DNA of 64,000 nt from assembly GCF_002269125.1 (NCBI RefSeq), contig NZ_NQKI01000008.1, forward strand, positions 62,001 through 126,000, read 5' to 3'. The position numbers were made by a program, and so were the translations under genes. Source of the DNA: Pseudomonas lundensis (GTDB taxonomy: Bacteria > Pseudomonadota > Gammaproteobacteria > Pseudomonadales > Pseudomonadaceae). The notes under the pieces were generated by a model. The model was not told the origin of the DNA, did not search any database, and saw only the letters and a list, made by a program, of their open reading frames with translations. How positions within the stretch are numbered: position 1 is the stretch's first letter; each line of letters begins with the position of its first letter. Below are positions 1-64,000 of this stretch, piece after piece.

Positions 1-488
1 ACGAAGGCACCACCGGCATTCAGGCACTCGACCTGCTGGGCCGCAAAGTGCTGATGACTCAAGGCGAAGCCCTCAAAGGCTTCACCAAGATCGTGCACAA
101 GTTCTGCCAGAACAACGAAGGTAACGAAGGCGTTCAGGAGTTCATCGCACCTTTGGCTGCGCTGAACAAAGAATGGGGTGAACTGACCATGAAGGTCGGC
201 ATGGCAGCCATGAAGGACCGTGAAGAAGTGGGCGCGGCTTCGGTCGACTACCTGATGTATTCGGGTTATGCCTGCCTGGCGTACTTCTGGGCTGACATGG
301 CGCGTCTGGCTGCTGAGAAACTGGCTGCCGGCACGTCGGAAGAGGCGTTCTACAAAGCTAAATTGCAGACTGCCCGTTTCTACTTCCAGCGCATCCTGCC
401 ACGCACTCGCACTCATGTTGCGGCCATGCTGTCGGGCGCTGCCAACCTGATGGACATGAAAGAAGAAGACTTCGACCTGGGCTACTAA
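1..488 (+). CDS. acyl-CoA dehydrogenase, C-terminal part (5' end outside window)
   Basis: The reading frame is open from base 3, giving 161 codons to a TAA stop. The first residues match the EGT-GIQALDLLGRK block that follows the catalytic glutamate of acyl-CoA dehydrogenases, so the FAD/acyl domain lies upstream of the window. The rest is the helical C-terminal extension typical of the ~600-residue FadE-like proteins in Pseudomonas. The family catalyses the first, FAD-dependent oxidation of fatty acyl-CoA in beta-oxidation. It closely resembles the complete paralogue at 2176-3954, so the two are probably a duplicated pair with different acyl specificity; specificity cannot be read here. Confidence 0.93.
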   Translation, partial: EGTTGIQALDLLGRKVLMTQGEALKGFTKIVHKFCQNNEGNEGVQEFIAPLAALNKEWGELTMKVGMAAMKDREEVGAASVDYLMYSGYACLAYFWADMARLAAEKLAAGTSEEAFYKAKLQTARFYFQRILPRTRTHVAAMLSGAANLMDMKEEDFDLGY

Positions 489-510
489 GCCCCGCCGGGT
501 CGCAGTCTGA

Positions 511-544
511 AAGCCGCTTCTCCTTCGGGGGAAGCGGCTTTTTT
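511..544 (+). terminator. intrinsic terminator after the acyl-CoA dehydrogenase
   Basis: A perfect 10-bp stem (AAGCCGCTTC / GAAGCGGCTT) encloses a 10-nt loop and is followed by a run of six T. It lies 22 bp after the stop codon. Confidence 0.9.
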
Positions 545-756
545 CGTTGTGGGCCGAGCCTGCACCACGCTCGGCAATGACGAGGAGATGCCGGACGCGT
601 CCTGCAACATTTAAACCCGACAAATCCCCTAAGGCTTTTACGTTGACGGCCGTTAAAACCTATGGCCGAGGCGAACGGGACGTCACCAGGTGTGCTTAAC
701 TGCGGTAAAAGCAGGCACAATGCCACTACTTGGTTGTTCAGGTCGGAGCTTTACTT

Positions 757-2049
757 TTGTCGCGTCCTTCTGCTGCACGTTTCAGTCATTTTTTACCGTC
801 TCTTCTGCTGCTCACAGCGGGCCTTGCGGCTGCGTATGTCAAACACCTCAATGTGTTTTTCACCTCACTGTTTAACGTGCTCCCCACCCTTGTGTTGTTA
901 TTGGGCGGTGCTTACTGCGCGGTCTACCGGCGTCAGCGCGAACTGTTTTTAATGCTGACGGTGTACATCGCCTATTTCCTGCTTGATACCCAGACCGATT
1001 ACTACCGTGACAACGGGCATGTGCGCACAGATGCCGCCGTGGTGTTCCATTTGTGCTCACTGTTATTGCCGCTGTTGTACAGCCTGTACGCGGCCTGGGA
1101 AGAGCGCACCCACCTGTTTCAAGACTTGGTGGCGCGATTTGCGGTGTTGTTGGCCGTGGGCAGTGTCGCCCTGGGGCTGGAGCAAAGTTACCCACAGGTC
1201 CTGCTGAACTGGCTGGCCGAAATTCGCTGGCCCGCGCTGCATGGCAGCTGGATGAGCCTGATCCAGTTGTCTTACCCGGTGTTTTTTATCGGTTTTGTGT
1301 TGCTGGGCTGGCAGTACTGGCGCAATCCCCGACCGTTGCATGCTGCGCAATTGGTGGGGTTGCTAGGGTTGTTCTGGATGTTGCCGCAAACCTTCATCTT
1401 GCCGTTCACGCTCAACATCATGTGCAGTCAGGTGATGTTGATGATTGCGGCCGCGGTGGCGCATGAGGCGTATCAAATGGCGTTCCGTGACGAATTGACC
1501 GGCTTGCCGGGGCGTCGGGCTCTGAACGAACGCTTGCAACGGCTGGGGCGTAATTACGTACTGGCCATGAGCGACGTCGATCATTTTAAGAAATTCAACG
1601 ACACCCACGGTCACGATGTCGGCGATCAGGTCTTGCGTCTGGTCGCCAGCAAGCTGTCCAAGGTCGGCGGCGGGGGGCGTGCCTATCGCTACGGCGGTGA
1701 AGAGTTCGCGCTGGTTTTCGCAGGCAAAACGCTGGACGAGTGCATGCCGCATCTCGATGAGTTGCGTGAGTCCATCGCCAGCTACAACATTCAATTACGT
1801 AATCAGGAAAGCCGCCCGCAAGATGACCAACAAGGCCGCCAGCGCCGTGCAGGCACGCGGGCCAGCAGTGTGTCGGTCACCGTGAGTATCGGCGTCGCCG
1901 AGCGCATGCCAGAGCAGCGTACGGCGGAAGAGGTGCTCAAAGCGGCGGACAAGGCGCTCTACAGTGCGAAAAGTGCTGGCCGCAACTGCGTCATTGCCTA
2001 CGGCCAAACCCGCCGGGGTGCGGTCAGGACCAGCGAAGTCCCGGCTTGA
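757..2049 (+). CDS. membrane-anchored diguanylate cyclase (GGDEF)
   Basis: The first ~200 residues contain about six hydrophobic segments, forming an integral-membrane sensor region of unknown ligand. The C-terminal GGDEF domain has the substrate-binding SDVDHFKKFND segment and an intact GGEEF active site at residues 313-317, so it should make cyclic di-GMP from two GTP. The inhibitory I-site (RxxD five residues before the motif) is absent: the position reads GGGG. The start is uncertain. I chose TTG at 757 because GGAG lies 8 nt upstream; an in-frame TTG at 730 has no clear ribosome-binding site. A charged insert near residues 350-370 (RPQDDQQGRQRR) interrupts the domain end. It sits between two acyl-CoA dehydrogenase genes. 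Confidence 0.88.
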   Translation: MSRPSAARFSHFLPSLLLLTAGLAAAYVKHLNVFFTSLFNVLPTLVLLLGGAYCAVYRRQRELFLMLTVYIAYFLLDTQTDYYRDNGHVRTDAAVVFHLCSLLLPLLYSLYAAWEERTHLFQDLVARFAVLLAVGSVALGLEQSYPQVLLNWLAEIRWPALHGSWMSLIQLSYPVFFIGFVLLGWQYWRNPRPLHAAQLVGLLGLFWMLPQTFILPFTLNIMCSQVMLMIAAAVAHEAYQMAFRDELTGLPGRRALNERLQRLGRNYVLAMSDVDHFKKFNDTHGHDVGDQVLRLVASKLSKVGGGGRAYRYGGEEFALVFAGKTLDECMPHLDELRESIASYNIQLRNQESRPQDDQQGRQRRAGTRASSVSVTVSIGVAERMPEQRTAEEVLKAADKALYSAKSAGRNCVIAYGQTRRGAVRTSEVPA

Positions 2050-2175
2050 TGTGACTATTTTTATGCATATAGTCACTAGGCGACCCTATGTATCGCTCTC
2101 GTTGTTAAGTTAGACTGGGCCACTTCTGTACGTGGCCCGTCCGGGCTTTCACCGTTAGCGATTACGAGGTTTGCC

Positions 2176-3954
2176 ATGGCTGATTACAAAGCGCCCCTGC
2201 GCGATATGCGCTTCGTCCTCAATGAAGTGTTCGATGTCGCCTCCCTGTGGGCAAAACTGCCGGCACTGGCAGAGACCGTAGACGCAGAAACGGTTGAAGC
2301 CATTCTTGAAGAAGCAGGCAAGGTGACAGCCAAAAGCATTGCGCCCTTGAGCCGTGGCGGTGATGAAGAGGGTTGTCATTGGAACGACACTGTCGTAACC
2401 ACGCCAGCTGGCTTTGTCGACGCGTATAAAACCTACGCCGAGGGCGGTTGGGTAGGCGTCGGCGGGGATCCCGAGTTCGGCGGCATGGGCATGCCCAAGG
2501 CGGTGTCGGCTCAAGTCGAAGAGATGATTAACTCCTCCAGCCTCGCATTTGGCCTGTACCCGATGCTGACGGCCGGTGCGTGCGTGTCGATTAATGCCCA
2601 TGCCAGCGACGAGCTGAAAGCCACTTACCTACCGAATATGTACGCTGGCGTATGGGCCGGCTCCATGTGCCTGACCGAGCCCCATGCCGGTACTGACCTG
2701 GGGATTATCCGGACTAAAGCTGAGCCACAGGCTGACGGCGCTTACACCATCAGCGGGACTAAAATTTTCATCACCGGCGGCGAACACGACCTGACCGAAA
2801 ACATCATCCATTTGGTACTGGCCAAGCTGCCGGATGCACCGGCGGGGCCCAAAGGCATTTCGCTGTTTCTGGTGCCGAAATTCATGGTTAATGCCGATGG
2901 CAGCCTGGGTCAGCGCAATACGGTCACCTGCGGCTCTATCGAACACAAAATGGGCATTCAGGCCTCGGCCACGTGCGTGATGAACTTCGATGAGGCTGTC
3001 GGCTACCTGGTGGGCGAGCCCAACCGTGGCCTGGCGGCCATGTTCACCATGATGAATTACGAGCGTCTGGGGGTCGGTATTCAGGGGCTGGCGTCGGGCG
3101 AACGCTCGTACCAGAACGCTGTGGAATACGCACGCGACCGCCTGCAAGGTCGCGCTGCCACTGGCGCTCAAGCCAAAGACAAAGCCGCAGACCCGATCAT
3201 CGTCCACGCCGACGTGCGTCGCATGCTGCTGACCATGAAAGCGTCGAACGAAGGTGGTCGTGCCTTTTCCACCTACGTGGCCAATCAGCTGGACATTGCC
3301 AAGTTCAGCGATGACCCGGGCGCCCGTGAACGGGCCGATGCCCTGGTGGCATTGCTGACGCCGGTGGCCAAAGCGTTCATCACTGATCTGGGGCTCGAAA
3401 CCACGGTCCACGGCCAGCAAGTGTTTGGCGGTCACGGTTACATCCGTGAATGGGGTCAGGAGCAATTGGTGCGTGATGTACGCATCACTCAAATCTACGA
3501 AGGCACCAACGGCATCCAGGCGCTGGACTTGATGGGTCGCAAGATCGTGGGTAACAACGGCGCCTATTACCGCTTGTACGCGGATGAAATTCGTCAGTTC
3601 ATCGCTTCGGCCTGTGGCGATCTGAATGCGTTCACGGCGCCTTTGGCGTCAGCTTTGGACACACTTGATGCGTTGACTGCCTGGGTTCTTGAACGTGCGA
3701 AATCCAATCCGAACGAGATTGGCGCGGCTTCGGTCGAGTACCTGCAAGTTTTTGGTTACACAACGTATGCCTACATGTGGGCGCTGATGGCCAAAGCAGC
3801 ACAGGGCAAGGAATCCGAAGACGCCTTCTACATCAGCAAGATGGGCACTGCGCGCTTCTATTTCGAGCGTTTGCTGCCACGTATTCATTCGCTGAGCGCG
3901 TCGGTCAAGGCCGGTAGCGAGTCGCTGTACGTGCTGGATGAAGCACATTTTTAA
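2176..3954 (+). CDS. acyl-CoA dehydrogenase (FadE-like, 592 aa)
   Basis: A full-length ~600-residue acyl-CoA dehydrogenase. It has an N-terminal helical domain, a central beta domain (LTEPHAGTDLG, ISGTKIFITGGEHD) and a C-terminal four-helix domain. The catalytic glutamate is residue 442 in IYEGTNGIQ. A further ~120-residue helical extension is shared with the partial gene at the window start. It should oxidise a fatty acyl-CoA to the trans-2-enoyl-CoA using FAD and pass electrons to ETF. The ATG at 2176 follows an acceptable AGGT-type site. No intrinsic terminator is obvious before the GacA box 12 bp downstream of the stop. Acyl-chain specificity is not visible. Confidence 0.95.
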   Translation: MADYKAPLRDMRFVLNEVFDVASLWAKLPALAETVDAETVEAILEEAGKVTAKSIAPLSRGGDEEGCHWNDTVVTTPAGFVDAYKTYAEGGWVGVGGDPEFGGMGMPKAVSAQVEEMINSSSLAFGLYPMLTAGACVSINAHASDELKATYLPNMYAGVWAGSMCLTEPHAGTDLGIIRTKAEPQADGAYTISGTKIFITGGEHDLTENIIHLVLAKLPDAPAGPKGISLFLVPKFMVNADGSLGQRNTVTCGSIEHKMGIQASATCVMNFDEAVGYLVGEPNRGLAAMFTMMNYERLGVGIQGLASGERSYQNAVEYARDRLQGRAATGAQAKDKAADPIIVHADVRRMLLTMKASNEGGRAFSTYVANQLDIAKFSDDPGARERADALVALLTPVAKAFITDLGLETTVHGQQVFGGHGYIREWGQEQLVRDVRITQIYEGTNGIQALDLMGRKIVGNNGAYYRLYADEIRQFIASACGDLNAFTAPLASALDTLDALTAWVLERAKSNPNEIGAASVEYLQVFGYTTYAYMWALMAKAAQGKESEDAFYISKMGTARFYFERLLPRIHSLSASVKAGSESLYVLDEAHF

Positions 3955-3968
3955 GCTGTTTAGGTGTA

Positions 3969-3986
3969 TGTAAGCATTTGCTTACA
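3969..3986 (+). promoter_or_regulatory. GacA upstream activating sequence of rsmX
   Basis: Exact match to the pseudomonad GacA box TGTAAG-N6-CTTACA. It is embedded in a longer perfect inverted repeat (10-bp arms, 3967-3988). Its centre is about 65 bp upstream of the predicted sRNA start, the spacing known for rsmX/Y/Z promoters. Confidence 0.88.
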
Positions 3987-4042
3987 TAACGCGCTGCCAA
4001 TCGTCCATATCGCTAAATTGGATCCAGCGGTAATCTACTTCA

Positions 4043-4168
4043 CATGGACGTCGAGCAGGAAGCTCAAAGCAACAACAGGGACACGTAGGATTCTGCCAGG
4101 ATGGCGGAGTGAAAAGGATGTCAGGGAAACAGTCTGCAAAACCCCGCTTCGGCGGGGTTTTCTTTTTT
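4043..4168 (+). ncRNA. rsmX: RsmX-type small RNA sequestering RsmA/CsrA
   Basis: There is no credible protein here. The segment has eight GGA motifs, starting at 4046, 4058, 4079, 4088, 4099, 4106, 4116 and 4125, several in A/C-rich single-strand-like context such as ACAGGGACA and CAGGGAAAC. This is the hallmark of the Rsm family that titrates the translational repressor RsmA/RsmE. It ends in a strong terminator. A -10-like TAATCT at 4031-4036 predicts a start near 4043, giving about 125 nt, close to known RsmX. The GacA box at 3969-3986 completes the promoter, so expression should depend on GacS/GacA. The exact 5' end is inferred. Confidence 0.88.
4138..4168 (+). terminator. rsmX terminator, possibly bidirectional
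   Basis: Stem AAAACCCCGC / GCGGGGTTTT with a TTCG loop, followed by C and six T. Read on the minus strand it ends in four T and could also stop the converging LysR gene. Confidence 0.9.
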
Positions 4169-4227
4169 GTGGCGCAGAAAGGTGTTTACACCGCGTAGGA
4201 GCAAGCGCTCTAGCGGATCTAAACACG

Positions 4228-5127
4228 TCAGAGCGGCGTTTCTTCCTGCTGGATCACATCCTCAAGCAGCGTGCGCAGCAACCCCAATGTGGCTTGCTGA
4301 CGTTGCACATCGCGACACACCAACCCCACTTTCAAAGGCACCCGCGGTTCGCTGAGCGGTTTCCACAATAGCGCCTTGTCATCGTGCTCATGACGCGAGC
4401 GTCCCGGCAGAACCGTGGCCAATTTGGTGTGCGGCAAACTGTCGAGAATGCCGGCCATGTTGTTGAGCTCCGCCTGTACCTGAGGGCGGCGGCCCAGATT
4501 GGCCAATTGGCTCTGCCAGATTTGGCGCACCTGAAACTCTTCTCCTAACAGCAGCATTGGTAACTCTGCCGCTTGAGTCAGTGAGACTTTCTTGAATTCA
4601 CGCAGCGGGTGATCTGCCGGGATGACAAGTTGCAGCTCATCTTCGTACAACAGCATGCCGTGCAACCCCGGCTGACGCGGCGGCAGGTAGCTGATGCCGA
4701 TGTCGAGCGAGCCGTTGAGCAGGCGACGCTCGATCTCCAGCCCTGTCAATTCGTAAATCTGCACCACCAAGTGCGGTTGCGCCTGGCGCACGCGCTCCAA
4801 CATCTGCGGCACCAGACTGGTGTGTACCGTTTGCAGTACACCAATCGCAATCGTGCGCAGGGCCTGGCCCTGAAAGTTGCGCAAGGCTTCTTTGGCCCGC
4901 TGTAACCCGTCGAGCAGTGGCAGCGCGTGGTTATACAGGGTGTGCGCCGCCAGCGTGGGCAACAGGCGTTTGCTGCTGCGTTCGAACAGGCTTACATCAA
5001 GGTTGTGTTCGAGTTGGCGGATCTGTTGCGAGAGGGCCGGCTGCGAGATGGAAAGACGTTCGGCAGCACGCCCCACATGGCCTTCTTCATACACCGCAAC
5101 GAAATAACGCAGTTGCTTGAAATCCAT
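4228..5127 (-). CDS. LysR-family transcriptional regulator
   Basis: A 299-residue protein of normal LTTR length. The N-terminal winged helix-turn-helix (FVAVYEEGHVGRAAERLSIS, then QPALSQQIRQLE) is followed by a linker helix and a periplasmic-binding-fold effector domain from about residue 90. It is most like the CynR/BenM/CatR group. The effector is unknown. It is transcribed away from the class III aminotransferase gene (229 bp between the starts), which suggests it controls that gene. A perfect palindrome covers its own start codon. In P. fluorescens B16 a regulator and an aminotransferase near pqq were, as I recall, named pqqH and pqqI; I cannot confirm these are the same genes. Confidence 0.92.
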   Translation of the reverse strand: MDFKQLRYFVAVYEEGHVGRAAERLSISQPALSQQIRQLEHNLDVSLFERSSKRLLPTLAAHTLYNHALPLLDGLQRAKEALRNFQGQALRTIAIGVLQTVHTSLVPQMLERVRQAQPHLVVQIYELTGLEIERRLLNGSLDIGISYLPPRQPGLHGMLLYEDELQLVIPADHPLREFKKVSLTQAAELPMLLLGEEFQVRQIWQSQLANLGRRPQVQAELNNMAGILDSLPHTKLATVLPGRSRHEHDDKALLWKPLSEPRVPLKVGLVCRDVQRQQATLGLLRTLLEDVIQQEETPL

Positions 5128-5140
5128 AAGTATTACTTAT
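5126..5140. promoter_or_regulatory. palindrome over the LysR start codon (candidate operator)
   Basis: ATAAGT-ATT-ACTTAT is a perfect 6-3-6 inverted repeat with T-N11-A symmetry typical of LysR boxes. It includes the first bases of the LysR start codon, so binding would block its own transcription or initiation. Confidence 0.4.
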
Positions 5141-5356
5141 CGAAAATGCTTAAAAAACGAAATGGCCCTAAAGCCGCCAGGCGCCTAGTCTACGCCCATT
5201 CCAAAGGGCTCGTAGCGTCACAGAGCCAGAGAAAGTGCAAGGGTGTAGCGTTACTTTGCATAGGCAAGGCAGAAAACCCCGCAGAGGGATTTACCCTGAC
5301 TAAACCCAGCACCCGGTTGCAAATCGAAACGGCTTATGGTCACAAGGTCAGCGTGC

Positions 5357-6640
5357 ATGAACCTGTTTAACCTGCGTCGCCAATCCCCCAGCCTTGATGA
5401 GCTGGCGATTGAGCCTCAGTCTTTGCCTATGAATCACGGTGTCTCCCGCGAATGTTTAATGCCCAGCGTAGAGCGGCCAGCGCAAGTTTTTGTGCGTGGC
5501 CAGGGGTCATGGATGTGGGACAGCGACAGTCGGGCTTACCTGGATTTTACCCAGGGCGGGGCTGCCAACAGTCTGGGCCACAGCCCGGCCGCGTTGACCC
5601 GGGCGATCGTAGAACAGGCGCAGTCATTGATGAACCCCGGTTCCGGGTTCTTCAATCGCGGCATGCTGAACCTGGCTGAGCGCTTGTGCCACAGCACCGG
5701 CAGCGATCAGGTGCATTTTCTGAACACCGGGGCCGAGGCCAATGAAGGCGCGATCAAGCTGGCGCGTAAATGGGGCCAGCTGCATCGTGGCGGCGCTTAC
5801 CGGATTATTACGGCGACCGGCAGTTGTCACGGCCGTAGCTTTGGCGCGATGTCAGCGTCGGGCAGTGGCACGTTTGATAACCGCTTCGAGCCGCAACTGC
5901 CGGGGTTCATCAATGTGCCGTTCAATGATTTACCCGCGTTGCACGCCGCAGTCGATGCTCAAACCGTGGCCATCATGCTGGAACCGGTGCAGAGCGAAGC
6001 GGGGGTGATCCCGGCAACCGAGCATTACCTCAAAGGCGTGGAACGGCTGTGTCGGGAGTTGGGTATTTTGCTGATTCTCGATGAAGTCCAAACCGGCATT
6101 GGGCGCTGCGGCACCCTGCTGGCGGAACAGAATTACGGCATTCGTGCAGATGTCATCACGCTGGGTAAAGGCCTTGGTGGCGGCGTGCCACTGGCGGCAT
6201 TGCTGGCACGAGGCAAAGCATGTTGCTTGGAAGCTGACGAGCTGGGCGGCACGCATCACGGCAATGCGCTGATGACAGCGGCCGGCAGCGCAGTGCTGGA
6301 AACCGTATTGGAAAAAGGCTTTTTGCAACAGGTTCGCGACGCAGGGCAACACTTGCACGAGGGACTGGGGCGCTTGGCCAATCGTTATGCGCAGGGAGAA
6401 CTGCGTGGGCAAGGCCTGATGTGGGGCCTGACACTGTCCGATGATTCGGCAGATGAAGTCGTAAAAGCGGCGTTGTATGAAGGTTTGCTAATCACGGCCC
6501 CGCAACCCGATTGTCTGCGGTTCACCCCGGCGCTGTGCGTCAGCAAAGGCAATATTGATGAAATGCTGCTGCGTCTGGCCCGTGCTTTTTCCAGGGTCAG
6601 GACTGCGCAGTTGCAGTGTCGGCGTGCCGTGTTGGTGTAA
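5357..6640 (+). CDS. class III PLP-dependent aminotransferase (ArgD-like)
   Basis: A 427-residue aminotransferase of the acetylornithine/ornithine/4-aminobutyrate fold. It shows the LNTGAEANEGAIKLARKW cofactor loop, the LILDEVQTGIGR block and the PLP-binding lysine, residue 271 in TLGKGLGGG. The ATG at 5357 was chosen over the in-frame ATG at 5336 because AAGGT lies 8-12 nt before it. The family transfers an omega-amino group to 2-oxoglutarate, but the true amine donor is unknown. It is divergent from the LysR gene and upstream of the pqq locus. A dedicated terminator follows. A biosynthetic ArgD role is less likely, since argD normally sits with astA/aruF genes in Pseudomonas. Confidence 0.88.
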   Translation: MNLFNLRRQSPSLDELAIEPQSLPMNHGVSRECLMPSVERPAQVFVRGQGSWMWDSDSRAYLDFTQGGAANSLGHSPAALTRAIVEQAQSLMNPGSGFFNRGMLNLAERLCHSTGSDQVHFLNTGAEANEGAIKLARKWGQLHRGGAYRIITATGSCHGRSFGAMSASGSGTFDNRFEPQLPGFINVPFNDLPALHAAVDAQTVAIMLEPVQSEAGVIPATEHYLKGVERLCRELGILLILDEVQTGIGRCGTLLAEQNYGIRADVITLGKGLGGGVPLAALLARGKACCLEADELGGTHHGNALMTAAGSAVLETVLEKGFLQQVRDAGQHLHEGLGRLANRYAQGELRGQGLMWGLTLSDDSADEVVKAALYEGLLITAPQPDCLRFTPALCVSKGNIDEMLLRLARAFSRVRTAQLQCRRAVLV

Positions 6641-6696
6641 CGGCTGACTTACCGGCGCACACAGAATTTAAAGAACCGTCTCGCGGTATAACGCAT

Positions 6697-6735
6697 CGCC
6701 CCGTGCCTGTTTCGTTCGGCACGGGGCGTTTTTTT
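6697..6735 (+). terminator. intrinsic terminator after the aminotransferase
   Basis: 11-bp GC-rich stem CGCCCCGTGCC / GGCACGGGGCG followed by seven T. Confidence 0.93.
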
Positions 6736-6831
6736 GTCCGTAGAAACGTACTGAGTGAACCTTTTGACAGCGCTCAGAGTCGATTAATCGTAGGGCTTGA
6801 TTGAGCCCATCATTGATTGGGGACTGAACAC

Positions 6832-6990
6832 ATGGACATCATTCGCATCATCATCGCCATCCTGCTGCCGCCGCTGGGTGTGTTTTTACAAGTCGGTTTC
6901 GGCGGAGCTTTCTGGCTGAATATTCTGTTGACGCTGTTGGGTTATTTCCCGGGTGTGATCCATGCGGTGTACATCATCGCCAAGCGATAA
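6832..6990 (+). CDS. YqaE/Pmp3-family small membrane protein (52 aa)
   Basis: A 52-residue protein with two hydrophobic segments separated by a short glycine-rich loop (PPLGVFLQVGFGGAFWLN). It has the LLTLLGYFPGVIHAVYII second helix that defines the Pmp3/YqaE family. Members are inner-membrane proteins linked to stress and membrane potential; the molecular role is unclear. It has GGGGAC upstream of the ATG and its own terminator at 7030-7058. Too short for a standard 60-residue cutoff. Confidence 0.9.
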   Translation: MDIIRIIIAILLPPLGVFLQVGFGGAFWLNILLTLLGYFPGVIHAVYIIAKR

Positions 6991-7029
6991 CGTTCCCCTC
7001 GCCCTGATCTCCAACAGTTGCCAAGCAGT

Positions 7030-7058
7030 CGAAGCTGCGCCAGTCGCAGCTTCGTTTT
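7030..7058 (+). terminator. intrinsic terminator after the YqaE gene
   Basis: Perfect 10-bp stem CGAAGCTGCG / CGCAGCTTCG with a five-base loop and four T. Confidence 0.85.
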
Positions 7059-7078
7059 CCGGCGGTGACTTCAGCGGT

Positions 7079-8914
7079 TCAGTCAGGGGTTGATTGCATC
7101 ACTTCCTGATAAAACAGCCATTCCTGCTCCAGGGCGTGGGCCTGATTACTGGCTTTGCGGAACCCGTGGCGCTCGTCCGGGTAGTAATACGCTTTGGCAG
7201 GAATACCGTTCTTTTGCAGGGCGCTTAACATGTCGCGGGTTTGTTGCGGCACGACGACCGCGTCCAGTTCACCTTGAAAGAAAATGACGGGTACGCGGAT
7301 GTTGGCAGCGTGCAGCAAAGGCGTGCGCGCTGCGTAGCGTTCGGCATCCCGGTCGGGATCGCCAATCAGCCAGTCCATGTAATCGCCTTCGAACTTATGG
7401 GTATCGCGCGCCAGTGCAACGGGATCGCTGACGCCATACAGGCTGGCGCCCGCGCGGAACACATTCTTGAACGCCAGTGCACAGAGCGTGGTGTAACCGC
7501 CAGCACTCCCACCGCGAATGAAAGCGTTGTGACGATCAATCAGCCCTTGATCGGCAAGATAACTGACCACGGCACAGGCGTCTTCCACATCCACTTCGCC
7601 CCATTTCAGATGCAGTGTTTGCCGGTACTCGCGGCCATAACCGGTACTGCCACGGTAGTTGAGGTCAGCGACTGCAAAGCCGCGTTGCGTCCAGTATTGA
7701 ATGCGCGGGTCGAGCATTGGATAGCACGCCGATGTAGGGCCGCCATGGATAAACACCACCAGCGGCGGCTGTTTTTCGCCGTGCATGGCCGGGTAGAAAA
7801 AGCCGTGGGCGTCGCCACCCGACGAGGGGTAGCGCAACGTTTGCGGGCGGCTGACGCGGTCAGCCGGCAACGGTGCTACACCGCCGGCCAGCACGGTGAC
7901 GTGTCGGCTGTTGCGGGCGATACGAATGATGGCCGAGGGACTGACCGGTGAGGCAGCGATGCAATAGATCGCCTGCTCATCCAGCGCCAGACTGCGGAAA
8001 CGGCTGTATGGCCCCGTGAATTCTTCAAGGCTGGCGTCAGAGGTGCGTATGCCCAAGCGTCCGAACCCTGCCTGTGTCCATGTGGCGACGTAGGCATTGT
8101 CATTCAGCGGCAGCCAGGTGCTGCCGCCCAACTGCCAGGGTGCCGGCGCGTGGTCGGCAGACTCGCCCGGTAATTTATTCAGGCCGCCCGCCGATTCGAT
8201 CCACGGTTGCCAATAACCCTCGCGGTCTGTCAGGCAGTACAGGCGGTTATGCTGATCGAAACGCGGTTGTTGCAGCGACTCTTCGCCCGCATCGCCCGCA
8301 ACGCACCGTGGCGTTTGCCAGCGGTGTTCCGGACTGCGCTGCGCGACCATCAAGCGCGTTGAGGTCCATGGCTGATGCGGACGGCTCCACTCGATCCACG
8401 CCAAACGCCGGCCATCAGGGCTCAACGTTGGTGCCGCATAGAAATCAGCGTTTTCGACCAGTACGTGGCGCGCTGACGAGGCAGGGTCAATGCTGACCAA
8501 ACGATGCCGGTCCTTGTCCTCTTCAACCGCCAGCACTTGCCCGTCAGCAAACTGCACATCGCCATAGCGGCAGGTGCCTTGCGTCAAGGCGCGAGGTGCT
8601 GTGCCCTCCAGCGCTTGCACGTACACCTGTTGATCGGACTCATTGACGAACACAATGCCGTCATCGCTCAGGCAAAACGACCCGCCGCCGTACTCGTACA
8701 CGCGGCTGCGCACGCTGAAGCCGTCCGGCGTCAGGCAGTGCGCCTGACCGTCGCGCCAATGCCAGATGCGGCAGGCTGCATCCTGTGGGCGGTATTCGTT
8801 CCAGAACAGGCCGTGGGGGCCGAGTTTCAGTTCGGCAAAATCCACACCGGCGGCGACGGCGAGGTCGGCGCTGAAGGGTTCAGCCTTTGGCGATGAGTCG
8901 TGAGTTTCGGTCAT
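7079..8914 (-). CDS. S9-family prolyl oligopeptidase / acylaminoacyl peptidase
   Basis: About 611 residues: an N-terminal beta-propeller with repeats ([23 protein letters not shown]) and a C-terminal alpha/beta-hydrolase domain. The nucleophile motif is GGSAGG, the aspartate lies in GELDAVV and the histidine in DERHGF. No signal peptide is seen, so it should act in the cytoplasm. It is the last gene of the pqq operon, and its likely ATG (8914) overlaps the pqqE end by 35 bp. A peptidase at this place has been called pqqM in P. fluorescens; a role in trimming the PqqA peptide is plausible but not shown here. An alternative ATG is at 8935. Confidence 0.9.
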
Positions 8915-10010
8915 TTCTGAAGGCCAGTTGCTCAATGGTTTGGGTGGCGTGTTCGGCTTCTTCGCGCGCCTTGAGAATCAGGTCGTGGTGCGGCGACTTG
9001 CTGCACACCGGGTCGGCGTTACTGGCGTCCCCCGTGAGCATGAAGGCCTGACAGCGACAGCCACCGAAGTCTTTTTCCTTCTCATCGCAGGAGCGGCAGG
9101 GTTCGGGCATCCAGTCATAGCCGCGAAAGCGGTTGAACCCAAACGAGTCGTACCAGATGTGCTGCATGCTGTGGTCACGCACGTTGGGGAATTCAACCGG
9201 CATTTGACGTGCACCATGACAGGGAAGAGCGGTGCCGTCCGGGGTCACAGTCAGAAAGATGCTGCCCCAGCCATTCATGCACGCTTTGGGGCGCTCTTCG
9301 TAATAGTCCGGTGTGACGAAAATCAGCTTGCAGGGATTGCCTTCGGCTTCCAGTTTGGCGCGGTATTCGTTGGTGATGCGTTCGGCACGAACCAGTTGTT
9401 CTTTGGTGGGTAGCAGGCCCACGCGGTTGAGCTGCGCCCAGCCGTAGAACTGGCAAGTGGCGAGTTCGACGAAGTCGGCTTCGAGCGCAATGCACAGCTC
9501 GATGATGCGGTCGATTTTGTCGATGTTGTGCCGATGGGTCACAAAGTTCAGCACCATCGGGTAGCCGTGGGCTTTGACGGCGCGGGCCATTTCCAGCTTT
9601 TGTGCGAAGGCTTTTTTTGACCCGGCCAGCAAGTTGTTCACTTGCTCGTCGCTGGCTTGAAAGCTGATCTGGATATGATCCAGCCCGGCCTTTTTGAAGT
9701 CGCTGATCTTCTGCTCGGTCAGACCAATGCCGGACGTGATGAGGTTGGTGTAGAACCCCAATGTGCGCGCCTCGCCAATCAGTTCAGCCAAGTCCTGACG
9801 CACAAGCGGTTCGCCTCCCGAGAAGCCCAGTTGAGCCGCACCCATTTCCCGTGCTTCGCGAAACACTTTTACCCACTGTTCTGTGGTCAGCTCTTTGCCT
9901 TGTTGGGCGAAGTCCAGCGGGTTGGAACAGTACGGGCATTGCAGCGGGCAACGGTAGGTCAGTTCCGCCAATAGCCACAGCGGCAGCCCGATTTCGGGCG
10001 TGGGCGGCAT
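8880..10010 (-). CDS. pqqE: PQQ biosynthesis radical SAM protein PqqE
   Basis: Radical SAM enzyme with the cluster motif CPLQCPYC near the N-terminus and a C-terminal SPASM cysteine region ([25 protein letters not shown]) for auxiliary clusters. It forms the carbon-carbon bond between the glutamate and tyrosine side chains of PqqA, with PqqD as peptide chaperone. I chose ATG 10010, 8 nt after the pqqD stop (376 aa); the frame is open upstream to 10079 inside pqqD, and no strong ribosome-binding site decides between starts. The 3' end overlaps the downstream S9 peptidase gene, which supports translational coupling. Confidence 0.96.
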
Positions 10011-10017
10011 CAGGTTG

Positions 10018-10293
10018 TCAGGCAAGTTCGATCCAGTGCTCTGCACGAGCGACCTCCATAAATTGCTCGATGTCATCACCGAGCTCGGGCACGCCGGGGA
10101 ACTGTGAGTTCAGTTCGCCAATGATGGCCGCGACATCGCGCTGGCCATCAATCAGGCCGCCGATCAGCGCGGCGCTTTCATTGAGTTTGATCATGCCTTC
10201 GGGGTACAGCAGCACGTGACCTTTTTGCGCAGGCTCGTACTGGAAGCGATAGCCGGGGCGCCAGGTCGGGATTTTGCTGCGATCGAAGCTCAT
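10018..10293 (-). CDS. pqqD: PQQ peptide chaperone PqqD
   Basis: A 91-residue PqqD with the typical [20 protein letters not shown] strand region and an [14 protein letters not shown] helix. It is a RiPP recognition element that binds PqqA and presents it to PqqE. Its ATG overlaps the pqqC stop by 4 bp (ATGA). It is a free-standing protein, not fused to PqqC as in some bacteria. Confidence 0.95.
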
Positions 10294-11042
10294 AGGGTGA
10301 TTCCTTTATGCCAGACGCGTTGGTCGGTCACGCTGTGGTACGGCGGGCGGTCCAGTTCGTAAGCCATGGTCATGGCGTCGAGCATGCTCCAAAGAATGTC
10401 CAGTTTGAACTGGAGAATTTCCAGCATGCGCTGCTGGCCTTCCCACGTGGTGTAGTGCTGCAAGGTAATGGCTAACCCGTGTTCGACGTCGCGGCGGGCC
10501 TGGCCCAAACGGGTGCGGAAGTATTCGTAGCCCGCCGGGTCGATCCATGGGTAGTGCTGTGGCCAGCTGTCGAGGCGCGACTGATGAATTTGCGGGGCAA
10601 ACATTTCGGTCAGCGAGCTGCTGGCGGCTTCTTCCCAACTGGCGCGGCGTGCGAAGTTGACGTAGGCATCCACGGCAAACCGTACGCCGGGCAACACCAG
10701 TTCCTGAGAGCGCAGTTGATCCGGGTCCAGGCCGACGGCTTGCCCCAGGCGCAACCAGGCTTCGATGCCGCCATCTTCGCCGGGGGCGCCATCGTGGTCG
10801 ATCATGCGTTGAATCCACTCGCGGCGAACTTCGCGGTCAGGGCAGTTGGCCAGAATCGCGGCGTCCTTGAGCGGGATGTTGACTTGATAGTAGAAGCGAT
10901 TGGCGACCCAGCCCTGTATCTGTTCGCGCGTGGCGCGGCCTTCATACATCGCCACCTGATACGGATGGTAGATGTGGTAATACGCGCCCTTGGCTCGCAA
11001 TGCGGCTTCGAACTCGGTTTTGGACAGTGGGGCTTGGGTCAT
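10290..11042 (-). CDS. pqqC: pyrroloquinoline-quinone synthase PqqC
   Basis: A 250-residue all-helical oxidase of normal length, beginning near [18 protein letters not shown] and containing the [17 protein letters not shown] and [18 protein letters not shown] segments conserved in PqqC. It carries out the final ring closure and eight-electron oxidation of the intermediate to PQQ with molecular oxygen and no metal. It is 105 bp downstream of pqqB and overlaps pqqD. This gene is commonly used as a marker in Pseudomonas. Confidence 0.97.
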
Positions 11043-11147
11043 CGTGTGCCTCCAGAAAATACGGTTTGTCGTTGTTGGCGCAGGTTGTGGCGCCAGCCTG
11101 AGCGCCGCGCCCCTTATCGCCGTGTGCGGCAGCAGCAGGGGGGCGGC

Positions 11148-12059
11148 TTACAGCTCGATGCTCATGCCATCGAAGGCGACTTCTACGCCACGGCGGGCGA
11201 GTTCGGCACGTTCGGCTGAGTCTTCGTCGAGGATCGGGTTGGTGTTGTTAATGTGTATCAGCACTTTGCGTTGTTGGGGCAATTGCTCAAGCACTTCGAG
11301 CATGCCGCCGGGGCCATTTTGTGCAAGGTGGCCCATTTCTCGGCCGGTGCGCGTGCCTACACCGCGGCGCTGCATTTCGTCGTCATCCCACATCGTGCCG
11401 TCCACCAGCAGGCAATCACTGCTGGCCATGATGTCGAGCAGGGGCGCATCCACTTTGCCCAACCCCGGTGCGTAGAACAGTTTGCCGCCGGTGTGCAGGT
11501 CTTCAACGATCAGGCCAATGTTGTCGCCCGGGTGCGGGTCGAAGCGGTGTGGCGAATACGGCGGCGCGGCACTGCGCAGCGGCAACGGGCTGAAGCGCAG
11601 GTTCGGGCAGGCCGGGATGGTGAACGATCCTTGCAGCTCGATGCGGTGCCAGTTCAGGCCGCCGTTCCAGTGCTTGAGCATGGTGAACAGCGGGAAGCCG
11701 GTGCTCAGGTCCTCGTGAACCATGTCGGTGCACCACACATCGTGCGGGCAGCCTTCGCGCAGGCTCAGCAGGCCGGTGGTGTGGTCGATCTGGCTGTCCA
11801 TCAAGATGATGGCGCTGATCCCGGTGTCACGCAGGGCACGGCCAGGCTGCATCGGGGCGAAGCTTTGAAGCTGGGCGCGGATGTCGGGCGAGGTGTTGCA
11901 CAGCACCCAGTTCACGCCGTCATCGGAGATCGCAATCGAGGACTGGGTACGGGCCGTGGCGCGCAAGGTGCCATCACGAAAACCGGCACAGTTGACGCAG
12001 TTACAGTTCCACTGCGGGAAACCACCGCCAGCGGCGGAACCTAGAATCTGGACGAACAT
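11148..12059 (-). CDS. pqqB: PqqB, metallo-beta-lactamase-fold oxygenase of PQQ synthesis
   Basis: A 303-residue protein starting [18 protein letters not shown]. It contains the metal-ligand-like motif [11 protein letters not shown] in place of the canonical HxHxDH, and a CxCxxC-like NCNCVNC near the N-terminus. PqqB hydroxylates a tyrosine-derived intermediate in an iron-dependent reaction. The gene lies 85 bp after pqqA, with an intrinsic terminator in the gap, so its expression should be lower than that of pqqA. Confidence 0.95.
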
Positions 12060-12087
12060 GGGCGACTGTTCTCTTGCAAATCTGGAA

Positions 12088-12116
12088 ATAAAAACGCCCC
12101 GGCGAACCGAGGCGTT
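12088..12116 (-). terminator. attenuating terminator between pqqA and pqqB
   Basis: On the minus strand, stem AACGCCTCGG / CCGGGGCGTT (one G-T pair) with a TTCG loop is followed by TTTATTT. It would end most transcripts just after pqqA and allow read-through to pqqBCDE. Confidence 0.85.
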
Positions 12117-12144
12117 GGGTTGCTCTGCTCAATAAAGCGGCAGA

Positions 12145-12219
12145 TCAACGGCTTGCGAAGTACATGGTGACTTCAAAGCCAATGCGCAGATCGGTGTAAG
12201 CCGGTTTTGTCCAAGCCAT
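12145..12219 (-). CDS. pqqA: PQQ precursor peptide PqqA (24 aa)
   Basis: A 24-codon gene, too short for usual ORF calling. It begins [14 protein letters not shown] and has the conserved E-V-T-M-Y core in which the glutamate (residue 16) and tyrosine (residue 20) are fused to build PQQ. An AAGGAG site lies 7 nt before the ATG. It sits between pqqF and pqqB on the same strand. Confidence 0.97.
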
Positions 12220-12373
12220 GAGGTGACTCCTTAGCAGTGGGGGTGGGTGGGGTGTCTTTAACTTAGTCCAGCTCCCGGGGGAGATGTTCAGATGCTTAGG
12301 TGGCTATGTTACTAAATTTGACTGGGATTGAACGACCAAAGACGAAGAAAGCTCGTTACATGGTTGGTAAAAA

Positions 12374-14818
12374 TCAGCTTCTACGCAGATAAAACGATTC
12401 AGTTTCAGGCCCTGTGGCCGCACACAGCCAGTCGCTATCCGGGTCATTGAGGCACTCGGCTGCTCTGAGTGTAGTGGCTTGATCGAGCGTTATAAGCCCG
12501 TTGTAGAGCGCCTTAAGGTAATCCGACGAGTGGCCCGCCAGTTGCGCGTGCCATAACAGATCGGCGGCTTGAGGCAGGCTGAGCGTGCCGAGGGTGAACT
12601 GCTCTGCCAGAGCATTGCGCGACTCGATGAAAGAAGCTTCATCAAGGGCTGCAATCTGTTGCGGTAATTGCCTCAGGAAAGTTCGGATCTGCTCGAAGAT
12701 GTCTGCCGTCGTGGCTTGAGGCGATTGCACCCCCAGTAGCAGGCCGGTTCTGTCGCCAAGCTGACGCAAGCCGCTGAACACGGCGTAACCCAGTTGCAAC
12801 TCCACGCGCAGACGCTGATAGAACGGGGTTTGCACCAAATGGGCCAGCAAGCGCCAGGCGGCTTCTTGCGTAAGGTCAGCCCGTGGTGCAGGGCAGAACA
12901 GCAACACGGCCTGTTCGCTCGATTCACAAGGTTCGGTGTGCCAGTGGCGTTCTGCTGTCGCTTGGACGGGGTGCGTCAGCAGCGGGTCCGGGGTGCCGGG
13001 GGCTTTGCTCAGCGCGCTTGTGATCAATGTATGGCTGGCCGGGGTACAGCCTACAGCCATGCCGTGCCATCGGGCTGATTGCCAGAGGTCCTGGGCAGTT
13101 TCAGCAGCAGGCATTGCCAAGTGGGTGTGTAGCTCCGGCAGGCGCTTGAGCAATTGGCGGATCGGCATCTGTGGCGCTTGCGGCTGAGGCACCGGCGCAT
13201 CATTCGTGGGCGTGGCGAGCAAATGCAACGCATGTTCCAGGATGGCGGGCAACGGTTCTTGTACGCCATGCAGCTTCAGCAGCCAGTCATTGCCCTGCGC
13301 CGTGAGCGACAATTCAATGCCTGCTTCGCGCGCATCTTGTTGCAGTGTCAGCAGGCGGTGTTGCAGCGCCGGTAATAGCGAGGGCGCAGGGATCACGCCC
13401 AAGTGCCAGCGCAGGTACAACGCCGCTTCGCCGCTGTGGGTCGCGAGTGCAGTGCTGAACGTCATGGCCGACACCTCGCGGCGGCTGCGCAAGCGGTCTT
13501 GGGCAAAAGTGCGCAAGCCACGGTGGGCACTGGTTTGTCCGCGAATAAGGCCAGCGGTCACGGGGTGTTTCTCCGATTTGAGGTATGGATTGGGTGTGGG
13601 TAATTGCCAAGTGTGCTGGCAGGCAGGCCGACGTTCGGGTTGCATCTGTTTCAGGACCCTCGCCAGGGCTTCAACGCCTTGGTCTGACAACCCTGGCGGA
13701 TATTGCTGAATATCGCGGCGGGCCAATTCCAGTGCGCTGCTGACCTGTTGCTGACGCTGCTGCAAGCGTTGGTATTCGTCGCGCAGCCCCGCCCAGGGCT
13801 GCTGCGCAACGAAAAAAGACAGCCAGTCGTAGACGATGTCACGGATGGGTTGAGCCTTGGCCGTCATGTCTGACGACCCTGTGAAGGTCAAGCCCAGCAG
13901 GGCTTGGCCCTGGAACTGGTACACCGGCTTGGCGTGCAGACTGTCGCTCACTTGCTGCTGACGTAAGTGAGCCAGAAGTCCGCCCGGTTTGTCAGCGTTG
14001 ATCCAGTGACACAGAAATGCCAACGCTTCTTCTGATGCAGGCGGTAACTGTTCCAGGGTAAACATCAGGTTCACGTTTGAACCCTCGACCTGCACGTACT
14101 GTGACGAACCTTCGCTCATCAGCGGCGGCGGGGGCTGTTGCGAGACGGCCGTACCCTGACGCAGCTCAAGGCTGTAACGCTCGGCAAGTGCAGTCAGTGT
14201 GTCCAGCGATTGTGGCCCAGCCAGGCTCAAGGTCATCTGCCCGGTTTGATAAAACTGTTCATGGAAATGCGTCAAGGCGCGCTGAAAGGCTGCACATGGC
14301 ACGGGCAGGCTGTAACGATTGCCCGCGTGGAAGCCCCGCAGCGGGTGTGCGGCGTTGAGCGGTTGAAGCCGCTGCAGTTCCCGTTGCGCCGAAGGCTCGC
14401 GTGCCCAGGCAATGAATTCCGCGTGCAGGACTTCGCGTTCGCGTCGTTGATCGTCCGGATGCAAACGCGGATGGGCTAGCATGTCGCACAGGCGGTCCAG
14501 CCCGCCTGCAAAGGCTTCTGGGGGCAACTCAAAGAAGAAGTCGGTATGGCGTTCGCTGGTGCGTGCGTTGATGTGCCCACCGTGCTGTTGCACATAGGCC
14601 ATCAGGCCCTGAGCTGCGGGGAAGCGCTCGGTGCCAAGGAACAACAAATGCTCCAGAAAATGAGCCAGCCCCGGCCAGTCGGCGGGCACGTCATGGCTGC
14701 CTGCCGCTACCCGCAAATAGGCTGCGCTGCGCTTGAGTCGAGGGGCGTGGCGTGCGCTCAGCGTCAGACCGTTGCGGGTAGTCAGGTGAACGACGTCAGG
14801 GGTGTTCAACGCGGGCAT
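12374..14818 (-). CDS. pqqF: PqqF, M16 zinc metallopeptidase
   Basis: About 814 residues of the insulysin/pitrilysin family. The inverted zinc motif HFLEH lies near residue 54 (LAHFLEHLLFLGTERFP), with the distal glutamate region downstream, followed by further degenerate M16 domains. With PqqG-like partners in other bacteria it cleaves PqqA around the cross-linked Glu-Tyr. ATG 14818 was chosen because GGA lies about 8 nt upstream; an in-frame GTG at 14824 is too close to that site. The gap of 154 bp to pqqA should hold the pqqA promoter, but I see no clear -35/-10 pair there. Confidence 0.93.
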   Translation of the reverse strand: MPALNTPDVVHLTTRNGLTLSARHAPRLKRSAAYLRVAAGSHDVPADWPGLAHFLEHLLFLGTERFPAAQGLMAYVQQHGGHINARTSERHTDFFFELPPEAFAGGLDRLCDMLAHPRLHPDDQRREREVLHAEFIAWAREPSAQRELQRLQPLNAAHPLRGFHAGNRYSLPVPCAAFQRALTHFHEQFYQTGQMTLSLAGPQSLDTLTALAERYSLELRQGTAVSQQPPPPLMSEGSSQYVQVEGSNVNLMFTLEQLPPASEEALAFLCHWINADKPGGLLAHLRQQQVSDSLHAKPVYQFQGQALLGLTFTGSSDMTAKAQPIRDIVYDWLSFFVAQQPWAGLRDEYQRLQQRQQQVSSALELARRDIQQYPPGLSDQGVEALARVLKQMQPERRPACQHTWQLPTPNPYLKSEKHPVTAGLIRGQTSAHRGLRTFAQDRLRSRREVSAMTFSTALATHSGEAALYLRWHLGVIPAPSLLPALQHRLLTLQQDAREAGIELSLTAQGNDWLLKLHGVQEPLPAILEHALHLLATPTNDAPVPQPQAPQMPIRQLLKRLPELHTHLAMPAAETAQDLWQSARWHGMAVGCTPASHTLITSALSKAPGTPDPLLTHPVQATAERHWHTEPCESSEQAVLLFCPAPRADLTQEAAWRLLAHLVQTPFYQRLRVELQLGYAVFSGLRQLGDRTGLLLGVQSPQATTADIFEQIRTFLRQLPQQIAALDEASFIESRNALAEQFTLGTLSLPQAADLLWHAQLAGHSSDYLKALYNGLITLDQATTLRAAECLNDPDSDWLCAATGPETESFYLRRS

Positions 14819-14866
14819 GGGCACTTCCGTTACAGAGAAGCGCTCATGCTAGCGGATTACTGGCAA

Positions 14867-15661
14867 TCAGCGCGCGCTCAGCGCACCGTAAAGTTCCGGA
14901 CGGCGGTCGGCCAAGTAGCTGTTGCCAGCTTTTGCGTCCGTCAGTTTTTGTGGGTCAAGCACGGCGCTGATTAGGGTTTCGTCCCGCTGAGCCAATGCAA
15001 CTTGCTGGCCATCAGGCGCCGCGATGCTGCTCTGGCCGCAGTAGTGAATGGTGCTTTCGCTGCCGCAGTAATTGGCGTAGGCCACATAACACTGATTTTC
15101 AAAGGCGCGGCTGCGCACGGTGACATCGGCAATGAAGTCATAAGGTGCCATGTTGGCGGTGGGCACGACGATCAATTGCGCACCTGCCAGCGCCAGACGA
15201 CGCGTGTTCTCCGGGAACTCCAGGTCATAACAAATCAGCATGCCGACCTTCCAGCCGTTGAGCTCGATGACGGGGAATGCATCCGGGCCGGGGCTGAACA
15301 GGCTGTGATCGAGCGCCCCGAACAAGTGAGTTTTGCGGTAATTGAGCAGGCGGTTGCCGTGGGAGTCGATCAGTTGCACGCTGTTATAGATGAGCCCGTC
15401 GGGGCCTAGCTCAGGGTAACCATAGGCAATGGCCATGTTGCAGGCCTGAGCTATCCGGGCAATCTGCCGTGCCGCGTCGCCGTCCAGAGGTTGCGCCAAT
15501 TGCGCCACGGCCTGTGGACCAATGTTGTACCCCGTGAGGAACATCTCCGGCAGGACCAACAGGTCAACCCCGGGGTTGTGTTGCGCGATGTGATTCAGGC
15601 GTTGCAGGTTGCCTGCGACGTCCAGGGGCAGGGGCGGGCATTGGTAAAGGGCGACGCGCAT
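14867..15661 (-). CDS. davA: 5-aminovaleramidase DavA (nitrilase superfamily)
   Basis: A 264-residue carbon-nitrogen hydrolase with the complete catalytic triad: Glu39 (LPEMFLTGY), Lys110 (YRKTHLFG) and Cys144 (LICYDLEFPE). It lies 36 bp downstream of davB with an AGGAG site, forming an operon. In P. putida DavA hydrolyses 5-aminovaleramide to 5-aminovalerate and ammonia, the second step of lysine catabolism. Sequence and context agree strongly with this; another amidase substrate cannot be excluded from sequence alone. Confidence 0.92.
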   Translation of the reverse strand: MRVALYQCPPLPLDVAGNLQRLNHIAQHNPGVDLLVLPEMFLTGYNIGPQAVAQLAQPLDGDAARQIARIAQACNMAIAYGYPELGPDGLIYNSVQLIDSHGNRLLNYRKTHLFGALDHSLFSPGPDAFPVIELNGWKVGMLICYDLEFPENTRRLALAGAQLIVVPTANMAPYDFIADVTVRSRAFENQCYVAYANYCGSESTIHYCGQSSIAAPDGQQVALAQRDETLISAVLDPQKLTDAKAGNSYLADRRPELYGALSAR

Positions 15662-15697
15662 GGGGTTCTCCTGTCTTTGGGGTTGTAGGCGCGCCGT

Positions 15698-17380
15698 TCA
15701 GTCCGGCAGGGCAATCGGGCCAATGTCGTTGAACACATCACCCGGCCCGGGATTGTCGGCGTGTGTGCGCCCGCCAAAGTGGGTCATGATGCCCCAAACG
15801 GCATTCAACGAAGTCTGCACGGCTCCCTCCACCCAAGCGGGTGTCCACGATACATCGTCGCCGGCGATAAAAATCCCGCGTTGTTCTGCAGGCATTTCCT
15901 GCTGCATAAAGTGCGCGTACATACGCTGGTTGTAACGGTAATGACCGGGCAGTGCGCCTTTGAAGGCACCCAGGAAGTGCGGGTCGGCCTCCCACGAAAC
16001 GGTAATCGGGTCGCCAATAATCCGACTGGCGATGTCCACTTTCGGGTAGATTTTTTTCAACGAGTCCAAGGCCAGCTTCACGCGCTTTTCGACAGGGTGC
16101 GGAAGCATTTTCAGCGCATCGCTCATCCATGAGTACGACAGACAAATAACGCCCGGTTTGTCGTCGCCGTTATCGAACAAATAAGTACCACGGGTCAGGC
16201 GGTCGGTGAGGGTCATGCTCATCACGTCGCGGCCGGTGTCGGGGTCTTTGTCTTTCCAGAACGGGCGGTCGACCATGACGAAGGTTTTGGACGATTGCAT
16301 GTAACGCGTGCGGTCGAGGGCCATCCACATTTTTTGCGAGAACAGCGCTTCTTCGCACTCGATCTGGGTCGTCAGTAACCAGCTTTGGCAGGTGACCAAC
16401 ACGGCCTCGAATGGGCGGGTCACGCCGAGGTTATCAGTGACAGAAAACTGACCGTCTTCTGTACGGGAAATCGCCTTGACCCCTGTGCGCGGAGCACCGT
16501 GGTGCAGCGAACTGAGGCTGGTGCCTTCAGGCCAGTGCGCACAGCGCTGCGGCGCGTGACGCCAGATCCCTAGCGGCACCTGCTCAACCCCGCCAACCAC
16601 CAGGTGTTGATGGTCATCGCAGTTGGTCATGACCACGCGGAAGATTTCGAGCATTGAATTCGGGAAGTCAGAGTCCCAGCCACCTGTGCCAAACCCGACC
16701 TGACCAAACACTTCGCGGTGTTGGAACGAGAGTTTGGCAAAGGCTTTGGAGGTGGCGACAAAGTCATAAAAGGTGCGGTCGTCCCACAGTGGGACAAGGG
16801 TATTCCACAACGCTTTCAAGCGCGGCACATCGCGGTCGCGGATTGCCTGTTGGATGTCGCCAAAATGCGACCCTTCTTCCAGTGCGTCCGCCCATGCGTC
16901 AGCCACTTCCTGAAACAACGCAGGCAGATCAGATAGTTTCTGTGCGTAGAAGGTTTGGCCTTCGAGGTCGATCACAGTGCTGCCGGAGGCGGGTGTCAGT
17001 GGGTTGGGGAAGGGTTTGGTCTCAAGCCCGAGCTTGTCGACATAGTGGTAGAAGGCCGTTGAGGACACCGGAAAGCGCATGCCGCCCAACTCAGCGATGA
17101 CGCCTTCACTGCCTTCAAACGCTTGTGAGCGCAAACGGCCCCCCATTTTTGAGGCCTCGTACACCACAGGCTTGAGGCCGAGTTTCATCAGCTCATACGC
17201 GGCGACCATTCCCGCCATCCCTGCACCCACAATCGCGACCTCTGCGCCCAGTTTATGCGTGGGAATACTGCCCAGACCTGCGGGGTGTTCGATCCAGTCG
17301 TCGAAGGCAAAAGGGAAGTCTGGGCCGAAAATGGTGATCGGTTTTTTGCCGTCATTAGGGTGGCGATTGTTCTTATTCAT
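15698..17380 (-). CDS. davB: L-lysine 2-monooxygenase DavB
   Basis: A 560-residue flavin amine oxidase-fold protein, the same length as P. putida DavB. It has the FAD-binding GxGxxG segment VAIVGAGMAGMVAAYELMKLG near residue 48 and the GGRLRSQAF and ELGGMRFPVSS blocks. The C-terminal FAD motif reads FIAGDDVSWTPAWVEGAVQ. It catalyses oxidative decarboxylation of L-lysine to 5-aminovaleramide. The downstream amidase gene and the Lrp-type regulator upstream support the lysine assignment over related tryptophan or phenylalanine monooxygenases. Confidence 0.93.
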   Translation of the reverse strand: MNKNNRHPNDGKKPITIFGPDFPFAFDDWIEHPAGLGSIPTHKLGAEVAIVGAGMAGMVAAYELMKLGLKPVVYEASKMGGRLRSQAFEGSEGVIAELGGMRFPVSSTAFYHYVDKLGLETKPFPNPLTPASGSTVIDLEGQTFYAQKLSDLPALFQEVADAWADALEEGSHFGDIQQAIRDRDVPRLKALWNTLVPLWDDRTFYDFVATSKAFAKLSFQHREVFGQVGFGTGGWDSDFPNSMLEIFRVVMTNCDDHQHLVVGGVEQVPLGIWRHAPQRCAHWPEGTSLSSLHHGAPRTGVKAISRTEDGQFSVTDNLGVTRPFEAVLVTCQSWLLTTQIECEEALFSQKMWMALDRTRYMQSSKTFVMVDRPFWKDKDPDTGRDVMSMTLTDRLTRGTYLFDNGDDKPGVICLSYSWMSDALKMLPHPVEKRVKLALDSLKKIYPKVDIASRIIGDPITVSWEADPHFLGAFKGALPGHYRYNQRMYAHFMQQEMPAEQRGIFIAGDDVSWTPAWVEGAVQTSLNAVWGIMTHFGGRTHADNPGPGDVFNDIGPIALPD

Positions 17381-17488
17381 GGCTGACCTTGCTGGCGACC
17401 CGCGCTTTACGCTGAGTATAGGAAAAGACAGGCATCATCATAAGGAGTGCAGAACACGTTCTTAAGACGCAAAGTGTCGTCGTTTCGT

Positions 17489-17504
17489 ATTGTCTTTGGA
17501 CAAT
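17489..17504. promoter_or_regulatory. palindrome upstream of davB (candidate Lrp-type site)
   Basis: ATTGTC-TTTG-GACAAT, a perfect 6-4-6 inverted repeat about 109 bp upstream of the davB start and inside the gap after the Lrp-family gene. Binding by that regulator is inferred only from position. Confidence 0.3.
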
Positions 17505-17551
17505 CTGACGAAGGTTGTGTGCAAAGTGTTGTATGAGTTGGGCGTAGCCAC

Positions 17552-18028
17552 TTAGCCGCGGTCGACTTTGCTGCTGAGAATGATCGACGTTGTGGTTTTC
17601 TCAACGCCCTCAACACTGCCGATCTGGTCCAGCAATTGATCCAGTCGTTCTGGCGAATCGCTGCGCAGCCAGGCGACATAATCGAACTCGCCACTGACGG
17701 CGCACAACTGCTGCACCTGCGCCATCGCGCTCAGGCGCCTGACCACATCCTTGCCTGAGCGTGGCCGCACAGTGATCCCGACATACGCTTGCAGCCCGCC
17801 ATCAATCAAGCGCTGTCCCAGTCGAACGCCGTAACCGGTGATGATGTTGTTTCTTTCCAAACGCGACAGCCGAGACGTCACGGTGGTGCGCGCGATCCCC
17901 AATTGACGCGCCAACATGGCGACACTTTCACGGGCATTGAGCTGCAGGGCGGCAATCAACTGACGATCGATTTCATCCAGCACGGGCGGGCGAGAGTCTG
18001 GCAAGAGAAGCTCCAGTGGCATCATCAA
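17552..18028 (-). CDS. Lrp/AsnC-family transcriptional regulator (probably of davBA)
   Basis: A 158-residue protein. The helix-turn-helix is LDEIDRQLIAALQLNARESV followed by MLARQLGIARTTVTSRLSRLERNNII; the ligand-binding RAM/AsnC domain follows from about residue 80 (VGITVRPRSGKDVV, SGEFDYVAWLRSD). It is on the same strand as davB and 171 bp upstream. An amino acid, perhaps lysine, is the likely effector. The start may be one of several closely spaced methionines (MMMP). Confidence 0.93.
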   Translation of the reverse strand: MMMPLELLLPDSRPPVLDEIDRQLIAALQLNARESVAMLARQLGIARTTVTSRLSRLERNNIITGYGVRLGQRLIDGGLQAYVGITVRPRSGKDVVRRLSAMAQVQQLCAVSGEFDYVAWLRSDSPERLDQLLDQIGSVEGVEKTTTSIILSSKVDRG

Positions 18029-18116
18029 AGTGGACGCTCATGGTACAGCGCTTGAGGGGCGGGGCGTCCAGTGAGGCAGAACGTGGACAGTGAGGCGTTC
18101 CAATGCCAGAAATACG

Positions 18117-18139
18117 AAAGCCGCGCAGTGCGCGGCTTT
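18117..18139 (-). terminator. original chromosomal terminator of the tRNA(CAT) gene
   Basis: 10-bp stem AAAGCCGCGC / GCGCGGCTTT with an AGT loop, just outside the tRNA 3' fragment at 18145-18191. The minus-strand tail (TTTCGTATTT) is only moderately T-rich. The element insertion separated it from the tRNA. Confidence 0.65.
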
Positions 18140-18143
18140 GAGT

Positions 18144-18191
18144 ATGGTGGGCCCAGTAGGACTCGAACCTACGACCAAGGGATTATGAGTC
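18144..18191 (-). repeat. attachment repeat, tRNA(CAT) 3' fragment
   Basis: 48 bp matching 27184-27231 with two differences (18157 T versus C, 18171 A versus G). The two differences pair with each other in the T-arm stem, so the fragment derives from a once-functional tRNA, most likely the displaced 3' half of the host gene. Homology stops just past the anticodon (CAT). Confidence 0.9.
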
Positions 18192-18304
18192 ACAAGATTG
18201 GAAATTAAATGACAGCTCATGAAACGATGGTTTCAGATAAAACAAGGCTTTCAGGCTGATTTAGCGTTTCGTGACGTTTCTTCTTATCTCTCAATATTGC
18301 TATG

Positions 18305-18327
18305 ATTCGTTGAGCAATTCGTTAAGA
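18305..18327 (+). repeat. candidate integrase arm site, integrase end
   Basis: Two ATTCGTT units 12 bp apart, followed by AAGA. It matches 27105-27127 at 22 of 23 positions, 114 bp from the attachment repeat and just upstream of the integrase gene. Its position fits an arm-type site and possible autoregulation. Confidence 0.6.
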
Positions 18328-18344
18328 CGATCTTGGAGCTAGGA

Positions 18345-19733
18345 ATGGCGCAGAAACTGGTTCACAGCAAGATAACAGCATTGAAAGCCACGCTCTCTGA
18401 GGCCTTGGAAGGGAAAGGGACGGGTTCTCTTCTCTTTGAACGCCGAGCTACGGGCGTTTTGGTCTATCTGAGTCTGCGCCGAGAGAAAAAGCAGGAGCGT
18501 CTAAAACTTGGGAACTATTCCGAAAAAACGTTGGTTGAGTGGCGAGCCTATGCCGCTGCGAAGTCGTTAGAGATTCGAGCCTTCCCGAGTATTGATGACT
18601 ATCAAAAAGCGGAAGAGGAGCGTCAACGCTCAACCCAACGTGCTGCGGATGTTGAGGCAAGGCAGGGAACGTTGGCTCAAATGCTGAATGCCTACGTTGA
18701 CGATATGGAGCGTAGGGGCAAGTCCAGTGCCAGGGCCGTGCGTGGTGCGCTAAAGCTGGATGTTCTCGATCCATTCCCTGATCTGTCGAAATGCAAGGCC
18801 AAGGAAGTCGAACCTAGCGATATTGCGAACATCCTGCGTCGCTGCCTAACTCGATCAGTCGCCAGTAAAGGACGGGGCGCCCGCTTGACCAAGGCATCAG
18901 CAACCAATGGTAAAAAGCGACAGGCAGATAAATTGCGCTCTTACCTTCAGGCGGCTTTTTCGTTTGGCCTTGCTAGCGATCTAAACCCGCTCCGTGCTGG
19001 TGACGCTGTTCAATATGGTCTCAAATCAAACCCCGCGCGTGACGTGCCAACGATTGAAGGCGCCAATCAGGCGAACACCTGGGCGCTTACAAAAGAAGAG
19101 CTGAAAGCGGTTGTTCTGGCCGTTGAAGGTCTACCTGCTCGGCGTAGTGCAATTGCAAAGGCGATGCTTTATCTCGCTGGGCAGCGTGTAGAAATGCTTT
19201 GTCGGGTCACTTGGGCAGACATCTATGACGATGGTGAGCATGGGGAAGTGATGCGGTTAATCGACCTCAAGGGCGGAAAAGGTACGCCGTCACGTGAGCA
19301 TCTGTTGCCGATGACTCAGCGACTCCGTGAGATCCTGTCGCCGCTACTAGCGCTTCAAGGGGCAGGCAAAGCACCTGGGCCATTCTCTCTGCGTGGAAAA
19401 GTCAGCATCACACCCGGTACTGCACTGGATATTTTCTCAGCGCTTGGGGATCAGCTTTCGACAAAGGGGGAAACTCGCCGTTTCACTTGGCGCACGTTGC
19501 GCGCAACTATAGAGACTCACTTAGCGTCCTTGGGTGTGAATCAGGAGCGCCGAGCATGGTTACTGTCACATGGTCGGTCAGGGGTGCAGGCAAAACACTA
19601 CGATAGGTGGAATTATCTACCGGAGAAGCGTGGGGATTTGGATAGGTGGGCGCGTTATCTGGATGAATTGTCGGGAATGCCGCAGAGTGCGGAAGTGGTG
19701 CAGTTACCGACCCGCAGCGTGGTAAATCAATGA
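18345..19733 (+). CDS. int: tyrosine recombinase, P4-type integrase
   Basis: About 462 residues, the size of P4-type integrases, with an N-terminal arm-binding domain (LFERRATGVLVYLSLRREKK), a core-binding domain and a C-terminal catalytic domain. Catalytic positions: arginine in AGQRVEML, arginine in TLRATIETHL, histidine in LLSHG and nucleophilic tyrosine in KHYDRW. The usual HxxR box reads RxxR, so its first histidine is replaced. ATG 18345 is preferred over TTG 18333 because GGAG sits 6 nt before it. It should insert and excise the element at the tRNA. Its stop overlaps the next gene (ATGA). Confidence 0.92.
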   Translation: MAQKLVHSKITALKATLSEALEGKGTGSLLFERRATGVLVYLSLRREKKQERLKLGNYSEKTLVEWRAYAAAKSLEIRAFPSIDDYQKAEEERQRSTQRAADVEARQGTLAQMLNAYVDDMERRGKSSARAVRGALKLDVLDPFPDLSKCKAKEVEPSDIANILRRCLTRSVASKGRGARLTKASATNGKKRQADKLRSYLQAAFSFGLASDLNPLRAGDAVQYGLKSNPARDVPTIEGANQANTWALTKEELKAVVLAVEGLPARRSAIAKAMLYLAGQRVEMLCRVTWADIYDDGEHGEVMRLIDLKGGKGTPSREHLLPMTQRLREILSPLLALQGAGKAPGPFSLRGKVSITPGTALDIFSALGDQLSTKGETRRFTWRTLRATIETHLASLGVNQERRAWLLSHGRSGVQAKHYDRWNYLPEKRGDLDRWARYLDELSGMPQSAEVVQLPTRSVVNQ

Positions 19734-20347
19734 GCTGGCGATTTGAGGAGTTGGCGCGCATGCAGGAGCGCCAGAAGCTGCTAGAACAGCCGTTTGATCC
19801 AGTAGCAGTTACCGCTCGAGTCCTGGCGATGTTCTCCCGTGTTCTTCCCAGTAAGCCCGTGGACTGGGACGGTTATCCGATGCATGTCCGGTCTATCTCG
19901 TGGCGCAAAGTTGAGGGTGTCACGCGTGCATACGTCGATGGCGTGGATTTGATCGACGCTGCCGCGACCAACCGTAATGCATGGGATGAGGCTGCGCGAT
20001 TCGCGGCTCAATATATTGAGAAGGGGGAGGCGGTTCCTGAGTTCCTGCGCGTGTTTACTGCCGAGGTACTGCGCGGGGGGCGACCACGACCAGCTCGCCG
20101 AGGAAAACCAGCCGACCCGAACCGGAACTTTGCAATCTGCCTGGGACTGGAGGCGCTGAGCCGTGCAGGCATAAAGCCCACTCGCAACGAAGCCACCGAA
20201 GATGTGCAATCAGGCTGCGACATCCTAGCCGCAACATTGGGGCGCGATACCTCTGCTTATGTCGATATTTGGAAGCAGCGGAAGAGACACCTATATGTGC
20301 AAGCGAGCTGGGAGCTCCACTTGGAGCGTCTGCTTGTGGGGGATTAA
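19730..20347 (+). CDS. unknown protein coupled to the integrase (205 aa)
   Basis: The ATG overlaps the integrase stop by 4 bp, so the two are translationally coupled. The soluble 205-residue product has no motif I recognise. A basic, proline-rich stretch (RGGRPRPARRGKPADPNR) divides an N-terminal half from a helical C-terminal half. No transmembrane segment or cysteine cluster is seen. Coupling suggests a role in recombination, copy control or integrase partnership, but that is inference. It is too large for a classical excisionase. Confidence 0.75.
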   Translation: MSWRFEELARMQERQKLLEQPFDPVAVTARVLAMFSRVLPSKPVDWDGYPMHVRSISWRKVEGVTRAYVDGVDLIDAAATNRNAWDEAARFAAQYIEKGEAVPEFLRVFTAEVLRGGRPRPARRGKPADPNRNFAICLGLEALSRAGIKPTRNEATEDVQSGCDILAATLGRDTSAYVDIWKQRKRHLYVQASWELHLERLLVGD

Positions 20348-20428
20348 TCGCCGATTTCCCCCCTTCGCTATTTCCCGCCACTTTATTGAGAATGTCCCTG
20401 TCGAATCAATCTACACGGGGCTTTCCGA

Positions 20429-20751
20429 ATGACCATGACCGCAACTGCCAGGGTTGAATCGCCAATCAGTTCGGCTATGCGCTTGATGTGAAAGCGTCCG
20501 CCCTCACCATCTGGTCAGTTCGACTGGCGGCTATGCTCTGCTGTATCTCAAGGTTTGTCGTCTGGTGCGCTACCGCGTGGGAGATCTTGCTGATTCTTGG
20601 CGTGCTGAATTGTGAATCATGCGGGGAGGCGCGGGTAACGAAAAAGCCAATGGATGGCGAAGAATGGGTATCTAAATCAGGGACTAATAGGTTGAAGTTA
20701 AGGATGTTTCTTAACTTTAAAATCGACCAAATTTCATGTGGTATCATATAA
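20429..20751 (+). pseudogene. short overlapping frames, possibly one frameshifted small gene
   Basis: An ATG at 20429 opens 20 codons, starting MTMTATARVESPISSAMRLM, and ends in TGA at 20489-20491. A GTG at 20488 overlapping that stop opens 87 codons (KASALTIWSVRLAAMLCCIS...). The join reads like one protein broken by a single-base change, or like two coupled peptides. Composition is unusual (Cys, Trp, Met rich). I do not recognise it with certainty; it could also be noncoding. Confidence 0.25.
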
Positions 20752-20755
20752 GCAT

Positions 20756-20785
20756 AAAAAGGTCTAGAACATTTCGCTCTAGACC
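20756..20785 (-). terminator. minus-strand terminator upstream of the AlpA-like gene
   Basis: Stem GGTCTAGA / TCTAGACC with a 9-nt loop. Read on the minus strand it is followed by TTTTTAT, which fits intrinsic termination of an RNA running antisense to the AlpA leader. No minus-strand gene feeds it. Confidence 0.5.
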
Positions 20786-20882
20786 GTTTCGTTAAACGCT
20801 TTGTCTCAATGGCTCGCAACCATCGGACGGGGCAAACACCCACGCTGGGCGTCCTACAAATTTCTTAAGGGATCTTAGCCCA

Positions 20883-20898
20883 GCTCCGAGCAAGGAGC
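20883..20898 (+). promoter_or_regulatory. hairpin covering the ribosome-binding site of the AlpA-like gene
   Basis: GCTCC-GAGCAA-GGAGC: the 3' arm is the AAGGAG site 10 nt before ATG 20908. The 5-bp GC-rich stem would limit translation unless opened. Confidence 0.4.
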
Positions 20899-20907
20899 AA
20901 CAACAAT

Positions 20908-21114
20908 ATGGTTGATTATAACCTGCACCCAGACCTGGCGCTTCAGCTGTGGTCAAAAAAACAAGTTTGCGGGCGGTTGGGCGTTTCGCCTGTCACCCTC
21001 TGGCGCTGGGTTTGTTCCGGGCACTTTCCAAAAGCTATTCAGTTGGGCCCTAGGCGTATCGCCTGGAGATCGTCGGTCGTGGAAGCCTTCTTAGCTAAAA
21101 CTGAGGGGGCTTAA
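20908..21114 (+). CDS. AlpA-family DNA-binding regulator
   Basis: A 68-residue MerR-like/AlpA helix-turn-helix protein: LWSKKQVCGRLGVSPVTLWR is the recognition region, followed by the WVCSGHFPKAIQLGPRRIAWR wing typical of AlpA. In P4-like satellites and cryptic prophages, relatives activate integrase or excision genes. It is the first gene of the replication block and is preceded by a strong but partly masked AAGGAG. Its target sites are not evident. Confidence 0.85.
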   Translation: MVDYNLHPDLALQLWSKKQVCGRLGVSPVTLWRWVCSGHFPKAIQLGPRRIAWRSSVVEAFLAKTEGA

Positions 21115-21116
21115 TC

Positions 21117-21233
21117 ATGGTGAAGACATTAACCCGCCTCCTTGGCGGGATGACACCGGCTTGTCTGAATTTTGCTCCGATGATCGAAAACATCGCGTTC
21201 GTAGTTCTACTGGGAGTAACTAGCTATGTCTGA
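21117..21233 (+). CDS. possible 38-aa peptide between the AlpA-like gene and the next gene
   Basis: An ATG 2 nt after the AlpA-like stop opens 38 codons, ending in a hydrophobic segment (IENIAFVVLLGVTSYV). It overlaps the next gene by 8 bp. The tight packing supports translation. However, the segment also contains a CCCGCC...GGCGGG hairpin and could be an untranslated leader. Confidence 0.35.
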   Translation: MVKTLTRLLGGMTPACLNFAPMIENIAFVVLLGVTSYV

Positions 21234-21489
21234 AGCCATCACCCTTCTAGACACCAGCACCGAGGCCCAAGTGCGTCGCGTGGGGGAGATCTTGCGCGAA
21301 CACAAGCCGACTACTGTTGAGTTGCGTGATTACTGGAATATCATGGCCCCGGCGGCGCGCATTTACACATTGCGACATGAGCTGGGGTGGGAAATTGCCA
21401 CAGTTCCTGAAACCGTTCGAGACGCGTTTGGACGTCCTCATAGAGGTGTTGGACGTTATGTGTTGATCCGGGAGGGCTCACCCGTATGA
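21226..21489 (+). CDS. small helix-turn-helix-like protein, unknown (87 aa)
   Basis: An 87-residue protein. The segment TTVELRDYWNIMAPAARIYTLR followed by HELGWEIATVPETVRDAFGR resembles the winged-helix fold of small phage proteins that recode or guide replication genes. The C-terminal RGVGRYVLI strand fits the wing. It overlaps the primase-helicase gene by 4 bp (ATGA), so it is translationally coupled to it. A replication-accessory or regulatory role is likely; function is not established. Confidence 0.75.
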   Translation: MSEAITLLDTSTEAQVRRVGEILREHKPTTVELRDYWNIMAPAARIYTLRHELGWEIATVPETVRDAFGRPHRGVGRYVLIREGSPV

Positions 21490-24191
21490 ACGCGCATCTA
21501 ACCCTTATCACAAGCTCTAACCCTGTTCGTTTGACTAAACAATTCCTAGTGGAAGATGGAAAACTGGTGAAGCAAGGCGCCGGACAAATGGTTGAAGGCC
21601 ACGCGAATGTAATAGAGGCCGCAACGCCTAACGCTTTGGTGGCGATTTTGTCGGAGCTACGAGAAAGTCAGGCGCTTTGCTACGGTCTGCCTATCGCCGG
21701 GTCTGCGCCAATTACCACTGCCTGCAATCTAGATAAAGCTGCTCCTGGGACTATTTCCCGTACTGCCGTGCATTTTGAATGGGCTCGCGCGGCAGGCTGG
21801 CTGATGCTCGACTACGATCCGGCACTTAGTGGTGAGGCACTTACACCTGAACAGTTCAGAGAGGCTATTTATTCGGCAGCACCAGCACTTCGCAATGCTC
21901 CATCGGTTTGGGGTTGCTCATCCTCAAGTATGTTGTTTGCTGATGGTCAGCAACTGGCGGGCATCCGTGGGCAGCGACTGTATATTCAAGTCGCTGACTC
22001 TCGTGATATTGAGCGTGCGGGTCGTGTGCTGTTTGAGCGTCTTTGGTTGGCTGGCTTTGGTTATATTGCAATAAGCAAATCGGGCGCCTTGCTGAAGCGT
22101 GCTCCGATTGATTCGAGTGTATGGCAACCGCACCGCCTCGACTTTGCAGCACCTCCTGTGTGTGTGTTTCCGGTTGAAGCCCGTCGCCCAGCATCATTAG
22201 TGCTGAATGGTGGCGCTGATCCGGTCATAACCTTGAGTGCAATTCCGTCATTAAATAGCGGCGAGCGCATGCAGCTTAAGGATCTGATGAGCGACGCGGC
22301 CTCAAAAATGGCCCAAGAACTGCACGATGTGCAAGTGGCTTGGATTGACAAGCGCATGGACGCACTCAATCAACTGCCGGAGTCTGAGCGTGAGGTCAGG
22401 CGCGCAACCTTCGAGCGGGCGGTCTGCGAGCACAAGTTATTCGGTGACTTCGAGTTAACTCACTCAAGCGGTGATTCTGTAACTGTTGGGCAGATACTAG
22501 ATAATCCGAATAAATGGCATGGCGAGCGTTTTGCTGATCCTCTAGAGCCGGAGTACAGCAGTAATGACCATCGCATTGCACAAGTAAATCTGCGCAGTGG
22601 TGGCAAGCCTACACTTTACAGTCATGCGCACGGCGGGCAGCGGTTTACGCTACATCGTGCCGTTCGCACCCTCAAAACTGCGGCAGGAGATTTGCCGCGT
22701 GTAATGAATGATGCGTTGGCGGTAGTGCGCGCTGATGGAGTCATTTTTGAGCGTGCGGGGGCGCTTGTCCGTGTGGCAGGTGGTGAGCTTATGGCTGTCG
22801 AACCAGCATGGTTACGCAATCATCTAGAAGAACAGTTTCAGTTCCAGCGGTTTGATCGTCGCACTGGTGATTACGTGGCAACCGACTGTCCTGGAGATTT
22901 GTCCGCGCGAATTATGGCTGCGCGAGGGGCATGGGGCGTGCCGGTAGTCGCTGGCGTTATTCATTCACCAGTTATGCGTCCAGATGGCTCTATTCTGGAG
23001 GTTCCGGGACACGATCATGCCACGGGCCTTTTGTATCTTAGCGACGATCCCGGTTTGCCGCCTGTTCGCATTCTAGGCCGTGATGCGCTGATAGATACCT
23101 TGCGCAGGGTCTGGGAGCCGTTCGAGCAATTTCCTTTTGCTGATGATCTAGCGCGAGGAGTGTTCATGTCGGCATTACTGACAACGGTTTGCCGAGCTGC
23201 GCTTGATACTGCCCCGGGCTTTCTGGTTCGAGCGCACTCCCCTGGTACAGGCAAAACTTTGCTTTCTGAATGCTTGATGATCCTTGCCGGAGCCAGCACC
23301 GCTGCGCTGCCGCTACCGGAGAAAAACCCTGAAGAAATCGAGAAACGCCTCGCAGCAAAACTACTGACGGGTTGTTCCGGGCTAATCCTCGATAACCTTG
23401 TTGGGTCAATCGATAACGCGGCGCTTTGCTCGATGCTAACCAGTTCAAGCCCGGAGGTTCGCATTCTGGGGCGTTCTGAAGTGGTGACATTACAAAATCG
23501 GGCGCTGTGGGTATTGAATGGTAATAACGTAGGGGCTGGGGGTGACACTTTCCGTCGTTTGCTCCCTATATCCCTCGACTCGCCGGAAAACCCTGAGCGG
23601 CGTCGCTTTGGATTTAACCCGCGTGCTCTGATTAGATCGCGGTTAGCTGAATATAGAGCTGATCTATTGAGTGTTCTCTCGACTTATCAAAGGGCAGGAG
23701 CGCCAGTGGTTGCGGCTGGTGGCCTCGGTAGCTTTGAGCAATGGGAATCTCTTGTGCGGCAGTGCTTATGCTGGCTAATCAGTGAGGGCGTTTGTCCGGC
23801 GCCTATGGCTGATCCTGCTGGGGTGCTGGAGTTGTCGCGGGCTGAAGATCCAGAGCACCAGAAGCTAACCCAGCTACTGAGCGCTTGGCATTCTGTGCAC
23901 GGAAGCAACCGTGTTTTTCTAAAGGAGCTGCAAACTAATTGTGAGGCAATGGGGCGTTTTGCTGATGTTGGGCATTTCACCAGTGCGACGACAGAGGAAC
24001 AGGCACTAAACGCAATCCTTGAGGAAGTAGCATTCCATAATGGGCGATTCAACACGCGGGCGTTTGCAGCATGGTTGAGACGAAATGCAGGCGTTATTGT
24101 GGAAGGTTTGCGATTGGAACAAGGCGCAAAAAGCGGTGGTACGGCTGTATGGCGTGTTCTGGTATCTAGAGAGAAAAGTGAAGTAGCTTAA
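21486..24191 (+). CDS. putative primase-helicase replication protein (901 aa)
   Basis: The largest gene of the element. The N-terminal part has an archaeo-eukaryotic-primase-like DxD (residues 109 and 111, WLMLDYDP) and a downstream SKSGALLKRAPIDSSVWQ block as in primase-polymerases. The C-terminal part is a P-loop ATPase: Walker A SPGTGKT with lysine 590, Walker B LILDNL with aspartate 636, and a paired arginine in DTFRRLLP that could be the arginine finger. The order primase-then-helicase matches replication proteins of satellites and small integrative elements. It probably initiates replication at the iteron block that starts 4 bp after its stop codon. Family assignment is by motif only. 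Confidence 0.75.
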   Translation: MNAHLTLITSSNPVRLTKQFLVEDGKLVKQGAGQMVEGHANVIEAATPNALVAILSELRESQALCYGLPIAGSAPITTACNLDKAAPGTISRTAVHFEWARAAGWLMLDYDPALSGEALTPEQFREAIYSAAPALRNAPSVWGCSSSSMLFADGQQLAGIRGQRLYIQVADSRDIERAGRVLFERLWLAGFGYIAISKSGALLKRAPIDSSVWQPHRLDFAAPPVCVFPVEARRPASLVLNGGADPVITLSAIPSLNSGERMQLKDLMSDAASKMAQELHDVQVAWIDKRMDALNQLPESEREVRRATFERAVCEHKLFGDFELTHSSGDSVTVGQILDNPNKWHGERFADPLEPEYSSNDHRIAQVNLRSGGKPTLYSHAHGGQRFTLHRAVRTLKTAAGDLPRVMNDALAVVRADGVIFERAGALVRVAGGELMAVEPAWLRNHLEEQFQFQRFDRRTGDYVATDCPGDLSARIMAARGAWGVPVVAGVIHSPVMRPDGSILEVPGHDHATGLLYLSDDPGLPPVRILGRDALIDTLRRVWEPFEQFPFADDLARGVFMSALLTTVCRAALDTAPGFLVRAHSPGTGKTLLSECLMILAGASTAALPLPEKNPEEIEKRLAAKLLTGCSGLILDNLVGSIDNAALCSMLTSSSPEVRILGRSEVVTLQNRALWVLNGNNVGAGGDTFRRLLPISLDSPENPERRRFGFNPRALIRSRLAEYRADLLSVLSTYQRAGAPVVAAGGLGSFEQWESLVRQCLCWLISEGVCPAPMADPAGVLELSRAEDPEHQKLTQLLSAWHSVHGSNRVFLKELQTNCEAMGRFADVGHFTSATTEEQALNAILEEVAFHNGRFNTRAFAAWLRRNAGVIVEGLRLEQGAKSGGTAVWRVLVSREKSEVA

Positions 24192-24194
24192 AAA

Positions 24195-24302
24195 GGTGGT
24201 TGTGGTGGTTGTTAAGGTTGTTTATTCCCTGCATGTTTAAACTGTCAGTTGACACTTTAGGGCTATCAGTAAAAAACAACCACCACAACCCATATAACCA
24301 CC
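24195..24302. other. iteron cluster, candidate replication origin
   Basis: Three 9-bp units in a row at 24195-24221 (GGTGGTTGT, GGTGGTTGT, TAAGGTTGT) face three inverted units at 24276-24302 (ACAACCACC, ACAACCCAT, ATAACCACC). The ~54 bp between is AT-rich. It lies immediately downstream of the primase-helicase gene. P4 primase binds GGTGAACA-type iterons, so the arrangement resembles a satellite origin. It could alternatively be a large hairpin. Confidence 0.55.
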
Positions 24303-24371
24303 TTTGTTCAGAAAGGTGTGTATGGATGTCCCCTATTTTGTGCATGGGAGGCACTGACCAATATGTCGCCT

Positions 24372-24396
24372 AATGCTTAGCTTGCTAAGCATTTTT
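24372..24396 (+). terminator. intrinsic terminator after the replication block
   Basis: Perfect inverted repeat AATGCTTAGC / GCTAAGCATT followed by TTT. It separates the replication operon from the next gene group. Confidence 0.75.
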
Positions 24397-24479
24397 GCGT
24401 GTGTTTCATTGCTGGGAGAGTGTGTTTTTGTTTGCGATATAATAAGCGCTCTTAATTAATTATATGCAGGTAAAACAAC

Positions 24480-24773
24480 ATGGCTCGACAGCTTGTAAAC
24501 GCTTCGCTTAATCCGAGCGATCTGGAGTCGTTGGTTGGACTTCTTGAAGGTTTGACAAAAGACGTTGCATCTATCAAGGCAGACCTGGCTTTTCTTAAGT
24601 CAGAAAACATGGCGGCTAATCGAAAAATTGTTAGCGATAAGTTCGGTGAAATAGTGGCTAAAGGTATGGAGCACAACGCAAAAGCGTTAGCCAAACTTGC
24701 AAGCCAGCCTGCGCAAATCATTGAAAGGCTCACCCCTGACTTCAATGAGTACTTTGCTGGGAGCGCTCGCTAA
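24480..24773 (+). CDS. unknown small protein with coiled-coil (97 aa)
   Basis: A 97-residue protein, rich in charged and aliphatic residues, with a probable coiled-coil at residues 20-50 (LLEGLTKDVASIKADLAFLK). A -10-like TATAAT at 24438-24443 lies 37 bp upstream, suggesting its own promoter. It is the first of three tightly overlapping genes: its TAA overlaps the next ATG by 1 bp (TAATG). The presence of a relaxosome- or copy-control-like protein is possible; I recognise no family. Confidence 0.65.
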   Translation: MARQLVNASLNPSDLESLVGLLEGLTKDVASIKADLAFLKSENMAANRKIVSDKFGEIVAKGMEHNAKALAKLASQPAQIIERLTPDFNEYFAGSAR

Positions 24774-24910
24774 TGGCTGCCGAAATCCGTAAGCCTGGGC
24801 GTCCTGTGGGCACCAGTAACCGCAACCTACTGCAAAGCCTGTTGCACCGTATGGCTCTAATCGAGGCCAGCCTGGGGATCATCATGGTTCGCTTGGAGGC
24901 CCGCGCATGA
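24773..24910 (+). CDS. unknown 45-aa peptide
   Basis: A 45-codon gene starting at TAATG and ending at ATGA, coupled on both sides. The N-terminus is basic (AAEIRKPGRPVGTSNRN), like an AT-hook (KPGRP), and the C-terminus is an amphipathic helix. It could be a small DNA-binding accessory. No homologue recognised. Confidence 0.6.
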   Translation: MAAEIRKPGRPVGTSNRNLLQSLLHRMALIEASLGIIMVRLEARA

Positions 24911-25431
24911 GCACTGTCGAATTGATTGCCAGCCATGAACAGCAACTAATCGACGCCGAACTGTTGCTAGCATCCCTCAATGAGCAATGGGAGTCAGCTT
25001 GCCGAGCCGGTGAAGACGTAGCGACGCTAGAGGATCAAATTGATAGCACAGCACGGCTAACCAAACGCCTAAACCTTCGCCTGGAAGCCCTGCATTTGCA
25101 AGCCGAGGTCGAGGCGCAACAAGCGAAAGTCGATAAAGCCAATGAGCAAGCCGCTGATGCAATCGCAGCTCTCGAACGGCTAGTAAATCATCGCAAGGCT
25201 ATTTCCGCTTTGGTCGCCAAGTTAAAGCCATTGATCGAGGCTCATACCGATGAGTTCACCTTAGCTTTCAATTCAGCTCAGGCAGCCGGGCGCTATGTCC
25301 CGCTTGCTGGTGTTCGTTCTGCGTTGGAGCAAATCCAGGATCTGGAATTGGGAAATGTAAGCGCGCTAAACAATCTGATTGGCACTCGGCAGACCCTAGC
25401 TATGGGGCTGGCAACCGCTGGGCATATCTGA
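24907..25431 (+). CDS. unknown coiled-coil protein (174 aa)
   Basis: A 174-residue, almost entirely helical protein with long heptad-like stretches (residues 10-110), very rich in Ala, Leu and Glu. No signal peptide, membrane segment or catalytic motif is seen. It overlaps the preceding 45-aa gene by 4 bp. It may be a structural or regulatory partner encoded by the element; function unknown. Confidence 0.7.
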   Translation: MSTVELIASHEQQLIDAELLLASLNEQWESACRAGEDVATLEDQIDSTARLTKRLNLRLEALHLQAEVEAQQAKVDKANEQAADAIAALERLVNHRKAISALVAKLKPLIEAHTDEFTLAFNSAQAAGRYVPLAGVRSALEQIQDLELGNVSALNNLIGTRQTLAMGLATAGHI

Positions 25432-25480
25432 TTTAGACGCCCGATCCTAATCCGGTCGGGCAATACCAAGGGGGCGGGAG

Positions 25481-25741
25481 ATGCAGGCAATCGATGAGTT
25501 TGAATTTGAAGACGATCAGCCGAGCGATGAGCAGTTGCTTATCTGGGCTATCGAGGCGGCAGAAGTAATGCCGCCAAGGCGCTGGCTGGCACGTTGGGGC
25601 GGTTTCCTGACTCCTCGCATGTACCGGTGCAATGGTAAGACAAAGCAGCGCTACAACGATTTAGTGAAGGGCATAGCGAAGGCCACTAAACCAGTGCCAG
25701 ACCGGGAGGCCACGCCTTATCCGGGAGTGATGTGGGCTTGA
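25481..25741 (+). CDS. unknown acidic-then-basic small protein (86 aa)
   Basis: An 86-residue protein with an acidic N-terminus (DEFEFEDDQPSDEQ) and a basic, Trp-rich middle (PPRRWLARWGGFLTPRMYR). AAGGGGG precedes the ATG by 7-8 nt. It is the last plus-strand gene and converges with the lipoprotein gene. No family recognised. Confidence 0.6.
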   Translation: MQAIDEFEFEDDQPSDEQLLIWAIEAAEVMPPRRWLARWGGFLTPRMYRCNGKTKQRYNDLVKGIAKATKPVPDREATPYPGVMWA

Positions 25742-25806
25742 TCGTAATTATTTTGGAGAGAGGCATCCTTGCCGATGTGCAGCGTCGATGATGCACGCAT
25801 GAGAAG

Positions 25807-26340
25807 TTACTTTCCTTCCTTAATGAAGCTTATATACCACTTTATATTGGTTACTTCTTGAGCGGTTAGCTGCTTTTCTAGGTAGTAGTTTTGCCCAGAT
25901 AATCGAACTATGACGGTTTGCGCGTGAGTCAGTGCGGTGATCAGTTCTTGTGGTGCTGGGCTAAACTGGCGCTCAGATACTCCGACTGAATGGACAATTT
26001 CTCTGTTGTTGTTTGTTGAAGGGGAGTTGGTTATTTTCCCGTCAATATTGAATGCGATATTGTTGACGAAAAGCCAATCTTTTCCTAGCCAGTACGTCTC
26101 TATGTTCCAGCTGTTGCTAGTGCCTTTTTTGAAAGTGTTAAATCTGAACCACGCCGATCCGTTGCCGCCAAACGTGTTTGGCTGTATATCAATTGGTGAG
26201 CTAAAGAGGTGCTCTGAGCCTGGATTGAAATTGTCTGGTGCCGCTCTGTATGCTTGGAATGGGCTTTCAGCGCATCCTGTCAGAAATATGCTTATGAGTA
26301 ATGCAGTTGTTAGAGCTAGTATTGTTCTTGTAGAGACCAT
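25807..26340 (-). CDS. lipoprotein of unknown function (177 aa), element cargo
   Basis: The signal peptide ends in the lipobox LTGC (cysteine near residue 22). The residue after it is alanine, so export to the outer membrane is likely. The mature part is beta-rich with aromatic pairs (SAWFRFNTF, NIETYWLGKDWLF) and resembles a small barrel or sandwich. It is markedly more AT-rich than the surrounding chromosome. It is the last gene of a minus-strand group of three. Function unknown; surface exclusion or phage resistance is possible because of its place at the edge of the element. Confidence 0.75.
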   Translation of the reverse strand: MVSTRTILALTTALLISIFLTGCAESPFQAYRAAPDNFNPGSEHLFSSPIDIQPNTFGGNGSAWFRFNTFKKGTSNSWNIETYWLGKDWLFVNNIAFNIDGKITNSPSTNNNREIVHSVGVSERQFSPAPQELITALTHAQTVIVRLSGQNYYLEKQLTAQEVTNIKWYISFIKEGK

Positions 26341-26402
26341 TGTGGGTTTCCATTTTTATGCTGGCATCAGCTGTGTTTTTCCATTTGGAACTGGTTTTGC
26401 GG

Positions 26403-26606
26403 CTATTGGTCAAGTTTGGCTAGGTTTATTGTTATCTTCTCGGAAATTGCGTCCGGGGCGTGGAAGGAAAGTTTGGATGTGGTTTTGTTGATTTCGATGG
26501 TCACTTCCAAAAGCTCCTCTTCGCTGAGGAACTGAGAAATCATTTTTCGTGCTCGGATTTTCATTTCTTTTGCGAGGTCGAAATTGCCTGTTCTCTTTAT
26601 GGGCAT
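26403..26606 (-). CDS. unknown small charged protein (67 aa), element cargo
   Basis: A 67-residue protein with no signal peptide. It has a helical, charged N-terminal half (KEMKIRARKMISQFLSEEELLEV) and a beta-like C-terminal half. AAGGAAG lies 8 nt before the ATG. It sits between the two lipoprotein genes, 30 bp after the upstream one and 62 bp before the next, and shares their low GC. No homologue recognised. Confidence 0.6.
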   Translation of the reverse strand: MPIKRTGNFDLAKEMKIRARKMISQFLSEEELLEVTIEINKTTSKLSFHAPDAISEKITINLAKLDQ

Positions 26607-26636
26607 GAGAGGCTTCCTTGGCTATGTGGTTGTTGA

Positions 26637-27002
26637 TTAGTTTGTGGTTGAGTTGTAAGGGTTTTGTCCCTCGTTGAACGTAAAGTTAATTACTGTGTCG
26701 TTACGAATCAGCACGTCTAGAGTTTTCTGGGTGCCGGTGGTGGTGACTTTCATGGTGACGATATAGCTCTGTGCGTGAGCAGAGCCGTTTGCGTAGGTGT
26801 AGACCCACTTTTCATCGGTGTCGTTGACTGGGCTTTTACTGAAGGGGTCGCCAAACAGGGCTTTAAGCTCTTTTGTTGTCGTCTTTCCTTTGATGATGCT
26901 AGCTACGTTCTCAGATGGGAAATCTCTACCGCTAGTGTAGTGGGAGGTAGCGCAACCGCTAAGCGTCAGGCTCATTGCCAGTACTGCCAGTACCTTTCTC
27001 AT
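26637..27002 (-). CDS. BamE/SmpA-like lipoprotein (121 aa), element cargo
   Basis: Signal peptide with lipobox LSGC (cysteine 17). The mature domain has the SmpA/OmlA-type order: IIKGKTTTKELKALFGDP turn, then a WVYTYANG strand and two further strands. This is the BamE fold, but the gene is not the housekeeping bamE. Such copies occur on prophages and satellites. It is the first gene of the minus-strand cargo group and may act on outer-membrane protein assembly or phage receptors. Confidence 0.75.
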   Translation of the reverse strand: MRKVLAVLAMSLTLSGCATSHYTSGRDFPSENVASIIKGKTTTKELKALFGDPFSKSPVNDTDEKWVYTYANGSAHAQSYIVTMKVTTTGTQKTLDVLIRNDTVINFTFNEGQNPYNSTTN

Positions 27003-27104
27003 ATCGATCCTTGATGACGTGATTTTTCACAGCATACGCTCGGATGAAATCGAAAGGCCACTGTTTAGCGCACGTCTAACAGGTGGTGCGGAGGCACAGA
27101 CCGC

Positions 27105-27127
27105 ATTCGTTTAGCAATTCGTTAAGA
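27105..27127 (+). repeat. candidate integrase arm site, tRNA end
   Basis: Paired ATTCGTT units, 22 of 23 positions identical to 18305-18327 and in the same orientation, 56 bp from the attachment repeat. In the circular form the two copies would flank the core site. Confidence 0.6.
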
Positions 27128-27146
27128 TTTTCCATTGGAAAACAAA

Positions 27147-27176
27147 AAAGGCCTACGCCGTTAAGCGTAAGCCTTT
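27147..27176 (-). terminator. tRNA terminator supplied by the element
   Basis: Stem AAAGGCCTACGC / GCGTAAGCCTTT (one mismatch). On the minus strand it is followed by TTTTTTGTTTT. It replaces the original terminator left behind at 18117-18139. Confidence 0.85.
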
Positions 27177-27183
27177 GTTTTGC

Positions 27184-27261
<78 letters not shown>

Positions 27262-27275
27262 TCAGTAGGTCGCGG

Positions 27276-27281
27276 ATTATA
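27276..27281 (-). promoter_or_regulatory. -10 box of the tRNA promoter
   Basis: A perfect TATAAT on the minus strand, 15 bp before the tRNA 5' end. It overlaps the stop codon region of the GGDEF-EAL gene. No good -35 match was found. Confidence 0.55.
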
Positions 27282-30200
27282 ACGATGGTTTCTCGGCAGT
27301 GCTATCCGAAAAATCCGAAATAGAGATACGAAGAAAGGTCGCTGCAAATTCTTCCGCTGATAAAGGCACGCTGACTATATACCCCTGAATCTGCTCGCAG
27401 CCTGCTTTGGCCAAGAAGTCTTGCTGGGCTTCGTTCTCAACGCCTTCGGCAATGACGGTGAATTGCATGCTGTGACCTAACGCAATGATGGCGCGCACAA
27501 TGGCTTCGTCATTGGGGTCGTGGGGTAAGCCGCGGACGAATGACTGGTCTATTTTCAAGGTGTCCAGTGGCAGGCGTTTGAGGTAGCTGAGTGAGGAATA
27601 TCCGGTGCCGAAGTCATCAATGGCCAGTTGCACGCCTAACCGCTTGAGCTGGTGCAGGACGTCCAGCGCTTCTTCGGTCTGGTTCATGATGAAGTTTTCG
27701 GTAATTTCCAATTGCAGGCAGCCAGGCGTGAGGCTGTATTTCTTCAGCAGTTGCCGGATACGGGCTACAAGTCGGGGTTGATGCAGTTGAGCACCGGCAA
27801 GGTTCACGGACACGGGGCCAAATGGTTCGTATGCCTGGTTCCATTCATTCAATTGCATGCAGGCACGCTCCAGCACCCAGTCGCCCACCTGGATGATCAT
27901 GCCGTTTTCTTCCGCCAAGTGAATGAAGCGCTCTGGCGCAATGACGCCCAGCGTGGGGTGGGTCCAGCGAATCAGGGCCTCGGCACCGACCAGGCCCAGG
28001 TCGGGTAGGCTGATTTTGGGTTGGTAGAACAGTGATAGTTCATTGCGCTCCAGTGCGCGTCGCAGCTCTTGTTCGAGGATCACTCGTTCTCTCGCCTGTG
28101 ACGTAAGGTCATGGGTGTAGCGCTCTACGCGGTTGCGTCCTTTTAGCTTGGAGCGGTACATGGCGGCGTCGGCGTTTTTAACCAGTGTGGCCACGTCCGT
28201 GCCGTCATGCGGGTACACACTGATGCCGATGCTGGCGCTGATAAACAGTTCGTGTTCGCCGGCGGGAAACGGTGCGCTGAAGCAGGCCAGCAGCTTGTTG
28301 GCAATCACCTCTGCATCGCGGGGCTGCTGGAGGCCGGGTAGCAAGATAATGAACTCATCGCCGCCGAGGCGGGCGACGGTATCAATGTCGCGTAATTGAA
28401 CCTTGAGGCGTACGGTAATGCCTTTGAGCAACAGATCGCCAACCGGGTGGCCCAAGCTGTCGTTGATGTTTTTAAAGCGATCAAGGTCTAGAAACAGTAC
28501 CGCCGCGTGTTGGCCTTCCGCCTTTTGCTGGTTGATGATCTGGTCAAGTCTGCTTTCGAACAATAAGCGGTTGGGCAGGCCGGTCAGCGGGTCGTGATGA
28601 ACTTGATGGTCCAGACGCGCCTGTGCGTGCTTGAGGCTGGAAATGTCGGCGAATACGGCCACAAAGTGAGTGACGATATTTTCGGGGTTGTGCACCGCGC
28701 TGATTGTCATCCAGGAGGGGTAGACCTCTCCGTTCTTGCGTTTGTTATAAATCTCCCCTTGCCAGTGACCTTCTCCGGACAGCTGATGCCACATGGCGGC
28801 AAAGAATGCGCTGTCGTGCTGACTGGAGGCCAGAATCCGGGGTGTTTGGCCCAAGGCTTCGGCCTCGCTGTAGCCTGTTATTTCAGTGAATGCACGGTTG
28901 ACGGCGGTGATTGTTTGCGCCGGATCGGTGAACAAAATGCCTTCAGCGGTACTTTCAAATACGGTGGCTGTTTGCAGGAGTTTCTCCTGCATCTGTTGGC
29001 GTTCTGTGATGTCCCGCGCAATGGTCAACATGCAGTCTTCATCGCCAATTTTTAGCGGTCGGCTAGACACTTCGCAGAGGCGGATGCGTCCGCTTTTGTG
29101 CCGTAGGTGGCACCTGAAATCACGCACAAATCCGTTCTGGGTCAGCAGCGCGAGCAACTCACTGCGCTGATGCACGTCGACCCAAATGTTGAGGTCCAGA
29201 GACGAACGCTTCAGCGCGCTGGCTTTGTCGTAGCCAGTCAAGCGGCTGAAGCCTTCGTTGATTTCGATAAGCAAGCCATCACTTTGCCTGCTCAACAACA
29301 ATCCGTCTGGCGACGCGTGAAAGGCTTTGGCAAATTTCTCTTCAGAGAGGCGAAGGGCTTCTTCGGTTTGTTTGGTTTCGCTGATGTTGATCATCAACCC
29401 GCGCAGTACGGGCGTCTGGTTATAAGTGGTGAGGGTAATGATGTCGCGTAGCCACAGTGTTTTGCCCTCTGCGGTGATGACGCGGTAGTCGATGCTGTGA
29501 TCGCGTCCGGCCTTGATTTCACCCTCGCAGAACGCTTTGGCACGGGGCAAGTCATCGGGGTGGACGATTCGCTCCCAGAAGCCAGGCGTCAGCCACTCTG
29601 CCAGCGGGTAGCCAATGAGCGTTTCGGCCTGGGGGGACACATAGGTGTAGCTGTAATCCTCCAGTTGGGCCTCCCAGGCGATGGCTGACAGACTTTCTAC
29701 CAGACCTCTGTAGCGGTATTCGCTGCTGCGCAGTTCCTGTTCGAGGGCAACCCGACGGGCTATTTCGGAGCTCAAGCGCCTGTTGATGCGCACGACCACG
29801 ATCAATACGGTAACGAGCAGCAAGATGCCCGGCAGCACGTACAGTAAAAAACCGCGCCATAACCCCTGATAATTGCCCGCGCTGCCGATCCAGCGCGCTT
29901 GAATGGCTTCTACCTCTGCGGGGCTCATGTCGGCCATGACTTTGTCCAGCAGGCGTAGCAGGATGGTTTGCTCTTTGGGTACGGCCATCGCCAGTTGATA
30001 GCGATAAGGTGTTTCGCCACTGACGTACAACCCATCCAGCTTGAGCTGGCGCAGGCTCCAGACACTGGATGCCAAGTCGCCGACCATGGCGCCTACTTGA
30101 TCAGTCGCCAGTGCCTGCAACGCGGAGCTGACATTGGGCAGGGCGACAAGATTCAGGTCCGGGTGTTGGGCATGAAGCAGCTCGTGCGGGGCATAGTTTT

Positions 30201-30648
30201 CGACCACGGCGATTTTAAGCCCGTACAGCTCATCAATGTTTTTTGGGGTGGGGCCGCCTTTGTGCGCGAGGATGACAATTGGGAAGTCGAGATAAGGACG
30301 TGTGAAGGCCAGGCTTTTCTGGCGCTCAGGGGTCGACATGATGCCGGGTAGCCAGTCGAGATTCCCTTCTTTGGCGAGTTCAAGGACGTTACTCCAATCG
30401 TAGGGCTCAACCGGCTTGATGCTCACGCCCAGACGGTTTTTGATCAGCTCCACGTAATCAGCGGCCAGTCCGGTGTAGAGGCCTTTTTCGTCGCGGAACT
30501 CAAAAGGAGGCCATGATGCATCAACCCCAAGGCGCAGTTCGGGATGTTGGGCGAGCCACTGTTGCTCCTCGTCGGTCAACGTCAGGGCGTTGGCCGCTGT
30601 AGAAAAAGCGATTAGCAGCAAGAGGATGAAAGCAGGCAGTCGTGGCAT
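27277..30648 (-). CDS. GGDEF-EAL protein with periplasmic binding-protein sensor and PAS domains
   Basis: A 1123-residue protein. Order: signal peptide (1-22), periplasmic SBP_bac_3-like sensor (about 30-255), transmembrane helix (about 262-285), three PAS segments (about 310-680), GGDEF (motif at 762-766) and EAL (motif at 890-892, AEALIRW). The GGDEF has an intact active site and an RDID I-site five residues upstream. The EAL domain keeps DDFGTGYSS and lysine/glutamate positions of active phosphodiesterases. It may make or degrade cyclic di-GMP in response to a small periplasmic ligand. The sensor resembles that of the kinase at 55963-58356 (both begin with a TDEEQQWL/AEQQQWL block). Confidence 0.93.
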   Translation of the reverse strand: MPRLPAFILLLLIAFSTAANALTLTDEEQQWLAQHPELRLGVDASWPPFEFRDEKGLYTGLAADYVELIKNRLGVSIKPVEPYDWSNVLELAKEGNLDWLPGIMSTPERQKSLAFTRPYLDFPIVILAHKGGPTPKNIDELYGLKIAVVENYAPHELLHAQHPDLNLVALPNVSSALQALATDQVGAMVGDLASSVWSLRQLKLDGLYVSGETPYRYQLAMAVPKEQTILLRLLDKVMADMSPAEVEAIQARWIGSAGNYQGLWRGFLLYVLPGILLLVTVLIVVVRINRRLSSEIARRVALEQELRSSEYRYRGLVESLSAIAWEAQLEDYSYTYVSPQAETLIGYPLAEWLTPGFWERIVHPDDLPRAKAFCEGEIKAGRDHSIDYRVITAEGKTLWLRDIITLTTYNQTPVLRGLMINISETKQTEEALRLSEEKFAKAFHASPDGLLLSRQSDGLLIEINEGFSRLTGYDKASALKRSSLDLNIWVDVHQRSELLALLTQNGFVRDFRCHLRHKSGRIRLCEVSSRPLKIGDEDCMLTIARDITERQQMQEKLLQTATVFESTAEGILFTDPAQTITAVNRAFTEITGYSEAEALGQTPRILASSQHDSAFFAAMWHQLSGEGHWQGEIYNKRKNGEVYPSWMTISAVHNPENIVTHFVAVFADISSLKHAQARLDHQVHHDPLTGLPNRLLFESRLDQIINQQKAEGQHAAVLFLDLDRFKNINDSLGHPVGDLLLKGITVRLKVQLRDIDTVARLGGDEFIILLPGLQQPRDAEVIANKLLACFSAPFPAGEHELFISASIGISVYPHDGTDVATLVKNADAAMYRSKLKGRNRVERYTHDLTSQARERVILEQELRRALERNELSLFYQPKISLPDLGLVGAEALIRWTHPTLGVIAPERFIHLAEENGMIIQVGDWVLERACMQLNEWNQAYEPFGPVSVNLAGAQLHQPRLVARIRQLLKKYSLTPGCLQLEITENFIMNQTEEALDVLHQLKRLGVQLAIDDFGTGYSSLSYLKRLPLDTLKIDQSFVRGLPHDPNDEAIVRAIIALGHSMQFTVIAEGVENEAQQDFLAKAGCEQIQGYIVSVPLSAEEFAATFLRISISDFSDSTAEKPSL

Positions 30649-30737
30649 GCGGGGCTCGTTCTACTCGCGAATGTGACGAGTGTAGACGGGCTGTGGGATA
30701 TGGACGTCAGGCGCTGGAAAGGTTGCGTAGGTATAAA

Positions 30738-30766
30738 GCAAAACCCCCGGCAGGGCCGGGGGTTTT
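30738..30766 (-). terminator. rpoD terminator
   Basis: Perfect 12-bp stem AAAACCCCCGGC / GCCGGGGGTTTT with a 3-nt loop, directly after the rpoD stop. Confidence 0.92.
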
Positions 30767-30770
30767 GGTA

Positions 30771-32621
<1,851 letters not shown>

Positions 32622-32688
32622 AACACCCTATCCACTGAAGGTCTTGGCGGGCAAAAAACAAGCCGAGGATTATACCTTAGCTATGACC

Positions 32689-34638
32689 TCACGCGCCAGT
32701 TGAGGTCGGGTTTGATGCGGGATTATTGCGACTCAGAAGGTCGCGTAACTGATTTTTCTCCTCGCTACTTAGCTCGCCTTGACGTGCTTTTCGAAGAAGT
32801 TGTTCCAGGTTTCGCTCACGTTGGCGAGCTGACAAGCTAGTTATGGTGTCGAAAAACTGTTGTTCAAGGTTGTCGGCGTCAATTAGCCATTCCTTTTCCA
32901 GCAGTCTTTGCAGCAAACGACCCTGTTCAGTGCCGTGCCAGCGGGACAACAACTGTATAGAGCTTAGCTTAGGATTCTTCTGTACGGCCTCGACCAGCGC
33001 GATCAATAGCTGGTTGTTCGTCTGGTCTTCAGCTGCAAAGTGGCCTGCGTCTTCTACTTTCTTGGCCAGTTGCGGATGGTGCAGTAAGGTTCGTAGGGCG
33101 GTTAATGTCGGAGGTTCAACGCCGACCGGAATCCAGGCCTGCTCACGCTCGCCGCCGCGCTTGCCTTTTTTGTCCCAAGGTTTGTTTTCCCATTTTTTAC
33201 CACCTGCGCCCGTTTTTTTCGGTGTCCATTCCTGTTGGGGGAGGTACGTGTCCGGCTGCTGGAAGTCGCTGTAGTCGGGCATGGCATCGTAATCAATGCC
33301 GGGATCGTAGGCGGGTTGCGAGGGTGGTGGGGCGCTTTGAGCCAGTTGGCTGACCGCTTCGCTGTTAAGGCCTGTGATCTCGCTCAAGTGTTGGCGCATC
33401 AGGTTGCGCAGGTTGGCGCCAGGCACTTTGTCGATAAGCGGTGCTGCCAGCGTGGCCATGTGGGCCCTGCCTTCGAGCGAGCGCGGATCGGTTTCTTCGG
33501 TCAGTTGCTGGAAGAAATAATCGGCCAGCGGCTGCGCGTGCTGGTTAATTCGTGCCTTGAACGCATCGGTGCCTTCAGAGCGCACCAGCGTGTCGGGATC
33601 TTCGCCTTCGGGCAGAAACAGGAAGCGGGCGCGCCGGCCGTCTTGCAGGCAGGGCAGCGTAGCTTCCAGGGCGCGCCAGGCGGCGTTGCGGCCAGCTTGA
33701 TCGCCATCAAAGCAAAACAATACGCTGGGTACGACGCGAAAAAGACGTTTCATGTGTTCTTCGCTGGTCGCGGTGCCCAGTGTTGCGACGGCATTGCGCA
33801 GGCCCTGTTGGGCGAGGGCAATGACGTCCATATAGCCTTCAACCACGATGATTTCGTCGAGGCTGCGATTGAATTTGCGTGCTTCGAACAGCCCGTACAG
33901 TTCCTGCCCTTTGTGGAAGACAGGTGTTTCGGGGGAGTTCAGGTATTTGGGTTTGTCATCGCCAAGCACGCGACCGCCAAATGCGATGATGCGGCCACGG
34001 CTGTCGCGAATCGGAAACATCACGCGATCGCGAAAGCGATCGTAGCGTTTGCCGGTTTCCGCGTTCTCTACAAGCAAGCCTGCATCGATCATGGCTTTTT
34101 GCTGCAGTGTGTCGCTGCTCAAGTGCTTGTAGAGGTTGTCCCAGCCGGGCGGTGCAAACCCGAGGCCGAAGTCCCGGGCGATTTCGCCGGTCAGGCCGCG
34201 GCCTTTCAAGTAATCCACGGCAGCCTTGCGCGCCGGGTGGCTTTTCAGGGCCTGGCGGTAAAAGTCGGCGGCGGCGGTCAGCAGCGGGTAGAGCGGCGAG
34301 TCGGTCGGCTGTCGCGGTTTGTGCGAGCGACCGCTTTCTTCTCTGGGAATCTCCATGCCCGCGGCTTTGGCCAGTTCTTCGACAGCCTGGGGGAAGTCCA
34401 GGTTGTCGTGGTCCATGATGAAGCCGAGGGCATTGCCGCCTGCGCCGCAACCGAAGCAATAATAAAACTGCTTGTCAGGGCTGACGCTGAAAGACGGTGT
34501 TTTTTCTTTGTGGAAGGGGCAGCAGGCGGTGTAATTCTTGCCTGCTTTCTTCATTTGCACGCGCGAGCTGACGACATCGACGATATCGGTGCGGTTCAGA
34601 AGGTCGTCAATAAAGCTCTGGGGGATTAACCCGGCCAT
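32689..34638 (-). CDS. dnaG: DNA primase DnaG
   Basis: A 649-residue primase with an N-terminal zinc-binding domain (CPFHKEKTPSFSVS...YCFGCGAGG), a TOPRIM catalytic core (EIIVVEGYMDVIAL and LFCFDGDQAGRNA) and a C-terminal DnaB-binding helical domain. It has an insert of low complexity near residues 445-510 (QPAYDPGIDYDAMPDYSDFQ). It synthesises RNA primers at the replication fork. It lies between rpsU and rpoD. Confidence 0.99.
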   Translation of the reverse strand: MAGLIPQSFIDDLLNRTDIVDVVSSRVQMKKAGKNYTACCPFHKEKTPSFSVSPDKQFYYCFGCGAGGNALGFIMDHDNLDFPQAVEELAKAAGMEIPREESGRSHKPRQPTDSPLYPLLTAAADFYRQALKSHPARKAAVDYLKGRGLTGEIARDFGLGFAPPGWDNLYKHLSSDTLQQKAMIDAGLLVENAETGKRYDRFRDRVMFPIRDSRGRIIAFGGRVLGDDKPKYLNSPETPVFHKGQELYGLFEARKFNRSLDEIIVVEGYMDVIALAQQGLRNAVATLGTATSEEHMKRLFRVVPSVLFCFDGDQAGRNAAWRALEATLPCLQDGRRARFLFLPEGEDPDTLVRSEGTDAFKARINQHAQPLADYFFQQLTEETDPRSLEGRAHMATLAAPLIDKVPGANLRNLMRQHLSEITGLNSEAVSQLAQSAPPPSQPAYDPGIDYDAMPDYSDFQQPDTYLPQQEWTPKKTGAGGKKWENKPWDKKGKRGGEREQAWIPVGVEPPTLTALRTLLHHPQLAKKVEDAGHFAAEDQTNNQLLIALVEAVQKNPKLSSIQLLSRWHGTEQGRLLQRLLEKEWLIDADNLEQQFFDTITSLSARQRERNLEQLLRKARQGELSSEEKNQLRDLLSRNNPASNPTSTGA

Positions 34639-35108
34639 GGCGTTCTCGTCATCTCAGCGCAAAAAAAGCCGTATAGAAAGGTTTGGTCGTGGCGGCGTGC
34701 AGGCGAAAGCGCTGCTCGTACGTGTGACGTCTGCTCAATCATCTCGGGAAGTGTATCTGTCGAAGCTCCGCAGACTCGTATTTAAATCAGAGTAAATGGG
34801 TTCGAAATATCACGCTCTGAGTCCGGCAGTGACCAATGGCTGGTCTCGGATAGCTCATAAGCAGGCATGGGAGAAATGCCTTGGGCTGATCGTCTTTTAG
34901 GAAAATCAGAGGTGTGTGCTCGTCGGTAGCCTTGAAGGCTCGTCAGTAAAGACGTGCACAGCTGGCTTAAAGGCCAGGTCTGACGTGATGTAGCAGTTTG
35001 TCGCGGTCGCATCTGCGGCCTTGACGGTAAAGCATGTAACTTGCTGCAACTGCCTACGGCCCGGCTTTAGGCCGGGCTTGGCAGAAGCTTGCAACGAACG
35101 TCTGTGTA
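34639..35108. other. 470-bp rpsU-dnaG gap without a recognisable gene
   Basis: The only open frames here are short and have no recognisable similarity. A strong stem-loop (inner stem GCCCGGC / GCCGGGC, outer CTGCC / GGCAG, 35050-35084) lies 25 bp after rpsU. It lacks a T-run on the minus strand but could attenuate rpsU transcripts, as the rpsU-dnaG terminator does in E. coli. In P. aeruginosa a YqeY-like gene sits in this interval as I recall; none is seen here. Confidence 0.5.
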
Positions 35109-35324
35109 TTAGTACAGACGAACGGCGCGGCGCTGCTCGCGCTGAACTTTCTTCGCGTGACGCTTAACAGCGGCTGCTGCTTTGCGCTTACGCTCGGAAG
35201 TCGGCTTCTCGTAAAATTCGCGGCTGCGAACTTCAGCCAGTACACCGGCTTTTTCGCAGGAGCGCTTGAAACGACGCAGAGCTACGTCGAAGGGTTCGTT
35301 CTCTTTTACTTTGACGGCTGGCAT
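35109..35324 (-). CDS. rpsU: 30S ribosomal protein S21
   Basis: A 71-residue basic protein starting [20 protein letters not shown], ending in the RRAVRLY tail typical of gammaproteobacterial S21. It joins the small ribosomal subunit near the anti-Shine-Dalgarno end of 16S rRNA and helps initiation. It heads the macromolecular synthesis operon and is divergent from tsaD, with about 198 bp between the starts. Confidence 0.99.
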
Positions 35325-35522
35325 CCAGAGCTACCTTCATTCATTACCGGGGTCAACGTCTCAAGGCAAAATCGCGTTGGAAGACGTCGGTTTTTAAGGG
35401 TTGCGGATGTTAACCCCTCATCGCCCGGAATGCAAAGCCTCTGATCGAAAACCGCTGGCCGGGGGCGGTGGTGGCGACTATTATGCGCGCCTTCGAATTT
35501 AGCCTCTACAAGGCGCAAACCC

Positions 35523-36548
35523 ATGCTAGTACTGGGATTAGAAACCTCCTGCGACGAAACCGGCGTCGCGCTATACGACAGTGAGCGCGGGCTTTTGGCC
35601 GATGCACTGTTCAGCCAGATCGACCTGCACCGCGCCTATGGCGGCGTGGTGCCGGAGCTGGCCTCACGGGATCACGTCAAACGCATGCTGCCCCTGATTC
35701 GTCAGGTGCTGGCTGAAGCTGACTGTGTGCCTACAGAAATCGATGCGATTGCCTACACGGCAGGCCCGGGTCTGGTCGGGGCCTTGCTGGTCGGGGCTTC
35801 CTGCGCTCAAGCGTTAGCGTTCGCATGGGGTATCCCTGCGTTGGGCGTGCACCACATGGAAGGCCATCTACTGGCGCCGATGCTGGAAGAGCAGCCCCCC
35901 GAGTTCCCGTTCGTCGCTTTGTTGGTTTCCGGAGGCCATACGCAGCTCGTTCGTGTGGATGGCATTGGTCAATACGCGTTGCTTGGCGAGACGCTGGATG
36001 ATGCTGCGGGCGAAGCCTTCGACAAAACGGCGAAGATGATGGGGCTTAACTACCCGGGTGGCCCCGAAATCGCCCGTCTTGCGGCGCAGGGTGTGGCGGG
36101 GCGCTTTGTCTTCCCGCGGCCCATGACCGACCGCCCTGGTCTGGATTTCAGTTTCAGTGGCCTCAAGACCTTTGCTTTGAACACTTGGCAGCGCTGCGTG
36201 GCAGCGGGTGACGACAACGAGCAGGCTCGCAGTGACATCGCCTTGGCGTTTCAGCAAGCGGTGGTCGAAACACTCACCATCAAGTGCAAGCGTGCCCTCA
36301 AGCAAGCAGGCATGAAGCGTCTGGTGATTGCGGGTGGTGTGAGTGCAAACAAGGCGTTGCGCGCTTCGCTGGAGACCATGCTCGGTGGCATGAACGGTCA
36401 GGTGTTTTATGCGCGCCCTGAGTTCTGTACCGACAACGGCGCGATGATCGCTTTTGCCGGGTGTCAGCGCTTGCAGGCGGGGCAGCATGAAAGCCTGGCA
36501 ATCAGTGTGCAGGCGCGCTGGCCGATGGAGCAGTTGAAGCCGTTGTGA
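35523..36548 (+). CDS. tsaD: tRNA N6-threonylcarbamoyladenosine synthase subunit TsaD
   Basis: A 341-residue ASKHA-fold protein with the metal-binding HHMEGH motif, the [14 protein letters not shown]-terminus and a [10 protein letters not shown]-type nucleotide loop. It transfers threonylcarbamoyl from TC-AMP to A37 of ANN-reading tRNAs, with TsaB and TsaE. It stands alone, divergent from rpsU and convergent with plsY. Confidence 0.98.
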
Positions 36549-36601
36549 TGGGGGCGTTCAGACGTTTTCAGACCGTCATGAGGCATTTTCATGCGGGCGA
36601 A

Positions 36602-37171
36602 TCAGAAATGCCGTTCGCGCCCGGCCATCAGGTCGCGTAAATTGCCGCGGTGGCGCCAGACAATCAGTGCGGTTAATCCGCACATGGGCAGCAGCGCGGC
36701 AGGCTCTTGCCAGGCCAGTAAAGGCAGGGTCAAGGGTGTGGCAATCAGCGCAGCAAGTGAACTGGTACGGGTTAGCTGGAAGGTCAGCAACCAGGCCAGG
36801 ACAGCCAGCAAGGCGGCGGGGGGGTAAAGCCCTAGCAACATGCCGGCAGCGGTCGCGACACCTTTGCCGCCCCGAAATCGGAAGTACAGCGGATACATGT
36901 GCCCGATGACGGCACAGACACCAATCCAGGCTTGTTGCTGGAGTGGCAGGTTGAGTTGGTTGGCGAGCAGGACGGGCAGCAGGCCTTTGCACAGGTCACC
37001 GAGCAAGGTCAGGACGGCCAGTTTTTTACCGGCCAGACGTAACATATTGGTCGCGCCAGCATTGCCTGAGCCACTCATTCGCGGGTCGGGATGACCCGTC
37101 AGGCGGCTGAGCAAAATGGCGAAGGACAGCGAGCCAAGCAGGTAGGCGATAATCGCCAGTAACCAAAACAT
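36602..37171 (-). CDS. plsY: glycerol-3-phosphate acyltransferase PlsY
   Basis: A 189-residue inner-membrane protein with about five transmembrane segments and the conserved [23 protein letters not shown] and cytoplasmic glycine-rich motifs. It uses acyl-phosphate to acylate glycerol-3-phosphate at position 1, the first step of phospholipid synthesis. It is divergent from folB with a 74-bp gap between start codons. Confidence 0.97.
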
Positions 37172-37245
37172 GCTAACTATTCCGGGCGAGGACGCCCTGA
37201 TTCTAACGGCGCATTGCGCCCTTGTCGTGCTGCGGAGAAAAGTGC

Positions 37246-37599
37246 TTGGACAGAGTGTTTATCGAAGGCCTGGAAGTTGACACCGTAATCGGTGCCTATG
37301 ACTGGGAGCGTGGCATCCGTCAGTGTTTGCGCCTTGATCTGAGTTTTGCGTGGGATAACCGCCCGGCCGCAGCAGGGGATGATCTGACTCTGGCGCTGGA
37401 TTACGCCAGTGTCTCGGCCAGAATCCAGGCTTTTGCCGAGCAGACCCAATACCAATTGGTAGAAACTTTTGCCGAGCGTCTGGCTGAAGTGCTGATGAGT
37501 GAATTTAATATTCCCTGGCTTCACCTCAAGTTGACCAAGCCGGGCGCTGTCGCGGCCGCCACAGGGGTGGGCGTGGAGATTGAGCGCGGATGTCGCTAA
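37246..37599 (+). CDS. folB: dihydroneopterin aldolase FolB
   Basis: About 117 residues beginning [20 protein letters not shown]. The TTG at 37246 was chosen because GGAG lies 8 nt upstream and the resulting protein matches the family start; an in-frame upstream start at 37222 adds eight non-conserved residues. It converts dihydroneopterin to 6-hydroxymethyl-dihydropterin in folate synthesis. Its end overlaps folK by 10 bp, so the two steps are coupled. Confidence 0.93.
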
Positions 37600-38108
37600 C
37601 TCAGGTTTTTCTCGGGCTGGGCAGTAATGTCGAGCGCGAAAAGCATTTGCATGCGGGGCTCGATGCGCTGGCTGGCTTCCTGCAAAACATGCAGTGTTCG
37701 GCAGTGTTTGAAAGTCAGCCTGTGGGAATAAAAAGCGGGCCTTTCTTCAATCTGGTGGTGGTGGCCAACACAGATTTACCATTGGCGGATTTGACCCGAC
37801 GTTTGAAGCTGATCGAAGCCGATAACGGACGATACGCGCAGGATCGCAAAGGTTTGCCGCTCGATATTGACGTGTTGTTTTACGGTGACTGGGTGGGCGA
37901 TTTTGACGGTTTGGTCTTGCCGCGCGCCGAGATACTCAGAAATGCCTTTGTGCTGTGGCCGCTTTCGCTGATCGCCCCTGACAAGCTACATCCGAGTGTG
38001 GGCATGACACTTGGTCAGATCTGGGCAGAGGCTCAGATTGATCAAGTGCTTGCCCCCGCGGCGTTTGAATGGCGTGGCGAGCAATTGACACCGAAAGAGA
38101 TGCTTTGA
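37590..38108 (+). CDS. folK: hydroxymethyl-dihydropterin pyrophosphokinase FolK
   Basis: A 172-residue HPPK with FLGLGSNVEREKHL at the N-terminus and the DRKGLPLDIDVLFYGD catalytic block. It transfers pyrophosphate from ATP to the FolB product. A stem-loop without a T-run lies at 38122-38153. Confidence 0.96.
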   Translation: MSLTQVFLGLGSNVEREKHLHAGLDALAGFLQNMQCSAVFESQPVGIKSGPFFNLVVVANTDLPLADLTRRLKLIEADNGRYAQDRKGLPLDIDVLFYGDWVGDFDGLVLPRAEILRNAFVLWPLSLIAPDKLHPSVGMTLGQIWAEAQIDQVLAPAAFEWRGEQLTPKEML

Positions 38109-38179
38109 GGCTGCTGTAAATGCGCTGCCGCCGCTCACAACCGAGTGGTGGCAGCGCAGCAGCTGCAGTTCGCAAGCGG

Positions 38180-39427
38180 TTAGGCTGTGGGCGATGCTGG
38201 CTTTTGGGTCGCGTCTTTGTAGGCTTGTAAAGCGCTGAGCCGTTCGCGCTTAAGGGCTTCCCCCAGCGCCGGGCCCTTGAACCCCTGTGCCAGCAGCGGC
38301 TGGATGTCGACTGCCTGGGCTGCTTTCGCGGCGCCACGCAAATAGTCAGCCTGAGGGTATGGCCGTTCTTCAAGCCCCAAGCGACCCTTGGCGTCCATCT
38401 CACAAGCGACGATAAATTCCTCGAAGCGTTGAGGTCGACGGTAAACGTCAAATCGTTGCAGCAATTCCAGTAAGGTCGAGGCCTTCAGCTCAAAGGCCCG
38501 ATGCCCGTGGGTGTGGTATTCGCCGACCAGCAATGCAAGTTCCTGACAATCTCGAGGTGCTTTGAACCGCTCGTTTGCGGCTTTGATCAGGCGCAATCCG
38601 GTGTGCTCATGGGCGATATGGCGTGGCCATTTCGATTCCGGCGTAAGGCCTTTTCCCACGTCATGCAGCAAGCACGCCCAGCGTACGGTCAAAGGCTGGT
38701 GATGCCGCGCCGCTTGTTCAAGCACGCTCAGGGTGTGAATGCCACTGTCGATTTCAGGGTGGTGAGCTGGCGGTTGCGGTACGCCGAATAATGCCTGGAC
38801 TTCGGGCAATAGCACTTCAAGTGCGCCGCAACGTCTGAGTACTTCAATAAAAACGTGGGGATGGTCTTCCATCAGGGCGCGGGATATTTCCTTCCAGCAA
38901 CGTTCCGGTGTTAGCGCTTGGAGTTCGCCTGAGGCTGACAGTTGACGCATCAGTTCCAGTGTTTCGTCTGCCACCCTGAACCCGAGCCCGGCATAACGTG
39001 CAGCGAAGCGCGCAACGCGCAGCACCCGCAGGGGATCTTCGGCGAATGCTGGAGAAACATGGCGCAATATGCGTGCTTCCAGATCTCGTTGGCCGTGGTA
39101 GGGGTCAGTAATATTGCCCGCATCATCTTCGGCCATCGCATTGATGGTCAGATCGCGGCGGATCAAATCCTCTTCGAGGGTTACGTCAGGGCTGGCATGA
39201 AATACAAAGCCCCCATAACCGTGTCCGCTTTTGCGCTCGGTGCGGGCGAGGGCGTATTCCTCCCCGGTTTTAGGATGGAGAAAGACCGGGAAGTCGGAGC
39301 CTACGGGACGAAAGCCCTTGGCCAGCATTTGTTCGGCACTCGCGCCTACTACGACCCAGTCGATGTCTGTGACGGGTTTGCCAAGCAAGCGATCGCGGAC
39401 TGCACCGCCGACTTTATAAATCTGCAT
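38180..39427 (-). CDS. cca: multifunctional CCA-adding enzyme with HD domain
   Basis: A 415-residue class II tRNA nucleotidyltransferase. The head has [11 protein letters not shown] and the DIDWVVVG metal-binding aspartates. The HD domain ([11 protein letters not shown]) provides phosphatase and phosphodiesterase activity as in E. coli. It adds or repairs the 3' CCA of tRNAs. The GGAGG ribosome-binding site lies in the 3' arm of a large hairpin that ends in six T directly before the ATG, so its translation or read-through from spoVR may be regulated. Confidence 0.97.
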
Positions 39428-39431
39428 AAAA

Positions 39432-39481
39432 AACCTCCGTTAGCGCGACAGGATAACCGCTGCGTCGCGCAAACGGAGGTT
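39432..39481 (-). promoter_or_regulatory. terminator-like hairpin containing the cca Shine-Dalgarno
   Basis: 18-bp arms with one mismatch (AACCTCCGTT... / ...AACGGAGGTT) and a 14-nt loop. On the minus strand the 3' arm carries GGAGG and runs into TTTTTT-ATG. It can act as the spoVR-operon terminator and at the same time mask the cca ribosome-binding site. Confidence 0.75.
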
Positions 39482-39489
39482 CACGTCTA

Positions 39490-41052
39490 TCACAAGTGAA
39501 TGGCGCTCAAATCCAAACGTCCGTATTCAGCATCGCCATGTTCACTTTTTGGCGGGACATGATGGGCCTTCATCACTTGATCCCCTTGCAGGGTTTCGAG
39601 GTGAATATCAAAACCCCACAGGCGGTGAAGGTGTTTAAGTACCTCGTCAGTGGAGTCGCCCAGCGGTTTGCGGTCATGCTGTTGATGGCGCAGGGTAAGC
39701 GAGCGATCGCCGCGACGGTCGATACTCCAGATTTGCACGTTAGGCTCGCGATTCCCCAAGTTGTACTGCGCTGCCAGGGTTTCGCGAATGATCCTGTAGC
39801 CGTTTTCATCGTGGATAGCGGGTACGAGTAAATCGTCTTTCTGATCGTCATCCATGATGCTGAACAGCTTGAGGTCGCGAATAACCTTGGGGGACAGGTA
39901 TTGCAGGATGAAGCTTTCGTCTTTGAAGCTGCTCATGGCGAACTTGATGCTCGATAACCAGTCGCTGCCCGCCAACTCGGGGAACCAGCGACGATCTTCC
40001 TCGGTGGGTTCTTCGCACATGCGCCGGATATCGCGGTACATCGCGAAACCCAAGGCATACGGGTTGATCCCGCTGTAGTAGGGGCTGTCAAAACCCGGTT
40101 GAAACACCACGCTGGTGTGCGAGGTCAGGAACTCCATCATGAAGCCGTCCGTCACCAGCCCCTCATCGTAAAGATCGTTCATCAGGGTGTAATGCCAAAA
40201 AGTTGCCCAGCCTTCGTTCATGACCTGGGTTTGGCGCTGTGGGTAAAAGTACTGGGCGATTTTGCGTACGATACGCACCACTTCGCGTTGCCAGGGTTCC
40301 AGCAGCGGCGCGTGTTTCTCGATGAAATACAGGATGTTTTCCTGAGGTTCGTCCGGAAAACGTGCGTTGTCCTTTTCGTTGAATTTGTCAGCGTTCTTGG
40401 GGATGGTGCGCCACAAATCATTGATCTGTTTTTGCAGGTGCTCTTCGCGCTCCTTCTGACGACGACGCTCTTCTTCGGCCGAAATCGGATAAGGCCGTTT
40501 GTAGCGGTCTACGCCGTAATTCATCAGTGCATGGCAAGAGTCCAGCAAGTCTTCCACCGCGTCGATACCGTGGCGCTCTTCGCACTGCATGATGTATTGC
40601 TTGGCGAACACCAGGTAATCAATGATCGAACTGGCGTCAGTCCAGGTTCGGAACAGGTAATTACCCTTGAAGAAGCTGTTGTGGCCATAGCAGGCATGGG
40701 CCACCACCAGGGCTTGCATGCAGATGGTGTTCTCTTCCATCAGGTAAGCGATGCACGGGTCTGAGTTGATGACGATTTCATACGCCAGCCCCATTTGCCC
40801 GCGGCTGTAGGACTTTTCGGTACTCAAGAAATGTTTGCCGTAGGACCAATGGTGATAGCCCAATGGCATCCCGACAGAGGCGTAGGCGTCCATCATCTGC
40901 TCGGCGGTGATGACTTCAATCTGGTTGGGGTAGGTGTCCAGTGCATACCGTTCGGCCAGGCGACCGATTTCCCGGTCGTAGGCCTGGATCAGTTCAAAGG
41001 TCCACTCGGAGCCAGTGGAGATGGGGTGGCGTTTATTCTCTTTGGCGGTCAT
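39490..41052 (-). CDS. SpoVR-family protein (YcgB-like)
   Basis: A 520-residue SpoVR domain protein of usual length with the [20 protein letters not shown] block and the [16 protein letters not shown] motif. Cytoplasmic, no signal. Function is not fully known; in Enterobacteria and Pseudomonas it is encoded with the DUF444 protein and PrkA and responds to starvation. It overlaps the DUF444 gene by 4 bp (ATGA). Confidence 0.93.
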
Positions 41053-42323
41053 GTCACTAACCTGCGCTGGAAGAGTTCACGGAAGACCGGGTAAATATCG
41101 CCGGCCGAGACCAGTTGCTGTTGAGCGAAGGTGTCGGGAAAAGCCTCGTTGATACGCTCATATTCGTACCAGAGCGCCTGATGTTCGCGCGGGGTAATTT
41201 CCACATAAGTGTAGTACTGCACGAATGGCATGATCTGGTTGATCAAAATGTCACGGCAAATGGGTGAGTCGTCGTTCCAGTTGTCGCCGTCGGAAGCCTG
41301 GGCGGCATAAATGTTCCATTCGTTAGTGGGATATCGCTCGGCCATGATCTCCTGCATCAACTTGAGTGCGCTGGAGACAATGGTGCCGCCGGTCTCGCGC
41401 GAATAGAAAAACTCCTCTTCATCTACCTCCCGGGCACTGGTGTGGTGGCGAATGAACACTACTTCGATTTTGTCGTAATTTCGTTTCAGGAACAGGTACA
41501 GCAAGATAAAGAATCGCTTGGCGATGTCCTTGGTGGCTTGCGTCATGGAGCCTGAAACGTCCATCAGGCAGAACATCACCGCCTTCGAGCTCGGGTTGGG
41601 GTGTTTAACCAGCAAGTTGTACTTGAGGTCGAAAGTATCGAGAAACGGGACACGATGAATGCGGGCGCTGAGCTTTTCGATTTCAGCTTCGATGTCTTTG
41701 ATATCGCCGAAATTGTCAGGTTCTTCGCGTTTTAAACGCTCAAGTTCGATTTTTGCTTCTTTGAGTCGTGCGCGGCTGCTGCCGGTCAGGGCAATGCGCC
41801 GGGCATGGGCGGAACGCAAGGTACGGATGATGTTGATTCGTGAGGGGTTACCCTCGTTGCTGATGCCAGCACGCACGGTTTTAAACGTGTCGGTGCCCGT
41901 CAGGTGGCGTTTGACCAGGTTTGGCAGTTCGAGGTCTTCGAACATGAATTCGAGGAATTCTTCCTGGGTGATTTGAAACACAAACTCATCCATGCCTTCG
42001 CCGGAATTGCCTGCCTTGCCCGGGCCGCCTCCGCCCCCGGACCCGCCTTGAGGGCGTTGAATGTGTTCGCCGCTGGTGAACTCCTTATTACCCGGATGCA
42101 CGACCGTTTGTTTGCCGCCGCGCCCGTGGTGCAGCACCGGCTCGTCAATATCGCGACCGGGAATGCTGATCTGTTCGCCATGTTCCATGTCGGTAATGGA
42201 ACGCCGGCCCACGGCTTCTTCGACGGCCTTTTTAATGTGGTCGCGATAGCGCCGCAGAAAACGTTGGCGGTTTACCGTGCTCTTGTTCTTGCCATTAAGG
42301 CGTCGATCGATCACATAGCTCAT
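41049..42323 (-). CDS. YeaH-type DUF444 protein with VWA-like fold
   Basis: About 424 residues. It has an N-terminal basic region, a glycine-rich linker ([17 protein letters not shown]) and a C-terminal VWA-like domain with the MIDAS start DVSGSM. ATG 42323 has GGAGG 7 nt upstream; an upstream in-frame start adds 14 non-conserved residues. It works with the serine kinase PrkA/YeaG; partners and substrates are unknown. It lies between prkA and spoVR in one operon. Confidence 0.93.
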
Positions 42324-42437
42324 AAGCCCTCCGGGCCGCTTCAAGAGGTGAGCTGCACGCTGCAAGCCACCGCGAGCTCCCGGGTTCGGGAGTTTCGTCG
42401 GGTGCTAGCAGCGTGTAGCCGGGCGCTTGCCGCTGCC

Positions 42438-44360
42438 TCACTGCGATTTTCTGACCCGCAGGTACCACTCGGAGAGCAGTCGTACTTGTTTGTCGGTGTA
42501 ACCGCGTTCAACCATTCGGGTCACGAAGTCGTTGTGTTTTTGTTGATCCTCTTTGCTCGCCTTGGCGTTGAAGCTGATGACCGGCAGCAGGTCCTCAGTG
42601 TTGGAGAACATTTTCTTCTCGATGACCACCCGCAGTTTTTCGTAGCTGAGCCATGTCGGGTTTTTGCCATTGTTGTTGGCGCGGGCACGCAGGACGAAGT
42701 TGACGATTTCGTTGCGGAAATCTTTCGGGTTGCTGATGCCAGCCGGTTTTTCGATTTTCTCCAGTTCTTCGTTAAGGGCGATGCGGTTGAGGATTTCGCC
42801 GGTTTCGGGGTCACGGTATTCCTGATCCTGAATCCAGAAATCGGCGTACAGAACGTAGCGGTCGAAAATGTTTTGCCCGTATTCGCTGTAGGACTCCAGG
42901 TAAGCGGTCTGAATTTCCTTGCCGATGAACTCGATGTACCGGGGCGCCAGGTACTCTTTCAGGAAGCGCAGATAACGCTCGCGGGTTTCTGGCTGGAACT
43001 GTTCCTGTTCGATCTGTTGTTCAAGCACGTAGAGCAAGTGCACCGGGTTGGCAGCGATTTCGTGCGGGTCGAAGTTGAAGACTTTGGACAGGATTTTGAA
43101 GGCAAATCGGGTCGACAAACCGTTCATGCCTTCGTCGACGCCAGCGCTGTCACGGTACTCCTGAATGGATTTGGCTTTCGGATCGGTGTCTTTGAGGTTT
43201 TCGCCGTCATAGACACGCATTTTGGAGTAGATGTTGGAGTTTTCAGGTTCTTTGAGGCGTGACAGCACCGTGAACTGCGCGAGCATCTTCAGGGTGTCAG
43301 GTGCGCAATGGGCTTTGGCCAGCGAGCTGTTATAAAGCAGTTTGTCGTAGATTTTGACTTCGTCACTGACCCGCAGGCAGTACGGCACTTTTACGATGTA
43401 AATCCGATCGATAAACGCTTCGTTGTTTTTGTTGTTACGGAAGGTATGCCACTCCGATTCGTTGGAGTGCGCCAGCAGAACCCCGGTAAAAGGAATCGCC
43501 CCCAGTCCTTCGGTACTGTTGTAGTTGCCTTCCTGAGTAGCCGTGAGCAATGGGTGCAGCACCTTGATCGGTGCCTTGAACATTTCGACGAATTCCATCA
43601 GACCCTGGTTGGCCCGGCACAGCGCGCCCGAATAGCTGTAGGCGTCGGCATCGTTTTGCGGGAATTCTTCTAGCTTGCGGATATCGACCTTGCCCACCAG
43701 TGCCGAAATGTCCTGGTTGTTTTCATCGCCGGGTTCGGTTTTGGCCACTGCAATCTGGTTAAGGATTGACGGGTAGAGTTTGACCACCCGGAACTGGCTG
43801 ATATCGCCGCCAAATTCAGCCAGGCGCTTGGTGGCCCAGGGCGACATGATGGTGCTCAGGTAACGCTTGGAGATCCCGAAGTCTTCTTCAAGAATCGCGC
43901 CATCTTCCGTGGCGTTGAACAGGCCAAGCGGCGACTCGAAAACTGGCGAACCTTTGATGGCGTAAAAAGGGACTTTCTCGATCAATTGCTTGAGCTTTTC
44001 AGCCAGGGACGACTTGCCGCCGCCCACCGGGCCCAGCAAGTAGAGGATTTGTTTCTTTTCTTCCAACCCTTGGGCTGCATGGCGGAAGTAGGAAACGATT
44101 TGCTCAATGCACTCTTCCATTCCGTGGAAGTCGGCAAAAGCCGGGTAGCGGCGAATCACTTTGTTGGAGAAGATTCGCGAGAGGCGAGAGTCAGTCGAGG
44201 TGTCCAGCAGTTGCGGTTCACCAATGGCCAACAGCAGCCGTTCGGCAGCCGAGGCGTATGCGCTTTTATCGTTTTTGCACAGCTCAAGGTATTCCTGGAG
44301 CGTAAGTTCTTCCTGGCGCGTGGATTCAAAGCGCTGTTGGAAGTGGCTAAAAATACTCAT
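42438..44360 (-). CDS. prkA: PrkA serine protein kinase (YeaG-like)
   Basis: A 640-residue protein, the usual PrkA length. An N-terminal AAA+ ATPase region has Walker A LLGPVGGGKSSLAEKL and the C-terminal half holds the PrkA kinase domain. ATG 44360 has GAGGTGA upstream. It is a cytoplasmic stress kinase that is regulated by nutrient limitation in relatives. The first gene of prkA-DUF444-spoVR. Confidence 0.95.
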   Translation of the reverse strand: MSIFSHFQQRFESTRQEELTLQEYLELCKNDKSAYASAAERLLLAIGEPQLLDTSTDSRLSRIFSNKVIRRYPAFADFHGMEECIEQIVSYFRHAAQGLEEKKQILYLLGPVGGGKSSLAEKLKQLIEKVPFYAIKGSPVFESPLGLFNATEDGAILEEDFGISKRYLSTIMSPWATKRLAEFGGDISQFRVVKLYPSILNQIAVAKTEPGDENNQDISALVGKVDIRKLEEFPQNDADAYSYSGALCRANQGLMEFVEMFKAPIKVLHPLLTATQEGNYNSTEGLGAIPFTGVLLAHSNESEWHTFRNNKNNEAFIDRIYIVKVPYCLRVSDEVKIYDKLLYNSSLAKAHCAPDTLKMLAQFTVLSRLKEPENSNIYSKMRVYDGENLKDTDPKAKSIQEYRDSAGVDEGMNGLSTRFAFKILSKVFNFDPHEIAANPVHLLYVLEQQIEQEQFQPETRERYLRFLKEYLAPRYIEFIGKEIQTAYLESYSEYGQNIFDRYVLYADFWIQDQEYRDPETGEILNRIALNEELEKIEKPAGISNPKDFRNEIVNFVLRARANNNGKNPTWLSYEKLRVVIEKKMFSNTEDLLPVISFNAKASKEDQQKHNDFVTRMVERGYTDKQVRLLSEWYLRVRKSQ

Positions 44361-44660
44361 GACGTCACCTCGCTCGATACGTGGAGCCGGCGATTGATCG
44401 GTCAGTTCGAGTGCTGGCATGCGGCAACGTTGCAGTTGCTGTGTACCCCCCAGGACACCATCAAAGGGGCTAACCCTTTGAAGTTACTACTGATGATCCT
44501 CACGCCGGTGTACCGGCTCTCCCCAGATTCGGATGGCCTGAGCTAAAGGATAGTTGGTTCTGGGAGAGGTCAAGGCGAGATGCGCGAATTGTTGTGTTTG
44601 ACCGTTGGTCAGGCAGGGCGCCAGCCCACTGAATACGTGGGCTTGGCGTGCATTAAAAAA
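44361..44660. other. 300-bp glpE-prkA gap, probable prkA promoter region
   Basis: No gene is evident. Short inverted segments occur (for example AGCCGG...CCGGCT around 44382-44517), but no consensus sigma-70 or sigma-54 promoter can be assigned with confidence. Confidence 0.4.
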
Positions 44661-44990
44661 TTATTCCTCCGGGCTTTGGGCGATTTCGCCCGGATAAGTC
44701 GAACGCCACAATTCGAAACCACCGTCGAGGCTGTACACATCACTGAATCCTTGGCCTACCAGGTAAGCCGCCGCGCTCTGACTGGAATTACCGTGGTAGC
44801 AAGCGACGATCAACGGTGCATCCAGATCTGCCTTGGCAATGAAATCGTGAAGCGAGTGGTTATCCAGGCGCGTTGCGCCAGTGATATGCCCGGCGGCATA
44901 AGTCTGCGGGTCGCGAATGTCGACTACTACGGCGCCTTTTTGACGCAGTGTGTGGGCCTGTTCGGGAGCGATACGTTTGAAATCGGTCAT
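44661..44990 (-). CDS. glpE: thiosulfate sulfurtransferase GlpE
   Basis: A 109-residue single-domain rhodanese with the active-site loop [11 protein letters not shown], the catalytic cysteine in VACYHGNS. It moves sulfur from thiosulfate to cyanide or thioredoxin-like acceptors. It lies 20 bp after apaH on the same strand and ends the surA-to-glpE run. Confidence 0.95.
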
Positions 44991-45010
44991 GGGAAATTCC
45001 TCTGGCCTGA

Positions 45011-45895
45011 CTACGGGCGTGGGGTTGTGACGCCCAAAGGTTGGGGAGACGGTTGTGGGCTGGCAGGGGCTTTAAGGTGCAGGTCATCGCAGTCGCAGCT
45101 CAAGCGCTGCCCGTTGTCGACGTTGAGCAGGGTCATGGCGCCGCCCCATACGCAGCCAGTGTCGAGTGCGTAGATGCCGGGCTCCTTGCAGTTGCCTTCG
45201 AGTGCAGCCCAGTGACCGAAGATGATTTTGAGGTCCTGGGTTTTGCGTTCTTTATAGCTGAACCACGGTGCATAACCGGGCGGAGCGCTGCCCACGCCTT
45301 CTTTGCTTTTAAGGTCGAGTTTGCCGTCGCGGGTGCAAAACCGCATGCGGGTGAAGTAGTTGGTAATAACCCGCAGGCGTTCAATGCCCGTCAGGTCACT
45401 GTCCCATTTGGCAGGCTCATTGCCATACATGCCATCGAGGAAAGGGCCCAAAAGGCTGTCATCGCGCAATGCGTGTTCCACTTCGCTCGCATATTTGAGG
45501 GCTTTTTTCAGGCTCCATTGCGGGGGAATACCGGCATGAACCAGTGCGGTATTTCGTTCGAGGTCGTAATGCAACAGAGGTTGCTGGCGCAGCCAGTCCA
45601 GCAATTGGTCACAGTCCGGTGCCTCGAGGATTTCGCGAAGCGTGTCACCCTTTTTCAGGCGCTCAATATTGTTGCCGACCGCAAGCAAGTGCAGGTCGTG
45701 GTTGCCCAGCACGCAAACCAGTGATTCACGCATGCCATACAGAAAGCGCAGCGTCTCCAACGACTCGGGTCCCCGGTTAACGAGGTCGCCCACCAGCCAC
45801 AGGGTGTCTTTTGCAGGATCGAACGCAACCCGCTCTAACAGACACTTGAGCGGTTGCAGGCAACCTTGAAGGTCACCGACTGCGTACACCGCCAT
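45011..45895 (-). CDS. apaH: symmetrical Ap4A hydrolase ApaH
   Basis: A 294-residue metallophosphoesterase with [14 protein letters not shown] and GNHDLHLL metal-binding motifs. It cleaves Ap4A to two ADP and removes NpnN caps from RNA in E. coli. Its ATG overlaps the apaG stop by one base. Confidence 0.97.
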
Positions 45896-46275
45896 CAGTG
45901 CAGCGCTCCGGGGACAGCAAGGCGGAAGGGCGCAATGATGGCCTTGAACTGATGATCGTCTTGCGCCTGCATCAGGTAGCTGCCCTGCATGGTGCCGACT
46001 TTTGTGGTGATCACGGAGCCGCTGCTGTAAGTGTGCACCTGACCCGGTTCGATCACCGGTTGTTGTCCGACGACACCTGCACCGCGCACTTCTTCGGTGT
46101 GCCCGTCACCGTCGGTGATGATCCAGTGCCGTGACAGCAATTTTGCGGGGATTGAGCCGTTGTTCTTCACCGTGATGGTGTAGGCGAAGGCGAAGCGGTC
46201 TTGCTCGGGTTGAGATTGTTCTGGCAAGTAACGGGTGACGACGCTGACGTCAACCTGATAGCGGGGTTCGGACAT
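45895..46275 (-). CDS. apaG: ApaG protein
   Basis: A 126-residue fibronectin-III-like beta-sandwich protein with the [16 protein letters not shown] and [19 protein letters not shown] blocks. ATG 46275 matches the family start ([10 protein letters not shown]); an upstream in-frame start adds ten residues. Function is not settled; it may bind nucleotides. It is tightly linked to apaH. Confidence 0.95.
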
Positions 46276-46390
46276 GCGGAAGGCCTTACTTGAAAGCAGA
46301 GACACAGCTCGGGATAAAACTGATGCCTGAGTCTAGGCCAAGTCACGGGTACTAGGCCAGATGCGGCCAGTACCCGATTTGTAAGGACGG

Positions 46391-47209
46391 TCAGTCGGCA
46401 GCGGGCGCTGCGACGGCTTGCTCGCTCAGTTTGTCGGCCAGACGCACGAATGCTGCCAGGTCGAGTTGCTCGGGACGCTTGCTGCCATCGACCCCGGCTG
46501 CTTCGATTTGCGCATTACTCAGCAAGGCCTTGAGGGTGTTGCGCAAGGTTTTGCGACGCTGGTTGAAAGCTTCGCGCACGACGCGCTCTAGCAGACGATG
46601 ATCCTTGGCCGGGTGTGGCAGGGTCTCGTGTGGCACCAGGCGCACAATGGCAGAGTCGACTTTAGGTGGCGGGTTGAATGCGCCCGGACCTACGTTGAAC
46701 AGGTGTTCCACACGGCAATGGTACTGAACCATGATCGACAACCGGCCCCAGTCGCCGCCGCCTGGGCCAGCAGCCATGCGCTCTACCACTTCTTTTTGCA
46801 GCATGAAGTGCATGTCGCGGATCAGCTCGGCGTTTTTCAGCAGGTGGAAAATCAGCGGTGTGGAGATGTTGTACGGCAGGTTGCCGACCACACGCAGGGT
46901 GCGGGGCGCCGCACCCAGTGTATTGAAGTCGAACTTGAGGGCGTCGCCCTGATGCAGGTTGAAGTTGCTCATGCCTGCGAACTGTTGATTGAGGATCGGG
47001 ATCAGGTCTTTGTCCAGTTCGACCACATCAAGCTGGCCGCCACTGTTGAGGATGCCTTCTGTCAATGCACCCTGGCCCGGGCCGATTTCCAGCAGGCGGT
47101 CGCCCGCCTTGGCATTGATGGCGCGCAGGATGCGGTCAATAACACCAGCATCGTGCAGGAAGTTTTGACCAAAACGCTTACGCGCCTTGTGTTGGTATTG
47201 CTCGTTCAT
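46391..47209 (-). CDS. rsmA: 16S rRNA dimethyladenosine transferase RsmA (KsgA)
   Basis: A 272-residue methyltransferase with [13 protein letters not shown] as SAM site and [14 protein letters not shown] as catalytic motif. It dimethylates A1518 and A1519 of 16S rRNA. This gene is unrelated to the RsmA/CsrA RNA-binding repressor despite the shared name. Overlaps pdxA by 4 bp. Confidence 0.98.
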
Positions 47210-48195
47210 AAACGGGTCTCGGCCATCTGGTAGGCGGTTTCCAGGGCGACTTGCAGGCTGCCGGTGTCGATCTTGCCGCTGCCCGCCAGATCCAGGGCAG
47301 TGCCATGGTCAACAGAGGTGCGGACGATCGGCAAGCCAAGGGTGATGTTGACGGCGGCACCAAACCCTTTGTACTTCAGCACGGGCAGGCCTTGGTCGTG
47401 GTACATCGCCAGCACTGCGTCACAGTGCTCCAGATATTTGGGGGTAAACAGAGTGTCGGCAGGCAGCGGGCCACGTAGGTCCATGCCCTCGCTGCGCAGA
47501 AGCTCCAGGGTGGGTTCGATAATATCGATTTCTTCACGGCCCAAATGCCCGCCCTCACCAGCATGGGGGTTGAGCCCGCACACCAGAATTCGCGGTTGGG
47601 CAATGCCGAACTTTTGCTGCAGGTCGGCGTGCAGAATACGCGTCACCCGCATCAGGCGTTCGGGGGTGATTGCATCTGCAACCTGACGCAGCGGCAGGTG
47701 CGTGGTGACAAGCGCCACGCGAAGGCCGCGGGTGGCGAGCATCATTACCACGTGCTCGGTGCGCGTCAGGTCGGCGAGAAATTCGGTATGGCCGGAAAAC
47801 GGGATGCCGGCTTCGTTGATGACGCCCTTATGGACAGGGGCAGTAATCATGCCTGCGAAGTCGCCGTCCAGGCAGCCTTGAGCCGCACGGGTCAAGGTGT
47901 GCAGCACAAAGGCCGCATTGGCTTTGTCCAGTACACCGGGCGTAACCGGTGCGCTGAGCGGGGTATCCCATACATACAAGCTGCCTGCGGGTGCCGGTTG
48001 CTTGGGCCACTGCCCCGGCGTGACGGGCAGCAGGTTGACGGCCACACCCAGCCTGGCGGCCCGCTCAGAGAGCAGGTCGCAGCTGGTAATGGCAATCAGG
48101 GGATGGGGCTGGTGTTGCGAGGCGAGCAGCAGGCACAGATCTGGACCTATGCCTGCCGGTTCGCCGGGTGTCATTGCAAACCGCTGGGTGTTCAC
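47206..48195 (-). CDS. pdxA: 4-hydroxythreonine-4-phosphate dehydrogenase PdxA
   Basis: A 329-residue enzyme with [12 protein letters not shown], the [13 protein letters not shown] substrate region and the [13 protein letters not shown] block. It oxidises 4-phosphohydroxy-threonine with NAD in pyridoxal-phosphate synthesis. Overlaps surA by 4 bp. Confidence 0.98.
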
Positions 48196-49532
48196 TGTGC
48201 CGCCTGGCTTGCGCTCTCGTCCGAGGTCGCGCCGGGCAGTTTGATCTCTACGTAGGCTTCGTCGCGGATCTGACGCAACCAGCTTTGCAGCTCTTCATCG
48301 TACTTGCGGTTACGCAAGGCGTTCATGGCCTGTTGCTCGCGAGCTTGAGAGGTGCTGTCAGTGGCGCGGCGACCAAGTACTTCAAGCACATGCCAGCCGT
48401 ATTGAGTCTGGAACGGCTTGGACAATACACCTTGAGGCGTATCGAGCATGGCAGCACGGAACTCGGGAACCAGTGAGTTGGGGTTTACCCAGTTCAAATC
48501 GCCACCGTTGAGTGCCGAACCGGGGTCTTCGGAGTAGGTTTTTGCCAGGGTGGCAAAATCTTCGCCCGCTTCGATGCGGTCGTGGATTTTGTTGATCAGG
48601 GCTTCGGTCTGCGCTTCAGTGCGGATTTCGCTTGGCTTGATCAGGATGTGGCGAACATGCACTTCGTCCACAACCACAGACTGGCCACCGCGCTTGTCAT
48701 TGAGCTTGAGGATGATGAAGCCGCCCGGTGTCCGGATAGGCTCAGTGATCCCGCCAACCGGCATTTCGCTGAGCAGGCGATCGAACGGAGGTGGCAGTTG
48801 AGCGGCTTTACGCCAGCCCATGTCGCCGCCTTCCAATGCGGTATCGCTGCCGGAGCGGGCAATGGCCATCTGGCCGAAGTCAGCGCCTTTCTTCAGTTGG
48901 TTATATACATCAACCGCTTGCTTATAGGCGTTCTGGATGGCTTCCGAATTCGCGCTTTCAGGCGTTGGAATCAGAATGTTGGCCAACTGGAACTCTTCGG
49001 ACATCTGCATCTTGCCCAGGTCGGATTTCAAGAAGTTCTGCACTTCTTGATCCGTGACCTGGATACGCTCGGCGACACGACGCTGGCGCACACGGCTGAT
49101 CGTCATTTCACGACGGATCTGCTCACGGGCGTCTTCATAAGACAGACCGTCGTGCGCCAGGGCCTTGCGGAACTGGTCGACGGTCATGCCATTGCGCTGG
49201 GCAATGGTGGCGACAGCATCGTTCAGCTCTTCATCGGTAATACGAATACCCATGCGTTCGCCGAGCTGCAATTGCAGGTTCTCAACGATCAGGCGCTCAA
49301 GCACTTGCTGATCCAGCACGCTCTTGGGCGGAACGCCCTGATTGCGCTTGGCGATGGTCTGCTGAACTTCATGAACACGCTGGTCCAGTTGGCTCTGCAT
49401 GATCACGTCGTTGTCGACGATGGCCACAACACTATCCAGGGGTTGAACCGCGGCGTGAGCCGCAGTACCCAGGAACAACGCGCCCAGCACTAGCGGGCGC
49501 AAACACTCAGAAAGCTTGATCTTCACGTTCAC
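48192..49532 (-). CDS. surA: periplasmic chaperone and peptidyl-prolyl isomerase SurA
   Basis: A 446-residue protein with a signal peptide ([17 protein letters not shown]), an N-terminal chaperone domain and two parvulin domains ([10 protein letters not shown]..., [12 protein letters not shown]). It escorts outer-membrane proteins to the BAM complex. Its start overlaps the end of lptD by 26 bp, linking OMP chaperone and LPS-export gene expression. Confidence 0.98.
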
Positions 49533-52296
49533 GATAACCTTGGATGCCTTTGTCGAGGAAGCTCTCTACTTTGGTGCCAACAACGCCACCGAGACCTTTC
49601 AGCACAATTTGAAGGAAGAGACCATGGTCGCCCTTCTCGTTTTGAGGGGCTTCTTGGGTATATTCGTCGTTGGAGACCCAGTAACGGTTGATCAGACGAA
49701 GTTTCCAGCAGCAGTTGTCGTACTCGAAGCCACCAAAGGCTTCCAGCGTACGGTTACGGTTGTAGTCGTACTGCCAGCGGCTGATGACGTTCCACTGCGG
49801 CACGATCGGCCAGATAACCGAGAAGTCGTGCTGCTTGATCTTATAGTAATCCTTGATATAGCCAGGCTGACCAGGCGACAGGTAGTCACCACCGCCGACT
49901 GTCCACTTACCGGTGTACTGGTCATAGCGAACTTGGTCATTGCGGTAGCGGAAGCCTGCGTTGACCACCTTGTTCGGGTTGTCTTCGGGCTGATAGTGCA
50001 TCATCGCACTGCCAGAACGAGGGCTGCGGGTTTCCGGGTCCCAGTTGTAGTCAGCAGTTGCGCGCCAGTCGCGGTTGAAACGGTAGGCGTACTCGAGTGC
50101 ATACGGCGAAACGCTGGAGGTGGCATCTTTACGGTCGTCGGAAATGCCCGGCAGTTGAACCTTGCGATCCTTGAAGTAGTACGCCTGGCCAACGCTGACC
50201 CGTTGACGCTCAAAGCCATTTTCTTCGATCCAGCGGCTGGTCACGCCCAGCGACAGCTTGTTTTCGTCGCCTACACGGTCGCTTCCGGAGAAGCGATTGT
50301 CGCGCCACAGCGAGGAGTAGCTAAAAGTGCTTTCGCTGGTATCAAACACCGGGATGTCTTGCTGATTGCGCTCAGGCACATACAGATAGAACGCACGCGG
50401 CTCCAGGGTCTGGCGGTAATTGGTGCCGAACCATTGAGTGTTGCGATCGAAGTACAGGCCGCTGTCGATACTGGCAATTGGAACGCTGCGGTTTTGGGAA
50501 CCTTTATAAACGCCCCCGTTGTAAATCGTTCCATTTTTTGCCGCGTTGGCTTGAGCTCGTACGATGTCACTTTTCCCAGTGCCATCCAGATCAAGATCGT
50601 ACTGGGTGTACATGTACTTGAGCGTTGGCGTGACATAGCCATAGCTCGCTGTCATCGGCAGGCTCATGCTTGGCGCAAGATTTAGACGTGTACCGTTGGC
50701 GCGGGCTAGACCTGTAACGTTAGTGTCAAGACGTTTAGCAGAAGTGCCGTCTTCATTGACGTACATCCCGTTTTCAAGGTCGCGATCGAACCGCACCAGC
50801 TCAGTGTCGTATTTGAAATTCAGACCGCCCGGGTGGTACGGCAGCGCACCATTGAAGGTGATTTGCGGCAACTTGTTGTAAGGCGTGATTTGCGTCACGG
50901 TGGCCATTTGATAGGCCTGCGCGTTCAACCTGGCGTTGAACGTGTCGCCACGGTAAGTCACGGAACCTTGCTGATTTACGTATTCCCGGCTCTCAACACC
51001 GATCTGGTCACTTTGCAGATCCTGGAAGTAATAAGGATCGCTGATCTTGGTGTAGTCGACCTCAGTCAGTACGCGCGAATCCAGGCCACCCTTGTGCTGC
51101 CAGTTGAACATGTAGCGGGTGTCTTTGTAGTCGGTTTGGTCTTTGCGCTTGTCATCCTTGTCGTTCAGATAAGCAGCACCGAACTGGCCTTCGCTGGACT
51201 CGGTCAGGTAGCGGAATTCGCCTTCCATCAACAAGCCGCGTTTGGTCATGTAGCGCGGGTACAACGTGGCGTCGTAGTTGGGCGCCAGGTTGAAGTAGTA
51301 CGGGGTCACGAGCATAAAGCCGGTGTCGGTGCTGCTGCTGAACGACGGCGGCAGGAAACCGGACTGACGGCGATCGTCGATCGGGAAATAAATGTACGGG
51401 GTGTAGAAGACCGGAATGTCTTTGACCCGCAACGTCACGTTGGTCGCCGTACCGAAACCGGTGGCCGGGTTCAACGTGATGTTGTTGCCCTTGAGTTGCC
51501 AGGCGTTGCTGTTCGGTTCGCACGTGGTGTACGTACCATCCTTGAGGCGGATGATCGCGTTTTCGCCACGCTTGGCGTACAGCGCACTGCCGCGGATGCG
51601 CGACTTGTGCAGGATGTATTCCGCGTTGTCGACCTTGGCCGCACCGGTGTCGAGTTGAACGTCGGCGTGGTCGCCCACGATCAGTGCACCGTTGTCGCGC
51701 AGGCGGACCTTGCCGTTAAGCTCACCGCGGTTTTCAGCCTGATACAGGCTGGCTTCGTCGGCTTCGATCTGCATGCTGCCCTGACGCATGACAACGTCAC
51801 CGGCCAGCGTCGCGATCTGCTCTTCTTGCTGATAGCGCGAGGCCTTGGCGCCAATAAAGGTAGGCGCGTCGCTTTTGCTGGTCGGGTCGTTCATGCCCGG
51901 ACGGATCGGCTCGACGTAAGCGCCCGCGCAATACGGGCCGGTTTCGGCCAGTTGTGCGGGGGTCAGCTTGTCTCGCGGAACCCAGTCGAGGTGACTGTAG
52001 TCAGCACTGCGCGCTTTCAGACCACGGCCTTTGGCTTCTGTCACCAATGGGGTCTGAGCGACCTGCTCGACGGTTTCGCCACTGGCGCCCACCGAGTTGC
52101 CGCTGTGAACCGGACGCGGCGGCAATTGAGCCGTGGTCGCTTTCGGTGCGCAGTCCCAGCCGCCCGTAGCCGACACAGAACAGTCATACTGCTCCTCGGC
52201 AACAGCGAAAGGCGTGGCTAGAGGTTGCATGGCCAGCAAACTGCCGGTTACCAGCAACGGAAATTTTTTACGAAACGCGGGGGATTTCAATGCCAT
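49507..52296 (-). CDS. lptD: LPS-assembly outer-membrane protein LptD
   Basis: 929 residues from ATG 52296 ([13 protein letters not shown]), with a signal peptide ending near AVA. A periplasmic OstA jellyroll ([22 protein letters not shown]) is followed by a 26-strand barrel. Cysteines for the disulfide core are present ([13 protein letters not shown] and NCCW). With LptE it inserts LPS in the outer leaflet. The open frame continues upstream for 114 codons without family similarity, so ATG 52296 is preferred. Confidence 0.97.
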
Positions 52297-52426
52297 CTTA
52301 TTAGTCCGGGCTTCCTGCGTGCCATCAGCCCGCGGTGGGGGCCGCACGCCTCTCGATGGTCTGGAAAAGATGCTGGATAATAAAGCATGACCCGCTTGAC
52401 GGCTAGGGCCGTCGGAGACCCACGTA

Positions 52427-54120
<1,694 letters not shown>

Positions 54121-54121
54121 G

Positions 54122-54886
54122 ATGCTGTGGCCAGGGACTCTGATTGGAGCCGGAGGCGGGTTTTTGATTGCCAGCATTCCGGGGGCCATGTTGGGTGCTT
54201 TGTTGGGGCAGGCGCTGGATCGGCGTCTGAACCTGCAAAGCTGGGCGCATGTGCGCGAACGCCTTGGCGGTCGTGCTGCGCTGCGCAATGACGAACTGTT
54301 GTTCGTGTTGCTCGGCCGTCTGGCCAAAAGCGGCGGGCGCGTGGTGGATAAGCATATCGAGCAGGCGCGACAGGAGATGCGCTTGCTCGACATGAGCGCC
54401 CCCGCGCAGAAGCGCGCGATCGCTGCGTTTAATCGGGGCAAGTCCGGCAATGACTCATTACGCGGTTACCTGCGGCGTCTCAAGGCGCAACCCCATGCGG
54501 CAGAAGGCGTGTTGCGCGCTTGCTGGCGGATGATCGTGGCGGACGGGCGGGTTGACACGCAAGAGCGTGAGTTGATCGGGCTATGGGGTAAATGGTTGGG
54601 CTGGACCCCGCAACAGATTCAGGCACTGGGGGCTGATTACGAGCCGCAGAAAAGGCCGCTGGCCACGCGCGGCGGGACTTATCAGGAGTCGCTGACGCTG
54701 CTCGGGGTCACTCATCAGAGCGACCCGGTGCACATCAAACGGGCGTATCGACGTTTGCTCAGCCGTCATCACCCTGACAAAGTGGCCGGTTCAGGGGCTA
54801 GCCCGGCGCAGGTGCTGGACGCGACAGGGAAAACCCGCGAGCTGCATCACGCCTACGCGTTGATCCGCCAGCGGCGCGGGTTTTGA
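54122..54886 (+). CDS. djlA: DjlA-like membrane-anchored J-domain co-chaperone
   Basis: A 254-residue protein with an N-terminal glycine-rich transmembrane helix (GTLIGAGGGFLIASIPGAML), a TerB-like helical domain (about 60-165) and a C-terminal J domain with the HPD motif in LLSRHHPDKVAG. It should stimulate DnaK at the inner membrane. It starts one base after the murU stop. Confidence 0.93.
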   Translation: MLWPGTLIGAGGGFLIASIPGAMLGALLGQALDRRLNLQSWAHVRERLGGRAALRNDELLFVLLGRLAKSGGRVVDKHIEQARQEMRLLDMSAPAQKRAIAAFNRGKSGNDSLRGYLRRLKAQPHAAEGVLRACWRMIVADGRVDTQERELIGLWGKWLGWTPQQIQALGADYEPQKRPLATRGGTYQESLTLLGVTHQSDPVHIKRAYRRLLSRHHPDKVAGSGASPAQVLDATGKTRELHHAYALIRQRRGF

Positions 54887-54889
54887 CCG

Positions 54890-55888
54890 TTACTTATCCA
54901 CAGGCTGTGGGCTGAGCCAACCGCGAATCCGGCGATACAACTGTTCTTGGCCAGCATCGCGGTTCCCCGGCATCGCAGTCAGTGCCACCTGAGTGAAATC
55001 CCCGCCATTGACCCGCTTGCTGGCTTGCAACCGTTGCAGGGCGGCCTTGCGCAGTAACGCGTTGTCTTTATAGAACACGTCCAGCAGCGCGACCTTGAGG
55101 CCAGGCGTCATCAGGCTCAAGTCTGCCGGTGCCTGCACCGGTGTTTGCGCGGCGACCATGATCAGCTTGCCCACTTGCGCCGGTTGTTTCTCGGCGATGT
55201 AGCGTGCTGCCCAGTACGCACCTGTGCCGTGCCCCAGCAGTACGATGCTGCGCGCGTTTTGTTGTTGCGCGAAGGCAATTGCCGCCTCGATACGGGCGAA
55301 AATCCGCTCGGCATCCGCCTTGTTCATTTCTTCCAACGACGCCACCGGCTTCAGGTCCGGGGCCGGGTTTTCAGTGCCGACACTGGCGGCTTGTTCGATA
55401 GGTTTGGCTGTGGTGCTGGCGTCTTTGCTGCTACTGTCTGGCGCTTGCGGTGTAGGCAATTTCTCTGGTTCAGCGGTGCGTGCCTGACTGGCTTCGCTTT
55501 GCATGTCCGGCAAACTTAGGCTCAGGCTTGCCCAATGGGCGTCCGGCAGCTTGTTGCGCAGCGGGCCGACAACGATTGGCCAATCTGCGGTTTCGCCAGC
55601 GCCGGGGACAATAATCACCGCACCGCTGGGGTCGCTGTTATTGGCGGGCTTCCACAGTGCGAGAAAGTTGCCTTCACCGGCTTGGAGCTGTTGCTGCTCG
55701 TGTGGCGGGAGTTGCCGCTCCAACGCGGCCGCGTCTTCCTGGCTGCGTTCGGGCAGCGGCTCGCGCTCCACGGGCTTGGGTTGGGCGGGTTCAGCAACGG
55801 GCGCCGAGTCGTCCGCCTGAACAGGAAACGCCAGGGGCAATAACAACGACAGGCACAGGGCTGGCAGTGCCAGGCGGTAAGAAGACAT
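54890..55888 (-). CDS. DUF3530 alpha/beta-hydrolase-like exported protein
   Basis: A 332-residue protein with a signal peptide (LALPALCLSLLLPLAFPVQA) and an alpha/beta-hydrolase-like core (VIIVPGAGETADWPIVVGPLR, nucleophile-elbow-like VLLGHGTGAYWAARY with glycine where a serine is expected). A low-complexity Pro/Ser/Thr linker lies at residues 135-175. DUF3530 members are periplasmic, of unknown function. It ends 3 bp from djlA in convergent orientation. Confidence 0.9.
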   Translation of the reverse strand: MSSYRLALPALCLSLLLPLAFPVQADDSAPVAEPAQPKPVEREPLPERSQEDAAALERQLPPHEQQQLQAGEGNFLALWKPANNSDPSGAVIIVPGAGETADWPIVVGPLRNKLPDAHWASLSLSLPDMQSEASQARTAEPEKLPTPQAPDSSSKDASTTAKPIEQAASVGTENPAPDLKPVASLEEMNKADAERIFARIEAAIAFAQQQNARSIVLLGHGTGAYWAARYIAEKQPAQVGKLIMVAAQTPVQAPADLSLMTPGLKVALLDVFYKDNALLRKAALQRLQASKRVNGGDFTQVALTAMPGNRDAGQEQLYRRIRGWLSPQPVDK

Positions 55889-55962
55889 CAGTTTTTCCAG
55901 GCCAGAAGTAATCCCGGCAGCCTAAAGGGTTGATCAGTATTTGTCAGGGTGTGAGCGTTCAG

Positions 55963-58356
55963 ATGACACGTTTTTGCTATCTGTTGGTTATCGGCTGGTT
56001 TTGGCTGCCCTTGATGGGCCACGCGGCGCCTGTGCCAGCGGCGCAATTGAGTGCCGAGCAACAGCAATGGCTGTCGCAGCATCGGGAATTACGCGTCGGG
56101 CTGGTGCTGCAAGCCCCGTACGCGCGCTTTGACCAGCGCTTGCAGCAGCTGTCCGGGGCCAATGTTGAACTGATGAAATGGTTGGCGCAGGCACTTAACG
56201 TTGAGTTGCTGTGGCGCAATTACCCGGACCTGGCGCACTTGGAAAAAGCCGCCCGTGACGGGGAAATCGACCTGGTGCCGGGCCTGATGCAAACCCCGGC
56301 GGGGCTGCGGCTGTGGCAATTTTCTGACCCCTACATGCGCGTCCCGCAGCTGATTGTGGGCGTGCGCGACGGCAGCGGCGCTGTCGATTTGGAGCGCCTC
56401 GACAGCAAGACTCGCGTGGCCGTGCGCATGCCTGGCGCCACGGCAGAGTTCTTGCGAACCAGCTATCCGGGGCTGAATTTGCAGGGTGTTCCACTGGAGC
56501 GCCAGGCCTTGCAATTGTTGCTGAGCCAGCAAGCCACTTACGCCGTGATTGATGAAGCGCAGCTCAGTCGCTTGTCCAGCGAACCCGAGTTCTCAGGATT
56601 GGCAGTGGTAGGTGATATTGGTTTGCCACTCTTGCTGCGCGTGGCCACCCGGCGCGACTGGCCGGAGCTGGCCAGCATCGTCGAGCGCGGTTTGCACGCC
56701 ATTCCGGCGCGGGATATGGAGCAGTTGCACGCGCGCTGGTTGCAGCCCAAGTATCCCCACGCCGGACCGTCTCCCGGTTTTTGGCAGAACTTCAGCCTGT
56801 TGATCGGTACCTTACTGCTGGCGAGCATGGCGATTGTGTTCTGGCAGCGTCGCCAGCAAACCTCACTGGAACGGGCGCTGCTGAGTGCACGCGAAGACAT
56901 CGCCCTGCGCGCAGCGAGTGCCGAGGCATTGCGGCTGACTCAGTTTTCAATTGACCGCAGCCCGGTTGGCATCCTTTGGGTCAATTGGGACAGTCACGTG
57001 CGCTATGCCAATCTGGCCGCCGAGCACATGCTCGGGTGCGCGCCGGGTGCCCTGCTTGAGCGGCCTTTGAGTGATTTTGAACCGGGGCTGAGCATGGACC
57101 GCTGGTTGGGGCTATGGAAGCGTGCGCGGGCTGGCGAAGAGGGCGCGCAACGGTTTGAAACAAATTGCGTGCGTGCGGATGGCAGCACCTTCCCGGCCGA
57201 CGTCACGCTCAGTTTTTTGCGCTTTCAGGCCGCTGAATACTTGGTGGTGTATCTCAATGACATCACCGAGCGCCGTCGTGTGCAGGCGGCGTTGCAAGAA
57301 AGTGATGCTCGCCTGCAAGGGATCGCGGCCAACGTCCCAGGGCTGGTGTTTCGTCTGGAGCGCTCGTTACTCACGGGCGAACTGGACTTCCCCTACATCA
57401 GTGAAGGTAGCGAAAGTCTGGCCGGGTTCTCGCCAGCGACGTTACGTAAACGTGAAGTCGGTTTGCGCAGCCTTGTGCACCCGGACGACAAGGCGGATTA
57501 CCACCGTGTGCAGGATCAGGCGCTCGATAGCGACAGCGATTGGTCATGGCAGGGGCGGATTGTCACGCGTAAAGGCGAGCAGCGCTGGGCCGAGATCAAG
57601 GCCATTACCCGTCGCCTGCAAGATGGCACTGTGGTGTGGGACGGCATCGTCTGGGACATCAGCGAAAGCAAGCGTATCGAACTGGAACTGGACAGTTCTC
57701 GCGGGCAGTTGCGTGAACTGTCGGCGCACCTTGAAAGTGTGCGCGAAGAAGAAAAGGCGCGCATTGCCCGAGAAGTGCACGACGAGTTGGGGCAAATGTT
57801 GACCGTGCTCAAGCTTGAAACCTCCATGTGCGAGCTGGCCTATGCGGATCTGGACCCTGGCCTGCGTGAGCGCTTGAACAGCATGAAAAAGCTCATCGCC
57901 CAGTTGTTCCAGTTGGTGCGCGATGTGGCCACTGCGCTGCGGCCGCCAATTCTGGATGCAGGCATCAGTTCGGCCATCGAATGGCAGGCGCAGCGCTTCG
58001 AAGCGCGTACGCACATTCCATGTCTGGTGCAGGTTCCTGAGCATTTACCACCTCTGAGTGCGGCCAAGGAAGTAGGACTATTCCGAATTTTGCAGGAGGC
58101 GCTGACCAACGTGATGCGTCATGCTCAGGCACAAACCGTAGAGTTAACCCTGACCGTTGAAGCGCATGCGTTGTGCCTGACCATTAGCGATGATGGCCAG
58201 GGCTTTATTCCTGTCACGGGCAGGCCGACGTCCTTCGGGCTGGTGGGCATGCGTGAACGTGTATTGATGATGGGCGGCACGCTGTCGGTGCACAGTGTGC
58301 CAGGTGAAGGCACGACGCTGAGTGTGCGGGTACCGTTGACGACGGATCCGCAATGA
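55963..58356 (+). CDS. sensor histidine kinase, AgtS-like (binding-protein sensor, PAS, HisKA_3)
   Basis: About 797 residues. Order: signal peptide (1-24), periplasmic SBP_bac_3-like sensor (about 30-270), transmembrane helix (about 276-298), two PAS domains (about 320-560), a HisKA_3 phosphoacceptor with His606 (REVHDELGQ), and an HATPase with N box (EALTNVMRHA) and GQGF. In P. aeruginosa the orthologous position holds AgtS, which senses GABA/5-aminovalerate-type signals and controls agtABCD. The ATG at 55963 lacks a clear ribosome-binding site; GTG 55951 or TTG 55930 are alternatives. It pairs with the regulator 20 bp downstream. Confidence 0.85.
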   Translation: MTRFCYLLVIGWFWLPLMGHAAPVPAAQLSAEQQQWLSQHRELRVGLVLQAPYARFDQRLQQLSGANVELMKWLAQALNVELLWRNYPDLAHLEKAARDGEIDLVPGLMQTPAGLRLWQFSDPYMRVPQLIVGVRDGSGAVDLERLDSKTRVAVRMPGATAEFLRTSYPGLNLQGVPLERQALQLLLSQQATYAVIDEAQLSRLSSEPEFSGLAVVGDIGLPLLLRVATRRDWPELASIVERGLHAIPARDMEQLHARWLQPKYPHAGPSPGFWQNFSLLIGTLLLASMAIVFWQRRQQTSLERALLSAREDIALRAASAEALRLTQFSIDRSPVGILWVNWDSHVRYANLAAEHMLGCAPGALLERPLSDFEPGLSMDRWLGLWKRARAGEEGAQRFETNCVRADGSTFPADVTLSFLRFQAAEYLVVYLNDITERRRVQAALQESDARLQGIAANVPGLVFRLERSLLTGELDFPYISEGSESLAGFSPATLRKREVGLRSLVHPDDKADYHRVQDQALDSDSDWSWQGRIVTRKGEQRWAEIKAITRRLQDGTVVWDGIVWDISESKRIELELDSSRGQLRELSAHLESVREEEKARIAREVHDELGQMLTVLKLETSMCELAYADLDPGLRERLNSMKKLIAQLFQLVRDVATALRPPILDAGISSAIEWQAQRFEARTHIPCLVQVPEHLPPLSAAKEVGLFRILQEALTNVMRHAQAQTVELTLTVEAHALCLTISDDGQGFIPVTGRPTSFGLVGMRERVLMMGGTLSVHSVPGEGTTLSVRVPLTTDPQ

Positions 58357-58375
58357 CCTTGAGGAGGAGCTGTCT

Positions 58376-59005
58376 GTGATTCGTGTACTGGTAGCTGAAG
58401 ACCACACCATCGTGCGGGAAGGGATCAAGCAATTGATCGGCCTGGCCAAGGACCTGCGGGTGGTGGGGGAGGCAAGCAATGGCGAGCAATTGCTGGAAAC
58501 CCTGCGCCATGTGCCGTGCGAGGTGGTGCTGCTGGACATTTCCATGCCCGGCGTGAACGGGCTGGAAGCGATCCCGCGCATCCGGGCCTTGAATAACCCG
58601 CCCGCGATCCTGGTGCTGTCGATGCACGACGAGGCACAGATGGCGGCGAGGGCGCTGAAATTCGGCGCGGCGGGTTACGCGACCAAGGACAGCGATCCCG
58701 CACTCTTGCTGATGGCCATTCGTAAAGTCGCGGCGGGCGGGCGCTACATCGACCCCGAGCTGGCGGACCGGATGGTCTTTGAAGTAGGGCTAACTGACTC
58801 ACGCCCGCTGCATGCGCTGTTGTCAGAGCGCGAGTTCTCGGTGTTTGAACGGCTGGCGCAAGGGGTGAACGTGAATGATATCGCCCAGCAACTGGCCCTG
58901 AGCAGCAAAACCATCAGCACCCACAAAGCGCGGCTGATGCAAAAACTTCACGTCACCTCGTTGGCGGAACTGGTGAAATACGCAATGGAGCATAAGCTGG
59001 TGTAA
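58376..59005 (+). CDS. NarL/LuxR-family response regulator, AgtR-like
   Basis: A 209-residue regulator beginning with GTG after an AGGAGG (7 nt spacing). The receiver domain has phospho-acceptor Asp54 (VLLDISMPG). The LuxR-type helix-turn-helix is LSEREFSVFERLAQGVNVND with IAQQLALSSKTISTHKARL. It is predicted to be phosphorylated by the kinase upstream and to switch on the ABC transporter genes 250 bp downstream, where a 7-2-7 palindrome lies. Confidence 0.9.
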   Translation: MIRVLVAEDHTIVREGIKQLIGLAKDLRVVGEASNGEQLLETLRHVPCEVVLLDISMPGVNGLEAIPRIRALNNPPAILVLSMHDEAQMAARALKFGAAGYATKDSDPALLLMAIRKVAAGGRYIDPELADRMVFEVGLTDSRPLHALLSEREFSVFERLAQGVNVNDIAQQLALSSKTISTHKARLMQKLHVTSLAELVKYAMEHKLV

Positions 59006-59130
59006 CGGCTGACGAGCTGCGAGCGTTTTAGCCGAGGCTGCAGGGCATGCCTGTTTGCGACTGTTTTTGAGCAGCGTTTCAGCCGCTAGCGGTGTCCGCC
59101 GTTACCCAGTGTTCTATTCACGACATCCTT

Positions 59131-59146
59131 GTAGGGCGTGCCCTAC
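59131..59146. promoter_or_regulatory. 7-2-7 palindrome, candidate response-regulator site
   Basis: GTAGGGC-GT-GCCCTAC. Two inverted heptamers with a 2-bp spacer is the geometry bound by NarL-family dimers. It lies between the regulator gene and the ABC operon, 110 bp upstream of its first ATG. Confidence 0.4.
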
Positions 59147-59219
59147 CCGCAATCTTCCAGGCTCCTGATGTAAATCTCTCCTGCGCCCCGATTTCTGGGG
59201 GGTGATGCCTTCTTTAGTC

Positions 59220-59238
59220 TTGGACTACAGCAGTCCAA
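59220..59238. promoter_or_regulatory. inverted repeat in the ABC operon leader
   Basis: TTGGACT-ACAGC-AGTCCAA, 7-bp arms, ends 17 bp before the ATG of the ATPase gene. It could be an operator or an RNA hairpin close to the ribosome-binding site. Confidence 0.35.
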
Positions 59239-59255
59239 AACAAAAAGGTGTAGCT

Positions 59256-60380
59256 ATGAGTGAGGTCGGTGCAAGCGCTGGGTCGAATGACATTTTGGTC
59301 AGCTTTCGTGGTGTGCAGAAAAGCTACGATGGCGAAAACCTGATTGTTAAAGACCTTAACCTGGACATTCGCAAAGGCGAGTTTCTGACCTTGCTCGGGC
59401 CGTCTGGGTCGGGCAAAACCACCAGCTTGATGATGCTCGCAGGGTTTGAAACCCCCACCGCGGGCGAGATCCAGCTGGGGGGCCGTTCTATCAACAACGT
59501 GCCGCCGCACAAACGCGACATCGGCATGGTGTTTCAGAACTATGCGTTGTTCCCGCACATGACTGTGGCCGAAAACCTGGGTTTCCCGTTGTCGGTGCGC
59601 GGCCTCAATCGCACCGACATCAGCGAGCGGGTCAAGCGCGTGCTGAGCATGGTGCAGCTCGATGCCTTCGCCCAGCGTTACCCGGCACAGCTTTCCGGCG
59701 GCCAGCAACAGCGGGTTGCGCTGGCGCGGGCGCTGGTGTTCGAACCGCAGCTGGTGTTGATGGACGAACCGCTGGGGGCACTGGATAAACAGCTGCGCGA
59801 GCACATGCAGATGGAGATCAAGCACCTGCACCAGCGCCTTGGCGTGACAGTGGTCTACGTCACTCACGATCAGGGCGAAGCGCTGACCATGTCGGATCGG
59901 GTGGCGGTGTTTCACCAAGGTGAAATCCAGCAGATCGCCCCGCCGCGTTGCTTGTATGAAGAACCCAAGAACACCTTTGTTGCCAACTTCATTGGCGAGA
60001 ACAATCGCCTCAATGGCCGCCTGCACAGTCAGGACGGCGAGCGCTGCGTGGTAGAGCTGAGCCGAGGCGAGAAGGTTCAGGCGCTGGCGGTGAATGTCGG
60101 CCGTACCGGCGAGCCCGTGACCCTGTCGATCCGACCGGAACGCATCAGCCTTAACGGCGCCAGCGAGGCTTGCGTGAACCGGTTCTCGGGGCGCGTCGAA
60201 GAGTTCATCTATCTGGGCGACCACGTGCGGGTGCGTCTGGAAGTCTGCGGTAAGAACGATTTTTTTGTGAAACAGCCGATTGCCGAACTGGACCCGACGC
60301 TGGCCGTCGGTGACGTGGTGCCACTCGGTTGGCAGGTTGAACACGTACGTGCGCTGGACCCTCTCTTAGAGGCGAATTAA
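59256..60380 (+). CDS. polyamine/aminovalerate-family ABC transporter ATP-binding protein
   Basis: A 374-residue PotA-type ATPase with Walker A GPSGSGKTT, signature LSGGQQQRVALARAL, Walker B LVLMDEPLGALD, switch histidine VTHDQGEA, and a C-terminal TOBE domain. ATG 59256 has AAGGTG upstream; an in-frame ATG at 59202 would add 18 non-conserved residues. It energises import by the products of the next three genes. Homologues in P. aeruginosa (agt genes) take up GABA and 5-aminovalerate. Confidence 0.93.
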   Translation: MSEVGASAGSNDILVSFRGVQKSYDGENLIVKDLNLDIRKGEFLTLLGPSGSGKTTSLMMLAGFETPTAGEIQLGGRSINNVPPHKRDIGMVFQNYALFPHMTVAENLGFPLSVRGLNRTDISERVKRVLSMVQLDAFAQRYPAQLSGGQQQRVALARALVFEPQLVLMDEPLGALDKQLREHMQMEIKHLHQRLGVTVVYVTHDQGEALTMSDRVAVFHQGEIQQIAPPRCLYEEPKNTFVANFIGENNRLNGRLHSQDGERCVVELSRGEKVQALAVNVGRTGEPVTLSIRPERISLNGASEACVNRFSGRVEEFIYLGDHVRVRLEVCGKNDFFVKQPIAELDPTLAVGDVVPLGWQVEHVRALDPLLEAN

Positions 60381-60415
60381 TCGCCCCGGCTTCACCAACC
60401 CTGTGGAGAATAAAA

Positions 60416-61456
60416 ATGCATAAAACACTGAAACTCACGGCCTTGAGCTTGGGCCTGATGTGCGCCGCCAATGCGTTGGCAGCCACCGACCTGACCGTGG
60501 TCTCGTTTGGCGGGGCGAACAAGGCCGCGCAGGTCAAAGCGTTCTACGCGCCTTGGGAAGCCAAGGGCGACGGCAAAATCATCGCCGGTGAATACAACGG
60601 CGAAATGGCCAAGATCAAGGCCATGGTCGACACCAAAAGCATCTCGTGGGACCTGGTCGAAGTTGAGTCTCCGGAATTATCCCGTGGCTGTGACGAAGAC
60701 ATGTTTGAGCAACTGGACCCGGCACTGTTCGGCAATCCTGATCAGTACGTTTCCGGTGCAATCCAGTCATGCGGCGCTGGTTTCTTCGTGTGGTCGACTG
60801 TGATGGCGTACAACGCCGACAAGCTGAAAACAGCGCCGACCAGTTGGGCGGATTTCTGGGACACCAAAACATTCCCCGGCAAGCGCGGGTTGCGTAAGGG
60901 CGCCAAGTACACCTTGGAATTTGCCTTGATGGCGGACGGCGTTGCGCCCAAGGACGTGTACAAAGTGTTGGCGAGCAAGGACGGCCAGAACCGCGCCTTC
61001 AAGAAACTCGACGAGCTGAAGCCCAGCATTCAGTGGTGGGAGGCCGGTGCACAGCCACCGCAGTACCTGGCTTCAGGCGATGTAGTGATGAGCTCTGCGT
61101 ACAACGGGCGTATCGCCGCGGTGCAGAAAGAGAGCAACCTGAAAATTGTCTGGAATGGCGGGATTTACGACTTTGACGCCTGGGCCATCCCTAAAGGCTT
61201 GAGCAAAGACAAAGCCGACGCGGCGAAGAAGTTCATGCAGTTCACGCTGCAACCTCAGCAGCAGAGCATGTACTCGCAAAACATCGCGTATGGCCCTGCC
61301 AATAAAGAGGCGATGCCTTTGCTGCCGCAGGCGGTACAAGCGGACATGCCGACAGCACCCGAGAACATCAAGGATCAAGTGCAGATCGATGTCAGCTTCT
61401 GGGCTGATAACGGTGAGCAACTGGAGCAGCGTTTTAACGCCTGGGCTGCCAAGTAA
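60416..61456 (+). CDS. periplasmic substrate-binding protein of the ABC transporter
   Basis: A 346-residue PotD-type binding protein with a signal peptide (ALSLGLMCAANALA) and a mature sequence starting TDLTVVSFGGANKA. Acidic residues WDLVEVESPELSRG line the expected ligand region. The fold binds polyamines or amino-acid amines. It begins 35 bp after the ATPase gene and is likely the most abundant product of the operon. Confidence 0.93.
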   Translation: MHKTLKLTALSLGLMCAANALAATDLTVVSFGGANKAAQVKAFYAPWEAKGDGKIIAGEYNGEMAKIKAMVDTKSISWDLVEVESPELSRGCDEDMFEQLDPALFGNPDQYVSGAIQSCGAGFFVWSTVMAYNADKLKTAPTSWADFWDTKTFPGKRGLRKGAKYTLEFALMADGVAPKDVYKVLASKDGQNRAFKKLDELKPSIQWWEAGAQPPQYLASGDVVMSSAYNGRIAAVQKESNLKIVWNGGIYDFDAWAIPKGLSKDKADAAKKFMQFTLQPQQQSMYSQNIAYGPANKEAMPLLPQAVQADMPTAPENIKDQVQIDVSFWADNGEQLEQRFNAWAAK

Positions 61457-61524
61457 GCAGCGCTGACACGCGGCGCGCCTGATCGGGTCGCGCCGCCCTT
61501 GTTTAAAGATTTGCGGAGTTCGCC

Positions 61525-62772
61525 ATGGCCATCGCCATCCCCCTGAACGAAGTCTCCAGCCCCAGCTTGAAGAAGCGTCTGGCGCATGCCGAGCGCGTGA
61601 ATCGCTGGAAAGCACAGGCGTTGATTGCGCCTCTGGTGATTTTCTTGCTGCTGGTGTTTTTGGTGCCAATTGCAGCGCTGCTTTATAAAAGTGTCGGCAA
61701 CCCGGAAGTGGTCGAAGGTCTGCCACGCACTGTGGTGGCCGTGCATGGGTGGGATGGTAAAGGCTTACCGGCCGAACCGGTGTATCTGGCGCTTAGCGAA
61801 GACTTGGCTGAGGCGCGCAAGAATCAAGTCCTGGGTGATTTGTCGAAACGTCTGAACATGGAATTGGCCGGTTATCGCAGTTTGCTGATGAAAACCGCCA
61901 AAGCGCTGCCTTTCAAGGTTGCACCTGACTCTTATAAAGATGCACTAGAAGCCCTCGACGAGCGTTGGGGTGATCCGGCGTATTGGCAGGCGATCAAGCG
62001 CAACAGCTCAAGTGTGACGCCGTTTTATCTGCTGGCGGCTGTCGATCACCGTATTGATGACTTGGGTGAAGTGGCTCCCGCTACTCCGGATCAGGCGATT
62101 TATCTGGATATTTTCGCCCGGACCTTCTGGATGGGGCTGGTCATTACCTGCATCTGTCTGGTGCTGGCGTACCCTTTGGCCTATCTGCTGGCCAACTTGC
62201 CTGCACGCCAGAGCAACCTGTTGATGATTCTGGTGCTGCTGCCGTTCTGGACGTCTGTGCTGGTGCGGGTCGCGGCCTGGATTGTGTTGCTGCAATCGGG
62301 CGGGTTGATCAATAGCGCGTTGATGAGCATGGGGCTGATCGATAAACCGATGGAACTGGTGTTCAATCGCACCGGCGTGTACATCGCAATGGTGCACATT
62401 TTGCTGCCATTTATGATCCTGCCGATTTACAGCGTGATGAAGGGTATTTCTCCGACCTATATGCGTGCGGCCATCTCATTGGGATGCCACCCATTTACGA
62501 GCTTCTGGCGTGTGTATTTCCCACAAACTTATGCCGGTGTGGGGGCTGGTTGCTTGCTGGTGTTCATCATCGCAATTGGCTACTACATCACCCCCGCCTT
62601 GCTCGGCAGCCCGAACGATCAAATGGTCAGTTACTTTGTGGCGTTCTACACCAACACCAGTATCAACTGGGGCATGGCCACGGCACTGGGCGGCTTGCTG
62701 CTGCTGGCGACTGTCGTGCTGTACCTGATTTACAACTGGCTGGTGGGTGCCACCCGCCTGCGTTTGAGTTAA
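61525..62772 (+). CDS. ABC transporter permease (PotB-like)
   Basis: A 415-residue inner-membrane protein. It has an N-terminal transmembrane helix, a large periplasmic loop (about residues 60-190), and the permease core with EAA-like motif AAISLGCHPFTSFWRVYFPQ. The large loop is typical of this subgroup. It forms the channel with the next gene. Confidence 0.92.
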   Translation: MAIAIPLNEVSSPSLKKRLAHAERVNRWKAQALIAPLVIFLLLVFLVPIAALLYKSVGNPEVVEGLPRTVVAVHGWDGKGLPAEPVYLALSEDLAEARKNQVLGDLSKRLNMELAGYRSLLMKTAKALPFKVAPDSYKDALEALDERWGDPAYWQAIKRNSSSVTPFYLLAAVDHRIDDLGEVAPATPDQAIYLDIFARTFWMGLVITCICLVLAYPLAYLLANLPARQSNLLMILVLLPFWTSVLVRVAAWIVLLQSGGLINSALMSMGLIDKPMELVFNRTGVYIAMVHILLPFMILPIYSVMKGISPTYMRAAISLGCHPFTSFWRVYFPQTYAGVGAGCLLVFIIAIGYYITPALLGSPNDQMVSYFVAFYTNTSINWGMATALGGLLLLATVVLYLIYNWLVGATRLRLS

Positions 62773-62782
62773 GGAGATCGCC

Positions 62783-63613
62783 ATGCTGAGCCCGTACATG
62801 TCTCCCGTTGAGCGGATCTGGTTCTACAGTTTGCGCATCCTTTGCGCACTGATTCTGCTATTCCTGATCTTGCCTGTGCTGGTCATCATTCCGTTGTCCT
62901 TCAACTCGGGGAGCTTTCTGGTGTACCCGCTGCAAGGGTTTTCCCTGCACTGGTATCAGGATTTCTTCGCCTCTGCCGAATGGATGCGCGCGCTGAGAAA
63001 CAGCGTCATCGTTGCGCCGGCTGCCACAGTGCTGGCTATGGTGTTCGGTACGTTGGCGGCGATTGGTCTCACCCGTGGTGACTTCCCGGGCAAGGCGCTG
63101 GTCATGGCACTGGTGATATCGCCTATGGTGGTGCCAGTGGTCATCATCGGCGTGGCCAGTTACCTGTTTTTTGCACCGCTGGGACTGGGCAACAGTTACT
63201 TCTCGTTGATCGTGGTGCATGCGGTGTTAGGTGTGCCATTTGTCATCATCACCGTGTCTGCGACATTGCAGGGTTTTAATCACAACCTGGTGCGTGCGGC
63301 TGCCAGCCTGGGGGCGTCGCCCTTGACGGCGTTCCGTCGGGTGACCTTGCCGCTGATTGCGCCGGGCGTCATTTCTGGTGCCCTGTTCGCCTTCGCCACG
63401 TCATTTGATGAAGTGGTGGTGACGCTGTTTCTGGCCGGGCCTGAGCAAGCGACCTTGCCACGCCAGATGTTCAGCGGCATTCGCGAAAACCTCAGCCCGA
63501 CCATTGCGGCGGCGGCCACGTTGCTGATCGCATTCTCTGTGGTACTGCTGCTGACCCTTGAGTGGTTGCGCGGGCGCAGCGAGAAAATGCGTACGGCGCA
63601 GGTTCAGGGCTAG
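62783..63613 (+). CDS. ABC transporter permease (PotC-like)
   Basis: A 276-residue inner-membrane protein with six transmembrane helices and the EAA motif AAASLGASPLTAFRRVTLPL. It pairs with the preceding permease. It starts 10 bp after it with AAGGAG. Its TAG stop overlaps the stop codon of the convergent transposase gene on the palindrome CTAG. Confidence 0.92.
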   Translation: MLSPYMSPVERIWFYSLRILCALILLFLILPVLVIIPLSFNSGSFLVYPLQGFSLHWYQDFFASAEWMRALRNSVIVAPAATVLAMVFGTLAAIGLTRGDFPGKALVMALVISPMVVPVVIIGVASYLFFAPLGLGNSYFSLIVVHAVLGVPFVIITVSATLQGFNHNLVRAAASLGASPLTAFRRVTLPLIAPGVISGALFAFATSFDEVVVTLFLAGPEQATLPRQMFSGIRENLSPTIAAAATLLIAFSVVLLLTLEWLRGRSEKMRTAQVQG

Positions 63614-64000
63614 ACCCAACAGGCGTCCCATAACGGGTAATCCCCGATTCGTGTAGTCAGTTGCGCGCGAATCGGGTTTTTGATCAGGTGGCGGGCGGTG
63701 GCCTTGAGGTCTTCTTCTTCGTGCAGGACTCGGTCATAAAACCCTTTTTGCCAGACACGCTCACTGGCGCAGGTCATTTCGTTGATGGTCAGGCTGCTGC
63801 GCGATTTAACCCTGCACATCACTTCTCCCAGCGTTTTGTGACGCAACTCGACAAGCCAGTGGCAATGATCAGGCATCACAACCCATGCGATTGACTTGAC
63901 GATGCCATCGTCGTGCGCCTGCTTGAGTTGATTGACCACGAGACGTCCCACGTGAAAGTCGCTGAAGATCGGGCGGCGTTGTTCGGTAACGGTGGTGAGC
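63610..64000 (-). CDS. REP-associated tyrosine transposase (RAYT), N-terminus outside window
   Basis: A Y1-transposase-family protein with the HUH motif in VVMPDHCHWLVEL (HCH), and the RVWQKGFYDRVLHEEEDL block holding the catalytic tyrosine. The frame continues to the window edge (TTVTEQRRPIFSDFHVG), so the start is not seen; 129 codons are visible before the stop. RAYTs are domesticated, usually single-copy transposases that spread REP sequences in Pseudomonas. No REP hairpin is seen within the visible part. Confidence 0.9.
   Translation of the reverse strand, partial: LTTVTEQRRPIFSDFHVGRLVVNQLKQAHDDGIVKSIAWVVMPDHCHWLVELRHKTLGEVMCRVKSRSSLTINEMTCASERVWQKGFYDRVLHEEEDLKATARHLIKNPIRAQLTTRIGDYPLWDACWV

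What the first reader, a model, noticed from the sequence alone, without database searches (positions are those of the whole stretch)
24192..24305. Inverted arrays of 9-bp iterons after a primase-helicase gene: candidate new origin
Three consecutive units of GGTGGTTGT type face three inverted units across ~54 AT-rich bp, starting 4 bp after the stop of the element's primase-helicase. The strict 9-bp phasing on both sides is hard to explain as a terminator. P4 origins use GGTGAACA-type iterons, so this may be a related but distinct initiator-origin pair.
Basis: partly seen in the sequence, partly recalled or inferred. Interest (0 to 1): 0.65.

Follow-up and report, generated by a model that had tools for sequence, protein, structure and literature searches.

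The report
Paired iteron origin after primase-helicase gene
Just behind a replication gene in a 9-kb mobile DNA element sits a mirrored set of 9-base repeats that very probably marks where the element starts copying itself; the same layout with different repeat 'words' recurs behind dozens of related genes, which opens a way to read how such proteins recognise their own origins.

Summary
The repeats are real: three 9-bp units at 24195-24221 face three inverted units at 24276-24302 across 54 AT-rich bp, right after the stop of a 901-aa primase-helicase in a 9.04-kb element inserted in tRNA-Met. The letters differ between relatives, but the layout (G-rich 9-bp units, AT-rich gap, inverted units) recurs at the 3' end of homologous helicase genes: it beats all own shuffles in 52 of 77 loci (window included; two look like plain hairpins), controls 5 of 64 upstream and 6 of 77 mid-gene. 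It goes with the helicase half even where the window's primase half is not found, and repeat sequence tracks the C-terminal domain. In a published homologue, RepA of Streptomyces plasmid pWTY27, the footprints fall on the equivalent inverted pair and deleting the region abolishes replication. So this is very probably the element's origin, bound by its own initiator; nothing was tested in this element itself. The principle is known from SaPI/PICI islands, but the one E. coli PICI initiator and the P4 initiator tested are not detectably related, and Pfam/NCBIfam gave no match to the protein. I found no description of the family-wide repeat diversification in the open-licence papers searched.

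The parts
18144..18191 (.). left attachment repeat (copy of the 3' part of tRNA-Met)
   Evidence: 46 of 48 bases identical to 27184-27231; the flanks joined without the element match uninterrupted over all 140 bases in 10 of 59 genomes of the genus, own genome among the 59
18333..19733 (+). tyrosine integrase
   Evidence: Pfam PF00589 E 2.3e-06, phrog_1 E 7e-29
20908..21114 (+). AlpA-like regulator
   Evidence: Pfam PF05930 E 1e-07
21226..21489 (+). winged helix-turn-helix protein, overlapping the primase-helicase start by 4 bases
   Evidence: Pfam PF14090 HTH_39 E 3.5e-12
21486..24191 (+). 901-aa primase-helicase (initiator): N-terminal primase, D5/SF3-type helicase, C-terminal winged helix
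   Evidence: phrog_16593 'DNA primase' for 4-381 and phrog_29234 for 395-892; AlphaFold2 mean pLDDT 86.7; PDB matches within 390-897: 7ola Z 13.8, rmsd 5.0, 317 aligned; 7pds Z 13.0, rmsd 8.4, 361 aligned; 8apl Z 13.8, rmsd 7.9, 381 aligned
24195..24221 (+). left iteron array: GGTGGTTGT GGTGGTTGT TAAGGTTGT
24222..24275 (.). 54-bp AT-rich spacer, proposed melting region
   Evidence: sequence; in the family the spacer has more AT than its locus in 50 of 52
24243..24254 (.). central dyad TGTCA-GT-TGACA, 21 bp from each array
   Evidence: the same symmetric dyad in 5 of 45 spacers (the window is one of the 45 but not of the 5)
24276..24302 (-). right iteron array (inverted): GGTGGTTAT ATGGGTTGT GGTGGTTGT read on the minus strand
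27184..27231 (.). right attachment repeat inside tRNA-Met (27185-27261, minus strand)

Best explanation
24195-24302 is the replication origin (oriV) of a 9.04-kb integrative element. The C-terminal winged-helix domains of the 901-aa initiator bind the 9-bp units, three per arm. Because the arms are inverted, two helicase assemblies form facing each other, open the AT-rich 54-bp spacer by ATP-driven strand separation, and the N-terminal primase lays down primers on both strands so that host polymerase copies the excised circle in both directions. Shown here: layout, conservation with 9-bp phasing, linkage to the helicase half, co-variation of repeats with the C-terminal domain. Shown by others for a homologue (pWTY27 RepA): specific binding to the equivalent inverted pair, need of the region for replication, evidence for bidirectional replication. 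Inferred: number of protein subunits, spacer melting, priming sites, activity in this element.
For: Arrays at the gene's 3' end beat all 30 own shuffles in 52 of 77 loci (window included); upstream control 5 of 64, mid-gene 6 of 77. At score 15 or more: 48 of 77 vs 0 of 64, 0 of 77 and 2 of 2310 shuffles. Scanning each whole stretch, the best inverted pair falls there in 52 of 77 (not quite the same 52), 7.1 expected by length. Arm periodicity peaks at 9 bp (z 22.9 against base shuffles of the arms). 29 of the 52 have no match to this protein's primase half in the same frame. Repeat distance tracks the C-terminal domain with the helicase core held constant (partial r 0.197, p 0.004), not the reverse (0.023, p 0.36), 39 loci. 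pWTY27 RepA is homologous (tblastn 27.9%, E 6e-25); its DNase I footprints 405-447 and 462-509 equal L049:4488-4530 and 4426-4473, which cover the inverted pair 4501-4530 / 4433-4462 directly 3' of repA; the 300 bp there are needed for replication. Two Psychrobacter plasmids carry gene and arrays; in the 6.5-kb one none of the other three listed genes is named for replication, though that gene table is incomplete. The helicase half folds like SaPI5 primase-helicase and PriRep1 with dsDNA.
Against: No experiment on this element. 25 of 77 loci do not pass the score: L005, L008, L010, L019, L025, L030, L033, L039, L040, L042, L044, L052, L059-L065, L072, L074-L076, L079, L081. Of these, arrays are visible by eye in L005, L025, L030 and L040, a left half only in L033, L042 and L044, and an inverted repeat lies further out in L060 (+97) and L074 (+695). 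Cereibacter pC (L010) and L019 showed none by eye, nor did phage TPWB-08 (L008); the rest, including four large-phage homologues (L061, L063-L065) and Legionella (L052), fail by score and were not read by eye. Two of the 52 passes (L031, L077) look like ordinary hairpins. In pWTY27 a 149-bp piece (382-530) holding the footprints did not restore replication, so the inner pair alone is not sufficient. Two of the window's six units are clearly degenerate. The Mantel correlations are modest.
Confidence: 0.86

Rival explanations
1. Origin, but read as a folded structure: the two arms extrude a long hairpin (cruciform) that the initiator recognises by shape, as proposed for archaeal pRN1.
For: The single strand folds better than its shuffles (-47.8 kcal/mol, z -3.57, RNA parameters); a 100-bp stem-loop 3' of orf904 is essential in pRN1 and the authors extend the idea to such proteins in phages; the pWTY27 authors also suggest a stem-loop.
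Against: Arms share 9-bp direct phasing (z 22.9), which a hairpin does not need; the long arms in the window are only 77% complementary; the G-rich strand is on the left in 43 of 52, which a hairpin would not require.
Confidence: 0.1
2. Transcription terminator or attenuator of the primase-helicase operon.
For: It lies just after a stop codon and can fold. The terminator scan does not list it, but that scan only allows loops of 3-8 bases and so cannot test it.
Against: Spacers are 20-144 bp, 30 or more without the two short hairpins, and no long T-run follows in the window; arrays also lie inside the reading frame (L022, L045, L047, L071, L086); separate terminator-like hairpins lie, by eye, between stop and array in L005, L006, L007, L030 and L049 (sequences); 9-bp phasing is unexplained.
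Confidence: 0.02
3. Operator or partition (centromere) site bound by the initiator or a small DNA-binding protein, controlling copy number or segregation rather than firing replication.
For: Iterons commonly also serve in copy control (general knowledge, recalled); two small DNA-binding proteins are encoded upstream.
Against: In pWTY27 loss of the region abolishes replication; arrays follow the helicase half across plasmids and integrated elements.
Confidence: 0.02

Closest known systems
Streptomyces plasmid pWTY27 repA/repB-iteron locus (PMC3583192; read: abstract, passages, sections 7 and 8)
   Same: RepA is homologous to the helicase half; inverted GTGGGAA-type units directly 3' of the gene, G-rich arm first; protein binds both arms and the region is needed for replication.
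   Different: Primase is a separate gene (RepB); an additional outer inverted pair exists; unit sequence differs.
SaPI / PICI Rep (Pri-Rep) and ori (PMC6092414 and PMC7581432; read: passages)
   Same: [quoted passage not shown] SaPI5 primase-helicase and PriRep1 are among the closest folds (that PriRep1 is of SaPI type is recalled); int-AlpA-primase-helicase order as in Gram-negative PICIs.
   Different: No detectable sequence relation to the one PICI initiator tested, EcCICFT073 (BLASTP E 0.73; profile -0.4 bits), which carries D5_N/DUF5906/Pox_D5 where this protein has no Pfam hit; its iterons are CTGTCTACC-type in mixed orientation.
pRN1 orf904 replicon (PMC4234260; read: abstract, passages, section 18 part 1)
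   Same: One protein with primase, helicase and C-terminal winged helix; essential inverted element just 3' of its gene.
   Different: Authors report a stem-loop without iterons; here units repeat at 9 bp.
Satellite phage P4 alpha / crr / ori1
   Same: crr lies directly 3' of alpha and holds type 1 repeats in both orientations, some pairs 9 bp apart (annotation).
   Different: alpha scores 0.6 bits (helicase half) against this family; P4 has a second region, ori, about 4.5 kb from crr.
SCCmec Cch2 (PMC7581432, passages)
   Same: Helicase binds repeats just downstream of its gene through its C-terminal domain.
   Different: Binding needs the direct repeats (AAGTG iterons); [quoted passage not shown]

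Membership tests
pWTY27-type RepA/3' inverted-iteron replicon | initiator homologous to pWTY27 RepA | tested here: met
   tblastn 27.9% over 441-891, E 6e-25; shared PHROGs 29234, 10537 and 19930
pWTY27-type RepA/3' inverted-iteron replicon | inverted arrays of short G-rich units directly 3' of the gene | tested here: met
pWTY27-type RepA/3' inverted-iteron replicon | region required for autonomous replication and bound by the initiator | not testable with these tools
   shown for pWTY27 only
pWTY27-type RepA/3' inverted-iteron replicon | separate primase gene repB | tested here: not met
   primase is fused in the 901-aa protein; fused and split forms both occur among relatives, so I treat this as a difference of form
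PICI (phage-inducible chromosomal island) | int, AlpA, pri-rep in order, ori 3' of rep with two iteron sets around an AT-rich region | tested here: met
   PICI definition from passages
PICI (phage-inducible chromosomal island) | Pri-Rep of the PICI lineage | tested here: not met
   against one PICI only, EcCICFT073: BLASTP E 0.73, profile -0.4 bits
PICI (phage-inducible chromosomal island) | phage late/packaging genes such as capsid or terS (frequent, not obligatory) | tested here: not met
   the three ORFs scanned after the array (24480-25741) have no Pfam or PHROG match
PICI (phage-inducible chromosomal island) | helper-phage induction and packaging | not testable with these tools
   needs experiment
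P4-like satellite | alpha-type initiator | tested here: not met
   P4 alpha 0.6 bits vs helicase-half profile, -2.1 bits vs primase-half profile
D5/SF3-type self-loading helicases (fold) | fold of the helicase domain | tested here: met
   7ola Z 13.8 (rmsd 5.0, 317 aligned), 8apl Z 13.8 (rmsd 7.9, 381 aligned), 7pds Z 13.0 (rmsd 8.4, 361 aligned, reaching residue 897)
Archaeo-eukaryotic primase (N-terminal half) | primase fold and catalytic Asp pair | tested here: inconclusive
   phrog_16593 'DNA primase' E 4.5e-64; Foldseek whole-model match to AsfvPrimPol E 1e-10 but TM about 0.24; Asp109/Asp111 invariant in the 16 aligned sequences, the DxD motif being recalled knowledge

The most novel reading that the evidence does not exclude
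A widespread, unnamed family of origin-initiator pairs spanning plasmids and integrative elements of Pseudomonadota and plasmids of Actinomycetota (possibly one archaeal plasmid). A D5/SF3 helicase without a matching Pfam or NCBIfam model carries its own origin as a 3' cassette of two inverted arrays, typically 3 x 9 bp, swaps primase modules freely, and evolves new iteron specificity by changing its C-terminal winged helix together with the array, so that related elements become compatible in one cell.
Probability: 0.6. Interest if true: 0.7.

Novelty: new variant of a known kind. Interest (0 to 1): 0.57.

Why it matters
[quoted passage not shown] This family, including a plasmid published in 2012, suggests it is wider. 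Some 45-50 natural protein-repeat pairs with conserved geometry but different words make the recognition code of this winged helix directly testable, give predicted origins for plasmids and elements, and supply possible mutually compatible vector origins. Because the protein has no Pfam match, element surveys that name primases by Pfam models, such as those described in PMC10803314 and PMC10111431 (passages), would probably not recognise it (inference).

Tried and rejected
Rejected: terminator (see rivals). P4-derived origin: no detectable relation of the initiators. PICI membership: order and origin plan fit, initiator and cargo do not, helper dependence untested. Led nowhere or gave little: the first genome-contig scan with the single protein found no relative (the alignment found 16); a viral-contig scan gave two relatives; the PDB sequence search gave one meaningless match; NCBIfam none for three proteins; the promoter scan found fewer sites than shuffles and its terminator part cannot see long loops; single-word counts in spacers were not clearly enriched (TGTCA/TGACA in 11 of 45 spacers, shuffle maximum 12), only the symmetric placement stood out. 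Papers on Psychrobacter plasmid pA32H2 and Saccharopolyspora pCM32 were not found in the library. Claims about what is not in print rest, in an open-licence library only. The VIA list barely tests the N-terminal half (note).

Rows dropped: of 87 sources (86 loci and the window), 77 were tested. Removed: copies of the window (L001, L002, L066), a contig ending 101 bp after the stop (L003, L011), duplicates (L004 of L012, L023 of L035), and loci without the helicase half (L009, L028, L082). Near-duplicates kept: L007/L027, L029/L035, L034/L036. For spacer words 7 of the 52 were dropped by eye (L013, L021, L024, L031, L041, L073, L077), leaving 45. For the Mantel test 39 of the 52 were used: dropped those seven, also L049 (pWTY27), L054, L055, L056 and L086, and arms over 60 bases. 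The window's own dyad is not in the 5 of 45, because the script's arms for the window were the inner 16 bp. With 30 shuffles each, about 2 of 77 would exceed by chance.

Full report
OBSERVATION. Stop codon TAA ends at 24191; three 9-bp units follow at 24195-24221 and three inverted ones at 24276-24302, around 54 AT-rich bp. One unit in each arm is clearly degenerate. The best ungapped inverted pair in the 300 bp after the stop scores 16, against a maximum of 12 in 400 dinucleotide shuffles. The tandem GGTGGTTGT pair is unique in the genome.

ELEMENT. The gene belongs to a 9.04-kb element. A 48-bp repeat (46 of 48 identical) at 18144-18191 and 27184-27231 is the 3' part of tRNA-Met. A 140-base query joining the outer flanks matches without interruption over its whole length in 10 of 59 genomes of the genus (the window's own among the 59), while the own genome gives the two halves apart. 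The element reads int, a 205-aa protein, AlpA-like, HTH_39, 901-aa protein, array, then three ORFs without Pfam or PHROG match and two minus-strand ORFs without Pfam match.

THE PROTEIN. It has no Pfam hit even at E 1 and no NCBIfam hit at E 1. PHROGs assign the first 381 residues to a 'DNA primase' family and 395-892 to a family of unknown function. An AlphaFold2 model from 16 aligned sequences (mean pLDDT 86.7, pTM 0.64) matches D5/SF3-type helicases within 390-897: SaPI5 primase-helicase 7ola Z 13.8, rmsd 5.0, 317 aligned; vaccinia D5 8apl Z 13.8, rmsd 7.9, 381 aligned; PriRep1 with dsDNA 7pds Z 13.0, rmsd 8.4, 361 aligned. The last 90 residues are three helices and two strands; reading this as a winged helix is mine.

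CONSERVATION. Seen first by eye: the homologues of a Pseudomonadaceae genome (L004, named Pseudomonas oryzagri as L012) and of Psychrobacter pA32H2 and pA17P3 carry differently spelled inverted G-rich arrays just after the gene. Systematic test: of 87 sources held, 77 non-redundant ones, the window included, have the helicase half. A gapped inverted-pair score in the stretch from the end of the conserved domain to 350 bp after the stop exceeds all 30 own shuffles in 52 of 77. Control stretches of equal length exceed in 5 of 64 (upstream) and 6 of 77 (mid-gene). At score 15 or more: 48 of 77, 0 of 64, 0 of 77, and 2 of 2310 shuffles. Scanning each whole stretch, the best inverted pair falls at the gene's 3' end in 52 of 77, with 7.1 expected by length; this set is not identical to the first. 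L024, L054 and L060 begin 92-100 bp after the stop and run past my limit, and L074 has one at +695. Two of the 52 (L031, L077) are short-loop hairpins, not arrays.

GEOMETRY. Pooled arms (86) match themselves at lag 9 in 54.4% of positions against 31.5% in base shuffles of the arms (z 22.9); lag 10 is second (z 7.9). The best lag of a left arm is 9 in 28, 10 in 10, 8 in 3 and 12 in 1 of 42. The G-rich strand comes first in 43 of 52. Spacers (median 61 bp) have more AT than their locus in 50 of 52. In 5 of 45 spacers a TGTCA...TGACA dyad sits symmetrically (within 6 bases); shuffles give at most 1 for this word and at most 3 for any word in 300 trials. Plain counts of the word are not clearly above chance. 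The window has the dyad centred, 21 bp from each array. What binds it is unknown.

WHAT THE ARRAY FOLLOWS. 23 of the 52 (window included) share the window's primase half, 29 show no match to it in the same frame. Among the latter are helicases fused to Prim-Pol/PriCT_2 (L051) or Prim-Pol (L053) and stand-alone helicases beside a separate primase gene (L049, L054, L056, L057). So the array goes with the helicase half. Among 39 loci with clean arms, repeat distance correlates with distance of the C-terminal domain (r 0.242, p 0.001) and less with the helicase core (r 0.146, p 0.014). With the core held constant the C-terminal link remains (0.197, p 0.004); with the C-terminal domain held constant the core link vanishes (0.023, p 0.36). 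L034 and L036, two copies in one genome (handle G577), differ by 17% in the core and 46% in the C-terminal domain, and have unrelated repeats.

EXPERIMENT ON A HOMOLOGUE. pWTY27 RepA matches residues 441-891 (27.9%, E 6e-25). Wang et al. 2012 (PMC3583192; abstract, passages, sections 7 and 8 read) report that the 300 bp at 321-620 are needed for replication, that RepA protects 405-447 and 462-509, and that the locus replicates bidirectionally, inferred from its propagation in linear form. On the record, repA runs on the minus strand and stops at 621, so this region is directly 3' of the gene. The two footprints, converted to L049:4488-4530 and 4426-4473, cover the arms 4501-4530 and 4433-4462 of an inverted pair with 38 bp between, with the G-rich arm first as in the window. 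Against a simple reading: a 149-bp piece (382-530) did not restore replication, so more than the inner pair is needed there.

MECHANISM. Inference from these facts: winged helices dock on 9-bp units, inverted arms place two helicase assemblies face to face, the spacer opens, the fused primase starts both strands. [quoted passage not shown]

COMPARISON. PICI origins share the plan (PMC6092414 passages). I compared one: EcCICFT073 Pri-Rep has no detectable sequence relation and different domains, and its iterons lie in mixed orientation. P4 alpha likewise scores 0.6 bits. Of 11 relatives whose upstream ORFs were listed, one long candidate ORF was scanned in 10; 8 of these are phage-type integrases. 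Of 10 small or mid-sized upstream ORFs scanned, 3 are AlpA/HTH_17 proteins. So the int-regulator-initiator-origin core recurs in part of the family.

AGAINST. 25 of 77 fail the score (listed in the Against line). By eye, L005, L025, L030 and L040 do have arrays, and L033, L042 and L044 show only a left half. Cereibacter pC (L010), phage TPWB-08 (L008) and L019 show none by eye; the others were judged by score alone. Nothing was tested in this element itself.

VERDICT. Very probably the element's origin; a distinct, apparently unnamed lineage of a known design; moderate interest because it supplies many natural initiator-repeat pairs.

Noticed in passing
window 18144-18191 vs 27184-27231: The two mismatches between the attachment repeats (T/C at position 14, A/G at 28) would form one compensated base pair of the tRNA T-stem, so the displaced copy still keeps the stem.
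   Followed up: partly
tRNA-Met site at window 27185-27261; genomes: Some other genomes of the genus (for example G1500, G1518, G1522) also show the flank-plus-tRNA query split in two places, suggesting this tRNA-Met is a common integration site.
   Followed up: no
window 24243-24254; L015, L016, L046, L050, L067: Symmetric TGTCA...TGACA dyad in the middle of the origin spacer; possible site for a second protein such as the upstream HTH_39 protein, or for priming.
   Followed up: partly
L034 and L036 (both in handle G577): Two related helicases in one genome with nearly the same core, a diverged C-terminal domain and unrelated iterons: a natural specificity switch.
   Followed up: partly
L009:800-1040 (Shewanella phage SFCi1): A primase of the window's N-terminal type joined to a different C-terminal half has inverted GTGCACC-type repeats upstream of the gene.
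   Followed up: no
L060 (Methanothrix plasmid pGP6), about 97 bp after the stop: A long inverted repeat (score 45) follows the helicase gene of this archaeal plasmid, reminiscent of the pRN1 arrangement.
   Followed up: no
L074, about 695 bp after the stop: A GCAGGGTTT-type array lies far downstream rather than directly after the stop, so the cassette may be separable from the gene.
   Followed up: no
window 24480-24773, 24907-25431, 25481-25741: Three ORFs after the origin without any Pfam or PHROG match; possible cargo.
   Followed up: no
window 26976-26993: Two perfect tandem copies of TGCCAGTAC near the start of a minus-strand ORF close to the right end of the element.
   Followed up: no
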